From contig OZ022581.1 of the NCBI GenBank assembly GCA_963669155.1, positions 9,258,627 to 9,322,626 on the forward strand: 64,000 nt of DNA. Direction: 5' to 3'. The position numbers were made by a program, and so were the translations under genes. A model generated the notes under the pieces. The model was not told the DNA's origin. It did no database searches and saw nothing but the letters and a program-made list of their open reading frames with translations. This document shows positions 1 through 64,000 of this stretch, in pieces (the stretch's first letter is position 1; every line of letters begins with the position of its first letter). This stretch comes from Arbacia lixula (Eukaryota > Echinodermata > Echinoidea > Arbacioida > Arbaciidae).

Positions 1-3000
1 GGTCTTGTTAAATTATTTCATTCATTCAGTGCTGCGTGTGTTGGAAAGTGTTATCTCACTTCCCTGAAGCATCACTTTCAGCTTTCTACGCTCTTCAACC
101 CGCGCTCCTTCTTACCACATTCCTCACCTCAACCTCCTTTTTTAGCTCACACTCGCTCCGCTTGAATAATCACTTCACCCTTTTTTCGTCATTTCCCCGT
201 TTCATAAATATATTGATGGATTAATTCAATCCAGCCTTAATTTCCTCTCTGCTCGCCCGTCCCCCGCGGTAGGGATCGACGGGCCCGTGACAGCAAGTCG
301 ATCCGACGGACCGGCATACCTGGGTCTCCCCAGACGTCCTCCACAAGCCGCTCGGCCTCGTCATCGCTTTCCGCATCTCAACGGCCGAGGAGCTCTCGTG
401 ACGACGTCCCCTCGATTCGCAATTATCTGATTATGACCTCCTCTGATGGAGTTAATCCCGGGATTGGGTCTCCTTTCTTTTCCCCTCGTCGATTGAGTTA
501 TTCACACTACACAGCTACCTGATGCAATTACACATAGCTGGGATTACGCTGGGAAGGGGGATGGGAGGGGGGGGGTAGGATTAGGGATCCTTGTCCGAAT
601 GACCTAGAAGCTCCCCCCAAAACAACAACAACAACAAAGTCACTACTTACAGCGTACCAACGGGGTGTGGAGGGGCGGAGGGGGGGGGGGGGGTAGGGGA
701 ATGTGGCGGTAGACTTCTCCCAATTAACATATTCTGATAACTTGAGAGATGCGCTGGCTCAACACAAATGAATAGTGATGAATATACTCGAGTTGTTTTT
801 AAAATGTCTTAAATAAATAAAAAAATATCATCATCATCAGAGATTTACTACATTGATACATTTGATATGAATAGCTGGAAGCACTGCTTATCAGTACATC
901 CATGCTTACCCAGTGTAGTGAAATGGGACGGACAGAGATTCATCAAACGAAACGAAATTGAGAGGATGAGTACAGTGGGGAGCAGAGAGAGGAGGGGTGG
1001 GGTCAGGAGAGAGGGAGAAAGAGGATGGTGAGAGACTGACGGACACATTAAATGATTGAAGGAGGGAAAGAATAGAAGGGGGTGGGGTGTTGATTGGGAA
1101 GGGAGAAGAGAGAGAGGCGGAGGGGCAGACAAAGCGGATAAGGTGAGGGGGGGTCGAGAGAGAAATCAAAAGAAGCAAAGTGGAGGAGGTAATACGAGAA
1201 AGGAAAATTGGAATGGCAAGAAAGAAAGAGAGAAAGAGAGAGATGGTCATTGGTAAGAGCAAGTATATATCACGCTGATCGAGATAATAACGTGCTATTA
1301 GCGAATAAGGCAAATCTGGGGCAAAGCGAGCTCAAATACAGCACAGCTCTTCAGACATGTCAGAAGCCCAAATTTATGTTACTGTGCTAGCGGCTCGATG
1401 CACGGAGCAGGGCATATAAGGGGGAGTACGTGTTGAAAGAATACCCGACGTAGAGCGGAGGGGTTGGCATCCGCAACAGCTATTTCTAAAGAGGTATGTA
1501 TACCATGTATACAGCAGAGATGAAAGATGCAGACGACTGGCGCTTAACCCTTATGTGCTAGACAAATTGCTGTTCTATGGGATTAGTGTGTATTAATACA
1601 GCCAAAGTGCGTCAGTGACAGTGAGCACACGCACGAAACAATACAGTATGGGTAGAAGTGCAGGGCTGGCGGGGTGTTGTGCGAACTTATAAGCAAATGT
1701 AGTGCACAGGTCAATGATTGAAGAAAATGGGAGCGGCAACCTTTTCTTTAATACAAGGAAGATGTACCAATATCTTGCTTTGTAAAGAGGCGACCAGTTC
1801 CTTGATACAATACAGATATGCCAATGATGGTAGCACAGCGCTGACAACCTGAAGAAAGACCTCGTAACAATATTTCATAAGCCATCTTAAACAATTTGTG
1901 CATTTCAGACACTGGTGACAGCCCTCTCATGAACCACGTTCTACGTAAAAAATCGTCGACTGCCAGGATACATAGAGTTAATCAAAAGACCCCTAAGGAG
2001 GAATTAAGCGTATCCAGGGTAACATCATCACTGAAGTTGGTGTGCTTAATAATTTACCCAGACATGCTTATGGAAAGGTTAAAAACGACGTACAGTAGGC
2101 AAGGCTCAAATTTCTGAATCAGTATGGAAAATCACACTCAAACTAAATCATTTATTGGACACAAGAAAGACAACTGTTGATAGATAGGTCTCCATGGTTT
2201 GAGCAGAATGAAATAAACAAGGAAATCAAATCATGACAAGCTGAAGAATACGATACAAATTATATTCATGGATTCACCAAAACATCTCTCTGTATCTATC
2301 TCAATGTCACAGGACAGACAATATTATATACTGGTGCAGACAATCCCAAATTAGAAAATGTGTAATCAAAACGAATGCGCGAAAAACATTAACACAAATT
2401 TCACATCGAAAGATTTCATCATCATGCACCAATGGGCATATACTCGAACTCGCGTTCGGAACGTGGTAAAATCAAAAGAGGGAGACGATATCATTACAGT
2501 CTGCGAAGACATTATGAAGAAAATTGAATCATGTTGCAAAAACGAGATGTGGATCCGCACTCAAAGTTTAACACAGTACTCGGAAATATTATTATTATTA
2601 TCATTGCAATCATGCATCGCTGGCTTGCACCGCGGTAGAACAAATTTCTGGCGGAGCGCATGTCACATCCAATAATAACAACGACATGAACCGAACCGAA
2701 ATTTCAGAGCAACCTCTGTCGCGCTAGATTCTCGTGAGTTAAACTTGTTATCAGTAGCGAAGAGCTCACATGCGTTGTGCATATATGGGGATTGCGGCTG
2801 TAATGGTTTAAAGAACATGTGTAATTCGTATCTCCAAAAACACAATTATTGACATTCATTGTGATTATGTCAAGAAAATAGTCCTGAACAATTACCTCAG
2901 CATGGATGATGTAATGTCCATTGTTCGGTTTTGTGAGATTATACTCGATTGGAATGTCGGGGTTTTTTTCAGTCTGGACGCGATTTTCAATCAGATATGG

Positions 3001-6000
3001 CCAGTGGTGATTATATTTTATGACCTATTCGTCGTAACGAGCGCACATTATGTCGCTCGTTACAAGATGACTTCAGGTACAGGTACCTTATCATGCCTAT
3101 GAATGCGACAAAACGAGCACCGTGGGTAAAATCCTTATCAAACACAACACGCCACGCTACGGCATTGTTTCGGAGAACCCTTTGCTCGGTTAGAAAACAC
3201 ATTACCCTTTTCACTTCCAATTATTTCCTCGTCTGTATCCTAAGCTTGGCTCGGCATGCCCGGGGTATATTAATGTACCGTCACGAAATGTGGTATCTTT
3301 CCCCTAACCCACGAACATGCATGCGTCGACATGAATGTATGGTGCCCATGTCCAGTGTGTGTTCTCAATGCTTGCTGAGATGTTTTTTTCAGAGTGAAAC
3401 TAAAGATGTTTGTAATGATGCAGCGCTTCGGTTGCATCCCAGGGTATCCCTTACTATTGATCAGGGGCCGGGTGTGCGATCCTCTATATCGATCAGGGAT
3501 TCGTGATCCCTGTTATCGATCATTGATGTCTGATCCCTGCTATATCGATGTAGTATAGCCGCAGGATGAATCTCGGTTTTCACTTCCAGCATGTCCAGGA
3601 TTCGACATATTCCAGGGATCAAGATCCGAAATTATCAGGTACATCGCACAGATTACACTCATGACATCGAGAATTAGCCCAGAATTCTTGTAACAGTAGT
3701 GCGCCATACACATTAAAGAGATTGGCTCATCCATTTTCATCCACTTTCATCATAGATGTTCCAGTAGTAATTATGGTTTTATGATATTTATTCTTGTCTA
3801 CACTTAATTGTTTAAGACTTTGTCATATTTTTTTCATAAACACTTTTTCTTGTTCCTACGAACAATAAACAAACCATTTGTGGTGTATTTGCAGCCTTGT
3901 CTTCTCCCATGGAAGACCGAGTCTTGATAAACTAACTTGTCCTTATCCGCAATGCGACGAGCAGGCTTATTTGTTATATTCCATCATATATAAAATAGGT
4001 AGTCTTCTAAAATCGCACTGTATATTTACTAAACAAAATTGCATTCACCATTGAGGGATCATTGATCATGCTTTTTACTGACGGCACCCTGAGTGTTAAG
4101 ACGACATTTTGTAAATCCATCAATTACGTCACGTGTTTATGGCTGCTAGCACGACCAATGGATTGGGTTGAGTGATTGTAACGATCTTAATAAAGGAGAT
4201 AAATCTCACAGAAAACATAATCTTAGTTATCATTTTGAGCCTAAATGGTTGATGGAAAGAAAAGGGTTCCAGAAACAGTCAGGAGTAAATTAGACGTGTA
4301 TAATTGAATAAAATGAAGTGTGCGTTTAAAGACGCCGGGCGACGTCCCCGTTTGTTGTCGGAACCTACATGAGCGAATTACGTGTGTCTTGGCCCAGTTT
4401 GGAGCAGCAACAACCAGCACGTGACAGAGCCACACATAAACATGACAAACACATTCCCAGCCTGTAATTGAAAACGGCAAATGTTGACTCTATCCACCTA
4501 ATCTGATTAACTATGGTAGCGAGAGCAGGCGAGTTAATGATAGAGAATGCATCGCAGGGGCGGTGGGCTTAGGAAACTATGGAGAAGGGGTTGGTAGGGG
4601 GTGCATAACTGCCCCCTTAATAATCGCCTCGTTATACCCCAGATGTTCACCGTGATTTCTGATTCACGGATGAACTCCAATGATTATCGTGAGACTCTAC
4701 AGAAATGATATGGCCAGATATTTCCATGCACCCGTTTCACCGTTCGGTTCTTGTTTAAACTTTGGCCGTTCCTAGATCAGTAACAGATCGAAAACTTGAT
4801 GTCAACGGATACTAAAAGTTGTATTCATACAATTATAATCTAAGACGATCGATTAGATGAATTTGACAATCAAACAAAAATGTTATCGAAGAAACAAGAA
4901 TTTACCACTAAATATTGTCATCCTATACTACCACCACGACAATCGTTTGAGCTGCAATGGTTTGGGATACCCTAAACACAATGACAACTAACTGACTAAA
5001 GAAAAAAAGAAAGAATCTATCATTCATAAACAGTTGTAATGATGGTAAACTCATACAAAACATGCCCCAGACTCTGGGTATTAAAGCGTAATTCCAGAAT
5101 ATAAACAAATCAATGAGATACAATTCCTGTAAGAACCTGCTGATTGAGTTCAAAAGAACATGAACCATTCATCTCACCATTTCACAAAATGTTGACACTC
5201 CCACGCTTCCACCCCCCCCCCCCCCCGTCCCACCGTCCCCCTGCCCACGCCCCTACCCCATTTGGCATTCCTCTGGTAATGCCCCTGATAGTGCCAACCT
5301 AGCAACAGATGTAGCGCGCGTGGTACGTATAGTGAGTGACAGAAAGGTCCGGTAGGTAGCAAAGGATGCCATGGTAGAGACACGCGTTCCTCTGACGTAC
5401 CTAGACTGAAACATTTATTGACATACACTCTTTCATCTAATTTTCAACCTTTAAATACACTCTACTATCTAGCTGCATTGCTTTTTTGAAACATCAATAA
5501 TCATTTTTCCTCTTCAAACTCCAGCAAAAAAAAATGCGACATAGCAATTTTCTAATAGATATTACAAACTAGGAAAGTTTATGCCAGTTTGTACAGATGC
5601 AGTAACGCCCCAACCTTTGAAGCAAATGATGAGGGTATAAATCAGATCATTCTGATTCATTTTGGTACATCATTTCGAAAACATTATTGGATGATCAAAT
5701 ATCAATTTAAGTCTACCAATATTCCCACATACATATTCATAGTTAAACGTAATGCATCCCTTTCACCAAATTCGTTTAGACATGATATAAAACTGAATTC
5801 AATTGAATTGAAAACGCATGAAAAGCATATTACATGGCTTGTAATTATGAATACATGATTAAAATAAGGCATGGCAAAACGAATTTTGCCCCTCAAGCTC
5901 AGCTTTTCTTTCAAATGCAAAGCTAAAATATGTTGAACAAAGAGTAATATCATTGCATGCGCCAATAATTATAATGATATCTTGCTACATATGTAACCAT

Positions 6001-6600
6001 AACATCCGTGTACAACATTTTATCTGACTGAGCTAATTGGATCATGATATTTAAAATCATTTGTCAGCACATTGTTCAATTGTATTTGTGGACGACCAAC
6101 ATTAACTTTCATTTGAAATGTAAAACTCAATTTGAACACATTTAAAGCCATTTGTCAATTCGTACATTCTGATGACTGTTATTAAACAGCATTGTCTTAT
6201 TCATGATGTTTTCGTGCTATAGGCCTACACAAGGGGAACATTATACCTTTATAATGAACGCAACCACCATGATCATGTCTGATATTATTGATATACATTC
6301 ATGAGAGCATTCAAAAGAGATCCTACCTCAAACCATAACAAGATTTGTTAGGATAATAGTCGACATGAGGCAGAAAGTGGCTGTATTTCGCATAGTCTAA
6401 TTCCTACTCCCTGATGGAAGTCTTCACCGCAGGAATTCGGAAACGGAAAGCTGTCGTCCATTCGCAGCGAACATGCAGAATGCGTAACTAAAATTCATAG
6501 CTCCATTATTCAAGCCATCGCATATTCAAAGCCCTGACCAAAGGGGAAAGCTGATAGCGACTTCTAACTCTCTCCGGAATTAATGCTCGTATATTTCGCT
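1..6600. other. Gene-poor, non-coding stretch
   Basis: No open frame here has convincing coding character or a recognisable domain. The stretch contains G runs (about 678-694), a C run (about 5,211-5,226), a CpG-rich patch near 245-420, and A/G-rich low-complexity DNA at 960-1,250. A region at 3,440-3,620 repeats short motifs around GATCAGGG/CCCTGATC and ATCGAT, which looks like degenerate repeat sequence. Otherwise I see nothing I can name. Confidence 0.5.
245..420. promoter_or_regulatory. CpG-rich patch, possible regulatory island
   Basis: This short stretch is much richer in G, C and CpG than the surrounding AT-rich DNA. It could be an upstream island, an enhancer, or a small exon of a gene outside the window. 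On the minus strand 377-320 reads as an acidic open segment (contains ERLVEDVWGDP) ending in CAG followed by a GT donor, but the segment is too short to call. Confidence 0.25.
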
Positions 6601-6612
6601 CATTCTCTCCTT

Positions 6613-6872
6613 CGGTCTCTCTCCCCCCCCCCCCCCCCCTCTCTCTCTCTCTCTCTCTTTACCCATCTCTCCCTCTCTCACTCCCTCTCTCTCTCTTTCT
6701 TTTTTTCTATTTGTATCTTTCTTTTTCTCTCTCTCCCTCTCTCTTTCTTTCGTTCTTTCTCTCTATCTCCTTTTCTCCCTCTCACTATCCCTATTTCTCT
6801 CTCTCTCTATCTCTTCCTCGCTCACTCTCACTCTCTCTGTCGGTGTCTATGTATCTCTGTCTTCCCTGATAC

Positions 6873-6924
<52 letters not shown>

Positions 6925-6925
6925 T
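6613..6925. repeat. Compound microsatellite: C run, CT tract, CA tract
   Basis: A 17-base C run (6,623-6,639) runs directly into interrupted CT repeats (to about 6,866) and then into (CA)n at about 6,870-6,923. All open frames across it are translations of the repeats and are not genes. Confidence 0.95.
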
Positions 6926-7404
6926 CTCTCTATCTCTCACTTCCCACTCTCTTTCCCTCCTATACACATTCGCACTCACCTCGCTGCTAGGAGAGAAGGA
7001 AAAAAAACATCTCTGCCCTTATCACGTTTCCATGCCCATGAAAATTCATGAATTCCCGAATTGGGCTACAAGTTTTACATCGACATCAACCGTGTAAAAC
7101 TCTCCCCAGGCTAGGGCCAATATTTGAGGAGGAGCCTCTGAAATGTTTGCACTCAGCAAACAGCCCCCGATGGGGATCCCATCGGTCCTAGCCGTTTTGA
7201 GAGAAGCTAAACTCATTGTCCATCTCTCATTTATCTTCCGAGATTGTCTGAGGAGCACCTGATCTACCGCTATATGCTTCCTACCCATCCGACATTGATC
7301 GGATAAGAGACTTTCCGTTTCATCGCGTCTCGCTTCCGGCGTAGCATAGTATGGGATGGCGTGGCCGTAAGAAGGCTACCGGGTGTGACATGGTCTGTGT
7401 TTAA

Positions 7405-7478
7405 CCCGTTGTATGCCGCACAAGCCGCTGCTCTATAGAATTTACAGCTGCAAAAATGCACCAATGACGCATGAAGAG
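7405..7478. mobile_element. Short TTAA-flanked MITE
   Basis: A 74-bp sequence lies between two TTAA tetranucleotides (7,401-7,404 and 7,479-7,482). It starts CCCGTTGTATGCC and ends with an imperfect inverted match GCATGAAGAG. Similar elements occur near 11,194, 25,824, 40,624, 59,187 and 61,249. TTAA duplication is typical of piggyBac-type transposition. There is no coding capacity. Confidence 0.45.
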
Positions 7479-10439
7479 TTAAACTGATAGGGAATGAGCT
7501 GTTTTTTTTTCTCTAGCATAATATGTTTTTTATAAGGCTATAAATCCACCCAATTCTACCAACGTCCGTGTATTCATGGGCTGCCGTCGTGGTCAATACC
7601 ACCATGCGGGATAACGGTTATGTCGGATGAAAGGTAATAATTATGGTTATGACACGCATTTCAGACTATAGATCATGAATATTCATGAAATGAATGATAT
7701 ATTTGCTCCTCGTTCTCACGGCAATCTCAGCTCATATTATGCTCTTTTATTAATGTATATCAAGTAATCCGCATACACAAAATGTCCTGAATGTGTACGA
7801 CATTGTTGTAGTTATATTTAAAAAGTTGTTTCCCTTATTTTTTTTTCTTTTTCTTTACCTCCAGCAAAGGGCCCCATCTCACAATGGTTATGTAATTCTT
7901 GTCGAGAAGAAAGGAGGGTCGTCGGGTTTAAATACCAGTTTGATTTACTGACCTTGTTCTTTTTTTACGATGTGTACTTTGTATACACCACAATACGTGT
8001 ATTGAAGTTAATGCAAAAGAGTGCAAGACGTTGTGAAAGTGTGAAATCATATAGACAATATAAATTACAAACAACTTCAGCAATATTGCGGATCATATTT
8101 GTAAATATAGTTATACAAATACCATCTAACAATTTGACGAGTGGACTTAATCACTCCCTCGGTCGTCTTCACCGTCTCTCGTCCTCTCTCCTTTTTCACT
8201 CTGGTTTTAACTCTATCTATCTCTGAAATTATATTAGTTTTCTCATACAGTTTCCTTTAAACTTATCATACTTATTTTCGAGTTTTGATTCATTTCGCAT
8301 CATTTTATTCCAATAGCATTAATTTCTTGTCATCATTATGCCACGAAAATATATGTAATCGTCTGTATTGGGAGCATGTTACGTTACCATTTTCCACACA
8401 GACATTCACATTGTGTATACAATTGTAATCGTATAAAAAATAAATTTGGAAAAGATAACCAATTAATATGAACTCAGATAAAAACAAACTTTTTAGTAAA
8501 ATGAAAACACACAAATAGGACTTGCTCTATGCTTGCGACAAAAGGGACTTTATCTTCATGATCTTACGAGACGGAGTGAAAAAGCAACACACCATGGTGG
8601 CGGTTTTAAAACACCTGTCCCTGACAACATGAAAATGATACGCTCACGATTGATTGAATGTGCTTGTTATTAATTCAGGAGGTTAATGCATGTGTCGAGC
8701 GGGACCCCTTAGGCTTGTCGATGTCTACATGACGATCAGTCGTTGTCGATTACCGATCACATCCATGTGACATCGTGAATGTAATACCAGGTCAGTAATC
8801 CTGTAGCAGCGCGGCGTCTTTTACCCCAAACAAACTTTTGCTCACATTCATGATACTTTCAATCAATATCTGAAAATTGATCTGACCTTCAGCTACCCCT
8901 TGTACACGTTGTACACGGCATTGTCGTACTCACAAAGAAATTACCCAGACTGCATCAGAATGAAAACAAACAGCAGGAGGCGTCTCTCTATACTTTCAAT
9001 GTAAAGCGATTCCGCATGTAATTATAATCTGCGCGGGGCTCTATCTCTATTTTTGTTAAACCTGTAATCATTTCTATGAATTTGAAATTTTTAGGCTGGT
9101 TCGTAATAGCTTCATTAGCATATTCATTCACTGGAACACAACAAGTAATTAATTCTGAATGCAATCGGCTTCACTTAGACTCGAAGTGATTAAAGAGCGA
9201 AGTTTAATTAGGTCGCATTTACGGTGATGGAACAACAGCTTCATTACCATGTTCAACGGATCGGGCGGTGTTCTGATAATGTCACTGATATTTTTTATCT
9301 ACCAGATTATACCTAGAGAAACGTGATGCATTGTATAGATTATTAAAAACGCGAACTCCCAATTTATCTAACTAAGATAGATATATTTGTCACTCTAATT
9401 TGCGAATGATTATCTAAAATAACAAAACTTTAGAAAGAAGCTCAGACCAATTACTACAATGATCATAATCTTGTGAATTATTATCAACACTGGCAGCGCT
9501 GAGATAAAATTTTCTCAAAGAAAATCCGCACCTCGATATATGTTAGAAAGATAGGGCCTACACGATGGTGCCCATAATAATGTTTAGCAAGACAAATATA
9601 TTGAAATATTCATAAAATAAGAAAATGTCAAACTGTATGCTTTTCATAAAATCATTCATAGGGAACTTCTTTCAATAAAGTGAAAATGTGCATTTTACTC
9701 AAATATAAGATCTCCCCATTAAATGTTTTGTTGCATTTAATTTCACCTGTTTTTGTCATTCACTTAATGTGCACACTAAAGACATTTTAACATCAAAATG
9801 AAGACACACTAAACATGATTGGATATCAACATAGATTATCATAGTAATCATTGAAAGAAAGTTGATGGAGCCCAACTAATTGGAAATGCATACATGTTGA
9901 AATTGATATGGAAAGATAACTGTTTCAACGCAGAAGCCTGAGTGGTTTGATGGGTTGGGTACATCGTCTGTCAAAGAGAATATCTATAAAGAGATGAAAA
10001 GCTAATCTCATGTATCACTATACGCAGCATCATCACCAGACACTACGTCATAAAATCTCACACCCTACGACATGACAAAAGGAAAAAAACACCTTCATCT
10101 CAACGTCCCAATTAAAACGGGGAACTGGAGCTAGATATTGTCATTTCTATACAATAAGAAGGCACCCAAGAGTCCATAATATCACCCACTTATATCATAT
10201 CAGTTCTTCAATTGTGCACAGTTTAGGTGAGATAAAACATAAAAGAAGTGCGCATTTATATAGATTGAAATAACCTATAAGATTTGAATGGGTCAGGTGT
10301 TTAACTTTTATCACTGAGAATAAAGATCAGGATATCAAGGAGAGCCTACTAAACTGATGATGGAATTGTCGTAGTTTGCACAGCATGAAGGAATGTCGAT
10401 AAGTTCAACACTTTACATTTAGTGGGAGGTAAACCACTT

Positions 10440-10760
10440 AAGGGCTCTGACGTCAGAATCGGGCCCTCGCGGGATCGATATACGGCACTAGATGGAGCAA
10501 ACGTGTTCCATTCAGACCATCTCCGCCAGTACTCCCTCGCCCGAGAAGCACAATGCCTATTGTCACGATTGTAAGGAGCTGTCAGCGGCTCGGCACTATG
10601 TCGATAGCTTGCTTTCTCTCTCTCATTTGTCTTTTATCGTTTCTTTTCATCGGCTGACATCCCGCTAGTCCCTGGGATCATGTGGAGTTTTCTTTTAAAG
10701 GCGAGTGGGCCCGACTCCGACCGCTATGTTTTCATTTCCCCTCTCCCTCCCCTGAATCCA
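10440..10760. promoter_or_regulatory. CpG-rich patch with a CRE-like site
   Basis: The stretch is locally rich in CpG and GC. It begins with a palindromic CTGACGTCAG, which contains the cAMP response element core TGACGTCA. No adjacent open reading frame is convincing. It could be an enhancer or an unannotated promoter. Confidence 0.2.
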
Positions 10761-11193
10761 GCGCGAATGACAACACTATACAAGTATATAATTTTGAACA
10801 GTTGGCTCGTTAATACAATGGGCTCTGACATGAAGGTGCATTTGTCTTATTTGTAAAGAAAGAAGAATTGTAATAATTATGACCCAGGCAGGAAGAGGGA
10901 TTGATTTCCAATCGTCGGTGCAGCGAAGGAAAACGACTATGCAGCTGTAACGTTAAGCAGCTCGATGGAAACACAGCGTGCAGTGTTTTAATCCCACAAT
11001 CCGCCTTTGTATGGTTGTCTCATCGATTTAAACAGTCCATGAAGATTCTTTCCGGTATCATGTCAAGCACGTACGGCAGTGGCATAAGGCTGAAGTGTTG
11101 GACATTTCAAACCACATCGCCCATTTATACTGCATGTTTGTGTACTGTCTCGGGTCACGTAAACGATGAGACACTGTTTATTAAATAGATTAA

Positions 11194-11292
11194 CTCTTTA
11201 AGTGCCGGTGCTTAATGGTGCAAATAATGCACTGTAGTTAACATAAATATTATAACACGGATTGCAGATCGCTCCCCGTGGTATTCAATGAG
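11194..11292. mobile_element. Short TTAA-flanked MITE
   Basis: This 99-bp element lies between TTAA at 11,190-11,193 and TTAA at 11,293-11,296. Its ends are CTCTTTAAGTGCC and, inverted, a weaker match at ATTCAATGAG. It belongs to the same loose family as the element at 40,624-40,705. Confidence 0.35.
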
Positions 11293-12929
11293 TTAATCAT
11301 TACCGCTGAGCCATGAACGGTGAACAACTACACATCACTCCCTGGAGCAAAGTACGAGAAGCCAACATTCCTTTGTAATGATCATGTCCATGTACACACT
11401 TTGCACTTGAAGCAGAGGTCAGTGAAACCATAAATTTATGAGGAGGACACGCTGGATGGTTGCAGCCACACGAAGCTGACATTATGACTCTGTCTGTGGC
11501 TGAAATACGAAACTGGCAAAATCTGAGCACGCCTTCTAGCATATGGAAGGTGCATATGGACGGTGGAGGGGGAGTAGTGAAGTCAGCTGCATCTTTCCCG
11601 TCTGTTAAATAAACTTCCTCCGTGTCCACCTCCCCCTCATTCTCCCGGTCCCCCTTCTCTCATTTGTCTAGGTGTTATGTTATCCCGTTCGAATTCAAAT
11701 ACCCTGTTAAAAGCAGTACACATTTCTTCAATGTTTATTGTAGTTGCCTACCACCCCCCCCCCCACACCTCCTCCCACTCCCCTCTCCAGCTCCCCTCTC
11801 CCCCTCTCTCCATTCACTCCACCCCTCCCTCGATTAGTCCTGGCGGGCGTAAAGAAATTCACTTGCGGGGTACAAGTTCTTAAATGCCCCCCTGTCCATT
11901 GACAATGAACGAATCAATAACTATTAAGGGGTTCCTCTTCTGCCATTGAGACCTTAGTTGTACGGACGTGTTTTGTAACAATGAATTCACGATTTCCTTA
12001 AAGTGGATAAGCTTTTCTTCGGAGATAGACAGAGCTTAAAATAGATACCATTTGAAGGATTAAGAGGACAGACATCTTTGATGATTGAGTACAAACATGA
12101 TAGCACTTCACACCATGTTATTTTAGTTCAACCTGTGTATAGAAAGACCTCTCAATGAAGGGTGTGTGTGTGTGGGGGGGGGGGGGGGGGCTGCGGAGTG
12201 CATTGGATCTTAGGTGCCCACAGAGGCCCGTTGCGCGCATAAGAAGGGCCAAATTATGGTGTTGTGGTGGTCCATTGCACCAATCCGGTAGGCCCTCGTC
12301 CCCTGTCGTCCCCGTGAAGGTCAATCCTTAGGGTCGATCATGGCGGTAGTGCAAATATTTCGACCACGACATCATCATTATTCTCCGAGACCACGGTCCA
12401 GTATTCCTGTCTTGAGCACACATTTTTATGCTCATGTGAATTGAAAAAAAAAAAAAAAACATTTATCGGTACCAATATTTTTATCAGGATAGTCCCACTT
12501 GGCCTTATCGAACTACGTTAGTGATATATAGGTATTTTGCATTAAAATGTGTGCCACAGTTGTAGTATTGCTAATGTCCTGTTCTCCACAGAGGTAACCT
12601 ATTGTTTTCAAAATGTCAGTCACTCAGATGACTTTACAGAATAGGCTCCTGGCTGATATTTGGAAGCTGATATCACTTTCTCTATTAATGATTAAGGCAG
12701 AGACATTTCCTCAATCACTCATAACATTTATATGTACATTCAGTTTTGTTAGTGTGGAAACCGTACAGATTTTGACCATTTGGGTGGAATATGAAATGTG
12801 TTCATGGCCAGCAGCATTCCACAGATTGAAGACGGTAGTCTTGAAGAAGATTATTCCTTCTTCCTCTCTCCTCGGAATCAACGCGACCCTCTGGATGTCG
12901 ACGGAGTCTTAAAAGCTGAAAACAGTTCA

Positions 12930-13380
12930 GCCGAGGGAACGCGGCCGTGTGGAATGCTCCACTTGCCACCAGCAGCGAACGCGTCCTTTTTTATATAATG
13001 ATATTCCACCACAGTATTTTTTCTTGCTTCTTTCGAATCAATACTGCCCATCTTTGCATCTATACGCTTAGCGGATTTCGGAACGGGCTTGTTCCCACTA
13101 GCGACTGAAATGAATGAGCCGAATGCGCAGAAATGCGTTGCTGCGCGCAGCGTGATGCATGCATTCATCACGATAGTGGCGCCAGCGGCAAGCGGGCGGG
13201 GCTGCGCTAAAGCCGTGGCGGCCATGAAGACGGGGGCAGTGGCGACACTTGGTATATGATCGCTTCCGTTATCTCTGTTTGCATTCCCCTTGAGTTCTCG
13301 ACATTGTTTTATAACGCCATGCAGGGTCACGTGACGGCGTGCAGCCACGCGTCGTGCAATGGTCCAAGGCGCGGCTTACG
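12930..13380. promoter_or_regulatory. CpG-rich patch
   Basis: Bases 12,930-13,380 have many CpG and GCGC/GGCG steps compared with neighbours. An open frame of about 156 codons crosses it on the minus strand, but it has no recognisable domain and its composition simply follows the GC-rich DNA. An island or regulatory element is more likely than a gene. Confidence 0.25.
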
Positions 13381-16300
13381 GTTTAAAGGGTGAGATCATG
13401 ACAATGAGGATACGGCGAGACCGGTGGAAATGACCAGGCATCATATTAATATACCAGTAATATCAATTTACATTCTAGTCTCGGTCCATTAATCAGTTAA
13501 ACTGAGCATGTGGGCATACTGTGACGCATAAACCAGCCTGTGATTTGAGCCGTTCTCCTGTAAACTGTCCTCTTCTTCGTCTCCTTTGAAATACATGAGT
13601 ACACGTATGTTACTTTGGCTTCCATTCAGCTATATGCTTTTAACCTGGGATGTGCATAATGATAAAAACAAAACACATTATACACATTTAGATCAAATCA
13701 CAGATCTTTTCGAAAGTGCTTACAGCTTACTCATGTAAGAAACACTGGCATAGGTCAAAAGTACATCTCTGTAAATACGTAAGATATATGTTGTAATTTG
13801 CACCAAGTTGTACATCTATATTAAGAAATGAAACTCGCGGCATAAACCCAAGATGCTATCACTTCATGAAATCTGCTTAATGCAATTCGGTGCCCCTTTT
13901 CCCAGACTCAGAGCATCGCGTTACAATCTCAGCGACTCGTTTCTTACCCATCGCTCCGACTGGCAAATTGCGACGAATTGATTCAATAAATTTACCCTCG
14001 GAAATCAAATCACAATTTACAAAAGAACATTGGAATTTCGTTCCGTGTTATGTTCTTCAAGGTCAGGGAGCCATAAGTACCACGGTTCTCGGGTCTCCTC
14101 ATTAATGCCAAGGTGCCTTTAGAATGTCTTAATTGATAATAGTCTCACTAAGTACTTTTCGGATGAAGTCGGAAGTATGATTAATGACATCTCCATCATT
14201 TTCGTACTTGTTCCTCATCCAGCTAATCTATACGTGGAATATTGAAATCTTTTAAGTGCATGTGAGATGAATATAGATAAATAGGAGTGACAACAGAAAG
14301 AGACAGAAAAAGGGGGAGAGTGGAAAAACACTGTATATGTACTACGTCATAGAGGACGATGAAGCCAACATTATATCCGCAAACCTGGCTCCATGTTTCG
14401 GATTTTTATTTCAAATGTCTATAAAAATGAAAATCGAATGAAATATATACAATTTTAAGGGAGGGGATGTAAGTGGTAAATACAACTGCCTGTAACTATG
14501 GCAACTATGTCTGTAACTATGGCAGAACCATGGTTTTAACGACCCAGGCCAATTCGTTGCAACAAGGTAAAGCAATTTAATGTTAATATGTTACATAATA
14601 TCATTGCATCAAAAGAAGACTTAGGCACTTCAAATAGTAGTTTATGTGTGCCAGTCAAAGAAATGTAAACGCTATTTCACTTAATTTTGCACTGTAAGAA
14701 TGATTTCAAAAACTTACAATTTTCATTAAAAAGCTATATTCTTTTAATTGAAATTATTGTTTACATCTTATTTCAAATATGAACATGCGAAAAGAATTGA
14801 TTGTAAAGTGAAAGAAATGTTTAATTTTCTTTGATTTGTTTTTGCAAATTATTCTGGATATGTGTTAACTCTTATGTCAGGTTTGTAATATTTGTTTTAA
14901 CATATATACTCAATAGAGGAATAGGAGAGGGGAAATAATTTCAACGACTACATGTATATCTTATTAAAGATGATTTCTTTACTTCATTCTTAAATCATAC
15001 AAGAAGATGACTAGCGATGACGTGAGAGCTGCTATGAGGAAGGGTCCCATAATCTGCACACCTTTATATCGTTAACCTATTCCTTTGTACGTCAGACAAA
15101 CTACTGCTCTTCAAGGTAAGTGTGTATATTATGTAAATATAGTCACATGTGGTACCTTAAGGGTTAATACATTCTAAATGTACAATCTGACATAGTTTCT
15201 GCCATACGCACCATTCGGCATCTTTACATTAGGAATTGTCTTCTTCAAGTGTTTCAAGGTGATAGCACTTGTGTGATTGCTTCCATTTGAACGCGCTCTA
15301 AATCAAGATGATTTACATACTAAGCTACCTTTCACGTGTACGTTACGGCGTACTGCCATGGAAGGCGCTTTAGTTTACACCGTGCATGACTATTGCACGA
15401 CATACAATCTCGTGGGGGATGTACAAAACGCCTGCTAAACAGATTACACTAATTTCACTGAATTCGGACAATATACACCCTCGTTTGAAAACTATGAGTA
15501 TATATGCAAGTGCACGGGAAACGAAGCGGGACACGGGGGAAATGGAGCGCAATTTCAAACGATCGTGACTCTCTGAAATAAAGCACATCCATTTGAAATC
15601 TTGACAGAGTGGAGAATAATGCACGGCGTGTGTGAGAGTGAAAACCACGATTCCTTCACCGCTATCCACCAGTGATGTCGCTATGGGTGGGGGAGGGGGT
15701 GTGGGGGAGGGGGAGGGGGTATTCTTCTCCTTCATGACCCCTCTTCATTCGAGCGTAAGCGGTGGCGATAGTCACATTCAAGAAACTCGTTGCTAATCTT
15801 GCTCTTTAATTGCACAAAATGACCAACAGTTGGTGAATGGGAATTGTTTTTTTTTCTTTAATTTTCTTTGAAATTGTTCTTGTTATTTAAGATATATGAT
15901 TTTTTATGACGCATACTGGGGGCGTCATTTATTCCTCTGATCGTAACGTTTATTCACGGAAGCCAAGGAAACGTCGTCATGACTGTTTCTTTCAAAATTC
16001 TTATTTGATGCTCTTTAGGTCGGTTTCATGGTAGAATTGTACAGATTGTTCATTTTAAACTCATAAACAATAGTACAACATCCCTTCTAGAGAATTAAAC
16101 ATTAATAAGTACTTTGGTGTAAACACATAATGAACGATGGGGAACAAAATGGTTTATCTGTTCGCATATAAAAATAATGATAAATAACAAATTGTGCGAT
16201 TCAAATTTTTCGAAAGGTAAAACTCCGAATATTTATATATTTTTTTATTCCATTTCAAATTTTGCTCCAATTTTCACCCGTTTTCCAATTTTATTGAACT

Positions 16301-17749
16301 TACAACAAATTCTCGGTCATCGTCACAACATCACCTTCAGATCTATGTAGGGTAAAATTCCACTCAATACCTTGCTATGCCCCAGTCAGAGTATTTTGGG
16401 GGACGGTATGAATTTTTAATCGACACAACGCTAGCTCTTTACGCTGGCTCGTGGGACAATCGAATACGCGGGCGATACCATCACGACCACGGCTCAATAA
16501 AATAAACAGCTGATGTGCGATTATGTTGCCCATTACAACATGATAAATGTGCGAGGCGAGGCGAGGTCTGGACAGGAACACATTCTCCCACTTCGTCATC
16601 ACTCCATGTCGCACCTCGACCTTGAAATAATTGCCGCTCTTCTAGCTTACGCGACAATGATTCAATAACAAGTAATATGTAAGGTAAAACCCCACTCAAT
16701 GCCTTGAATTGAAGAATTCAAGATATGTATCTATCTTACACTATGATAATGTATTAAACTTTACGAATAACAATGTAAATCTAATACAGTATATCGTATT
16801 ACATGAGGAGTAGAATGAGAAAGAAACCAAAAATATGAACTAAATTCTGCAGCTAATAATTTTTCAGTCTTTAATTATCATATCGCATATAATACATAAG
16901 CTACGATTACACAGGTGAATTACAACCATGTTCAAATATGTTTTTCCAACTCATTGGTTTTATTTGTTTTTAATATTGCTATATGTTACTGTGCTGGTGG
17001 AAAGAACATTTCTATGATTTTGGACTGATTGAAATTTCTTGTAGGTATTCTGTTTATTTACGCATGACAAATTATTGGATGCGAAAATGTCGACATGCAT
17101 TGTGCAAAGTGTGCAAAGTGCAATAAATAGTATGTTTAGGGATTCATGGTGTGTGGTGCATTGAATTTTACGATTGTTTTTTTTTCCATATATTAACGAC
17201 CTATTTTTTTCATAGTTAAATTCCAAATCATAATTCAAGATTGAAGAATATATTTCCACAAAAATCAAGAATGTTGACAGATTTTGGAAAGAAACTTGTT
17301 TTAATGGTCAGTGTATCCATAATACGTCATGTACGTACCATCATTCAACACATATTAAACCTGTGTAAAATGATTAACAAAGTAATCGAGAAATGTAAAT
17401 TTATTGCAAGGGGAAAGAAATTGGTTTGTGTTAATTAGTTTTGGCTGTCTCGGCGTTTTGATCACGATGATTATGAGTAAGTTGTTTATCAATCTGAATC
17501 CAAAAATGCTGCTAGGATGATTGTACTTATTACATGGGCGTCATCGCAACATACCCCTTTCTCGTTATCACCATCCTATTATAAATTACCATTTAATGGA
17601 ATTCCAATGGAATGTAGAGATAACACCCGACACTTTATTAAAAAAGACAGGAAAGAGATCAGGGCTTCATTGCGGTTGTGAAATAGTGTTTCACCATAGA
17701 TCAGTTATCACTCTAATTTCCATGCTCTTCTTAAAGGGAACGTTCACTC

Positions 17750-17835
17750 TAAATTCAAAATCGAAATCTGTCAAAGGATAAGAAATATATGATATGTTTA
17801 AGTTTTCATTACGTGACGTCACGTGCGAGGTACTC
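17750..17835 (-). repeat. Dispersed repeat carrying a perfect CRE
   Basis: Read on the minus strand, this segment matches the plus strand at 52,811-52,885 in order: ACCTCGCA, then GTGACGTCAC, then TTATCCTTTGAC and GATT. A weaker third copy occurs at 18,040-18,110. TGACGTCA (17,814-17,821) is the consensus CREB/ATF site, here extended to the 14-base palindrome ACGTGACGTCACGT. Confidence 0.45.
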
Positions 17836-18834
17836 TCCCATATGTTGTGTGCTGTATGATTCCATAAATAACTCTTATTTCTGGATTTGATGAAGGAATA
17901 GATCTGCTCCATAGAGGTGTGAGTGTGAAAACATGTTTCTAATGACATATCATGACAATGCACAGATAAAATTGTATATATCCTTTTGAGAAAATTGAAA
18001 TTACAAAAGAAAACAGTACAAAACGTATAATAAAGTACATTGCAAGTAACGTCGTAAATTTAAGAATTTGAAATTTCTTAATCGTGTTACCCTTTGACCG
18101 AAATGGATAAAAACGCATTTTCTTTTAATCAAGTTATCACACTCATTTGTTTCATTATGTTAGGAAGAATATCGCCATGATTATTATGATTACATTACAT
18201 TAATTTTTGTCATCATTATTACTAATTTTGCAATCACCATCATCATGATCCTCGTTATCATCACTTTCTTATCACAATTTCATTCTTATCATTTTCAAAA
18301 GAAAGATATCAGCTCTCATTATGATAACGAATAGAAACTCGTGTGTGGGGTAGCAAGGGCACTTAAACTTGAAATACATAGTACACACTGTAGCTCGGAA
18401 GCAGATGTGTAAATGCCAAATAAGCATGTATGAGACATACATGTGCTATGATTTAGCCCGTGCTATTACAAGCATGGCCCTTGATGTGGGGTAATTGTAG
18501 GATAATAAGGAAACTACGAAACAAGCGTTGCTATGGATACACGGGGCAGAGGGAGTTAGAAGTGCGGAATATGAATAAACAAGATGGATGTCATTTTAAT
18601 TCATGGTTGACATCTGGGTAGTAATACTGTCTGCTAGCAGTCGCCGCATGTAAGGCATTGAGACGTTGAACTACTGTATACCGCGGATGTTGCTGGCAAA
18701 ACAGCGCTGTGGAACACCGACAGATGTAATGCCAAATCGTATTGTGTTACTCAAGTTCACATATGTACATATGTTGCTAATTTTCAATGTATGTATTACA
18801 AACTGACAATTTAAACGACACAACATAACTATTT

Positions 18835-18890
18835 GCTCTCTCTCTCTCTCTCTCTCTGTCTATCTTTCTCTCTCTCCTCTCTTTCTCTCC
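18835..18890. repeat. CT microsatellite
   Basis: Interrupted (CT)n tract, followed by a short CA-rich segment up to about 18,980. Confidence 0.85.
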
Positions 18891-18989
18891 ATTTATAATT
18901 ATCTCCGTATCCTACACAAACATAATACATGTATACACGTACACATACACAAAAATTAACGCACATGCACACACGCACACCAACCCGTT

Positions 18990-21500
18990 ATTGTCTAAAG
19001 GTATTACATAAACAAATATTGACGATATTCATTTCACGCACTTCATTTTCAGACTATTCACTTTCTTTTCAACACCAATATGGCAAGCATCCTAAGTACG
19101 CAACGCTTGTATTGCCTTTCGTTTGTTCTGTGAAATTGAAGTAAAATTGGAAGAAGTTCGGTGAATAAGAAGTGTGCGTGTATATAGCACACTCTAGGAG
19201 ATTGGTAAACACATGTTCGTTTACCTATAGAGATTAATTATGACGCTGTTGCATGTTAATCATAATTACGCGGGATATATTCCAAACGATAATTTCAAAA
19301 ACAGGTGTACTCACATAGAAGAAGCGTCAGGCAGAAACATCGTGTAACCCGGTAAAACCATTGGCGGGGGACCATCATGACAGCTTCAGCGTAGGCTTAT
19401 AGTGCACGGCTTCTACAAATTACAGCAGCTAAACGACTCGTGATTAAGCCGTGTTCCACATTAATCACACCAGCCAGCAATTAATTATCACCACTCGTTC
19501 TTGCCCCAGTTGCAAACACTTTTCACCATTGCAATGATTATATCCGGATCGGCAGCGCGATGTCGATGAAGTGATGTTGAACTTTTCTGGCTCCGAGTAA
19601 GAAATGCCAGTGGTTGCTGCGGTCATGCTTTTCCTGACATTTAGTGACATTTAATTTGGGAAGATGTGATGGAGATGTTTTGTTAAAGGGTTTACTGCGA
19701 GTAGGGGGGGGGGGGTGAAGTTGTATCCCCCGCAGTGGCGTAACTCGTAGTCCCGCTAGATGGTGTTCAAGTTGGGTCCGGGGTGTGAGAGCGTGGCGTT
19801 TCGTGTCGCAGAAGTGCAGTGTGGGCACAGCCGGTGTTTATCCTCCCTCACCGCAGACAACGGCGTACGCTACGCATAGGTAGGTACTTAATACCTACAC
19901 ATCGTCAGAAGCGCGCTGGAGCGAAGATGAGAGAAAAGAACGCCACACGCATCTCGCAATCCTACATATTCATAGCCACACTTCAGCGTTTATCCCGGGC
20001 AGCGCCTCCTAGAAACGAGAGCGAACAAGCAGAGGGATGAAATAGAGACACGGAGAGATGTCGAAGTCACAAATTACATCGCTGCTGCCGTCAAAGATGC
20101 GGGGAAGGTTGTTGGACAGCAAACCTCCGCGGGCCAAACCCCTGCAGTGCGATGCCAAGCATTCGATTCGTCCGTCCCGGCAGCGGCTCGCATGTACAGG
20201 CGTGACAACGCAAGATAAAATAACGGGCCGCGATTAGCGCACGAACACTAATCAATTCTCAACAAAGCAACACATAGGAAAGCAAAGAGCGGTGCACTCT
20301 GGCCCCATGAGGATACGCGACTAGGGCCTAAGAAGATAAAGAGGGGAGTCGAAGGATTCCTCCTCCAAGATGTCGCCCTTTGTCTCCGGTGATTGCGACG
20401 CCGCGATGTCGAGCGGTGATCTCGCGCGGGTTTAATCATTAGATCGTAGCGTAAACCGTCGACGGATGAGGCGCGATGATTGACGGACGCGACAACCACT
20501 TGGACGAAGATGTGACGGGCTAATTAAACGCGGCAACCGTTGTCAGGAGTTGTGCTATACGACAAGAGAGGCTGTTGTGTATTGGGATGGGGGGCGGTAC
20601 CTTGGGGTGGGGTGAGAGGTGGGTGGAACGGATTCTGCGCTGGTAATACAAGCAAGAGAGGCAGGATGGGGTGAAGAGGGGGGGGGGGGGGGGTCAGTGT
20701 GATTTGCCAAATGCCCAACAAGAGAGGCGGTGGGGAATTGCCTATGGGTGGGGGTAGCAATACTGCAAGGGTAGGGCGAGGGGGAGGGGTAGATGGAGGT
20801 AGGGCTGTTGATGTCGAAAAAAAAAATAATAAATGAGGAATGGCTGTTACCAAGAAAAAAAAAGGAGGTGAGAGAACAATAAAGAGAAGAAAATTATGTG
20901 GGATGTAAGCAGGAAGACGAGGATGGCATATGACAATGGGAGGGGAATTGACCACATATGTTCCCTCAAGGAACATGAAAATGTAATAAGTTAATGGGCC
21001 TTGTCTGGCTTGCGTGGGATTGCCAAGGTTAGACGGAGGCGTTTTTGCCGCTTGAGCTCGCCGTCAGTATTTGGTTATGTACAGTATTACCGTTGCGGCA
21101 AAACAATGTATACAGTCATTGAGAGAAATGCCGCTGTCTGCTTATCTTGTTCAGCGGTAGCAGCGACACGCAGTGTGGACACTGTTTACGCCAAACAGCA
21201 TGATTCAATTATGTGAAAGCACCTTGCTTCAATGTCATCTCGATCTCACAGAAAATATGTGTCACTAGACAATGCAATCATAATCGTTTCCTGTTATTCC
21301 CATTATTATGTCTTTCTAGCTCATTGTTATATCGTTAAACGTTATCAGAACGCTACATGTGTCATTACAAGCACCATATTCACCTTCCACTAGTCATGCA
21401 TATTATGTACAATACATGACTTGCATGGGACAAAAGGCAATCAACGTGAAAAGGAGACGGTGTATATCGGTCCTACGCTTTATGAAACAAATCAATAATT
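18990..21500. other. CpG-rich, non-coding region
   Basis: The part at about 19,330-20,520 is clearly richer in CpG than flanking DNA and may be a regulatory island or the edge of an unannotated transcript. Frames crossing it look like by-products of GC-rich DNA. At 20,570-20,880 the plus strand is G-rich low-complexity sequence with a G run near 20,680-20,692. No gene can be supported. Confidence 0.35.
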
Positions 21501-21619
21501 TCACATTCCCTTTCTTCTTTTTGTCCTTTTCTCTCTACATTTCTCTCTCTCCGTCTGTCTTTTTTCTCTCTCCTTTCTTTGTATATCTGTTTCTCTCCCT
21601 CCCCGTATCCGTGTCCCCT

Positions 21620-21639
21620 ACCACTCTCTCTCACACTCT

Positions 21640-21670
<31 letters not shown>

Positions 21671-21742
21671 GCTATCATATACACACACGCACATACACAC
21701 AAACATCTGCTTCCTCTCCCCCTGCTCTCTCTCGCTCTCTCG

Positions 21743-21785
<43 letters not shown>

Positions 21786-21788
21786 CTG

Positions 21789-21849
<61 letters not shown>

Positions 21850-21858
21850 CCTGCTCTC

Positions 21859-21906
<48 letters not shown>

Positions 21907-21915
21907 CCTGCTCTC

Positions 21916-21952
<37 letters not shown>

Positions 21953-22058
21953 GTCTCTCTTCACCCCCTCTACATGCTCTATGTATCTCTCTCTCCCCCT
22001 GTTCCCTCCTCTATTCATATATCTCTCGCATATTCCCTCTCTCTCTCTCTCTCTCTCC
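21620..22058. repeat. CA then CT microsatellite with higher-order units
   Basis: (CA)n at about 21,643-21,670 is followed by a long CT tract from about 21,711 to 22,058. Within the CT tract the punctuation CCCCTGCTCTCTC recurs about every 57-66 bases (near 21,717, 21,782, 21,846 and 21,904), so the array is partly built of larger repeat units. The long serine/leucine or arginine/glutamate frames across it are repeat artefacts. Confidence 0.95.
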
Positions 22059-22059
22059 C

Positions 22060-25000
22060 AATCTTTGTAATTCATGTAATTTTGCATTCTTCTTCTTCTT
22101 CTTTGTACCCGTAAACAACGATCCTCTCCTCTCTCATCCCAGATATCAAGTGGCCACTAATAGGTTTAGAGCGAGCATGGAGCGTCACAAGTACCCCTAC
22201 TTGTGACATGTTGGACCCACTTATACATCATGATGAATCAAGTGGTGTTCCAGTCCAGATCTTGTTTTTTTTTTCCTTCTAATCTTTATTGGCTGTATAT
22301 CGGGCCTTTACAGGTGAAGCGCTTTACGCATTCTCAATATAGTGCTGCGTACAGGAAATGAAGAAACGCGATAAAGAAACAATGGTGCATTATACTAGTT
22401 TCAATTGGTAATTTAAATGTTAATGCATAACAGATAACATTGCCACAAAGCAGCTCAATCCAAGTTTAAACAATGATCAAAGTGCAACACTCTTGTCATA
22501 TCAACTGATGAAGGGCACATGCAGTTGTGACAAGAGGATGGACACATCATTATTATGGTATAACAGTTCTGGTAGACTCACCGGTACCGTTCTCATTTAC
22601 GTCATGGAATTTCTCCCAGGAATAATGAAAAAACATGAGATTTTAAGTTCTGAGGCCATATTCATGAAACCTTACTAGCCTAGTTGGTTTCTAAAATGCA
22701 TGTAGCTGAATGCCTTTTAGTTGCTAACGATGCTTAAGGTTTCATGAATATGGCTCTTGAACTCGAGCAAAAACGGGACCCATGCCCACACTATGGTCCC
22801 GCTGTAGTGACACTATTGGATATTCCATTTATTCATTTCATTTTGATGATATGTTTCATTTAGCCAGGGTGGACTGCCTTACGAAAGAGCCCTAGAATTT
22901 AAAGGGGTAATTCACTCGAGTAAAGTCAGTGTTTGTGAAAAAAAAATATATATGTATATAAATCAGGTTGGTACATATTGCAAAAGAAAAAAGCTATGCC
23001 TTTTATTCACATTTGCAAACTGCAAATCCTGGTAATATTGACACTATATTGGAGTTATTTGGCTTAAAGTTGATATACAATGGAGAAGGAGGGGGTATAT
23101 TGAGACCAATACCATTGCCCATACAAAATTGCGCAAGGAGCGTTAATTAATTTAATGTATCTCGTCATAGATATTTTTATAATGTACGGTGGTTTTTGTT
23201 TGAATTAGCGAAAATCATGTGAGCTGTACATAGCTATAATGATATTTTGGTTGCGTATGCAGATTTTGAAAGGGTTTTGTTCAGCCGGGAGAAACGTTTT
23301 CACATTCGAACTTCAGTGGAATGTTCTTTTGCAAACATGAATGTCTCATTTTATTTTGTACAATTACAAGTGTATTTGTTAATACGCATCTCTCTGTTTA
23401 ATATATAACTACTCCGAGATTATCCCTCGCTTCCCTCCGCTCTCTATTATTTGTATTCTCTTCCCAAATCCGTCCCTGGGTAATGTCTGTCTCTCCCTAC
23501 CATCTCTCATTCTTTCTGAATTCCTCCCCTGCTCTCCTTACCTGTCATCCTACCCCCAGCCCGCCCTCTCCCCAATACCCGCATGCAATCACACATCTCC
23601 CCCAAAAGGCCTAAAACACTCTTTCCCCGTTTCTCACTCCCGTCATATCCCCCCTCTTCCATTTAAGCCGCAGACACAAAGGAGAGGCTGCCGTTTGACA
23701 ATCTCTTATCAGTCTGTCTTTCCGAGGTTGATCTTTAGAAAGTGTGGGTGCCCGTGGCATGCAAAGCGCTCTTTCATTCAATCGTCAGGTGTGGGGAGAA
23801 GTGTTAAGCTGCCAGCTCCTAACCCTTAGAGGGCTGGAATCATTCCGCTTTGCAATCAACCATAATTTTGCCACTTCCTATTACAACACTGCCTTGTTTA
23901 CACCAAAAAATAAAACTATACGCTTGACGTAGGTTGATTAAATTGCTTTTAAATATTTAAAAACAAATCAAATATGACCTTATATCTTGTTTACTTGCTA
24001 GGTGTGCATGCACATCTAAATATAATTTAGAATGAAAAAAAAACCAGATTGCTTATGCACGACGCAGAAACTTAACTCGAATTAAGTAATGAAATCATTC
24101 GGACAGGTTGGATTAACAAAAAAAAAAGTAATGGTTTCTGCACGAAGATTTGAAATCTCTATGCGCAATTGACTAATTTCTTCCCAAGTGATACACAAAA
24201 ATCTGTTAATGCAGCAATCAGGCTGACTAACAAAGGCTCAAGCACTAGATTTGAAATATTGTAAGGCACAGGCAAATATTCACTATCAAATCACACATTA
24301 ATCCCTTGCGCCATTCGAAATACTGTTACATGGGAGTTGCGTTAATTACTCCGGCAAAGGTATTTCAGTCAAGAGTTGATAGAAGCTATGACGTGTTGAT
24401 GTCTTGTTATCGGCAGTACACAAAATTGATTGCCTTCAATGTATGATTTCACCAAAAATGATGGAAGCTCTTCAAACACTGAACATTGTTTGATTTCCAC
24501 ACAATGAGTTACCCCCTTTCTGCTCCCTGTAATTTTCTAGGTAAGCAAATTGACTGGTCATTATGGTTTAGTTTAACTGTAAAGGAAATGATTATAATGA
24601 AATCTGTTTTAATGACCACTTTTACCGTGTGTGATTTAATCACAAAGACTATATTCTTTATTAAACTGTGTTTCTCACTGAAAAATAAAGTTACCTGTAC
24701 ATAAAGACCACCTGCTTAAGAAGACCACATCAATCGTCTCCATTGTGCAGTGTTCTTATGCAGAAAAAAATAAATTCTGTAAAACATGGCAGGAACCCCA
24801 AGTATGACGTTAATGTCACGTTTGTGACACAGTGTTTAAGAACAGCACGAAAAAAAAAGACATATACAGGTAACTATGAATAAGAATACAGTGAAAGTCG
24901 CTTCGAGATCATATGAATATTCTGCGGGATGTTCTAATAAAACAGTATTATGATCGTGTACACAGCTTGGTAAAGTCATTTAGAAATACAGAAAAGAATA

Positions 25001-25240
25001 AACCGCCTATGATCTTGTCAAATGCTACCGCACAGCTACCGTGACACGTTTTTCGGAGAAACTGTCGTCAAATATCATTTCGTCAAATAGAAATAACGCT
25101 GTGAGTGGAGAATACATTTTATTTGATTGTATTTATCCACGATTCAAAACCATGTATATTTCAGCTAACATGGCTAACAACAGCTGTATCTGTTTGTGTT
25201 TGGTTATTTGGAAACGTATGTTGACTGGCTGTGTTTACCA
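22060..25240. other. Non-coding stretch
   Basis: No supported gene. The stretch holds a small inverted-repeat element at 22,654-22,754 and a sequence starting TTAAAGGGGTAATTCACTC near 22,898 that resembles a MITE end. A C/T-rich segment spans 23,400-23,680, and the rest is AT-rich DNA. Confidence 0.45.
22654..22754. mobile_element. Short inverted-repeat element (MITE)
   Basis: The first bases, GCCATATTCATGAAACCTTA, are repeated inverted at 22,735-22,754 as TAAGGTTTCATGAATATGGC. The arms are about 20 bp, the total is about 101 bp, and there is no coding capacity. No clear target-site duplication was seen. Confidence 0.6.
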
Positions 25241-25244
25241 TTGT

Positions 25245-25276
25245 ATGTGTGTGTGTGTGTGTGTATGTGCGCGTGT

Positions 25277-25343
<67 letters not shown>

Positions 25344-25345
25344 CG
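25245..25345. repeat. GT microsatellite ending in CG repeats
   Basis: (TG)n from about 25,245 to 25,335 passes directly into CGCGCGCGCG (25,336-25,345). Alternating purine-pyrimidine DNA of this type can form Z-DNA. A C run (about 25,427-25,442) and CA-rich DNA follow. Confidence 0.9.
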
Positions 25346-25823
25346 GGGAGGTAGCCCCGGTTCTCTTTACTTCCCTTCAACATAAGCTAATGTACAGGGA
25401 GCGACCTATGTGCGACCTGAACTCACCCCCCCCCCCCCCCCCGAACACACACACATAATCATACATAATCATACCTACGCAGACAATCACACATGCGCAC
25501 ACACACGCACACACGTACATGCATTATCTAAATCCAATGATGGAAAGTTTCAGCTCATGAATATTCGCCATTCAATCACGGCTTCCAACCCCGGAGATCG
25601 GGTAGAGCCATACACCACTCGATGAGGTGTACGTGATGTTGCCCAGGCCAGTCCGTTTGGTATTGGATGCAGTTTGGAGTTTGGGGATTGAACATTAGAT
25701 ATTCAATCTCAATTTTGGCCGTCCCGGGAAGTAAAATCACCCCAAATGATGATTTATGGTGGTTTGCTGCAGTAGTGTTGACCTCATTCTTTATCCATTA
25801 CATTACTCTGATCAGTGAGTTAA

Positions 25824-25914
25824 CCCCTTCATAACCAAACGGAATTCTGGTCGGTGGGTCTCGCGTGTTACTGGTAAGAACAAACACCAGTTACGCATTA
25901 AACATGTTAAAGAG
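25824..25914. mobile_element. Possible short TTAA-type MITE
   Basis: TTAA (25,820-25,823) is followed by CCCCTTCATAACC. The other end reads TTAAAGAG followed by TCAA, which would be a mutated TTAA. The match to the family seen at 40,624 and 61,249 is weak. Confidence 0.25.
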
Positions 25915-27442
25915 TCAAAGAACTTAAACCATTATTCCTGGCCTTGCATGTTGCTGTTCTGTATTGCCCAGATGAGATTGAAAACAATGTCTTTACACAA
26001 TTGTTTTAATTATCAATTTGAAATGACAGAAATATGCTTACATAATTGTTTTTTTGTTTTCGTTCACGACAATTTGCAAAAGACAGTGCCGTCGTTGTTC
26101 CCGCTGATGGCGCTCTTCAACGTCGTGATATTAGCTATCAGTATGAACATGGTCTTTTAAATTGTTATGTGGGCAAAATTTCAAAGCGTCCCTCTCAATT
26201 TGTTTCCGCGTATCAAAATATCATGTTCATATTGATTTAGGCGCAGCAGCTATATCACTATTATATTAGGGGGAATGGAGAGGGTGTCATTGCATGAGGG
26301 AGGGATGGGTGCCATTTTTAGTCCCCCGAAGTGTCAAAGTTCTTGTCTGAAGAAGATCGTCATGGAGACGGACAGTCCCCGGGGCAAGACAAACATCTCG
26401 ATGGGGGTGCGTTGACCATACAACACATACCGTGCATACTATTATGTCAAGTCGGGCACAGCAAATGAGTGCTGTAACGAGAACGGTGCTGTCACTTTTC
26501 GTGACTCGTGTTTTATAGACCATGGACATTTAGATAAAGATATAAGTAGTCTACCGCCGTTAAAGACAGAGGGAGCCCTTTTACAACTGTCATGAAACTC
26601 GGTAAGGGCCAGTCAGCATACATCAACGATAACACAATGTGCAATTTTACAGTTATAGCTTCAAGCACATATTGTCAGGAAAAGTGAAAAACTATCCTTG
26701 TTCACATTTGAAACACAGTGACCATAGTCTACACTCAGTCATATAGTGTATTGCAGCGAGCAGCAGCGCGGTTCTTGCGTTGCACACACTGCTTGTATTA
26801 CCGCGGACAATCATTGACTTGTGTGTGGACCATCCGGAGCGGAGAACAGCAATGTGCGGGGTCGGTCTAGAGGCCGCAGGAACCGCGGAGGTTTTGGAGG
26901 AACCGGCCCCAAAAACCTACTCTAAAAATATAAACATCAATATTATTCCCCTCAAAGCCAATTCCCCTCTTTGACGTTTTGAGGAAATATTCTTTAAGGT
27001 ATTTTTTCCACTTTCCTTTGTTTTTACATTTTTTTTTTAATTTCTTTTGACCTGCAAAAGGGCTACGTCGTCTTCTAAGGCAATAAAGGGAAAATCCACT
27101 CCAAAAATAAATCAATCTCAAACTGATCAGCAGAGCAAAAAATAAGAGAGTTATAGACATACATTGACATTTTGGGAGCCAAATCGGCAAAAAAAAAATT
27201 ACTGGGCTTTCCCAATAACCGCTGGCATTCATCGTGTCTGAGGAAAAACAAAACGGCTGCTGTATCATGTGTGTGAGGTTTGTGTGTAAATCATTTGCAA
27301 ACGTTTCTCAATGGCGCACAAACATTTCTTGATGAAGGAAAAAACAGTTATGTCTACATATTTTTCAAACATTCTTCAATAAAATAAGAAAAAAAATGCT
27401 CATCATGGTGACCATGGTAATCTAGCTAGCATATATTGATGT

Positions 27443-27446
<4 letters not shown>

Positions 27447-27480
<34 letters not shown>
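27447..27480. repeat. CA microsatellite
   Basis: Uninterrupted (AC)n tract of about 34 bases. Confidence 0.9.
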
Positions 27481-27481
<1 letters not shown>

Positions 27482-28210
27482 CTCTCACTCTCCCTGTTTC
27501 ATTTTATCTGTCTTCGCTTCTTCATGTTTATCTTTATCTTTCTCTCACTGTTGATTTCTTACTGCCGAACCCCACTTTCTCGCCAACTCCTTTCTCCCTC
27601 TCTCCCTCGGTCGGATTTACTTTCCCTTCTCCCACCTTCGAAGAAACGAAGTTAATATTTAGGAATCACATGCAAACGCGGCGCAAATTACTTCGTCACT
27701 AGGACTGGATTTGAATTTCCCTCTCAATCTCCTCAAGATTTGCTTAAATCAGACATTCTCAGCTCCAATTTCTAATTAACGAAATGAGGGATTCAAGCTT
27801 TGAATCTTGTCTGCAAGGCAATATTCAAGAAGGAGAGAGAGGGAAGTCATTCTCGTGGTAAACATGAGTAACATTATTAAGAGTGGGTGGAGTAAATTGA
27901 GCCAGCTTATCAAGTCTGTTGGCATTCAACAATCAAAGTGGGTGCGTCGTTTCCCTGACCATTATGCTTTACAAACAAAAATGAGCACACGTACTTCCCT
28001 TCAGTTTCTGCGAGTAATTAACTATAATACTATTTCTGCAAAATATGTAACCAATATCACGAAGGTAGCAATATATTGTTTAGCTAATACAAATGATTAT
28101 CATTAAATATCAAAACACAACAGATTATGTACAGTGATGTAAGAAGGAAAAGATGGAGGAGGAAGGAGGTAAAGGATAAGGAGAGAGGGGAAGGTGACCT
28201 ATAGAAGGAC

Positions 28211-28384
28211 AAAGAAGAAGAAGAAGAAGAAGAAGAAGAAGAAGAAGAAGAAGAAGAAGAAGGAGAAGAAGAAGAAGAAGAAGAAGAAGAAGAAGAAAAA
28301 GAAGAAGAAGAAGAAGAAGAAGAAGAAGAAGAAGAAGAAGAAGAAGAAGAAGAAGAAGAAGAAGAAGAAGAAGAAGAAGAAAAA
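28211..28384. repeat. GAA/TTC microsatellite at the LINE 3' end
   Basis: Almost pure (AAG)n on the plus strand, which is (TTC)n on the minus strand. It abuts the 3' end of the minus-strand LINE directly. The matching repeat at the LINE 5' end (from 34,480) has the same orientation, which suggests that the LINE inserted into an older TTC array. Confidence 0.95.
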
Positions 28385-28762
28385 GACATTTTTTTGACAT
28401 TTCAAAGTAAAACTTTATTAACAATATACACAAATCAATATACAATAAAAGGGTAGTTTTTTTCTCTCAAATTAACAAAGATAACCTTCATACTTGATCA
28501 TTGTAAAATAAATAGACAGTAACAGATATTAAAGTTTTACATTGCATAGAACAGAAGTGAGCATTTGAACTGAAATAGTTTACACATTTCGTATAATACT
28601 AGTGTGCACGAAAAACATGCGACCATTTGCGCACCGGTATATTTAATTAACCCCCCTTACTCAAAGGTTGTCATACAAAAAAAGAAACAAAGAATAAAAT
28701 GTCAACTTATCAAAACATGAATTTGACAAAGTGAAACCTTTACATAACATATGAAACCATTA

Positions 28763-31456
28763 CTAAATCAACCATGTCAATGAACCATTATTGAAATCAA
28801 AAAGGGCATTGTTAACTGACCACTTACGAAGAAAGGTATCAATGTTATTACAAAATTTGTAAAACGATAACTCAAAAATAATTTTGCTTTTGAGGCGGTG
28901 TTGCCAGATCATGAGTGGGTCAGCAAAGGAACATGAACGATATAAATTATAGATAACGAATTTGCAGCTGATGATGAGGTAGTTCCCCAAATGGACCGCA
29001 TCCCCACTACGGCTCACGGCGCGCGGGATCAGAGACCAGTACAGGTCAAAGTTCAATTTAGCAGAAGGTAGGAGACGTTTGAGAAGTGTGTGGAGTAGTT
29101 TGAGTGCGGGCTGTATGGCTGGGCATTGGATGAAGAGGTGTTGTATTGTTCCAGCTTCTCCGCACCAGCCACAAACTGGAGGTATGTCTGAGTTGATGTG
29201 ATGGAGAAAGTTGTGGAATAATCTGAATTGTAAGTCACCTTCCTTTTTCGAGGTGGGCAAGTGGTAAATTAGGGTCCATTGCAACTTCGTGGAAGGATCG
29301 AGGAAACCTATGTTGTGCCAGTGAGATGGAGTAGGTGGTGACAGGTGATGATTCAACCTTCTGTTGTAGAGGTTGTACAGTACTTTTGGTGATGCTGTTA
29401 GTCCGTTGGGTAGCGATGATAAAGAAAAGTCCACAGGTGAGTTGATATCAGGATGAGCAGCAAATTCTGAAAGTTCGGGAACGGAGAGACGACAGCCATT
29501 TTCGTTAAATATTTCAGGAAAGTTTATGCAGAGCGCATGGTAAAGACTACGCAGCTCAAGGATGAGAAGACGAAGGGATGGAGGTCGACAACTGTGGTGA
29601 AGCCTCTGGCTTTGAAGAATACGCGGGTCAATCCAGCGTCCTGTGGAGAAGTCGACCAGCTGGTGCACGAGCCTCACTCCGCACGCCATGAGCCGAGTGG
29701 GGAAAAATCTATCATCATCAACTGCATTAACAAAGCACAAACTAATTACAGGCATATTAAAGACATGGTTGATTGTGGCAGGTTGTGTTCTAACTCGAGC
29801 TCCAGAGGTCTCCCAAGAAAGTAATAGCTCACTATGAAAAAATGGAAGGCTAGTGTAAAACTTTGGGTTGATTGCAATATAAAATAACTGATAGTCAAAC
29901 CCAAGTTTACAATACTGCTTAAAGAAATGAGACATTAGATGGTAGGCAGGGTGCAAACTGAGATTTAAAAAACGTTGAATCACTGAAAACCTAAAAGTAA
30001 ATGTACGTGCTTTAAGACAGGCCAGGCCAAGACCTCCTTCATCTGGTCTTTGGTACAAAGTTTTTCTCTTGAGATAGTGGCGTTTATTGGACCAAACGAA
30101 GTCGACTAGAAGGTTCTGGAGCTCATTAAGTGTACTTTCATGTGGAGATAGGACGGCCAAATAGTGAAAGATTTTGGACGCAGCCAACTGATTAGCAACT
30201 ATTACTTTGCCTTTAAATGATAAAGACCTTAAGTCACGAGACCAATGCGACAAGGTTTTGGCCATTTTATCTTTACATTCTGTCCAATTTTGTTTTAAGT
30301 ATGTAACACTATTTCCGAGGTGAACTCCAAGAAAATGTAGTCCTTCACTATTCCACGAGAAGTTCAACGGTGTATCGCTTCGTCCGGTCCAACAGCCGAC
30401 CCATAGGCCCTGAGATTTCTGAACATTTAGACGCGCACCAGAGCCTCGACTAAACGTGGCATAAGCGTCTCGAATCGCAGAAAATCCGACGTTAGAAGTT
30501 ACAAAAACTGTCACATCATCAGCGTACGCTGAAACCACACAGGGGGTTGGGGATCCGGGAATGGTCAAGGATGAGTTTACTAGGCTTTTCCTTAGCAGAT
30601 TTAAGAAGGGCTCGATTGCAATGGAGTAGAGGAGGCCAGAAAGAGGGCACCCCTGACGTATGCCCTTTTCAAAAGAAAAGGGGGCAGTCAGGGAGCCGCA
30701 TATCTTAATCAAGCTTTCAGCACCTTCATACATTGTTTGAATGTAAGAAATAAACTGATCCCCAAATCCCATGCTCTTCAATACTTTGAATAGATACACA
30801 TGATCCACATTGTCAAAAGCTTGCCTTTGGTCTAGGTTAAGTAGAGCCAAAGGTAGGTCATTTATATTTGCATACATAATTGAATCACGGATGAGATGTA
30901 TGTTATCAAAAATGGAACGGCCTGGGACACAATAGCTTTGGTCAACCCCTACAACGTTCTCAATGCATTGCTTTAGTCTTGCTGCAAGTATTTTTGCGAG
31001 GATCTTATAATCTGTGTTTAAAAGTGACACAGGGCGCCAATTCGAAATATCGACAAGATCTCCCTTTTTGGGTAGGAGTGTAATGACCGCTCTCCTGAAG
31101 GAGTGGGGTAAAGAGCCAGAATCAAAGGAAGAAATGAGAACAGACAGCAAATCTTTTCTAAGTATGGGCCAAAAAGCTTGATAAAATTCTGCTGTAAGGC
31201 CATCTAAACCAGGTGATTTGTTTTTGCTTGACTGCTTGACGGCAGTGTCAAGTTCCTCTAAAGTAGGAGGAGAGTTTAGGTCTTCCGAGACTGCCGGATC
31301 AAGCATTCTCACGTCTGATAAAAGGGCGGTGATTGAACTCTCATCAGTGCTAACGCGGGAATATAATGATTTGTAAAAGTCCCTAACATGCATTTTAATT
31401 TCTGTAGGATCTTCCGAAATACGACCGGATGAAAGGCGGACGCGGGATATATTTTG
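28763..31456 (-). CDS. LINE ORF2, 3' part: reverse transcriptase (frameshifted from 5' part)
   Basis: This encodes the reverse transcriptase that copies the element RNA at the nicked target. Visible RT motifs are NKSPGLDGLTAEFY, LNLDQRQAFDNVDH, GIRQGCPLS and the catalytic AYADD. Near the C-terminus CGWC, then H and C in GTIQHLFIQC, form the CCHC knuckle typical of L1/Tx1 ORF2. The longest ATG-started frame is 31,393-28,763 (876 codons), but similarity to LINE ORF2 continues upstream in this frame to about 31,456. There it must join the endonuclease frame. The two frames differ by one base at an AAAA run, which is best explained by loss of one A. Total ORF2 would be about 1,300 residues, a normal length. 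The sequence past RT is free of stops, so the copy is young or the shift is a sequencing error. Confidence 0.85.
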   Translation of the reverse strand, partial: QNISRVRLSSGRISEDPTEIKMHVRDFYKSLYSRVSTDESSITALLSDVRMLDPAVSEDLNSPPTLEELDTAVKQSSKNKSPGLDGLTAEFYQAFWPILRKDLLSVLISSFDSGSLPHSFRRAVITLLPKKGDLVDISNWRPVSLLNTDYKILAKILAARLKQCIENVVGVDQSYCVPGRSIFDNIHLIRDSIMYANINDLPLALLNLDQRQAFDNVDHVYLFKVLKSMGFGDQFISYIQTMYEGAESLIKICGSLTAPFSFEKGIRQGCPLSGLLYSIAIEPFLNLLRKSLVNSSLTIPGSPTPCVVSAYADDVTVFVTSNVGFSAIRDAYATFSRGSGARLNVQKSQGLWVGCWTGRSDTPLNFSWNSEGLHFLGVHLGNSVTYLKQNWTECKDKMAKTLSHWSRDLRSLSFKGKVIVANQLAASKIFHYLAVLSPHESTLNELQNLLVDFVWSNKRHYLKRKTLYQRPDEGGLGLACLKARTFTFRFSVIQRFLNLSLHPAYHLMSHFFKQYCKLGFDYQLFYIAINPKFYTSLPFFHSELLLSWETSGARVRTQPATINHVFNMPVISLCFVNAVDDDRFFPTRLMACGVRLVHQLVDFSTGRWIDPRILQSQRLHHSCRPPSLRLLILELRSLYHALCINFPEIFNENGCRLSVPELSEFAAHPDINSPVDFSLSSLPNGLTASPKVLYNLYNRRLNHHLSPPTPSHWHNIGFLDPSTKLQWTLIYHLPTSKKEGDLQFRLFHNFLHHINSDIPPVCGWCGEAGTIQHLFIQCPAIQPALKLLHTLLKRLLPSAKLNFDLYWSLIPRAVSRSGDAVHLGNYLIISCKFVIYNLYRSCSFADPLMIWQHRLKSKIIFELSFYKFCNNIDTFLRKWSVNNALFDFNNGSLTWLI

Positions 31457-32658
31457 GAGAGGGAGTTTGACTTTTCTAGATTAAAGAAATACTTGGAGCA
31501 AGAGTCTGTTTCAGTTGTGTGCTGGAAACGAGATCTAATTAGTGCACCCTGTGCTTCAGTTTTCAGCAATAGGTTCAATGCATCTCTTTGCTCAGCAAGG
31601 GCTTCTGTAATGTTCGGATTGTGGGCTGATACTGACTGTAATCTATCGATGCTTTTATTCATTTCTATAAGGGTGTTGTGTTTTTCTTTTGCAATCCTGG
31701 AACTAAACATTTGGGTAATTGATTTAATATGTATTTTACCAAGATCCCACCAGGACGCCTCATTGGAAAAACTGCATTTTTGTTTTTGCCAGTCCAACCA
31801 AAATGTTGTGATTAATTGCCTATAACTTTTATTTTCAAGGAGAGAATTGTTGAAGTGCCAGTAAGCGCTCCCTCTCTTGACTTGCTCTGGATATTTAAGA
31901 ACGAGCGAGACAGATGAATGGTCAGATAGGGAACAAGATAGAATATCACAAGAATTGACAAAGGAAGCCAGACAGTTCGGGAAATAAAAGCGGTCTAGCC
32001 TGGATTGTGAACAACCAAATTTGCTAGTGGGATTCTTTCTATACCAGGTATAACTCTTTTTATCAGGGTGCAGTCTGCGCCAAACGTCACACAGAGACAA
32101 TGCATTGAATACGTTCGTTAATGCATGGGCGACTTTCGTTCTCCGTTCTACTGGTACGCCCAGGCGGTCAACCGCGGGGTTCTCAGTACAATTGAAATCC
32201 CCGCCAAAAAGTGTGACACCGTCGCTGCGTCTGGAACAGTGGTCGTATAGGGCGGTTATCGCCTCCAGGGCTAATTTATTATCTTGCGGAATTAATATGT
32301 TATAAATGTGATAATTACGTCCATTATAATCAATTTTGTTATATAGAATATGACCATCAAATACAGAATCGAATGACAAAGGCGTAATCTTAGATTTATT
32401 AATGAGAGTAGTGACTCCTGAGCCACGAGAAGAGCCCGGCGAACAAAAAGGGGAAGATGGCCACATGTTCCAGCAAGCGCTATGATCATTTAAGGCGTAC
32501 GTTTCTTGCAGCAACACAATATCGGGTTTAGAAGCTATGCGATCAACATAAATTTGAAAAGAAGCGTTTTGAGTTTGTGCAAAACAGCCACCTGTATTAA
32601 GGGTGAGCAGTGACAATGTCATTGCTAAAGTAAAAAGGGTGATATTGAACGGAGTCAT
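31454..32658 (-). CDS. LINE ORF2, 5' part: AP endonuclease (frameshifted)
   Basis: This encodes the N-terminal endonuclease that nicks target DNA and so sets insertion specificity. Motifs of the exonuclease III/AP endonuclease fold appear in order: LLTLNTGG near residue 20, DIVLLQET near 50, GGDFNCTEN near 155, and SDHSSV near 250. The ATG at 32,658 lies 9 bases past the ORF1 stop, so translation may depend on reinitiation. After LEKSNSLSK the frame runs into non-homologous residues and stops at 31,309. The true continuation is in the next frame from about 31,456 (NISRVRLSSG). There is no N-terminal zinc finger. Confidence 0.85.
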
Positions 32659-32668
32659 TGTGATTACC

Positions 32669-34267
32669 TTAGTTGTCTAGTGTGGCGAGCAACTTGTAAA
32701 TCCTTTGTTGCATGTTTTTCTTTAAGAGGGGGCTATTTCTTAGTGGTTTTAATTGTTTAACTAGCCCTGGGATATTAGTGGTATATTTCTTGGCTATTTG
32801 CACTGGCTTTTTGCGACCTTTGACTGAGGAAAGAAAATCCACCATTTGGGGTTGCGTGAGGGGACCCTGGGTAAGGGGGAGGGTGATCTCATTTGTAAGA
32901 TCATCGTCTGTTTGCGTCTCTTCCCCTATGACAGAATCCCCTGTGACAGAGTCGGTGTCCGCATCACCTGTGGGCGGAGGGGTGGTAGGGGCGGAGGAAG
33001 TAGTGTTTAAAATCTGGGATAAGGACAGTGGTTCTGTGGACATAGGGCTGGCTGTCCTTTTTGGCTGCTTCCTTAGGGGGGAGGGGGCCCTCAGGGGAGT
33101 GAAGTTTAATCTGTCCTCTGAGGCTGGAGGTGAGCTGGGGGCTTGTTTGCGTTTTGCAACTTCAGAGAAGATTCTGGAAAGGTTGGGAGGTGCCTTCCAA
33201 AGTGGACTTTGGGGGGCGGGAACCGAAAGTGCATTACATGAGGGCTTTGAAGCCCCACCGGCCGTCAGCACGCGCGAATTAGACCCGCCAGGTTTGGATG
33301 AAGAGGGCACAATGGAGGGGAGAGAAGGGCAAGATGAGGTCCGGGGTAGAGGATTAGTGGCACCGCCGGTCTTGGTTCTCTGGAGGGAGATGGGAGGGAC
33401 TCGCGCAGGGGCGTGGCTGGTGTGGGGCGGGGTCGCGGGACAGTTTGCCTCTACAGGAGGACCGGGCGATTCAGGGACGGGGCCGTTGGGTTCAATGAGT
33501 GCTGGGGGTCCTGCATTGGAGGCTCGAGTTGATGTACGTGGGACCGGTAAGTCATTTGTAGGGACGTGGGTGCGGGGCGGGGCCGGGTCTTCGCGTGCTG
33601 GCGGGCGGGGAGCTGCAGCTGATGGCTGTTTCTTGCATGCGCGGGAGATATGGCCGAATTCACCGCAAGTGAAACAGCGTACCGACCCTGTCGAAATGAA
33701 AACACGGTGGTTGATACCATCGTGTGTGAGATTGATGTGATCGGGAGGGGTAACATTGGGATTGATTAAAACTTGTACTTGGCGTCTGAAACTCATAATG
33801 TGACTCAATCGTTTGTCTTTTAATCCTAGGGGGATGGGCCGTATGGATGAGACAACCTTGCAGAAAGGCGTCAGATTGTCTATTAGAACTGAATTGGGTA
33901 TTTCTGGAAACACGTTAGAGAGCGTCAGTTTAGTTGTCGGGCGAACAAGAGGTGTGAGCTCAACGAACGAGCCTGCGTATGAAAGATCGTTTTGTACCGC
34001 ATTGACCACAGCCTCTTTTGAATTGAGGTATACAGCAATGCGACCACCTGAGATTCGTGAAGCCGTAATTACATTCTTTGCTGGCATTACGTTAATTAAT
34101 GCATCAATGTAAGACTGAATGGAAACATTTTCCGTAGCTTTGAAACACACCCCATTGTTCCGGGTTACGTTCTTGAATTGTTCAACGCCGGGAACACTGA
34201 GGTTTGACGGGCCAGCTGCACTGGGTAGCTGGCCCTGCGTTACGCGAGCGTATGCTTGGCTAGCCAT
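32669..34267 (-). CDS. LINE ORF1 (gag-like RNA-binding protein)
   Basis: This encodes a 532-residue protein that presumably coats the element RNA. Residues 1-170 include a region compatible with an RNA-binding fold, followed by one CCHC knuckle, CFTCGEFGHISRAC (C-X2-C-X4-H-X4-C), near residue 205. A long disordered part rich in proline and serine follows (residues about 220-440), then an acidic/threonine stretch and a basic C-terminal tail. ORF1 of Tx1-clade LINEs is built in a similar way. The frame is intact from ATG (34,267) to TAA (32,669-32,671). A 342-codon open frame on the opposite strand is a shadow caused by its GC-rich proline segment. Confidence 0.8.
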   Translation of the reverse strand: MASQAYARVTQGQLPSAAGPSNLSVPGVEQFKNVTRNNGVCFKATENVSIQSYIDALINVMPAKNVITASRISGGRIAVYLNSKEAVVNAVQNDLSYAGSFVELTPLVRPTTKLTLSNVFPEIPNSVLIDNLTPFCKVVSSIRPIPLGLKDKRLSHIMSFRRQVQVLINPNVTPPDHINLTHDGINHRVFISTGSVRCFTCGEFGHISRACKKQPSAAAPRPPAREDPAPPRTHVPTNDLPVPRTSTRASNAGPPALIEPNGPVPESPGPPVEANCPATPPHTSHAPARVPPISLQRTKTGGATNPLPRTSSCPSLPSIVPSSSKPGGSNSRVLTAGGASKPSCNALSVPAPQSPLWKAPPNLSRIFSEVAKRKQAPSSPPASEDRLNFTPLRAPSPLRKQPKRTASPMSTEPLSLSQILNTTSSAPTTPPPTGDADTDSVTGDSVIGEETQTDDDLTNEITLPLTQGPLTQPQMVDFLSSVKGRKKPVQIAKKYTTNIPGLVKQLKPLRNSPLLKKNMQQRIYKLLATLDN

Positions 34268-34479
34268 GGTGGCTAGTCAGCGTAATGCTCATTGCAATGG
34301 TGCGAAAAAGAACCTTAAATTTCACGAAAATGATACAATCAGTACGAATACAATGTAAATCAAGCACATCTATAACACAACATTAATATAATAGTATCAA
34401 GACCTGAGACCTACCTAGGTCTTATGTACGCAAAAAAAGGGAGATTCTGGAGCCCGATACGAACACAACCTACCTGAGA

Positions 34480-34600
34480 AAAGAAGAAGAAGAAGGAGAA
34501 GAAGGAGAGGAAGAAGGAGAAGAAGAAGAAGTAGAAGACAAAAAAAGAAGGAGAAGAAGAAGGAGATGGTGATGATGATGATGATGATGATGATGGAGAA

Positions 34601-34646
<46 letters not shown>

Positions 34647-34648
34647 AA

Positions 34649-34701
<53 letters not shown>

Positions 34702-34720
34702 AGGAGGAGAAGGAGTAGAA
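34480..34720. repeat. GAA then GAT microsatellite at the LINE 5' end
   Basis: Interrupted (GAA)n (about 34,480-34,566) continues as (GAT)n with GGAGAA interruptions (about 34,568-34,697). The GAA part has the same orientation as the array at 28,211-28,384 and would be the other half of the LINE target. Poly-histidine, isoleucine and serine frames across it are artefacts. Confidence 0.95.
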
Positions 34721-34859
34721 AAAGAAACACATCGTGAGAAGAAGGCGGAGGACAAGGTGGAAGAGGGGAACTCAGGAGCAGGTTGTTCAGAAAGTGAATT
34801 TGGTTATACTAAAAGGAAGCAGGAGTAGGAAAACAATCCATGTAATCTAAGAGAGGATG

Positions 34860-35050
34860 AAGATCTTGAGATGGTTTGTGAGACCAAGGAGGTATAAGTT
34901 CACTAGACACCTCCTTGGTAAGACATTCGTGAGCATCACCATGTAACTGCGGTGACCATATAGTTTGGAGGAGGACACACTCGTCGGTGATTCAGACTTG
35001 AGGAGAAAACCCCCATCGCAACACACCTCCCGACCCGTCTGCAACTTTAT
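34860..35050. other. Unassigned DNA with a local inverted repeat
   Basis: CACCTCCTTGGTAAG near 34,908 is partly the reverse of ACCAAGGAGGT near 34,883, so a small hairpin is possible. Nothing else is recognisable. Confidence 0.25.
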
Positions 35051-35056
35051 TCTGAG

Positions 35057-35781
35057 CCTTGTATCACAAAGAGTCGGCTATTGCACCTCACCATATCGCA
35101 AACTATCACTGCTATCTATTGCAATTTCAAGCCTATGCATGATTTTGCAATCAATCGTATAGTTACGATAAATCCACACAAGCTGCGATCAGCATCAATT
35201 GCAAGTTACGATCGATATCGATCGTAGGTTGTTGGGGGTTTTTTAAAAATATTTTTTATCATTTTCTCTCAAATCAATTGAACAAATCATTCTTAATTAA
35301 ACTTGATACATGGTACATTGATATTTTGAATTAAGCATGAATTGCAATAGTTATATAAAAAAGAAAAAAGGGAATTTTCATATATTGTTTACAAAACATT
35401 ATTGTACAATCAAGAATCTCGAGAGAAAAGTTTTATCTATATATTCTCCTATCCCCTACCCCGTTTGAACATACTGCTAACACCTTCATCCACACACCCA
35501 AACTCACAAATACATACGCACCCTCACACACACAAACACGCAGCACACAAACACTCACCTACACACACAAAAAAAAAACATGTGTACCGAGGGATATATG
35601 CAAAAGTACTGCAATCGCAGCCGTTCCATCATTTTTTATTTTCTAACCAAAAAATAGATGTATTCGCTTCGCCGTCATTTGTGATACAGATTTACGATTG
35701 ATATTGATCGTACGATCGATAAATCAGTCGTACGATTGATATATCAATCGTATGATCAATTATCGCTCTTTGTGATCTTGC
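35057..35781. mobile_element. Candidate non-autonomous element rich in ATCGATCGTA motifs
   Basis: Ends read TATCACAAAGAG (left) and CTCTTTGTGATC (right), an imperfect inverted pair about 725 bp apart. Just inside both ends are repeated palindromic motifs such as ATCGATATCGATCGTA and GTACGATCGAT. A related sequence (CCACACAAGCTATGATCAGTATC, then ATCGATTG) occurs at about 43,000-43,115. No coding capacity. Confidence 0.35.
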
Positions 35782-36130
35782 AGACCCATGTTCAAAACTC
35801 CAGAGAATGCGCCTGCAGAAGAGTTATTCGAAAGAAGATGCTCATCGATATAACGGCGGCGAAAGAGAGTTTAACGACCTTCTATTAACGGGTTGATGGA
35901 AAACATTGATATCTTATCATGAGGCTGGGAGACAGAGCAGCGTGCTTCAAATACAGCTCTCATAATGAGATTGGCGCAGTATTGGGACGTATGGTACGAA
36001 CAGTATACATAGTATATCGTTTGTTATATCCCACATAGATTGAATCCTGTATAGTGATTGGTTTAAACAGCAACATGTGAACAAGTATATTTCAACTATG
36101 ATGTTGCGTGACGTCAGACCTCGAAATATT

Positions 36131-36324
36131 ATACAAATATTTCATGACTATGAGGGATCTTGTGGAATCTATTTGCACCGAGGTTAAGTGGAGGGCGCGC
36201 AGTACTATTTTCCCGATACTGCAGGTCGAGGGAGAATGGTACCGCTTGCCCTCCACTTTACCGAGGAGACCAATAAATTCCACAAAGTTCCCGAATAAAG
36301 ATCATGAAATATTTGTTTTGTATC
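36131..36324. mobile_element. Fold-back MITE
   Basis: ACAAATATTTCATGA and then CTTGTGGAAT and AAGTGGAGGGC on the left reappear inverted on the right (GCCCTCCACTT, ATTCCACAAAG, TCATGAAATATTTGT). This makes an imperfect hairpin of about 195 bp with a short central loop near 36,200-36,235. The arms diverge in places. No protein. Confidence 0.6.
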
Positions 36325-36931
36325 CTTCATTAATATATTCTTTGTTCATTAATTTAATCCTTACCATGGACCATGTAATAGCTCCCATGCTCTAAACTCT
36401 AAACGAAGGAGCCCGATTCAGATGGTTTGTTATTTCCTACGGCTTGAGCAAACTAACCAAATTCAAGTTGCACATCGGCCGCATCGTTCGCATACATTGT
36501 CATTCGTTCGCGACACGTTTTACATACGTTGTATTAGTTAGCTGCTGGTATATACAGTTGGCAGCAAAATTATTCAATCCCCCTCTCATTTTTGACATTC
36601 TGTCATAATGAATAATATTGCAGCAGCAGATTGCTACTAAACCATTAAGATAGTTAGCAGACAGTTAATTACTAAAGAATACCAGAGAAAAAATCAAATA
36701 CTATTGCATAGGTCATCTGAAATTGCAATTTGCGCCCCCAAAACATGGTGCAAAATTATTCAACCCCCTATTTTACACACAAGAAACGAATGCACAAATA
36801 ATGACAATTTAAAGGCCAGTGCATACATTCTGAGGTGAATGCTGATTTTATTTATCCTCCACCTGAAACTGGAACCTTTATATGCACAACTAACAAGTTG
36901 TAACATTATTCAACCCAGATGGGTGTGTCTT

Positions 36932-37150
36932 TTAGTACTTTGTGCAGCATCCATATGCTGCAGTGACCTCCTGCAGACGAGATGAATAGCCTGCCACAAG
37001 CTTCTCACAACGCTCCTTGGGGATGTCAGCCCATTCCTCTTGCGCAATGGTCTTAAGGTAATCGATGCATGTATGTCTACGTGCTGCAACAGCTTTCTTC
37101 AGATCCCACGACAAATTCTCTTTTGGGTTTCGGTCTGGAGACTGTGATGG
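36932..37150 (-). pseudogene. Tc1-like transposase C-terminal remnant, longer copy
   Basis: Minus-strand reading gives SPDRNPKENL and then SWDLKKAV. This matches the SPDxNPxEN block of Tc1 transposases, which holds the last catalytic acid. The remnant ends PKERCEKLV and GCCTKY, like the Tc1 family C-terminus (PxR...GGxTKY). Everything upstream (DNA-binding and first catalytic residues) is absent. It cannot be a working enzyme. Confidence 0.75.
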
Positions 37151-37154
37151 TCAC

Positions 37155-37274
37155 TCAAGGTGCGCAAGAGGAATGGGCCAACACCCCAAGGAGCGTTGTG
37201 AGAAGCTTGTGAGAGGCTATTCATCTCGTCTGCAGGAGGTCATTGCAGCAAATGGATGCTGCACAAAGTACTAA
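37155..37274 (+). pseudogene. Tc1-like transposase C-terminal remnant, shorter copy
   Basis: The plus strand repeats the end of the remnant on the opposite strand (PKERCEKLV, then YSSRLQEV and GCCTKY) with a few differences, and lacks the SPD/PKEN block. The two copies face outward from the element centre near 37,150. Confidence 0.7.
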
Positions 37275-38016
37275 AAGACACACCCATCTGGGTTGAATAA
37301 TGTTACAACTTGTTAGTTGTGCATATAAAGGTTCCGGTTTCAGGTGGAGGATAAATAAAATCAGCATTCACCTCAGAATATATGCACTGGCTGTGAAATT
37401 GTCCTTATTTGTGCATTCGTTTCTTGTGTGTAAAAAAGGGGGTTGAATAATTTTGCAACATGCTTTTTGGGTGCAAACTGCAATTTCAGATGACCTATGC
37501 AGTAAAATTTGATTTTTTTCTCTGGTATTCTTTAGTAATTAACTGTCTGCTAACTATCGTAATGGTTTAGTAGCAATCTGCTACTGCAATATTATTCATT
37601 ATGACAGAATGTAAAAAATGAGAGGGGGGTTGAATAATTTTGCTGCCAACTGTAGGGGTTCGCAGAGTCACGATGACATCAATACTGTTTTTTTTAGTAA
37701 TTTGAGCGTTAGGCATGGTCGGCATACGATGTGAATTTGTTTGGCGTTGGTAGTGTACTTTCGGCATTCGTTGGATGGACGCTACGCCTGCGCTGTCAGT
37801 CGTTATTATAAGCGCTCCTTATACGAGCAGAACGATCGTTACCCATTTGGCTTACACGCCAAGGCTCAATCACATTTTGGTATCTCAATTTTTCCACCGT
37901 GTACTAGCCAAATTTTGCACGCCAGGCACAAATGTGTGTCAAACACTAAAGTGTGACGAACCTACCCACTCTACGACCATACTGTACCTACTGTACCTAC
38001 TGTATATATTGTTCTT

Positions 38017-38103
38017 CTACTGCTACTACTAGTATTACTACTGCTGCTACTAATACTATTTCTACTACTACTGCTACTACTGCTGCTGCTGCTACTTCTA
38101 CTG

Positions 38104-38166
<63 letters not shown>

Positions 38167-38170
38167 TTGC
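38017..38170. repeat. CTA/ACT microsatellite
   Basis: A degenerate (CTA/CTG)n tract becomes pure (TAC)n at about 38,104-38,165. CAA and ATT/AAT trinucleotide-rich DNA follows to about 38,285. Confidence 0.95.
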
Positions 38171-38438
38171 TATATACCATAACAGCAGCAACAATAATAA
38201 CAACACCAACAACAACTACGACTTCCAATATTACTACCGCCATTTCCACCACCACAACAACAACTAATCATTATAATAACAATGATTGTTTTGAAAAAAA
38301 AAAACCCTCAATTTTTCGAATTTGTAAACAATATCACATTATAACCCATTATTAGTTGGAAAGAGCAGTATACTGCCAACTTCGTGGATGCATCACCCAA
38401 CCGGTAACGACAGTACAGAACGAGCAGAAACCTAACTA

Positions 38439-38573
38439 GGGCCCCGTTACATAAAACTACCATGGTAACTACCTTGGTGACATCAATGGACACCCAATCA
38501 AATTTGAGGTTTTCAAAGCAGTTCCCATTGTTAGCAAAGTTACCATTGATGGTAAGTTTTATGCAACAGGGCC
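38439..38573. mobile_element. Short MITE with GGGCCC ends
   Basis: GGGCCCCGTTACATAAAAC at the left is repeated inverted as GTTTTATGCAACAGGGCCC at the right. The interior has repeated ACCATGGTAACT/TTACCATTGATGG motifs, which recur up to 38,670. No clear target-site duplication was found. Ends of this kind are common in hAT-like MITEs, but this assignment is a guess. Confidence 0.55.
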
Positions 38574-38689
38574 CAGGTTGTTATTGTAATTATTAAAACT
38601 TACTATTAATGGTAACTGCAATGACAACATGTGCATTGGCTGTTGTCATGGTAGTTACCATTGAAGGTAAGAAACATTAATTTAAAACC

Positions 38690-38883
38690 TATCGCCTGGG
38701 CAGCCTGAAAAACTTATGTCTCTGAGAAAAACTAAATAAGGAGCGCGCCATCTACGTCTCATTAAGTCACATGTCAAAGTTCAGCTGAGCGGTGTCGTAT
38801 TTTGAAGTGAGAGAGGGACCGAAAGACCTTCCAAAAATCCGGAGGCATCCTTCCTCCTCTGCATTTTTAAGAGCTCTAGCAAA
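38690..38883 (+). promoter_or_regulatory. LSM14: LSM14 promoter-proximal region and 5' UTR
   Basis: This is the segment just upstream of the LSM14 start codon. It contains GCGCGCCATCT (38,741-38,751), resembling a YY1-type initiator, and no TATA box at a clear position. The transcription start is unknown. The sequence before the ATG (GCAAAATGAGC) has A at -3, a good start context. Confidence 0.4.
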
Positions 38884-41800
38884 ATGAGCGGAGGCGTTTC
38901 TTATTATGGGAGCAAAATCAGCCTCATATCGAATGCTGGGATTCGATATGAAGGTCATTTGTTCTCTGTCGATACAAATGAGTCGACAGTGACATTGTCG
39001 AAAGGTGAGTTACATGTAGCGTACAGGAATCCACTGCGTATATTGCGGTGTTGTGTAGTTTAGAAAACATCCATGTTCAGTGTTCTGCGTGCGTGCATTA
39101 GGGCATTGGATATTGTTTACACGAAAATTGATGTTTACTTGGCAGCAAATGCTAGGCTACACAAGTGAAACGAGTGTTAAATAATGTGCATGTTGTCAAA
39201 AGACGCCACATTTTACAAGGTGAACAAACCCCATCAATCGGTTAGACTTGACCGAAGACGAAAATAATGAAAAATGTCATGAATGTGGAAGTCTGATTAT
39301 TTGCATTGATGGGGTGACCATATTTTGCGCACATCCTGGTTTTCTTGACAATTTCAAGACACCTAGATTATTACACATAATGTCCAATACCTCAAAAGAT
39401 ATGAAAGAACGAGAACATCTGTATAATCACATTTCATGGCCTAGAATTCAAATTTCAGATTAGGCCTAGGCCTAAAATGAATGTAATTCCGAGACATGTA
39501 CAATGGTCGACGCTTACCGAAATAATGACTCTGCTGTCGGCGCATGCATGACATGTGTGACCTAATTTTGCGCAGTAAGTTTGCTGCCCTCTAGTAGTTG
39601 ACAACAAGTGTAAAATGGTCGAAAACCACCTCGTATTCTCAAGGCAAGCACATACCAACCAATCGAGTAAATACCTCAAAATTGGTATTCTTTATTGATT
39701 TTCTCGAGGTTATTTCTGTGTATGTTATGTGATAAAAAATAAAGAATTTCATTCATAGGAATGTGAAATATGAGGCATTATTACGTTCTTTTGAAGCATT
39801 ATGGATGTTCAGATGATGTATCTAGTACGAAGAGTAGATCTACAGTAACTTAGTCCCACGTGTGCATTGCGTATCTCATTTAGATTCTAAGCGTATTTAG
39901 CGTTAGTGCGCAAAATAAGGACAGGCACGAGATTAGGTCACACCACAGTACCTGTGGCAGTGCATTTATCAACATAACTCAGAGAGACTAGACTGGTTCA
40001 CAATCAGTTTAAGAAATAATGTAAATCATGAAAATGCATGGTGCAACTGAAAAATTACCTTGAAATATTGCACAGTGCGCAGGGCCGGCATTGTATATGG
40101 TACAAACGCATATTTGAATCCCATATTAGTTTAATACAACCAAGTTATTGTTGGCAGAAAGTGACCTACAATTCTCTAGAAATCACTTTTTTTGAGGCAT
40201 TTATCTCTGCAAAATAAGTCAGTCTTGTCTCTAAGTGCTAAGATTAATGAAAGGTAGAAAAAGATTTAAGGGTTGTCAAATGTGTGAGAAACAAAAGTGC
40301 ATTTGAGCCAAGGCTCTGACTTAAATGATAAATCACTTTTAAATAAACTAGCTTTTGACATTTGCTCTTTGTGTGCCAACATTCAATAAATCTTTCATTA
40401 TCATTGGGGAGCATTTTGTATTTCACTTGTCTTCATTATTTGAGCAGCATTATGTATAGTCTAAGTTTTGTCTGTTGAATGGTGTTTGGACGGGGATAAA
40501 AAATGGGCTAAAGTCGAAGATTGGACAGGATAGATTTTTGAAATTTTGCCAGGTAATGCCCTTAAAAGGATGTTTTAGGAGGGCAAAATTTTGTTTCCTC
40601 AGTAATTCATTTGTCGTTTTTAACCCTTTGTGTGCCAAACAAATGCTACTCTATGTGAATTGTGCATATCACGTGTGAATAAAGATGCATGTGGCACAAA
40701 AAGGGTTAAGAGATCCCATTTTGTGGTGATTTTGCATGCATTGTCAATGCCAGCAGCAGCACAGATCAACCATTTTTTAGAATTGCAAAGTTCATTGGTC
40801 ATTTCTGCTTCTTACTAGTGCGCTCATTTGGGACGGAGGAACGAGTGTGTGACCACCCAGTGGCCCAGCGAGATGAGATGTATGACTATATCGTGTTCCG
40901 AGGTTCCGACATCAAGGACCTTCTGGTGTGTGAGCCACCTAACCAGCCCCAGAGCACCTCCATTGCTCAGGACCCAGCTATCCTCCAGGTCAGCAAACAG
41001 ATCTTCCCTTGGCTCTTTATGTGCCATTGTGTCATGCAGTTTTTTTAAAAAGTAATACACACACAAAAATAGCATTATGTCTAGCTCACAGAGGGCTACA
41101 AACTTTCTGTGAGGAGAAAAAAAAAAGAAATGTATTTTGATGATGAAAAATGTGGAGGGTATCCTTATAAACTCTAATAAATCAAGCCATTAACTTTCTT
41201 TGTATTTTGAATATTTAAATAGCATTTAAATTGATGCAAATGGATGAGAAGTACATGTATATCACAGCTTAAAGGAATTGTCATAGGGAGAGGGAAAGGG
41301 AAGAAAGGGAAGGACCCATAGTTTTAAGCCGCCGTATATTTTGTCCAGTTCAGCATGAAACATGATGCTTTTTAGGCTAAAGCATTGTGTTTCATGTTGA
41401 ACTGGACAAAATATACCACAATTTAAATCTGCGGCTCCTTCTCTTTCTTCCCTTTCCCTTTCCATATGCCAATTCCTTTAAGCTGTTGTGTATGTTTCAA
41501 CCATCAGCAATAAATTCCTGTAGAAGATATGCATCCCACGGTTTGAAATTGTTTGGTGTTATTTTTGTTTTAATTTTTGTTTTAATTTTTGTTTTACCTC
41601 TGTCCATCCTACATGTATACCACATCTCCAGCATTCGGGGGCAGTCAGTACCACCAGCGCACCAGCCTTTCGGCCTCCCAACACTTTTGCCACAGCCCCA
41701 GCCCCCTTTGCCCCATTCAACGTCCCCTACCAGTATGGTGCTATCGGGGGCATGATGCCTAACCAGTTTGGAGCAGCTCAGGCTCAGAGGACTATTGGAG

Positions 41801-44800
41801 GTAAAGGTGAGTACTGGGATGTTGTGATGTTCGCTGATGCTGTCAGTGCATATTGGTTTTCATTTAAAAAAAAAAAATTGGGAAATGTAAATTACATGTT
41901 ACACTTGTATAACATACCAGTACATTTTTAGGAAAGTGTGCTGATATGCCTGAGATGAACTTAGAAGCCTGGCTCTTGTAGGGCAAATTTTTTACATACT
42001 CCTTTTGGGTTAGTTAATTTATTCATAAATGATTGTTTTCATATCTTTGTCTGCATCACAAAACCATCACTCCTACCGAAATCTATTAAAAATCTGAATC
42101 TAGTACAGGGAAACCCCGTTATAACGAGGTGGACGGGACCCACACTTTTTCCTCGCTATAGCCGAATGCTCGCTATACCAATACATGATCAAAACATACA
42201 GAAAGAAATGCATCTATAGGACTACATAAACAGTAACATATTAACCGCTAGGACTGAAGTATTTAAATGGATTTGCAAGCATTCTAAACTGAATTCATTG
42301 GCAAAAAATTCACTAACATATCTATCAGCGCAGTTGAAAATGCAAATAAATGACACTTCCAACGCCTCCGTTTACCGACAAATGAAGCAGCGGGGAGGCC
42401 CAGTTACCCGGCCGTGCCTGCTGTCATAACGGCGTGTAAGCAATGAATGATCATTGAACGCAATCTTCATGCATGCGCGGCCGCTTTCGTACAGGCGCGG
42501 TGTCACATGTGTTTACAGGCTCTTGCCATCACTGCTTGCCATGTGCTTGCGTGGCTGTGTTGATGGTTGGCAGTACCTAGAGCTGTATACAGATACGGCT
42601 CTGGCAATACCGCACCCGCGTTATGCATGTGTGGTTGTGTGTGTGTGTGGATTCTTGCACGGTGTGTTTGATCAGTGTTTAACGGCTTGTGCTTTTAACG
42701 GCTTGAAAATTGCTTGTGCTGTTGTTGCGTTTCCCTCGCTGAGCGGCGTGGCTGAAGGGAGTGTCGTAATAGCAGAGTCAATTTCTTTTCTTTTTCTTTA
42801 TTCTTGGGCTGGGAATTTGCTACGCTATAGCAGAAATTTCGCTATAGCCGATCTTGTATGAAAACAGAATGCACGGAGGTCTATGGAAGAACAATCGGGA
42901 CCCAAGAAATGTCCTCGTTATAGCAGGGTACTCGCTATACCCGTGCTCGTATTAACGGGGTTTCCCTATATATATATAATAATCAATCAGATAGCTTTGA
43001 AAGATCCACACAAGCTATGATCAGTATCTATTTTAACTTTTTTGTGATAATAGTGATATTAATTGTACAAATGATAGATCGATTGTTCCTACTATGATCT
43101 ACAGATCGTACCATTTTTGGTAATGGGCCCTGTTTGACTCCTGTTGCTCTCTCCACTCTTAACGAATACAATTAAATGCATTTAATGTTTATTTGTTTAA
43201 TTCTGGGATTTACATTGATATCTAGTATTTCTTTCATTAAAATATGAGGTATATGGGGCAAAGAATGACATATCTGCATACAATAATCCTTGTTGACCCT
43301 TGTTGTTCCAGCTGTAGGACGACAGACTCCCCCACTGACACGCAAGTCCCCCACCATGGAGCAAGCCGTTCAGGCATCCGGCCCGCAGTCTCCCGGCAAA
43401 GACAAGCACGAGGGCAGCAAGCACAAGAAGGATGACGAGAGGCGCGACGGGGATCAGCGGAGGCGTGGGTCTAGGGATGAGCAGCAGCAGCAGCGCAGGA
43501 TGAACAACCAGCGGGACGGTGATGGTAGGGGACACCAGAGGGATTACCAGAGAAGGGATTTTGACCGGGATGGCAACAGGAGGAATGATAGAGAGAGGAA
43601 CGACCGGGATAGGCCCAGGGAGCAAGGACGCAGACCTGACAGTGAGTGCTATTTCATTATTTCTGTCTTTCATATGTTAATTTTTAGTCCTTTTTGGAAG
43701 TCCCCATCCCCTAATGTGGACATTTCGGGTGATTTCACAGTGAGTTTTGTGCAAATCCCTATCAAGTCAGCTTGTGAAAAATAATCTAGAAATAATGTGC
43801 TTTTATTCAATTGCTCATTTGGTTCCATTTGACTGCTGTTGCAAGTATCAAGTGCAAAATGAAGTCACACTACATATATGAAAATTAAGAATCACAAGAA
43901 TTTGAAAGTCTGTTGATTTTATCTTTGCCTTATGGTGATAAATAATCCAACTGCATGTTTTGCTGAAAATGAAGAGTGAGGATGTACATTCTTGCCATAC
44001 CACTGGATACTTAATTGCGATTGCAACACATACAAGTATCTCAAGACTTGTGTACTTTGCTGTGACAGACCAGCAGCAGCACCACAACCAACAGCAGCAG
44101 CAGCCCTACAGGAGAGGACGTGGAGGTCGTGGCCGTGGTCAGCGATCACCAATGGCCAAGGAACCCATCAAGGTTGGCACAGACTTTGACTTTGACTCAG
44201 CCAACGCCCAGTTTGATAAGGAGTCCATCGAGGATGTGTTTGAGCAGAAGCTGAAGATTGGTAAGTATAGTAACATCTTTTGGATTTAATCCTGCTAGGC
44301 AAGTTCACCATGCCTGATGCTGGGTCCTGTCTTAGGGTGTCCTCTTTGCTAAGTCCTAGTACGCTGTGTCTGTGTCTTCTGATGGAATTTATCAATCTTG
44401 TTTTTGGCCTTCCCTTCTGCCTTCCTACTGTTGGCGCCATCTTTTTCTTTCATAGCTAGTGTTCTTTGTTTGCCGAAAAGTAAATTTACTCCTTGGGACT
44501 CCCAACCTCGGGTGGTACAAATGTTTTTCCCCCACCCCCTGAGTCCGTATTGGCTTGTACATGTGATTTGGTTCATATCAATATAAATTAGCAAATGAAA
44601 AGTGGAGAAAAGTGAAATGATCGAAATAAGAGAGGGAAAAGGATGGATGAACGTAATGAATGTAATGATGAGATTGCAGAGAAAAATGATGAAATGTCAT
44701 GTTATATGTTAAGATCATATGTAATATGATTTGTTGTGTGGGATTGTTTGACAGATACAAATCCTATGTGATATTGAATAAGATGTTCAGATGCCATGAT

Positions 44801-46862
44801 TGTTAAATCCTCTCTCTCTTCAGTGAACGGTGATGAGAAATCAAGTGATCATGAAGGCTCAGGCAGTGAGACACCCACCAGTGAAAACCAGGATGACAAA
44901 GCCTTCTACGAGCCAGAAAAATCCTTCTTTGACAGCATCTCATGTGAATCAACTAATCCAGAGTGAGTGTACCACCTTCCCGAACAAGAAAAATATAATA
45001 AAGAATCTTATTTCAGTAAAGGTTACAGGTAGTAGTGGTAGTCGTAATGGTAGAACATGGTTCTGCCATTATCACCCGGATCCAGATTTTGTTAATCTTG
45101 AAAACTGTATCATTATGAGATGATTTCTGCCTGGTATTCTGAAATCGAATGAGAATGAGATCCTTAGTTATGGCAGGATGTTCCATGAGCCAGTGTAGAG
45201 AGAGTTATGTTGCCACAATTGTAACATTTGTCTGACATATTTTATTGTTTTCATTAGGACCTGCTTGCCATGTGACATTATCAAACTCAAAGATCATTAT
45301 GTACTTCTAGCTAAAGTTTTAGGGAGGTGAAAGGACTGAGAAATTATCTGACCAGAAATGAATTATTCAATCATTCTTAAATAGGTCTGTAATTTACAAA
45401 ATGATTGTACACAACTCGCAAGGGCAGTATCTGGATATCACTTTTATTCAGTCAAAAGTGGTGTAGCTGATGATAAGCTGGGAATACACCCTTTGCATTA
45501 TTCAATATGAAAGCTGTTCTCTGGTATTGACCACGCATCCCAAGTTTAACTGTAATTTGGTGTCCCTAGCTTCTGCATGGCAAAGCATGGTGCGGAGTCA
45601 CAAATGTATAAGAGTGATTAATAGTTCAAAGCTATCAGAATTCATTTATTATGCACATTCTAGAAACAATATGAAAAGTCATACTTCAAAGGATACGTTA
45701 AATCATGCGAGCACAAAAAACAAACAAGTGAATTTAATGAAGAGTTAAGGAAAATTAAGAATATGATAATGGACAGAGCCTACAGACAGGTATCGTAATA
45801 TGCCAGGCTTTATTATATTTGAATGATTTCATTGATTTTCCAGGCCAAGATATAAATGTTTTCTTCAACAAGATACTGAGCAATATTTAATATACTGCTT
45901 TAATTGCAGGAGTCGAACTCGGCCCAGCCGCCGCGAGGAGTACAAGATGAACACGGAGACCTTTGGGGTTCCCTTTGCCCGGGGCCGAGGGCGCGGGAGA
46001 GGTGGATACTACCGTGGGGGTGGATACCGTGGGGGCTACAACTACGGCAACAGGAGTGGTGGGGGTGGCGGTGGCTACAGGGGCCGTGGGGGCTACAGGA
46101 GTGGTGGCGGCCGGGACGGTGGGAGTGGTGGCACTGCCTGGAACAACAGGAGGAATCGCAATCAGGACTGGGGCAGAGGGGACGGCTTCCAGCGAAGGGA
46201 CCGCGGAGGAGACAATGACAACCGCAGGCGAGAAGAAGGCATCAGCCAGAGCAAAGCACCCACAGTAAGTCTCTCTCTGCTTAGAGCCAGGGGTCCCAGC
46301 TGTCTGGCCAAATCCTGACTTCTGACTCACCATAAATTCACCATGAGCTTTTCTGATGATAGATAATTAATGGTATCATTTTATTGGCTTCTTAACCCAC
46401 AAAGAACCAACTAAGTTGCTGGATAGCATTATGTTTTGGGGTAGTCTGTCCATCTGTCCGCCCGGATCTTGTTCATGTTACTGTCAAAACTCAACAAATT
46501 TCAGAATTTCATTCTAATCATCATATAGGTGAATTATAGGGAGAAATAAGAAATGTGTGCATACATTTGGACAATTAATAGTATATGGATTTTGATTACC
46601 AAAAAAAATGACAACTTTTGTGTTGACGGCATGCGATCTGTTGCCAAGATGTGGTAATGGGTCGACTCCAAATACCCCGGCCTGATTGGGGTTGAACCTC
46701 CTTAATTTCCTTTTCTTTTCATAACAGCTTTACTTCTTTGTATTCTTGCTGGATGGGCATGTTACATTTGTTTCACATAGTTTAGCGAATATTTATGTTC
46801 TGTGTTTGTCTTTGTAGGAAAGCAGTCAGAAAGAGGACATCAAAGTAGCAGAGGGATCATAG
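38884..46862 (+). CDS. LSM14: LSM14 / RAP55 family protein (eight coding exons)
   Basis: RNA-associated protein of P-bodies and stored mRNPs; known relatives (LSM14A/B, Tral, Scd6) repress translation with DDX6 and 4E-T and help decapping. Coding exons: 38,884-39,004; 40,819-40,988; 41,632-41,806; 43,312-43,641; 44,069-44,260; 44,824-44,962; 45,910-46,264; 46,818-46,862. All introns are GT-AG, phases agree, and the joined frame has 508 codons plus TAG. The LSm domain spans residues 1 to about 85 ([18 protein letters not shown], then [14 protein letters not shown]). A proline-rich linker follows, then an Arg/Asp-rich segment (about 190-265) and a Q/H run with RGG (267-290). The FDF box is near 305, the FFD box near 364 ([10 protein letters not shown]), the TFG box near 393 (NTETFGVPF), and an RGG-rich tail fills about 398-460. 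Exon 4 looks fast-evolving. I cannot say LSM14A or B; invertebrates normally have one. Confidence 0.95.
39005..40818 (+). other. LSM14 intron 1
   Basis: 1.8-kb AT-rich intron with donor GTGAGT and acceptor TACTAG. It contains one small TTAA-flanked MITE (40,624-40,705). Otherwise no recognisable feature. Confidence 0.8.
40624..40705. mobile_element. Short TTAA-flanked MITE
   Basis: This 82-bp element sits between TTAA (40,620-40,623) and TTAA (40,706-40,709) with inverted ends CCCTTTGTGTGCC and GGCACAAAAAGGG. It is the cleanest copy of a family also seen at 61,249-61,330 and, more diverged, at four other places. It lies in LSM14 intron 1. Confidence 0.7.
41263..41490. mobile_element. Palindromic TA-flanked MITE, copy A
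   Basis: A 228-bp hairpin in LSM14 intron 2. Ends are CACAGCTTAAAGGAATTG and the inverse AATTCCTTTAAGCTG. The centre is ATTTTGTCCAGTTCAGCATG and its inverse. It is flanked by AT/TA. It is related to the copies at 57,539-58,266 and 59,341-59,535. The whole element is arm-centre-arm with almost no loop. Confidence 0.8.
42106..42968. mobile_element. Pogo/Tigger-like non-autonomous DNA transposon
   Basis: An 863-bp element in LSM14 intron 3 flanked by TA. Left end CAGGGAAACCCCGTTATAAC; right end, read inverted, TAGGGAAACCCCGTTAATAC. Motifs of the form CTCGCTATA or CGCTATAGC recur just inside both ends. Pogo/Tigger elements have similar ends and TA duplications. The middle has no recognisable transposase; the 135-codon frame at 42,454-42,861 does not look like a known protein. 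Confidence 0.65.
43642..44068 (+). other. LSM14 intron 4
   Basis: Short intron with donor GTGAGT and acceptor GACAG. Nothing else noted. Confidence 0.85.
44261..45909 (+). other. LSM14 introns 5 and 6
   Basis: Intron 5 is 44,261-44,823 and intron 6 is 44,963-45,909. Both are AT-rich with standard splice sites (GTAAGT/TTCAG and GTGAGT/TGCAG). No repeat of note. Confidence 0.8.
46265..46817 (+). other. LSM14 intron 7
   Basis: Donor GTAAGT and acceptor TTTGTAG. It precedes the tiny last coding exon. A C-terminal extension is possible if the intron is retained: the frame past 46,264 stays open until a TGA at about 46,319. Confidence 0.75.
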
Positions 46863-49800
46863 AGGACTGAGCAACATGGCAAGTTCTTTATGTACAAAGG
46901 ACTCTTAATTACTTTGAGAAAATGGAGATACCGTGGAACAAGCCTTCATCAAAGAGAGGGAAAAGGCGAAAGGAGTTAGGAGCAAGGCTGCTATAGACTC
47001 TCCAAGAGTCTGATTTATCAAGCAAATTTGGGACTAAAATGAAGTGAATTTGCAAAGAATTAATTTTCCGGAAGAAGTGGAATCTACACAATAATTTGAG
47101 GCATGTTTATTTGGTGAAGAAAACCTTGGATTATTTGCATGTGTGGCAAGATTGCTCCATTTGAATGTGGATCAGAGAGATCCAAGAAGATGTTAGTATT
47201 ATCGAGTGGTCTTTGTGGACTGTTGTATTCCAAGAGGTAGTCTTACCCCAAGCGTGGCAGAGATGAATATTTGATTAGTTAGTGCAACCCGCCCAAACAA
47301 TGGAGCAATGTTTTAGCCTTCAGTTGATCACTTATTGTGTGGCAAAAAACTATCTATTCGCAACATTTCAAAATGTTAATTTGCATATGTTTGTAGTTAT
47401 CTGATCTGAGCAAGCTTTCACTGCACATGTTTAAAAAAAAAAACCTTGTCAATCCACTATTGTGCTTGTCTGGTTTCATAGAGGCTTTAAAACAGAGCTT
47501 TATTGATTTCTTGTCTTTAATGGGGGATTTAAAAAGCATGTGGCAATAATTTTGAAATTGTGTCACCCTTTTGGAAAGATTCTCTTTTTGGAGATCATAT
47601 GTGAAACTGTGTTTGTAATTTGCAGGTTTCAATTGTTTGAAGATGAGTCGTTTTAGACACACGAATACTTCAAAGTTTAACATGTTTCTTTTAGTCAAAA
47701 GAATATACCTGATTACTTGTCATTAAATGTGTTTTTGGGCTAAGCTGTAAATGGTTATGAGAGTGCGATGACAAATCATTTGGGGAAGAAGCCAGTGAAA
47801 TTAATCCTTGGGTTTGATTTTAACTCTTTAACAGCTGCCATCGAGAAGGCACATTTTGTTTCAATTTATTTTAACATTTCAGAAAACATAACAAACAGAA
47901 TTTAATTCTTGTTTTCTTTGTATGATAATAGCCAGGTTAAAAATTGATGCAAATGAAGAAAGGCAAATTGCAGTAAGTGTCAATATAGAATATTATTATT
48001 AACAAACTGGTGCACAGAAGCCAATGATACAGCTGAAATGCTTCTTCGTGGTGGTTAGGTGTATAGACTGGTGCACAAATCTGGGAGTGGTGCGTTTCAA
48101 GTTGGCACTTGATTGAACAATTGACTGCACTCTCTTGCTACCAGGGGTACGTACATACACAACATGGATATCCCATCTGTCCATGTAGTTGGTTGGAAGG
48201 AAGGTAAAGAAAAAAATGAATAGATTTAAATCCTAAAACTAGAACTATACTGGAATGTTTTGGCCTGTGGACTCATATGGAGAGTGCTGCATTCATCATA
48301 TATTGCATTACACCCCTAAACAGTTTGCTTGGATGTTCCATGTTTTCTTTGTACATGCACAATGTACTGTTCCAAGTTAATTTGTCCTGTAGAAAATGGA
48401 TATACATCGTCCTATTTAAATTCACAACAGTTGTGCTCTTGTTTGTTTTGTGCACATATGTCTCTAATGTTGTTTAGATGCGCAGTTTATATTTCATTCT
48501 TATACAATGTCTGTCTTAGTGTGCTTAGTGTTTGCATCACCTATAACTGGAAGGGGGAGTGAAAGTACATCTACATTACATCAAACATGCTTTCTTGATA
48601 TTATTTTTAAGTTTTGGATTTACATGTTTGCTACACCATTCAGGTATCGATTCTCTACAGTCAACACACTATGCACTTAAACAGCATATCATTTCTCAAG
48701 TCGGGATCCATCTTATGATTGCACCAGTATTGTATTTCACATGTTTATGCAGCATGTGCTGTATTAATGTGTCTGAGGATGCATTTGAGACATGCAGAAA
48801 AATGAGTTTGTACACTCTAGTACCAGAAAGATGACTACACAATGAAACTGCCTTTTCAAATCAGAGCTTACGCAAGGTTCACATACTTGAAGTAGGTACA
48901 CAAGTGGGGAATGTTACAGCCTCGATGACATGAGAACCATTGCATTAGTATGAAGGCGTACACATCTCAGGAGAAGCACATGTAGATATTATAATGTGAT
49001 GATAGTTTCATGCACGCAAGCATACATGTTCTAATCGTGGTATTGAGTTTGCCAGGTGTTCTTTTGTTTTAACCATCCCCAAACCATGTAACTGATCATT
49101 TGTTCAGACAACTTTGGGTTCAATGGGAGAGTGGTATGTCTTCCAGAAAATTCTATCTATCAGATTCTGACAAAAGCTGTTCATTTGATACTTAGCATCT
49201 GTTTTGGGCACCAGTAAAGTTGGATTGTTTAGTACATGTTAACAAATGCATCATATTTTTTGCAATTAGACCAAAAATGTTGTCTAGATACATATCTTCT
49301 GACTCGCCCAATTGCTTCATGCAGATTGCTTCATACAGATTGCTCTCAACCCCACCCACATTTCAAAATTGATTTCTTTGATGAATGGCACATGACATTT
49401 CAGAAGTGATACACAGGAAACTTCCTAGACGTGGCAAAGGATCCACCAATTCCTGCCGAGCATGAGTACATGCGCAACATTGATTCTAAAAGATGAGAAT
49501 GCATTTGCCCAAATCTGCAGCTAAGACTGATGCACTCACCATATGAATGAATGTGATGTGTATGTTGTTGGTAACGCTTTGAAGGGTTGACACACGTTCT
49601 GAGTTACAAATGTACATGTTGAGGCTGTGACTCAGAGATTGGATGGTAAATATTTATTACACCATATGCACTGTACTTGTAAGGCAGAGAAGACAAAGTG
49701 AATATGGCCAGCGCACATCATTTGTAGAATTCCTGTGAAGCTTTAACCAGTTTACAAAAACTTCCAAAGGGATCTTGAAAGGAGGTTATGGACAAGTTAT

Positions 49801-52145
49801 TGCAAATACCAAAGTACATGTATAAATCCCTTCTAACAAGTTATATTTGGTATCATAAGTGGACTTTCTGTACCTCAATAAGCTTGACAGAATTAAACAT
49901 CTAGTGTGATATGTTGGATCGGCATAATACAGGTGTGCTGCAAATGCCGCAAACATAGGTTGCGTCCTGCAAGATACTTGGAAATGTGTAATATGCCATG
50001 AAATGTAAGTTGAAGGAGAGATAGCTTGAAGGCACCATCCATAGTAGTCATGTCATGTAGACCATTGCTGATTTTATTTTGTATTGGTGCACTGTGAAAA
50101 GCATCTTCTTGTCAGTTGGTATGTATTTGTGTACATGTAATTCTTCCTCTTTGTAATACCATGGACCTAGCATGGATGGACTGCGCTCGGATAGACCTCC
50201 TTTGATCCAATGATGACCACCGCCTCATAAAAATTCAAGACATTCAGGTGTTTCAAACAATACGCTGTATTTCTAATTAGGCAGTGCCTTCCTCTGAATA
50301 ACAAAAGAAAATCTGGTTTGGGGAACATGTCAACCGTTCAGCCTTCGCTGGGAGTTCATAGCTGATCTTTTTACACACACTGTGAAGAAGTTTTGGAGTG
50401 AGCGAATGAAAATGTTGATAAAATTGTATAAAGAATTTGGTCCGTAACTTTTTCGGACATCTCCGGACACGGATTTGAGGTTGTTTCCATGAAAGGTAAA
50501 ACACTCAATAAACGATTTACACGATATTTTGAAGGAAATATGATTGCCTAATGTGTGATATGGAGACATTTCCCTGACATGTTTTCGACAGTATTCTCCA
50601 TTTATCACAAAAACGCAATTAACGATATAATCTGAAATTCACAGAATCGTATCATTATAAGATGTACTACTACTGCACATGCACTTCAGTTCATGAAGTG
50701 GTTCTGAAATCTTCTGCGCATACAAAATATATATTCCTCTAAATGCATCCAAAATTCGTCTTGCATATTTGGCGGCGGTCGTCACTGGATCAAAGAACCA
50801 AATGCGTCAAATATTCTATTGTGCTATCAATGATCGCGACTGGTGAAGGAATAAATTATTCTTCGTGCCGACTCCAGTTCTAACACCTTCCTGGTAATAC
50901 ACTGTACACACATGTGTCAAATCAGTTGCGAAACCAGAATGTTTATTTAATGTTACATATTGTTAAGGTTATTCTCATTTCAGGTGAATAGCAGTAATAA
51001 AGAAGTGCCATTACCTTGGAGATGGGAGAATATTTGAATATTTCTAGTTAGAAATATAAAGCCATTTTGTTAGACATGATATGTATTTCTATGTTGGCAG
51101 GTTTCTCATAAGCAGGGCTGTAATATGTGTGTTTTCTTGGACAAAAATGGAAGCGTGGATGATTTGAGTGTACAAAGGGTATACAAATATTGTACAGTTT
51201 GATTAATTTGTTTGACGTCAGAAGAGATGGTCCATACGTTGTATCACTTTTAGGGGTTTGGAAGTGAATCTGAATGGTTTATAATGAAGGAGTTTTGTAG
51301 AAAGTATCTGAATTTTATTTTGCTGCATTTATTATGTAGTAGCCAGCCAAAGAAAATGTGGAGAACGGTAGAAACCCTTGCCCGAATAATGACTAGGAAA
51401 GGAAATGTGATGATAATTTGTTAAAGTGTTGGCTTCAAGATGCTCGCCATGGATTACAAACTTTGATTTGACCTATTGTTGGGACTGTGGCTGCATAGAT
51501 AAAGTGCATGGGGCACCCTAGAAACAGTTCTTTGTATTCAGGTTGCATCTTTGAGCGAACATAGCTAGGAATGAGCAATTCCTTTTCCTTTTCTGGTAAT
51601 GTTAATTTTCATAATGGTAGCATTAATTTGATTTGCTCAACTTACGCTAGAATGTTGGTTTATTTCAGCTTACTGTGTTCATAATTATTAAGTTTTAAGT
51701 AATTGTAATGGAGAGCTGAATTCTTAACAAAGAAAAGTTAATTGGTAAAAACATGTAGAACAGCAAAAGAAGTGCATCGAACTCGGTGAGAGATCCACAG
51801 AAGAATGGAAGGCCCACATACGTTGAATATGAGGAAGAAATTTAGAATTGGTCGGTGACATTTCAAATTTAGTGAGGGAAATGTTTAGGACGTCGGTTTA
51901 ATAAGGCTTGTGCACAAGCAAAGCTCACAAATATGCAAGGGAGAAATTAGGACCAATATTTTAAACCTTTGAGCAAGAGAGAAAGAAAGGCATTGATATG
52001 TGAAAGTTTGTCAATCAATTTGACATTTTGTGAGGGAGGAGATAGACCGTCAGTCCACAGAGAGAAACACATTTTGAATGTACAGTAACAGATGAACTGT
52101 AAAATGTTGCATTGTATTTGTGAAATAAAACCAAAACTAGAACAT
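46863..52145 (+). other. LSM14: Probable long LSM14 3' UTR
   Basis: About 5.3 kb of AT-rich DNA without supported genes follows the stop codon. AATAAA at 52,124-52,129, with a GT-rich stretch after it, is a good poly-A signal. Earlier AATAAA sites (for example near 50,508) could give shorter transcripts. The UTR length is inferred, not observed. The stretch shows no strong MITE content, unlike the intergenic DNA downstream, which supports it being transcribed and selected. Confidence 0.45.
52124..52129 (+). terminator. Candidate poly-A signal of LSM14
   Basis: AATAAA in the context GTGAAATAAAACC, the last strong signal before the repeat-rich spacer. Confidence 0.45.
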
Positions 52146-52149
52146 CAAC

Positions 52150-54750
52150 TCAAGTGTTCACGTTGCATTTCTCTAAAAGAGTGTGAATTATGAAAGTCAA
52201 TGATTGAGAAATGATTGAGATGATATATACATGAATAGCATAATTATGACAGGTAGATACTCCCTATGAAGTCGTCCTAATTTTTAAATTTTACCATGCA
52301 GAATCCCCCAGGAATATCATACAAATTGGTGGAAAGTTGAATTGTGACTTCAACCATGCACAATGTATCGTGGCTTAGAGTTTAAAAAAAAAAAAAAAAA
52401 ATTACAGCAGGTCACTGAAAGTTGTAGCAAAATTTAGCAAGAGATGCAGAAAATTCATAATTTTACCTTAACCCAGTGTACTTTCCTTGAAGTTGGTAAC
52501 GGCAAATTGGGACGATAAAAGAACATCTGGTTTGCCATGTTCTTCATGTATATTTTTGCTTAGAATAATCATTACCTCATAAATACTAATATATTATTAT
52601 TACAGGTAGTCGTAAGATACTCGTCGAACATTTCCACTTTCTTTAAATGATATATATGTATACCATTTTACCTGTGCATTTTATATACACTGTATCATGA
52701 TACACATTTATTTACAGGCACACCTTTATGACAACGATGCATTTCTCCATTAAAAAAAAAAAAAAAAAGGGGCAATTTATGGAATCATACAGCATACTAA
52801 ATATAGGAGAACACCTCGCAAGTGACGTCACAATAGTAAACATTTAAGAAACTCGTAAATTTGTTATCCTTTGACGGATTCTCTTCAAACCTTTACTAAT
52901 GTGACGTTTATTATTTTCTGCTTTTATTAAAACAAATTTAACTGTGGACAGCTCTACTTAGTTTGTAACTAGACACACCCTGCACCCCGTTTGACTTGAC
53001 GGGCTCAGGGACCCATTTCTACATTCAAATTCCAGGGACACATTTATTATTGATGACAATCCGTTCTTTTTTTTTTTTAAAGAGAATGCTAACTGATATC
53101 CAAGACTACTCGTGTACCGATCGATCGATGGAATTTCAGACAAATTTATAGCCTTTTTAACGAAACCCTTCAATAATGATTAAAGTATCAGGTTGAAATG
53201 TTGATAACTTCTTAAAATGTGGGGCGAAGTATCATTCTATGGTTTGATGTACAACACATCATTGTCATGAAAATTGTTATATCAATCTCTCATTTTCATA
53301 TGTGAAAGCAATTCATTCCATTTTGGTCATGTTCGTGTTGAAAGATAACATGTCCATGCTACTCTTAACACGCATGCCATTCTTAAAGTTAATGTCTGAA
53401 GTTGTTATCAAGTTACGCGCCCTAAGGATCGTCCGCTGGAGAACAATAATGTATTCGACAGGGTCCGAGCATTTCTAACAGTTTGGAACTGAGGTTAAAG
53501 TTTAATTGAATTCGAAAGTCGCCTCAGTGCTAACTACATACTCGGATTTATAACTCGGCTTCGAGTTCCGAGAAACGCGCGGCGCCCCAAGATTCCACTC
53601 GCATGTATTTCCCCAGGGGTCTCGTGGCTATTTTCAAAGACGAAGACGCCGTCATGGTATACACTCTAGCATCGGCTCCAACCTATATAAGCTGCGTCAT
53701 CAATTAAAAAAAGATATTGTTAGAGGAAAGAAGGAAACTTGGAACCATGCTTACATGGCATCACATCGAGGTGCTGCCAATTTGAGAAGTGGTTAAACTG
53801 CTACTTTTATAACTTCCTGTTAAGTAATTTGATAAAAAGTACTACCGGACTTTCTTTGCTAACCTGCTTCTTGGACTTTTCCTCTCTTGTTACATTACAG
53901 TAATGCAATTTCCTTCCACAGGTTTAGGTGCACTGGCTCTACATTACTTGGGAATTTCCTTTCAAACTGTTTTAAGTGTGATTCAGACGTTCTTGTGGCT
54001 TTATCCGTGCAAAAGCAAATCCTGCCCACAGATACATAGAGGCGTTTGGACTAACACTTCGTCTTGTCTGACAAGCAGTGTAATGCTTAATGATATGATT
54101 CATGAAGATACGCTAAGTTCAAAATGTACGTACCTTCTGTTTTCATCCCGAGGGACCAATTCTTTGTCATTTTACAAATTACATCTTTGAGAGAGAGTCA
54201 GGCTGCCGTGTGTGGTTCTCTGACTCATTATCATCCAGAATCCACTCTGACGAAAGGTCACAGTCAGCTCTCTCAGTCACGGCACTGAAGTAACTGGTAA
54301 TTAGTCTAAAACCAAGACTTAAATGTTAAGACGTAACATGAATTAATTCTGTAATGCTGCTCCAATAGATTTTCGTTTCATCCCTTTGTTATCCTAAAAT
54401 AACTTCCTGTTACTCACTATCAAAATATACCACTAAGTGGAATCTACTAATAAAGTAGTTATTATCACGCTGTTATTATGAACGCTGTTTTAAGTCATAT
54501 TCGGTCCATCTCCAAAGTTCTGTAGATGAAATCAATGATACCTAAGAAGCTTTTATTAAGGATACATGTAATACAATTTCTTAAAACATTTTTAAGATTT
54601 TAGGCAGCTTATTATAAAACAGGCATTGTGTACAAATTGACGACTAAATTTTGCATCACCACTTGGGTTCGTCTGCTAGTGACTGACATAACTTTATCAA
54701 CTTGTTTTTTTTTTTTTTTTAGGTTTTATGTACCTTAATTTCAAACACAT
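52150..54750. other. Intergenic DNA
   Basis: Two poly-A runs (about 52,384-52,401 and 52,750-52,768), a copy of the CRE-bearing repeat (52,811-52,885), and a CpG-richer segment (about 53,500-53,700). That segment ends in CTATATAAGCTGCGTCATC (near 53,683), which looks like a TATA box. No gene is found downstream of it, so a promoter is only a possibility. Confidence 0.35.
52811..52885 (+). repeat. Dispersed repeat carrying a perfect CRE
   Basis: Plus-strand partner of the repeat at 17,750-17,835: ACCTCGCA, GTGACGTCAC, and TTATCCTTTGAC in the same order. Confidence 0.45.
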
Positions 54751-54752
54751 TG

Positions 54753-55114
54753 AAAGGGCATATATTGTACTGGGAAGGCAAAAAAGCCTTCAAAATGTAA
54801 TTGTTAGCAGTCTTCTTGCCAATGGTCTTAAATTCATGTATTGTCTATTTTAGAAGCTTGCTGAAAGTTATTTGCCCTCAAATGATCCACATATGGAGTA
54901 ATTAATGATTAAATCCTCAAAATGTTCGGCCCAAACATTTTGAGAATTTGTGATTTAATCACTCATTACTCCAAATGTAGATCATTTGAGGGCAAATAAC
55001 TTTCAGCAAGCTTCTAAAATAGACAATACATGAATTTGAGACCACTGGCAAGAAGATTGCTAACAATTACATTTTGAAGGCTTTTCTGCCTTCCCAGTAC
55101 AGTATATGCCCTTT
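54753..55114. mobile_element. Near-perfect hairpin MITE
   Basis: A 362-bp element whose two halves are inverted copies, from AAAGGGCATATATTGTACTG at the left to the inverse TATATGCCCTTT at the right. Only a short loop lies near 54,930. The right flank is TTAA and the left flank TTGA, so TTAA-type insertion is possible. No coding capacity. Confidence 0.8.
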
Positions 55115-55393
55115 AAACAAAGTGCGTGTACGTTTACCTAAGCATGCTTCTTAAGCCATACCTTGTTGTTTCTTTAAGATGAACTCCTTCACAACTCTTG
55201 GAACACTAAATGCAAGTGTTTTATCTATTCTTTTAAACAATTTGTGTCATAATAATGCCTAGACATTTATACAATCAATGTACATTTATTATGTTCACTC
55301 AAAAAGTAAGCATGACTGCGTGCTTCTAAGAAATGTAATTTACGACACTCACTCTGTGTGAACGCGGATAAACTTGGAGATGCACAACTTTAA

Positions 55394-56062
55394 GGGTCCC
55401 TGCAATCAAAATGCATGTTGACTTATGTTGATTCAACTTAATATGCATATCACAAAATCAGTAACGGCTTAATGGAAATATGTGTCCTTTATTTTAAAAT
55501 AATTTTTCTATATTTTTTCTCAGCACTGATAAGCCCCGCCTCCAAAAATATCCTCCAACTCAAGATTCTTGCTGTGACATCATCACAGGTATAAATTAGC
55601 AAGAAAATAGACATAATTTATGCACAAACTAAACATTGCAATGACTACCTGCAAGTGTTTATAATGTCATCGCATGTTTATACAATGTATTTCCCCCCTT
55701 GGCATATAGCAAGCACATTTCTGACATAAGGAAACGATTATTCCCACATGAAAGGTTGCTAGGTTGTATTGTGTGAAGACATGTGATGCTCTCGTGGGCA
55801 GGTGGGGGTAGTCATTGCAATGTATAATTTGTGCATAATTCTGTCTATTATCCTGCTAATTTTTAACTTTGATGACGTCACAACAAGAATCTTGAGTTGG
55901 AGGAAATTTTTGGAGGCGGGGCTTATCAGTGCTGAGAAAAATATAGAAAAAATTATTTTAAAATATAGGACACATAATTCCATTGAACAGTTAGTGATTT
56001 TGTTCAATACATGTTAAGTTGCATCAACAGACATCAACATACATTTTGATTACAGGGGACCT
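55394..56062. mobile_element. Fold-back MITE with TTAA target duplication
   Basis: A 669-bp element flanked by TTAA on both sides (55,390-55,393 and 56,063-56,066). Each arm is about 250 bp; the inverted ends are GGGTCCCTGCAATCAAAATG and the inverse of AGGTCCCCTGTAATCAAAAT. Both arms contain GCCCCGCCTCC and a CRE-like TGACRTCA. The loop (about 55,650-55,800) is unique. TTAA duplication fits piggyBac-type mobilisation. Confidence 0.75.
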
Positions 56063-56099
56063 TTAATGGGGAAATGAAAGAGGACGGGCATGGATTTGA

Positions 56100-57320
56100 T
56101 TGTAATTATAAATTAAATATGTCATTATAAAAAGGACACATGTAAGCACATCTATACTTCATTCAAGTCACGGAGGGTAGGGGATTCCACAAAGAATGGT
56201 TTACCCTTGTTGATCAAATCCCGATCATTATACTCCATTAAATCAATCGAAACTGCGTTTTCTATAAATTTGACTTTCGCTAAAACATGATTCACGGATT
56301 ACCACTTCCTCACAATTAATCATTGTATCAAACAACTACTCGCATACAGGTTTTCAAATACATTAACTAAACTAATATATTTTGATATTTATCAAACTGT
56401 GTGTGGGAGAACCAAGGTACACATACCCTTTCTGGCAATTATATAGCTCAACTTAGCGAGCGTTACAGCGACTGCACGATTGTTTTGGCAATTTTATAGC
56501 TCATCTTAGCGAGCGTTACAGCGACTTGCACGATTATGCATGATTTAATGTGTATTAATGTATGTTCACAGTACAGGACCACATGACCGACCGTACAGTG
56601 TTTCTGATTGGCTGGTGGGACTGACACCGTGACGGTGCTGATATCTTTCAGATACTGTATTAACATACATGTATTACTTGTGTCCCCAACACAAAACAAA
56701 TCGAGGGGACACCATTGTCGGTGCCGATATACATATGACTTTGTGAGTAGAGGCGCTTCCTCTGACAAATATCTGAGAACAATCATCTGATAGCACTTAT
56801 GTACATGTGATTGAACTGTTTTTGATTCATCAACAATTTTACACGTCCGATTCGTGAGATGACGCATTAAACTATAGTTAAGACTACTTTTGTATAAAAA
56901 AAAATGATAAAAAACATAAAAATACCGTAAATGTATCACTTCCCTTGGCCTCGTCCTATGTGCCGGGGTGATAGTTAGTACACTGTATAACATTGTGTGT
57001 CCTGGGTAAATTGTGATGACAAGATATCTTCAAGGACATCAATTCATCGCTTGAATCATCATGATGCAGAATGTCCCCCGAGTCTAAAGTTTGAAGAGCT
57101 CCAAGGTTGATGTCCTTATTTATAACCCGATACATTACATGTATTTACTATTTTCGGTTAGCGTTTTATGTCCTTTGATTCATAACTGGGCCGAAATGAA
57201 GATAAGATGAGGTACCGTTTTGCCATTATTACTGGTTCCGGGTTTTGTTTAATTGAACGATTTAATATAATTTTAGATGATTCATACAGAAATCAAATAA
57301 GAATGGGTCCGACAATCATG
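56100..57320. other. Intergenic DNA
   Basis: AT-rich, with a local direct repeat at 56,440-56,525 (CTCAACTTAGCGAGCGTTACAG then CTCATCTTAGCGAGCGTTACAG, about 60 bp apart). No supported gene. Confidence 0.4.
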
Positions 57321-57538
57321 GCAGAATCAAGCCCACTTCCGGAGAAGTTCTTGTATGTATGCAATGGACTTGACATGTTTATCAAATGTAAGAACCAAGG
57401 TGTTGCTGTATTGACACTGAATAGAGCCTTGATTTCAAATCTTTGATATGTGTATTATGAAACTTGCAAAATCTCGCAATTATTATTCTCGTAAATATAA
57501 AAGATTAGGAGTATTAGTGGTAAAGACTACAGGGTTTA

Positions 57539-58266
57539 CACTACAGCTCAAAGGAATTGGCATAGGGAAAGTGAAAGGGAAGAAATGAAAGAAGCCGGAA
57601 GTTTTGAACCGCGGTATATTTTGTCCAGTTAAAGATTGTCCGTCCCTTTTGCAAGCTTAAAATTTGAAATCGTCTATCACGATCGTAAATTGAAGAAAGT
57701 GTGATTCAAGAACATTTCTAAGAATATAGCATGTTGAAGCTTTCTGTATATGTAAAAAAATTCAGCCGTTAAATTTCAAACCGACTTTTTTCGTACTACG
57801 AAAAAAGTATTAGTCTTCGTTACAGTATCTATGTGGTTATTATGCGTGTGTGAAATCCTAATCTTATGAGTAATTACCAAACTTTGGAGATGATTCCTCC
57901 TATAGAACATTTTTTTTTTCATAATGCGTTTTATAATTTGATAAACAGATTAATCAGTAAATCAGATACTTCAACACAAACTGCTCAGAGCCTGAGGTAA
58001 AGACGTTGTTTATACGTGCATTATTTGAATTTTACACTTCGTATCAGTTTCAAATTTTGAATATAGAGCTTCCTAACACTTCTCTATATGTTTTACCAAT
58101 GTTTCGATAATTATGTGGTGATCTGAAAAAGGGACGGGCTGTCTTTAAGCATGAAACAGGCTAAAGCATCGTGTTTCATGCTGAACTGGACAAAATGTAC
58201 CGCGGTTTAAAACTGCGGGTCCTTCCCTTTCCCCTTTCCCTATGCCAATTCCTCTGAGCTGTAGTG
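57539..58266. mobile_element. Palindromic TA-flanked MITE, copy B (itself interrupted)
   Basis: Same family as 41,263-41,490 and 59,341-59,535: ends CACTACAGCTCAAAGG and its inverse, flanked by TA on each side. Without its insert the copy would be about 212 bp, matching the other copies. The insert lies next to the ATTTTGTCCAG motif near the centre. Confidence 0.8.
57633..58144. mobile_element. TTAA-flanked MITE inserted in copy B
   Basis: 512 bp between TTAA at 57,629-57,632 and TTAA at 58,145-58,148. Inverted ends are AGATTGTCCGTCCCTTTT and, inverted, AGACAGCCCGTCCCTTTT. Removing it with one TTAA restores GTCCAGTTAAGCATG, which matches the centre of the other copies (GTCCAGTTCAGCATG). The interior includes the palindrome CTTTTTTCGTACTACGAAAAAAG near 57,786. 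No protein. Confidence 0.75.
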
Positions 58267-58484
58267 TAAACCCTGTAGTCTTTACCACTAATACTCCCAA
58301 TCTTTTATATTTATGAGAATAATAATTGCGAGATTTTGCAAGTTTCATAATACACATATCAAAGATTTGAAATCAAGGCTATATTCAGTGTCAATACAGC
58401 AACACCTTGGTTCTTAAATATGATAAACATGTCAAGTCCATTGCATACATACAAGAACTTCTCCGGTAGTGGGCTTGATTTATT

Positions 58485-59180
58485 TGTGATTGGCTGTTGT
58501 ATGACCAATCACCACTGCATTTCAGGTGGGGCCAATCTTTTTCTGGAAAAGATTAAGCAAGAACAAGAACAAGGCACAATAATTTCATACAAATGGATCA
58601 TTTATTCCACAACCCAATACAATCAGATCCAAAATCCCATTTCTCCCGATCTAGCTGTTTTCAAACTTATACAAACAAAATATTAATAAAAATTTGCAAA
58701 ACAAGAGAAAGTGAAAGGATGTTTTAATAAATCAGGGTAAATCATAAATCGTATAAAAATTGATGACAAAAGTGTTAGCGCTGGTACTGGTAGCAAACGG
58801 CCTTGGAGACTGGTGTTGGTGCACATCATGAAACCAGCCACAGATGACCGTGAGTGGGACAGTGGGTAGTAATACCAAGGGGGCAGGAACAGGTGTCCCC
58901 CAGGCACACCAACACGCGCACTAGGACAGCAGGCGGTGAACTTGGGGGAGATTGCGTGGTCAGTGGAAGGATCAAGGGATGACGAGCGCAGACCATCGCG
59001 ATGCGGTTTGGAGATTATGGCGATGTGGTTTTAGAGGGAACTATCACGCTGTGGTTTGTAGGAAACCACAGACAGACATGTCTTCTCTGTGATGATTATG
59101 ATGGTGAGCTCAGAGGCCGTGCACTGATTATGCATCCCAAAACACATTCTCACAACTGCATGCATGAAACTCAGCAATGG
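58485..59180. other. Intergenic DNA, G/C-richer than its surroundings
   Basis: Bases 58,780-59,030 are richer in GC and CpG. On the minus strand the frame stays open for over 100 codons (about 59,025-58,683), but it has no recognised domain, no splice-site support and no adjacent partner exon. It might be an unknown exon or UTR of EXOSC4 or a neighbour. Confidence 0.3.
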
Positions 59181-59186
59181 ATTTAA

Positions 59187-59265
59187 CCCTTTGTCTTCCA
59201 GATCAACTCTAGCTCTGTGTGAATGTCGGGAGTCACTTGTGAAATGGCATGTGGGACTCAAAGAG
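59187..59265. mobile_element. Possible short TTAA-type MITE
   Basis: TTAA then CCCTTTGTCTTCC at the left; GGACTCAAAGAG followed by ATAA (a probable mutated TTAA) at the right. Related to 40,624-40,705. Confidence 0.35.
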
Positions 59266-59340
59266 ATAAGGTAGTAACTCATCCTGAAAACAAGTTGCTT
59301 TCAAAAGAAGCAAAATAAATAAATAAATCAGATCAATGTA

Positions 59341-59535
59341 CACTACAGCTCAAAGGAATTGACATAGGGAAAGGGAAGGAGCCGCAGTTTTAAACCGTGG
59401 TATATTTTTTCCAGTTCAGCATGAAACATGCTTTAGCCTAAAAATCATGTTTCATGCTGAACTGGACAAAAGCTACCGCAGTTCACAACTGCCGCTCCTT
59501 CCCTTTCCCTACGCCAATTCCTTTGAGCTATAGTG
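59341..59535. mobile_element. Palindromic TA-flanked MITE, copy C
   Basis: A 195-bp uninterrupted hairpin: CACTACAGCTCAAAGGAATTG at the left, inverse CAATTCCTTTGAGCTATAGTG at the right, TA on both flanks, centre TTCAGCATGAAACATG with its inverse. It serves as the intact reference for copies A and B. Confidence 0.85.
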
Positions 59536-59539
59536 TATG

Positions 59540-61245
59540 TTTGTGCCAAATTTGACAATTGTGCAATTTCATCATTGGCAACACCTGTGAGATGTCAATA
59601 TATGAGATGAAAACTGGGGCACTACACCTGTAACTCAATTTGTATGAAGGACATACATTCTTCTCTCAGCATCATGGTAGGGTACATGTACTTGCATATA
59701 CTTTACTAGAGAGCAACTTGCACAAAAATGTTGTCTTTTGCATACAGAGCATACAGACCCAAACTCGACCACACTACAGCTCATTTTCCAGCATGGTCGC
59801 GTTTCAGAAGTTTAAGGACTTGTTACATTTTCTACATCTTTAAAAACTTGTGTCAATCTGTTCTTCTCTTTTGTCTGAACAATTTTCCATTGGGGTGAAC
59901 TATCCCTTAAGAGGTATTACACATGACTCTCAAAATGTGAAACAAACTCATTGGACCAGTAAAATTGCTTTGTTATAAATTGTTCATGATTTTAATGTTG
60001 TGTATAAAGGTTGCAAAGAAAATAACATAGGATGGATGGACTGCCATATACATGTAGTAAGAAAAACCTATCATTTTAGTGGTATTTATAACAAGAGTCT
60101 ACTGTACATTTGCATTATCCAGCTGCAATAGAGTTAAGTTCTAACAATTTTTAATCCCAAAACAATGCACAGAAACATCTCCTTTACTCTTCACATATAT
60201 GTTACATGCAACTGGTCGAATAGTTGGGGCATGACATACATATGATTTATTATAATATATATTACATATCATTTATGATATATATAATATAAAGCATATC
60301 TCTAAACCCCCATAGTGACAGACATGCCTTTCCTATATTGGGCACTGCGGTAATGCCTCCAAAATGAACACCTCACAAGTTGAGAAGTGCATCATTTGTT
60401 GTTTTGGTCATAGATGAGCATGCCCTCCGTGCTTCCTGGACATCTACCTCTGACAGCGAGACTCCATCACCATCACCTCAGTCACAGGGCAGGATTCGGG
60501 AATGAGTAATGGTCAGTGATTCACACGTCCTGTGTGCCTGTGAGACAATAATGCTCTGAAACCTTGATGATTTTCAAACTGGATCAACCAACTTGTGACC
60601 AAAGACACAAGAAGTACAGTACATTAAACAGTACATTCAAACTTGTCCTCAAAGACCACCGTCTATGAAGTCGACCGGTCTGGAAAGAACACTTTTTTGT
60701 TTCTCTTGGGGTGGTCATTTTACACAGGAATTATTATCTAGAGTTCCTGGCAAAGGGATGTTACCCTGGTAGTTGAGAGGGTGACCTAGGGTAATAAATG
60801 TTGTGCATAATAAAGCAGTTATTAGCACAACAACAAATATTTTGGAAGTACAGTGATGAGAACACAATGAAAATCCAATTTATGATAACACTTTTGTATA
60901 TTTTAACCAAATTTTCAAGAAATGACAGGATATCTCATCCTGCAATACCTCTGTAGCTGTCATCCTGCATAGTCTGAAAGCTTTATTCATAAGTTGAGCA
61001 TAATGTTTGATAGAAACATATATCAACATGCTTTTAAACATCACTTTAACACTCCTAATTTGGACAACCATGCCCGGGCGATATTCAACAGAATGTCCAC
61101 CATGCGGTATTAGGCATAAAGTGTAATGGAAACACATGTATAACTCAACATGCTTCTGATAACTTCTCCATGAGTATGACACGCCCACTTTGGTCGCTCA
61201 TGCATTGGTGATGCTCCAAGATTGTTCAACGATGCTCAAGGACTT
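59540..61245. other. Intergenic DNA, possibly including the EXOSC4 3' UTR
   Basis: AT-rich, with a TA-rich near-palindrome at 60,245-60,292. AATAAA on the minus strand (TTTATT near 60,981-60,986) could end the EXOSC4 transcript about 380 bases past its stop codon. A possible orphan exon at 60,413-60,519 on the plus strand is listed separately. Confidence 0.35.
60413..60519 (+). other. Possible isolated terminal exon
   Basis: After a T-rich stretch and a TAG acceptor (60,412) one frame is open for 34 codons to a TGA at 60,517, with low-complexity acidic/serine content (SDSETPSPSPQ). AATAAA follows near 60,806. No upstream partner exon was found and the family is unknown. This could equally be chance. 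Confidence 0.2.
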
Positions 61246-61248
61246 TAA

Positions 61249-61330
61249 CCCTATGTATGCCTAGCAAAACGGCCCTTATGGGATCTGTGCGTATTACTTG
61301 TGAATAAAAACACATAAGGCACACAAAGAG
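61249..61330. mobile_element. Short TTAA-type MITE
   Basis: TTAA then CCCTATGTATGCC at the left; AAGGCACACAAAGAG then TGAA (mutated TTAA) at the right. The interior ACTTGTGAATAAA is shared with the copy at 40,624-40,705 (ACGTGTGAATAAA). It sits just past the EXOSC4 stop codon and probably within its 3' UTR. Confidence 0.55.
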
Positions 61331-61365
61331 TGAACAAAAGTTTGGTTTGTTTGAAGTCTCTTTCA

Positions 61366-64000
61366 TCAACTGGACTCCATGCTCTTCACCATTGTGCTAA
61401 GATGATCCCTAACTGCTGCGTCCATGACAGCATACATGTCCTTACACCCCTTCCGTGCTGCCTCCAGCACGTCATCAAGGTGGTCAACATGCAGCGGAGA
61501 ATCCATTTTGAACAGCGCAATCTGCTCTGACTTCGGCAACATAGCAACGGTCACCACGGGCCCGCCCTGCGTCTCTTCCAGGTAGCTGACATCTGTGAGG
61601 GGCTGGTCGTTCACGAAGCCTGCTGAACACGCGCAGACGTAGTCCTTCATGGGAATGCCTGCGTTGATGATGGCCAGGGTCGCTGCGTTAACACTTGCGC
61701 AGTAGTTGCCCCCATCCGCCTGCAGAATCTGTTGTAGAGTAATAGCAATCAAATAAAATCATATCATTTGAAAAATAAGCACACATCAAATTATTTAAAT
61801 CTGCACACCTAATAAGCTTATCTATGCTTTATCTATTCTATTCTCTATTTTGTAGATGTTGAATTTGCTGTCATAATAGAGGCTCAATTTTTGTAACCAG
61901 CTTTTACTAAAGTACTCAATCAAAATAACTTTTTCACAACATTGGACTTAATTTGATGTGATCCAATATAACATTATTCTGTACATGCACTACGTGTTAA
62001 AAAAAGTGTACATTAAATTGTTCCATGTGCACCACAGGGTGGTCGCCAGTGTAGAAAACCCATGGTGCAAACACCACGCGTCGGGTCCAGAAAGTGATTG
62101 TGAGCCACAGGTAAATTTACAATATCGGTCTTATACTTATTGTTTTTGCTTTCTTTGAGCCAAGCATTCCATAGCTGTGTACCATGCGTCCAGCACAGAT
62201 ATCTGACAAAAAGTGACATTCTGCTGTTTTGAGCCATGCACAAATGATTTCCTGGTGACCACCCTGGTACACCAGGGCCCGAGCATATTTTGACAATGTT
62301 CACACATTTTTGTCTGCAATTTTCAAACAGCAGCAAAAAAAAAAAAAATAATAATAATAAAACTGGCCATTCTATTGTCAGGACAGAAGTGTTACTAGCT
62401 GGTCACCATGCAGTCAAAATATTGTACATGGCTCAGGATGGTTCAGCCCCCACACCCCCCCAGAAGAGCCCCTAGAAAAATCAAAAGAGCCCTAGGGGTG
62501 GATTTTTGCACTGGCTCATCTTAATTCAACAGTTTTCTTCAGTGGAAATGGGATGTATTTATCAAATATTAAAACTAATCCTACATTGTACTGTCAGGCA
62601 AAATACACGTAGGTTGTAATTTTCTTTATCTCTTACCTGAACAAAGATATCAATCTGGGCTCTTGGATAGAGTTGAGTCTGTATAGTGGCTTCAAACGTC
62701 CTCTGGAGATGGAGAGACATTTCTGTTGACTTGCGGTCCCCTTGAGGACGCTTCTTCCTCTCGTTGGTGCTGAAGGTCGCCATGCTGTACTGACAGTTCA
62801 CCGTCACTTTGTCATGCTGGGGCTTTGTCCTCCCTCCAACAACCTTGGTGCGCAGACACAAAAAGGAGCAAACAAATAAATAACCATACCATGTCCACTT
62901 TGGTTAACATGCTCAAATATACTGCTGTGCAACATTATTCTGACCTTCTCTTAAGACTCACAACTATAGCGTGGGGTCCTACATCGAGTTTTTGACAATC
63001 GCATCAAAATTTTGGTTTGGTAAGTTGTTTGGGAAAAATGGCTGGGAAGAAATCACAAACACTCTAACCAAGTTAGTATAATTCTTTAGCCAGCATGATG
63101 GGCATTTTTTATGTCTGGTTGAGGTTGCTTTCTGTGTCAAAATCAGTGATTTAGACCTGTAGGGTATATTTTCGCACGCTAACTTTTTACGACTACGAAA
63201 ATAGTAATAATTTCAAATTGTGTCAACGGTCGGCAATCAATTGTAATCAAATCCTAGTGAAAACTAGCATGACTAGTTAGCTTTTCATTTATTCTGTGGG
63301 AGTTTTAGTACCTCCAGCCTTCAAGTTTCACACTTGCTATCCCAAAGAAACGTGCCAAATATGTGCAAACTGTCATGAAGTTGCAGATGTTTGTAAAAGG
63401 GATGGGGCCAGGCCATCTTTAACATCGATAGCGGACGAGATTGTTTTTAAACTGGCAAAATTTAGCATGACAGATTACTTTGGCGATGTAATCTTAATTA
63501 TCCCCAAGAGAAATGTTGAAACCTCAAATCGTTATGTATCATAATTTTTCTTTCTGGCACTTCGCCTACAACACTTCCTTTGCTTTGTTGGGGTTTTGAA
63601 AATGAAAGGAGGTATCAAACTTCTGCTTGTATTTTGTTATATTATCTATGGTGTCCAGAGTGATAGTTCTATTGATCTTTTTGTAGGAAGACTGAAGTCA
63701 GAGTTAAAAAAATAAAGATTATTATAAACTACAAAATCACGAAACTGGCAATTTTAACTGTGTCAACATACTAGCAACACAATAGCCAATAGGCATGAAG
63801 CTTGTTAGGATCTACATAACAAACATGAAAATGACTGTGTGGGTCTCCAAAAGATAAAAAGAACTGAACGAATGAGTACCTCATGTGGCCCATAAACTGT
63901 AGCAAGGGCCTTAGTATTTCCCTGTTCTATGTAGGCTGATCCATCTGCTTGGTCAAATACCCCGAGACGACATCGAATCTTCCTGAGTTCAGGCGGTCTC
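61366..64000 (-). CDS. EXOSC4: Exosome complex subunit EXOSC4 (RRP41), N-terminus outside window
   Basis: RNase PH-fold subunit of the six-membered ring of the RNA exosome, which threads RNA to the catalytic subunits for 3'-5' processing and decay in nucleus and cytoplasm; the animal ring itself is not catalytic. Visible coding exons, in transcript order: 64,000-63,880 (incomplete at the window edge), 62,843-62,637 and 61,728-61,366, ending in TGA. Introns are GT-AG and phase 0. Exon 1 part: FDQADGSAYIEQGNTKAL then YGPHE. Exon 2: VNCQYSMATFS and RAQIDIFVQ. Exon 3: LQADGGNYCASVNAATLA, then CACSAGFV and the C-terminus. All match RRP41 rather than the related RRP46/MTR3. Visible length is 229 residues against about 245 usual, so only about 15-20 N-terminal residues are missing. 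It converges with LSM14. Confidence 0.95.
61729..62636 (-). other. EXOSC4 intron between visible exons 2 and 3
   Basis: Donor GTAAGA, acceptor ACAACAG. It contains an A/AAT run (62,334-62,360) and an inverted pair around CACCACAGGGTGGTC (62,030) and GACCACCCTGGT (62,258) that may be a degraded element. No gene. Confidence 0.7.
62844..63879 (-). other. EXOSC4 intron between visible exons 1 and 2
   Basis: Donor GTACTC and acceptor CACCAAG. AT-rich, nothing else recognised. An open frame at 63,296-63,544 on the plus strand has no known domain. Confidence 0.7.

Follow-up and report, generated by a model that had tools for sequence, protein, structure and literature searches.

At positions 57325-58480 of the window (the 64,000-nt stretch analysed here, G000:C6:9258627-9322626, part of a 607-Mb assembly in 590 contigs to which all genome-wide counts refer), a MITE sits within a second MITE, B, and B in turn sits at the exact centre of an inverted pair of 212-bp arms which, on the evidence below, does not look like a transposable element. 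This outermost layer was probably made by one fold-back, or template-switch, event at the B hairpin that mirrored 212 bp of the adjoining flank. Assembly size, a LINE and the MITEs identify the DNA as that of a eukaryote. The features of the locus, together with the two other copies of B in the window, are as follows.

57325-57494, plus strand: left outer arm, low-copy part (the 216-bp query 57325-57540 has two genome matches, both here)
57495-57533, plus strand: piece of dispersed repeat D, reading in the direction of the axis and truncated at it (the left limit is approximate; from 17-mer and shuffle tests)
57537-57538, no strand: TA, left target duplication of B (from the sequence)
57539-57632, plus strand: left part of B, a TA-flanked palindromic MITE, ending in TTAA at 57629-57632
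57633-58144, plus strand: third element, a 512-bp TTAA MITE with a terminal inverted repeat of about 20 bp
58145-58148, no strand: TTAA, second copy
58149-58266, plus strand: right part of B
58267-58268, no strand: TA, right target duplication of B
58272-58310, minus strand: mirror copy of that D piece (limits taken over, mirrored, from its left-arm counterpart)
58311-58480, minus strand: right outer arm, mirror of 57325-57494
41264-41492, plus strand: another B copy, without the outer arms (from similarity within the window)
59339-59537, plus strand: another B copy, without the outer arms, TA included at both ends (from similarity within the window)

The outer arms, 57325-57536 and 58269-58480, align in inverted orientation over 212 bp with six mismatches and no gap (97.2%), and the E value of this match in the window, 4.6e-127, rules out a chance palindrome. 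Once the inserts are removed, what is left is a spacerless palindrome of 426 bp that has no mismatch in the 30 bp to either side of its axis and contains 41 TAs, of which the one on the axis, at position 213, is the site in which B sits. The preliminary description was therefore right that a 2 x 214-bp palindrome is split at its central TA, the TA being counted there with each of the 212-bp arms. Its statement that each excision in thought restores the layer below holds as well: with the 512-bp insert and one TTAA taken out, B (57539-57632 plus 58149-58266, 212 bp in total, interrupted by the 512 bp of 57633-58144) becomes colinear with the two other B copies in the window, and with B and one TA taken out, the outer arms form an exact palindrome at the axis.

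B is an abundant, dispersed MITE with a TA target duplication, itself a palindrome of roughly 200-230 bp. The first look at the 607 Mb gave 2169 candidates, and among the 40 that were scored the lowest identity was 82% in the better orientation, with rows down to 77% in the other; the pattern of end plus TA was seen on both sides in 18 of the 24 fetched B loci, on one side in five and on neither in one. We take B to be of the Tc1/mariner type, a superfamily name drawn from the target duplication only. The copy at the locus is 80.5% identical to its own reverse complement over 226 columns, with a 36-bp stretch at 89%, its arms differing by substitutions and by a 9-bp gap, and such an inverted repeat, placed at the axis, should be able to pair. 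The tips of B in the composite differ by two mismatches; as 13 of 25 other copies had two or fewer, tip similarity is not diagnostic as the mark of a copy boundary, and, these tips being no more alike than those of other copies, there is no trace of such a boundary inside B.

The 512-bp element is likewise an abundant MITE, here with a TTAA target duplication, and is presumably of the piggyBac type, again a name given by the target duplication only. It has 2146 first-look candidates genome-wide, 40 of which were scored at 93-94% identity apart from the element itself, with one further short fragment at 92%. By eye, TTAA is present on both sides in 16 of the 19 other fetched loci, and L034, L040 and L041 are loci of this element in which TTAA is altered on one side. 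The evidence supports B and the 512-bp element being separate elements, the latter having gone into B. Its insertion site, positions 91-94 of the 212 in B, is one of the two TTAA sites that B has at this locus and lies in the left stem, 12-15 bp off the axis, so that its position needs no special explanation; that B had been split at TTAA was correctly described, and only the phrase placing the split near the centre of B was loose. The presence of the 512-bp element in B is nesting of the ordinary kind, familiar from other nested transposons, from which the locus as a whole differs in that its outermost layer does not resemble a transposon. Both elements share with known TA-target and TTAA MITEs the target duplication, the terminal inverted repeats, the high copy number and a length too short to encode a transposase.

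With the same type of query that returned these thousands of candidates, the 216-bp outer arm returned two first-look candidates in 607 Mb and two matches, both of them its own arms. This count holds within the reach of the search, since the first-look filter missed the short similarity to D and may thus have overlooked diverged copies of the arm. Among 961 combinations of end shifts at the outer ends (up to 15 bp on each side, repeats of 4-12 bp), only one 4-mer was found as a possible target duplication; repeats of 2-3 bp were judged by eye only, and there is no TA at the left end. Target duplications read by eye in neighbouring palindromes are TA at 36553-37654, TTAA at 55389-56066 and TTGA/TTAA at 54750-55117. 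The pattern spanning the junction of arm and B occurs with no mismatch at this locus only, which rules out an extended end of B, and there are two further hits at three mismatches as against 12 hits for the control. Of the three transposable elements that had been described here, B and the 512-bp element are thus upheld, and the outer palindrome, with its own arms as its two matches and no target duplication, is not.

These observations also bear on a further idea, in one form of which B belongs with the outer arms to a single larger element and in the other the outer palindrome is an independent MITE of low copy number. Fully palindromic elements are indeed common in the window and in our sample, and a small family could be too divergent for the first look, but the pair of self-matches, the junction pattern found essentially here only and the missing outer duplication make either form of this idea very improbable. 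Arms and B had been expected always to occur together if they were one element; we find B without arms at 41264, at 59339 and elsewhere among the 40 scored copies, and the arm only here, so that a single composite element is rejected.

Within the reach of that first-look search the mirrored flank is otherwise single in the genome, except for its innermost ~39 bp, which are a piece of the dispersed repeat D, broken off at the axis; an arm that is wholly unique is ruled out by this piece, and a 20/21 match to the arm at L014 is the D motif. With no more than one mismatch allowed, the genome has 132 places that match the 17-mer of 57515-57531, two of them being the present arms, as against seven for the reversed control. 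In a comparison with 11 D loci, the 16 bp upstream of the 17-mer resemble D (3 of 2000 shuffles were as good), and the 20 bp downstream do not (320 of 2000). A mirrored partner of D within the fetched stretch was seen at one of the 12 other D loci scanned, L065 (the scan left out L055, which is the same place as L014). As D is cut at the axis here and is single elsewhere, the rest of D is missing beyond B, with the mirror in its place.

D copies are 68-85% alike pairwise in alignments of at least 46 bp, and within the set L053-L067 a conserved TAGTGGTAAAGACTACAGG block begins about 16 bp after TTAA in several copies. L060 has, between about 570 and 13 bases ahead of the D motif, a MITE-like element some 560 bp long whose terminal repeats measure 156 bp and which ends exactly at the TTAA with which D begins, as the MITE at L065 does.

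We infer an order of events in which B was the first to arrive, inserting in low-copy DNA, either within a D repeat or next to one. A later break in or beyond the right half of B, during replication or repair, would have left a single strand in which B could fold into a hairpin; the 3' end would then have paired with the left arm of B and been extended outward, copying in reverse first the left tip of B and the TA, then the D piece and some 170 bp of flank, until synthesis left its template and rejoined the sequence that now begins at 58481. The 512-bp TTAA MITE would have entered the B stem before or after this event. If the arms were copied back from the B hairpin, the exact centring of B would be automatic and would call for no targeting, and the same single step would explain the absent spacer, the arms confined to one locus, the lack of a target duplication and the truncation of D. 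Besides these features, the perfect core of the palindrome, the poor quality of the axis TA as a target and the case of L065 support the fold-back.

Inverted repeats in single-stranded DNA are reported (PMC6103520, PMC10164571) to fold back and give rise to inverted dimers or duplications, and to do so with divergent arms and long spacers as well. Against a fold-back at B stands the identity of its arms, 80.5%, which is near the reported limit, fold-back being described as suppressed at over 25% heterology (PMC10164571). In its outline the proposed event would resemble the fold-back inverted duplications of yeast and human, with pairing in cis, priming by the 3' end and a flank mirrored about a spacer; in large human inverted duplications a single-copy spacer is said to mark the fold-back loop (PMC3907307). 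The cases described there are large and proceed via dicentric or hairpin-capped chromosomes, whereas here 212 bp would have been mirrored, the event would have been closed locally and the spacer would be a complete MITE. Short-range template switching is reported to yield perfect inverted repeats (PMC7954356). Both in such switching and in the conversion of a quasipalindrome to a palindrome, local fold-back copying leaves a perfect inverted repeat, as we propose here; unlike in those events, the seed hairpin would be a transposon. Quasipalindrome and template-switch events usually copy a shorter flank than the one seen here.

The preliminary description had proposed the reverse order, with two successive insertions choosing the centres of hairpins. 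For the 512-bp element this does not hold, the TTAA having been hit off-centre in the stem. For B it would mean that a single-copy, perfect 426-bp palindrome existed first, perhaps through a sister-chromatid or end-to-end fusion inside D, that B then hit the TA at its centre, either fortuitously or because the tip of a cruciform makes a good target, and that the third element followed. We regard this history as somewhat unlikely. It would account for the exact palindrome that appears at the axis when B and one TA are removed, and for the stop of D at the axis too, and a perfect spacerless palindrome is the kind that would extrude most easily. It nevertheless needs a palindrome of unexplained origin plus an exact hit on one TA of 41, and by a target motif for B built from 41 half-sites the axis TA ranks 39th of the 41. 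The half-site retained in the present flank, AACCC, scores below all 41 half-sites, so that, whatever the model, an insertion of B next to this flank is odd; the improbability is smaller for one bad half-site (-6.3 bits) than for the two (-12.7 bits) that insertion into the palindrome would involve.

A comparable perfect centre was found in none of eight other palindromes that were aligned, a set that includes three B copies, one of them the B of the composite locus. A palindrome-rich sample of 211 kb yielded 19 spaced inverted pairs, six rows of which are the present locus. In the remaining 13, each of which was opened, neither a self-inverse stretch nor any of five elements already known is centred on the axis. 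The sample consists mostly of best matches and so favours intact copies. These 13 pairs count against a palindrome-first order, and the suggested attraction of transposases to cruciform tips is not supported. LTR retrotransposons are reported to have at most a slight preference for short palindromes (PMC6911290). In the same sample, L034 has a copy of the 512-bp element 47 bases off the axis of a 1.9-kb inverted pair, not touching its arms, and there are 50 symmetric hits, about half of them the B copies that had been searched for.

An inverted duplication might also be the by-product of an aberrant transposition of B in which ends of sister copies were used together, comparable to maize Ac/Ds. 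The mirror axis lies exactly at B, with TA on both sides, as such an event would have it, and rearrangements made by alternative transposition are described for Ac/Ds; a literature search on such events listed no case of the Tc1/mariner type, and L065 involves a TTAA element of another family. Segments produced by alternative transposition are usually far longer. Taken together we consider this origin quite improbable. Still less credible, indeed hardly so, is an inverted duplication made by the assembler: a single assembly is our source, but there are six differences over the 212 positions of the outer arms, and substitutions and a 9-bp gap between the arms of B, whereas a simple artefact would give an identical copy.

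The relative age of the layers bears on the fold-back reading weakly. Compared with the majority sequence of its family over 502 sites, the 512-bp element has 20 differences, 12 of them unique to it, and the outer arms show six changes over 424 lineage-sites (p = 0.014 when all differences are counted and 0.20 with the unique ones only, six of the 12 unique ones lying in one cluster that is perhaps misaligned). As the differences of the 512-bp element are not fewer than those of the arms, the palindrome is not visibly the oldest layer; gene conversion between the arms would also make them look young.

Whether a MITE hairpin has mirrored its flank elsewhere can be judged from the fetched loci, a set made up of the top matches from each search and therefore biased towards intact copies. 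At L065 (G000:C22, about 3932570) a palindromic MITE of the 54750 family carries mirrored D against both of its ends, with 50 of 56 bases equal as against the 68-85% between unlinked D copies; since this case involves D too, a property of D itself could matter. No mirror abutting the element was seen at any of the 24 fetched B loci, including the copy at 59339 (two of the 24 have an inverted match elsewhere in their flanks), at any of 19 other loci of the 512-bp element (three have such matches at other places in their flanks), or in 6 plus 16 further copies of the 54750 family, the ends of the 16 being placed within a few bases. In a 50-bp flank-mirror test the top score was 0.0 among 27 B copies and 7.0, at L040, among copies of the 512-bp element, against a 99% null of 5.0 and a null maximum of 10. 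The rarity of mirrored flanks in the fetched loci counts against the fold-back reading and makes the route at most an occasional one.

It is tempting to speculate that hairpin MITEs repeatedly seed mirrored flanks, that the products are raw material for palindromic elements, and that the composite and L065 are two snapshots of this process, an idea that we rather doubt at present. If true, it would mean that ordinary DNA is turned into longer palindromes centred on MITEs, and the genome-wide rate of such mirroring would bear on the origin both of long palindromes and of palindromic MITEs. The locus also offers a way of separating two look-alikes, a palindrome whose centre was hit by a transposon and one that arose around a transposon, and the tests used here (copy number of the arms, outer duplication, motif rank of the axis site and age of the layers) can be applied genome-wide.

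Comparisons beyond the assembly gave no match among phages and none for two other patterns among viral contigs; one hit to a viral contig, L001, is by eye a chance 17-mer. A literature search by element motifs listed unrelated subjects only.

The window holds several other palindromic elements. The one at 54750-55117 is a fully palindromic TTAA MITE, 90% self-complementary, whose family has 3425 first-look candidates in the genome, 40 of which were scored and are 95-96% alike in the better orientation, apart from the element itself. A palindromic, TTAA-flanked element of 677 bp at 55389-56066 is 79% self-complementary. The TA-flanked 1.1 kb at 36553-37654 consist of two inverted copies of one transposon-like end, with arms of 495 columns at 94%; from the end sequence, these arms presumably resemble the end of a Tc1-type transposon. 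Further small full palindromes lie at 22655-22754, 35703-35760 and 36133-36316. On the minus strand, 28763-34276 is a LINE-type retrotransposon with three frames, in which Pfam recognizes an endonuclease (PF03372) and a reverse transcriptase (PF00078), and the first frame resembles, by eye, a zinc-knuckle protein.
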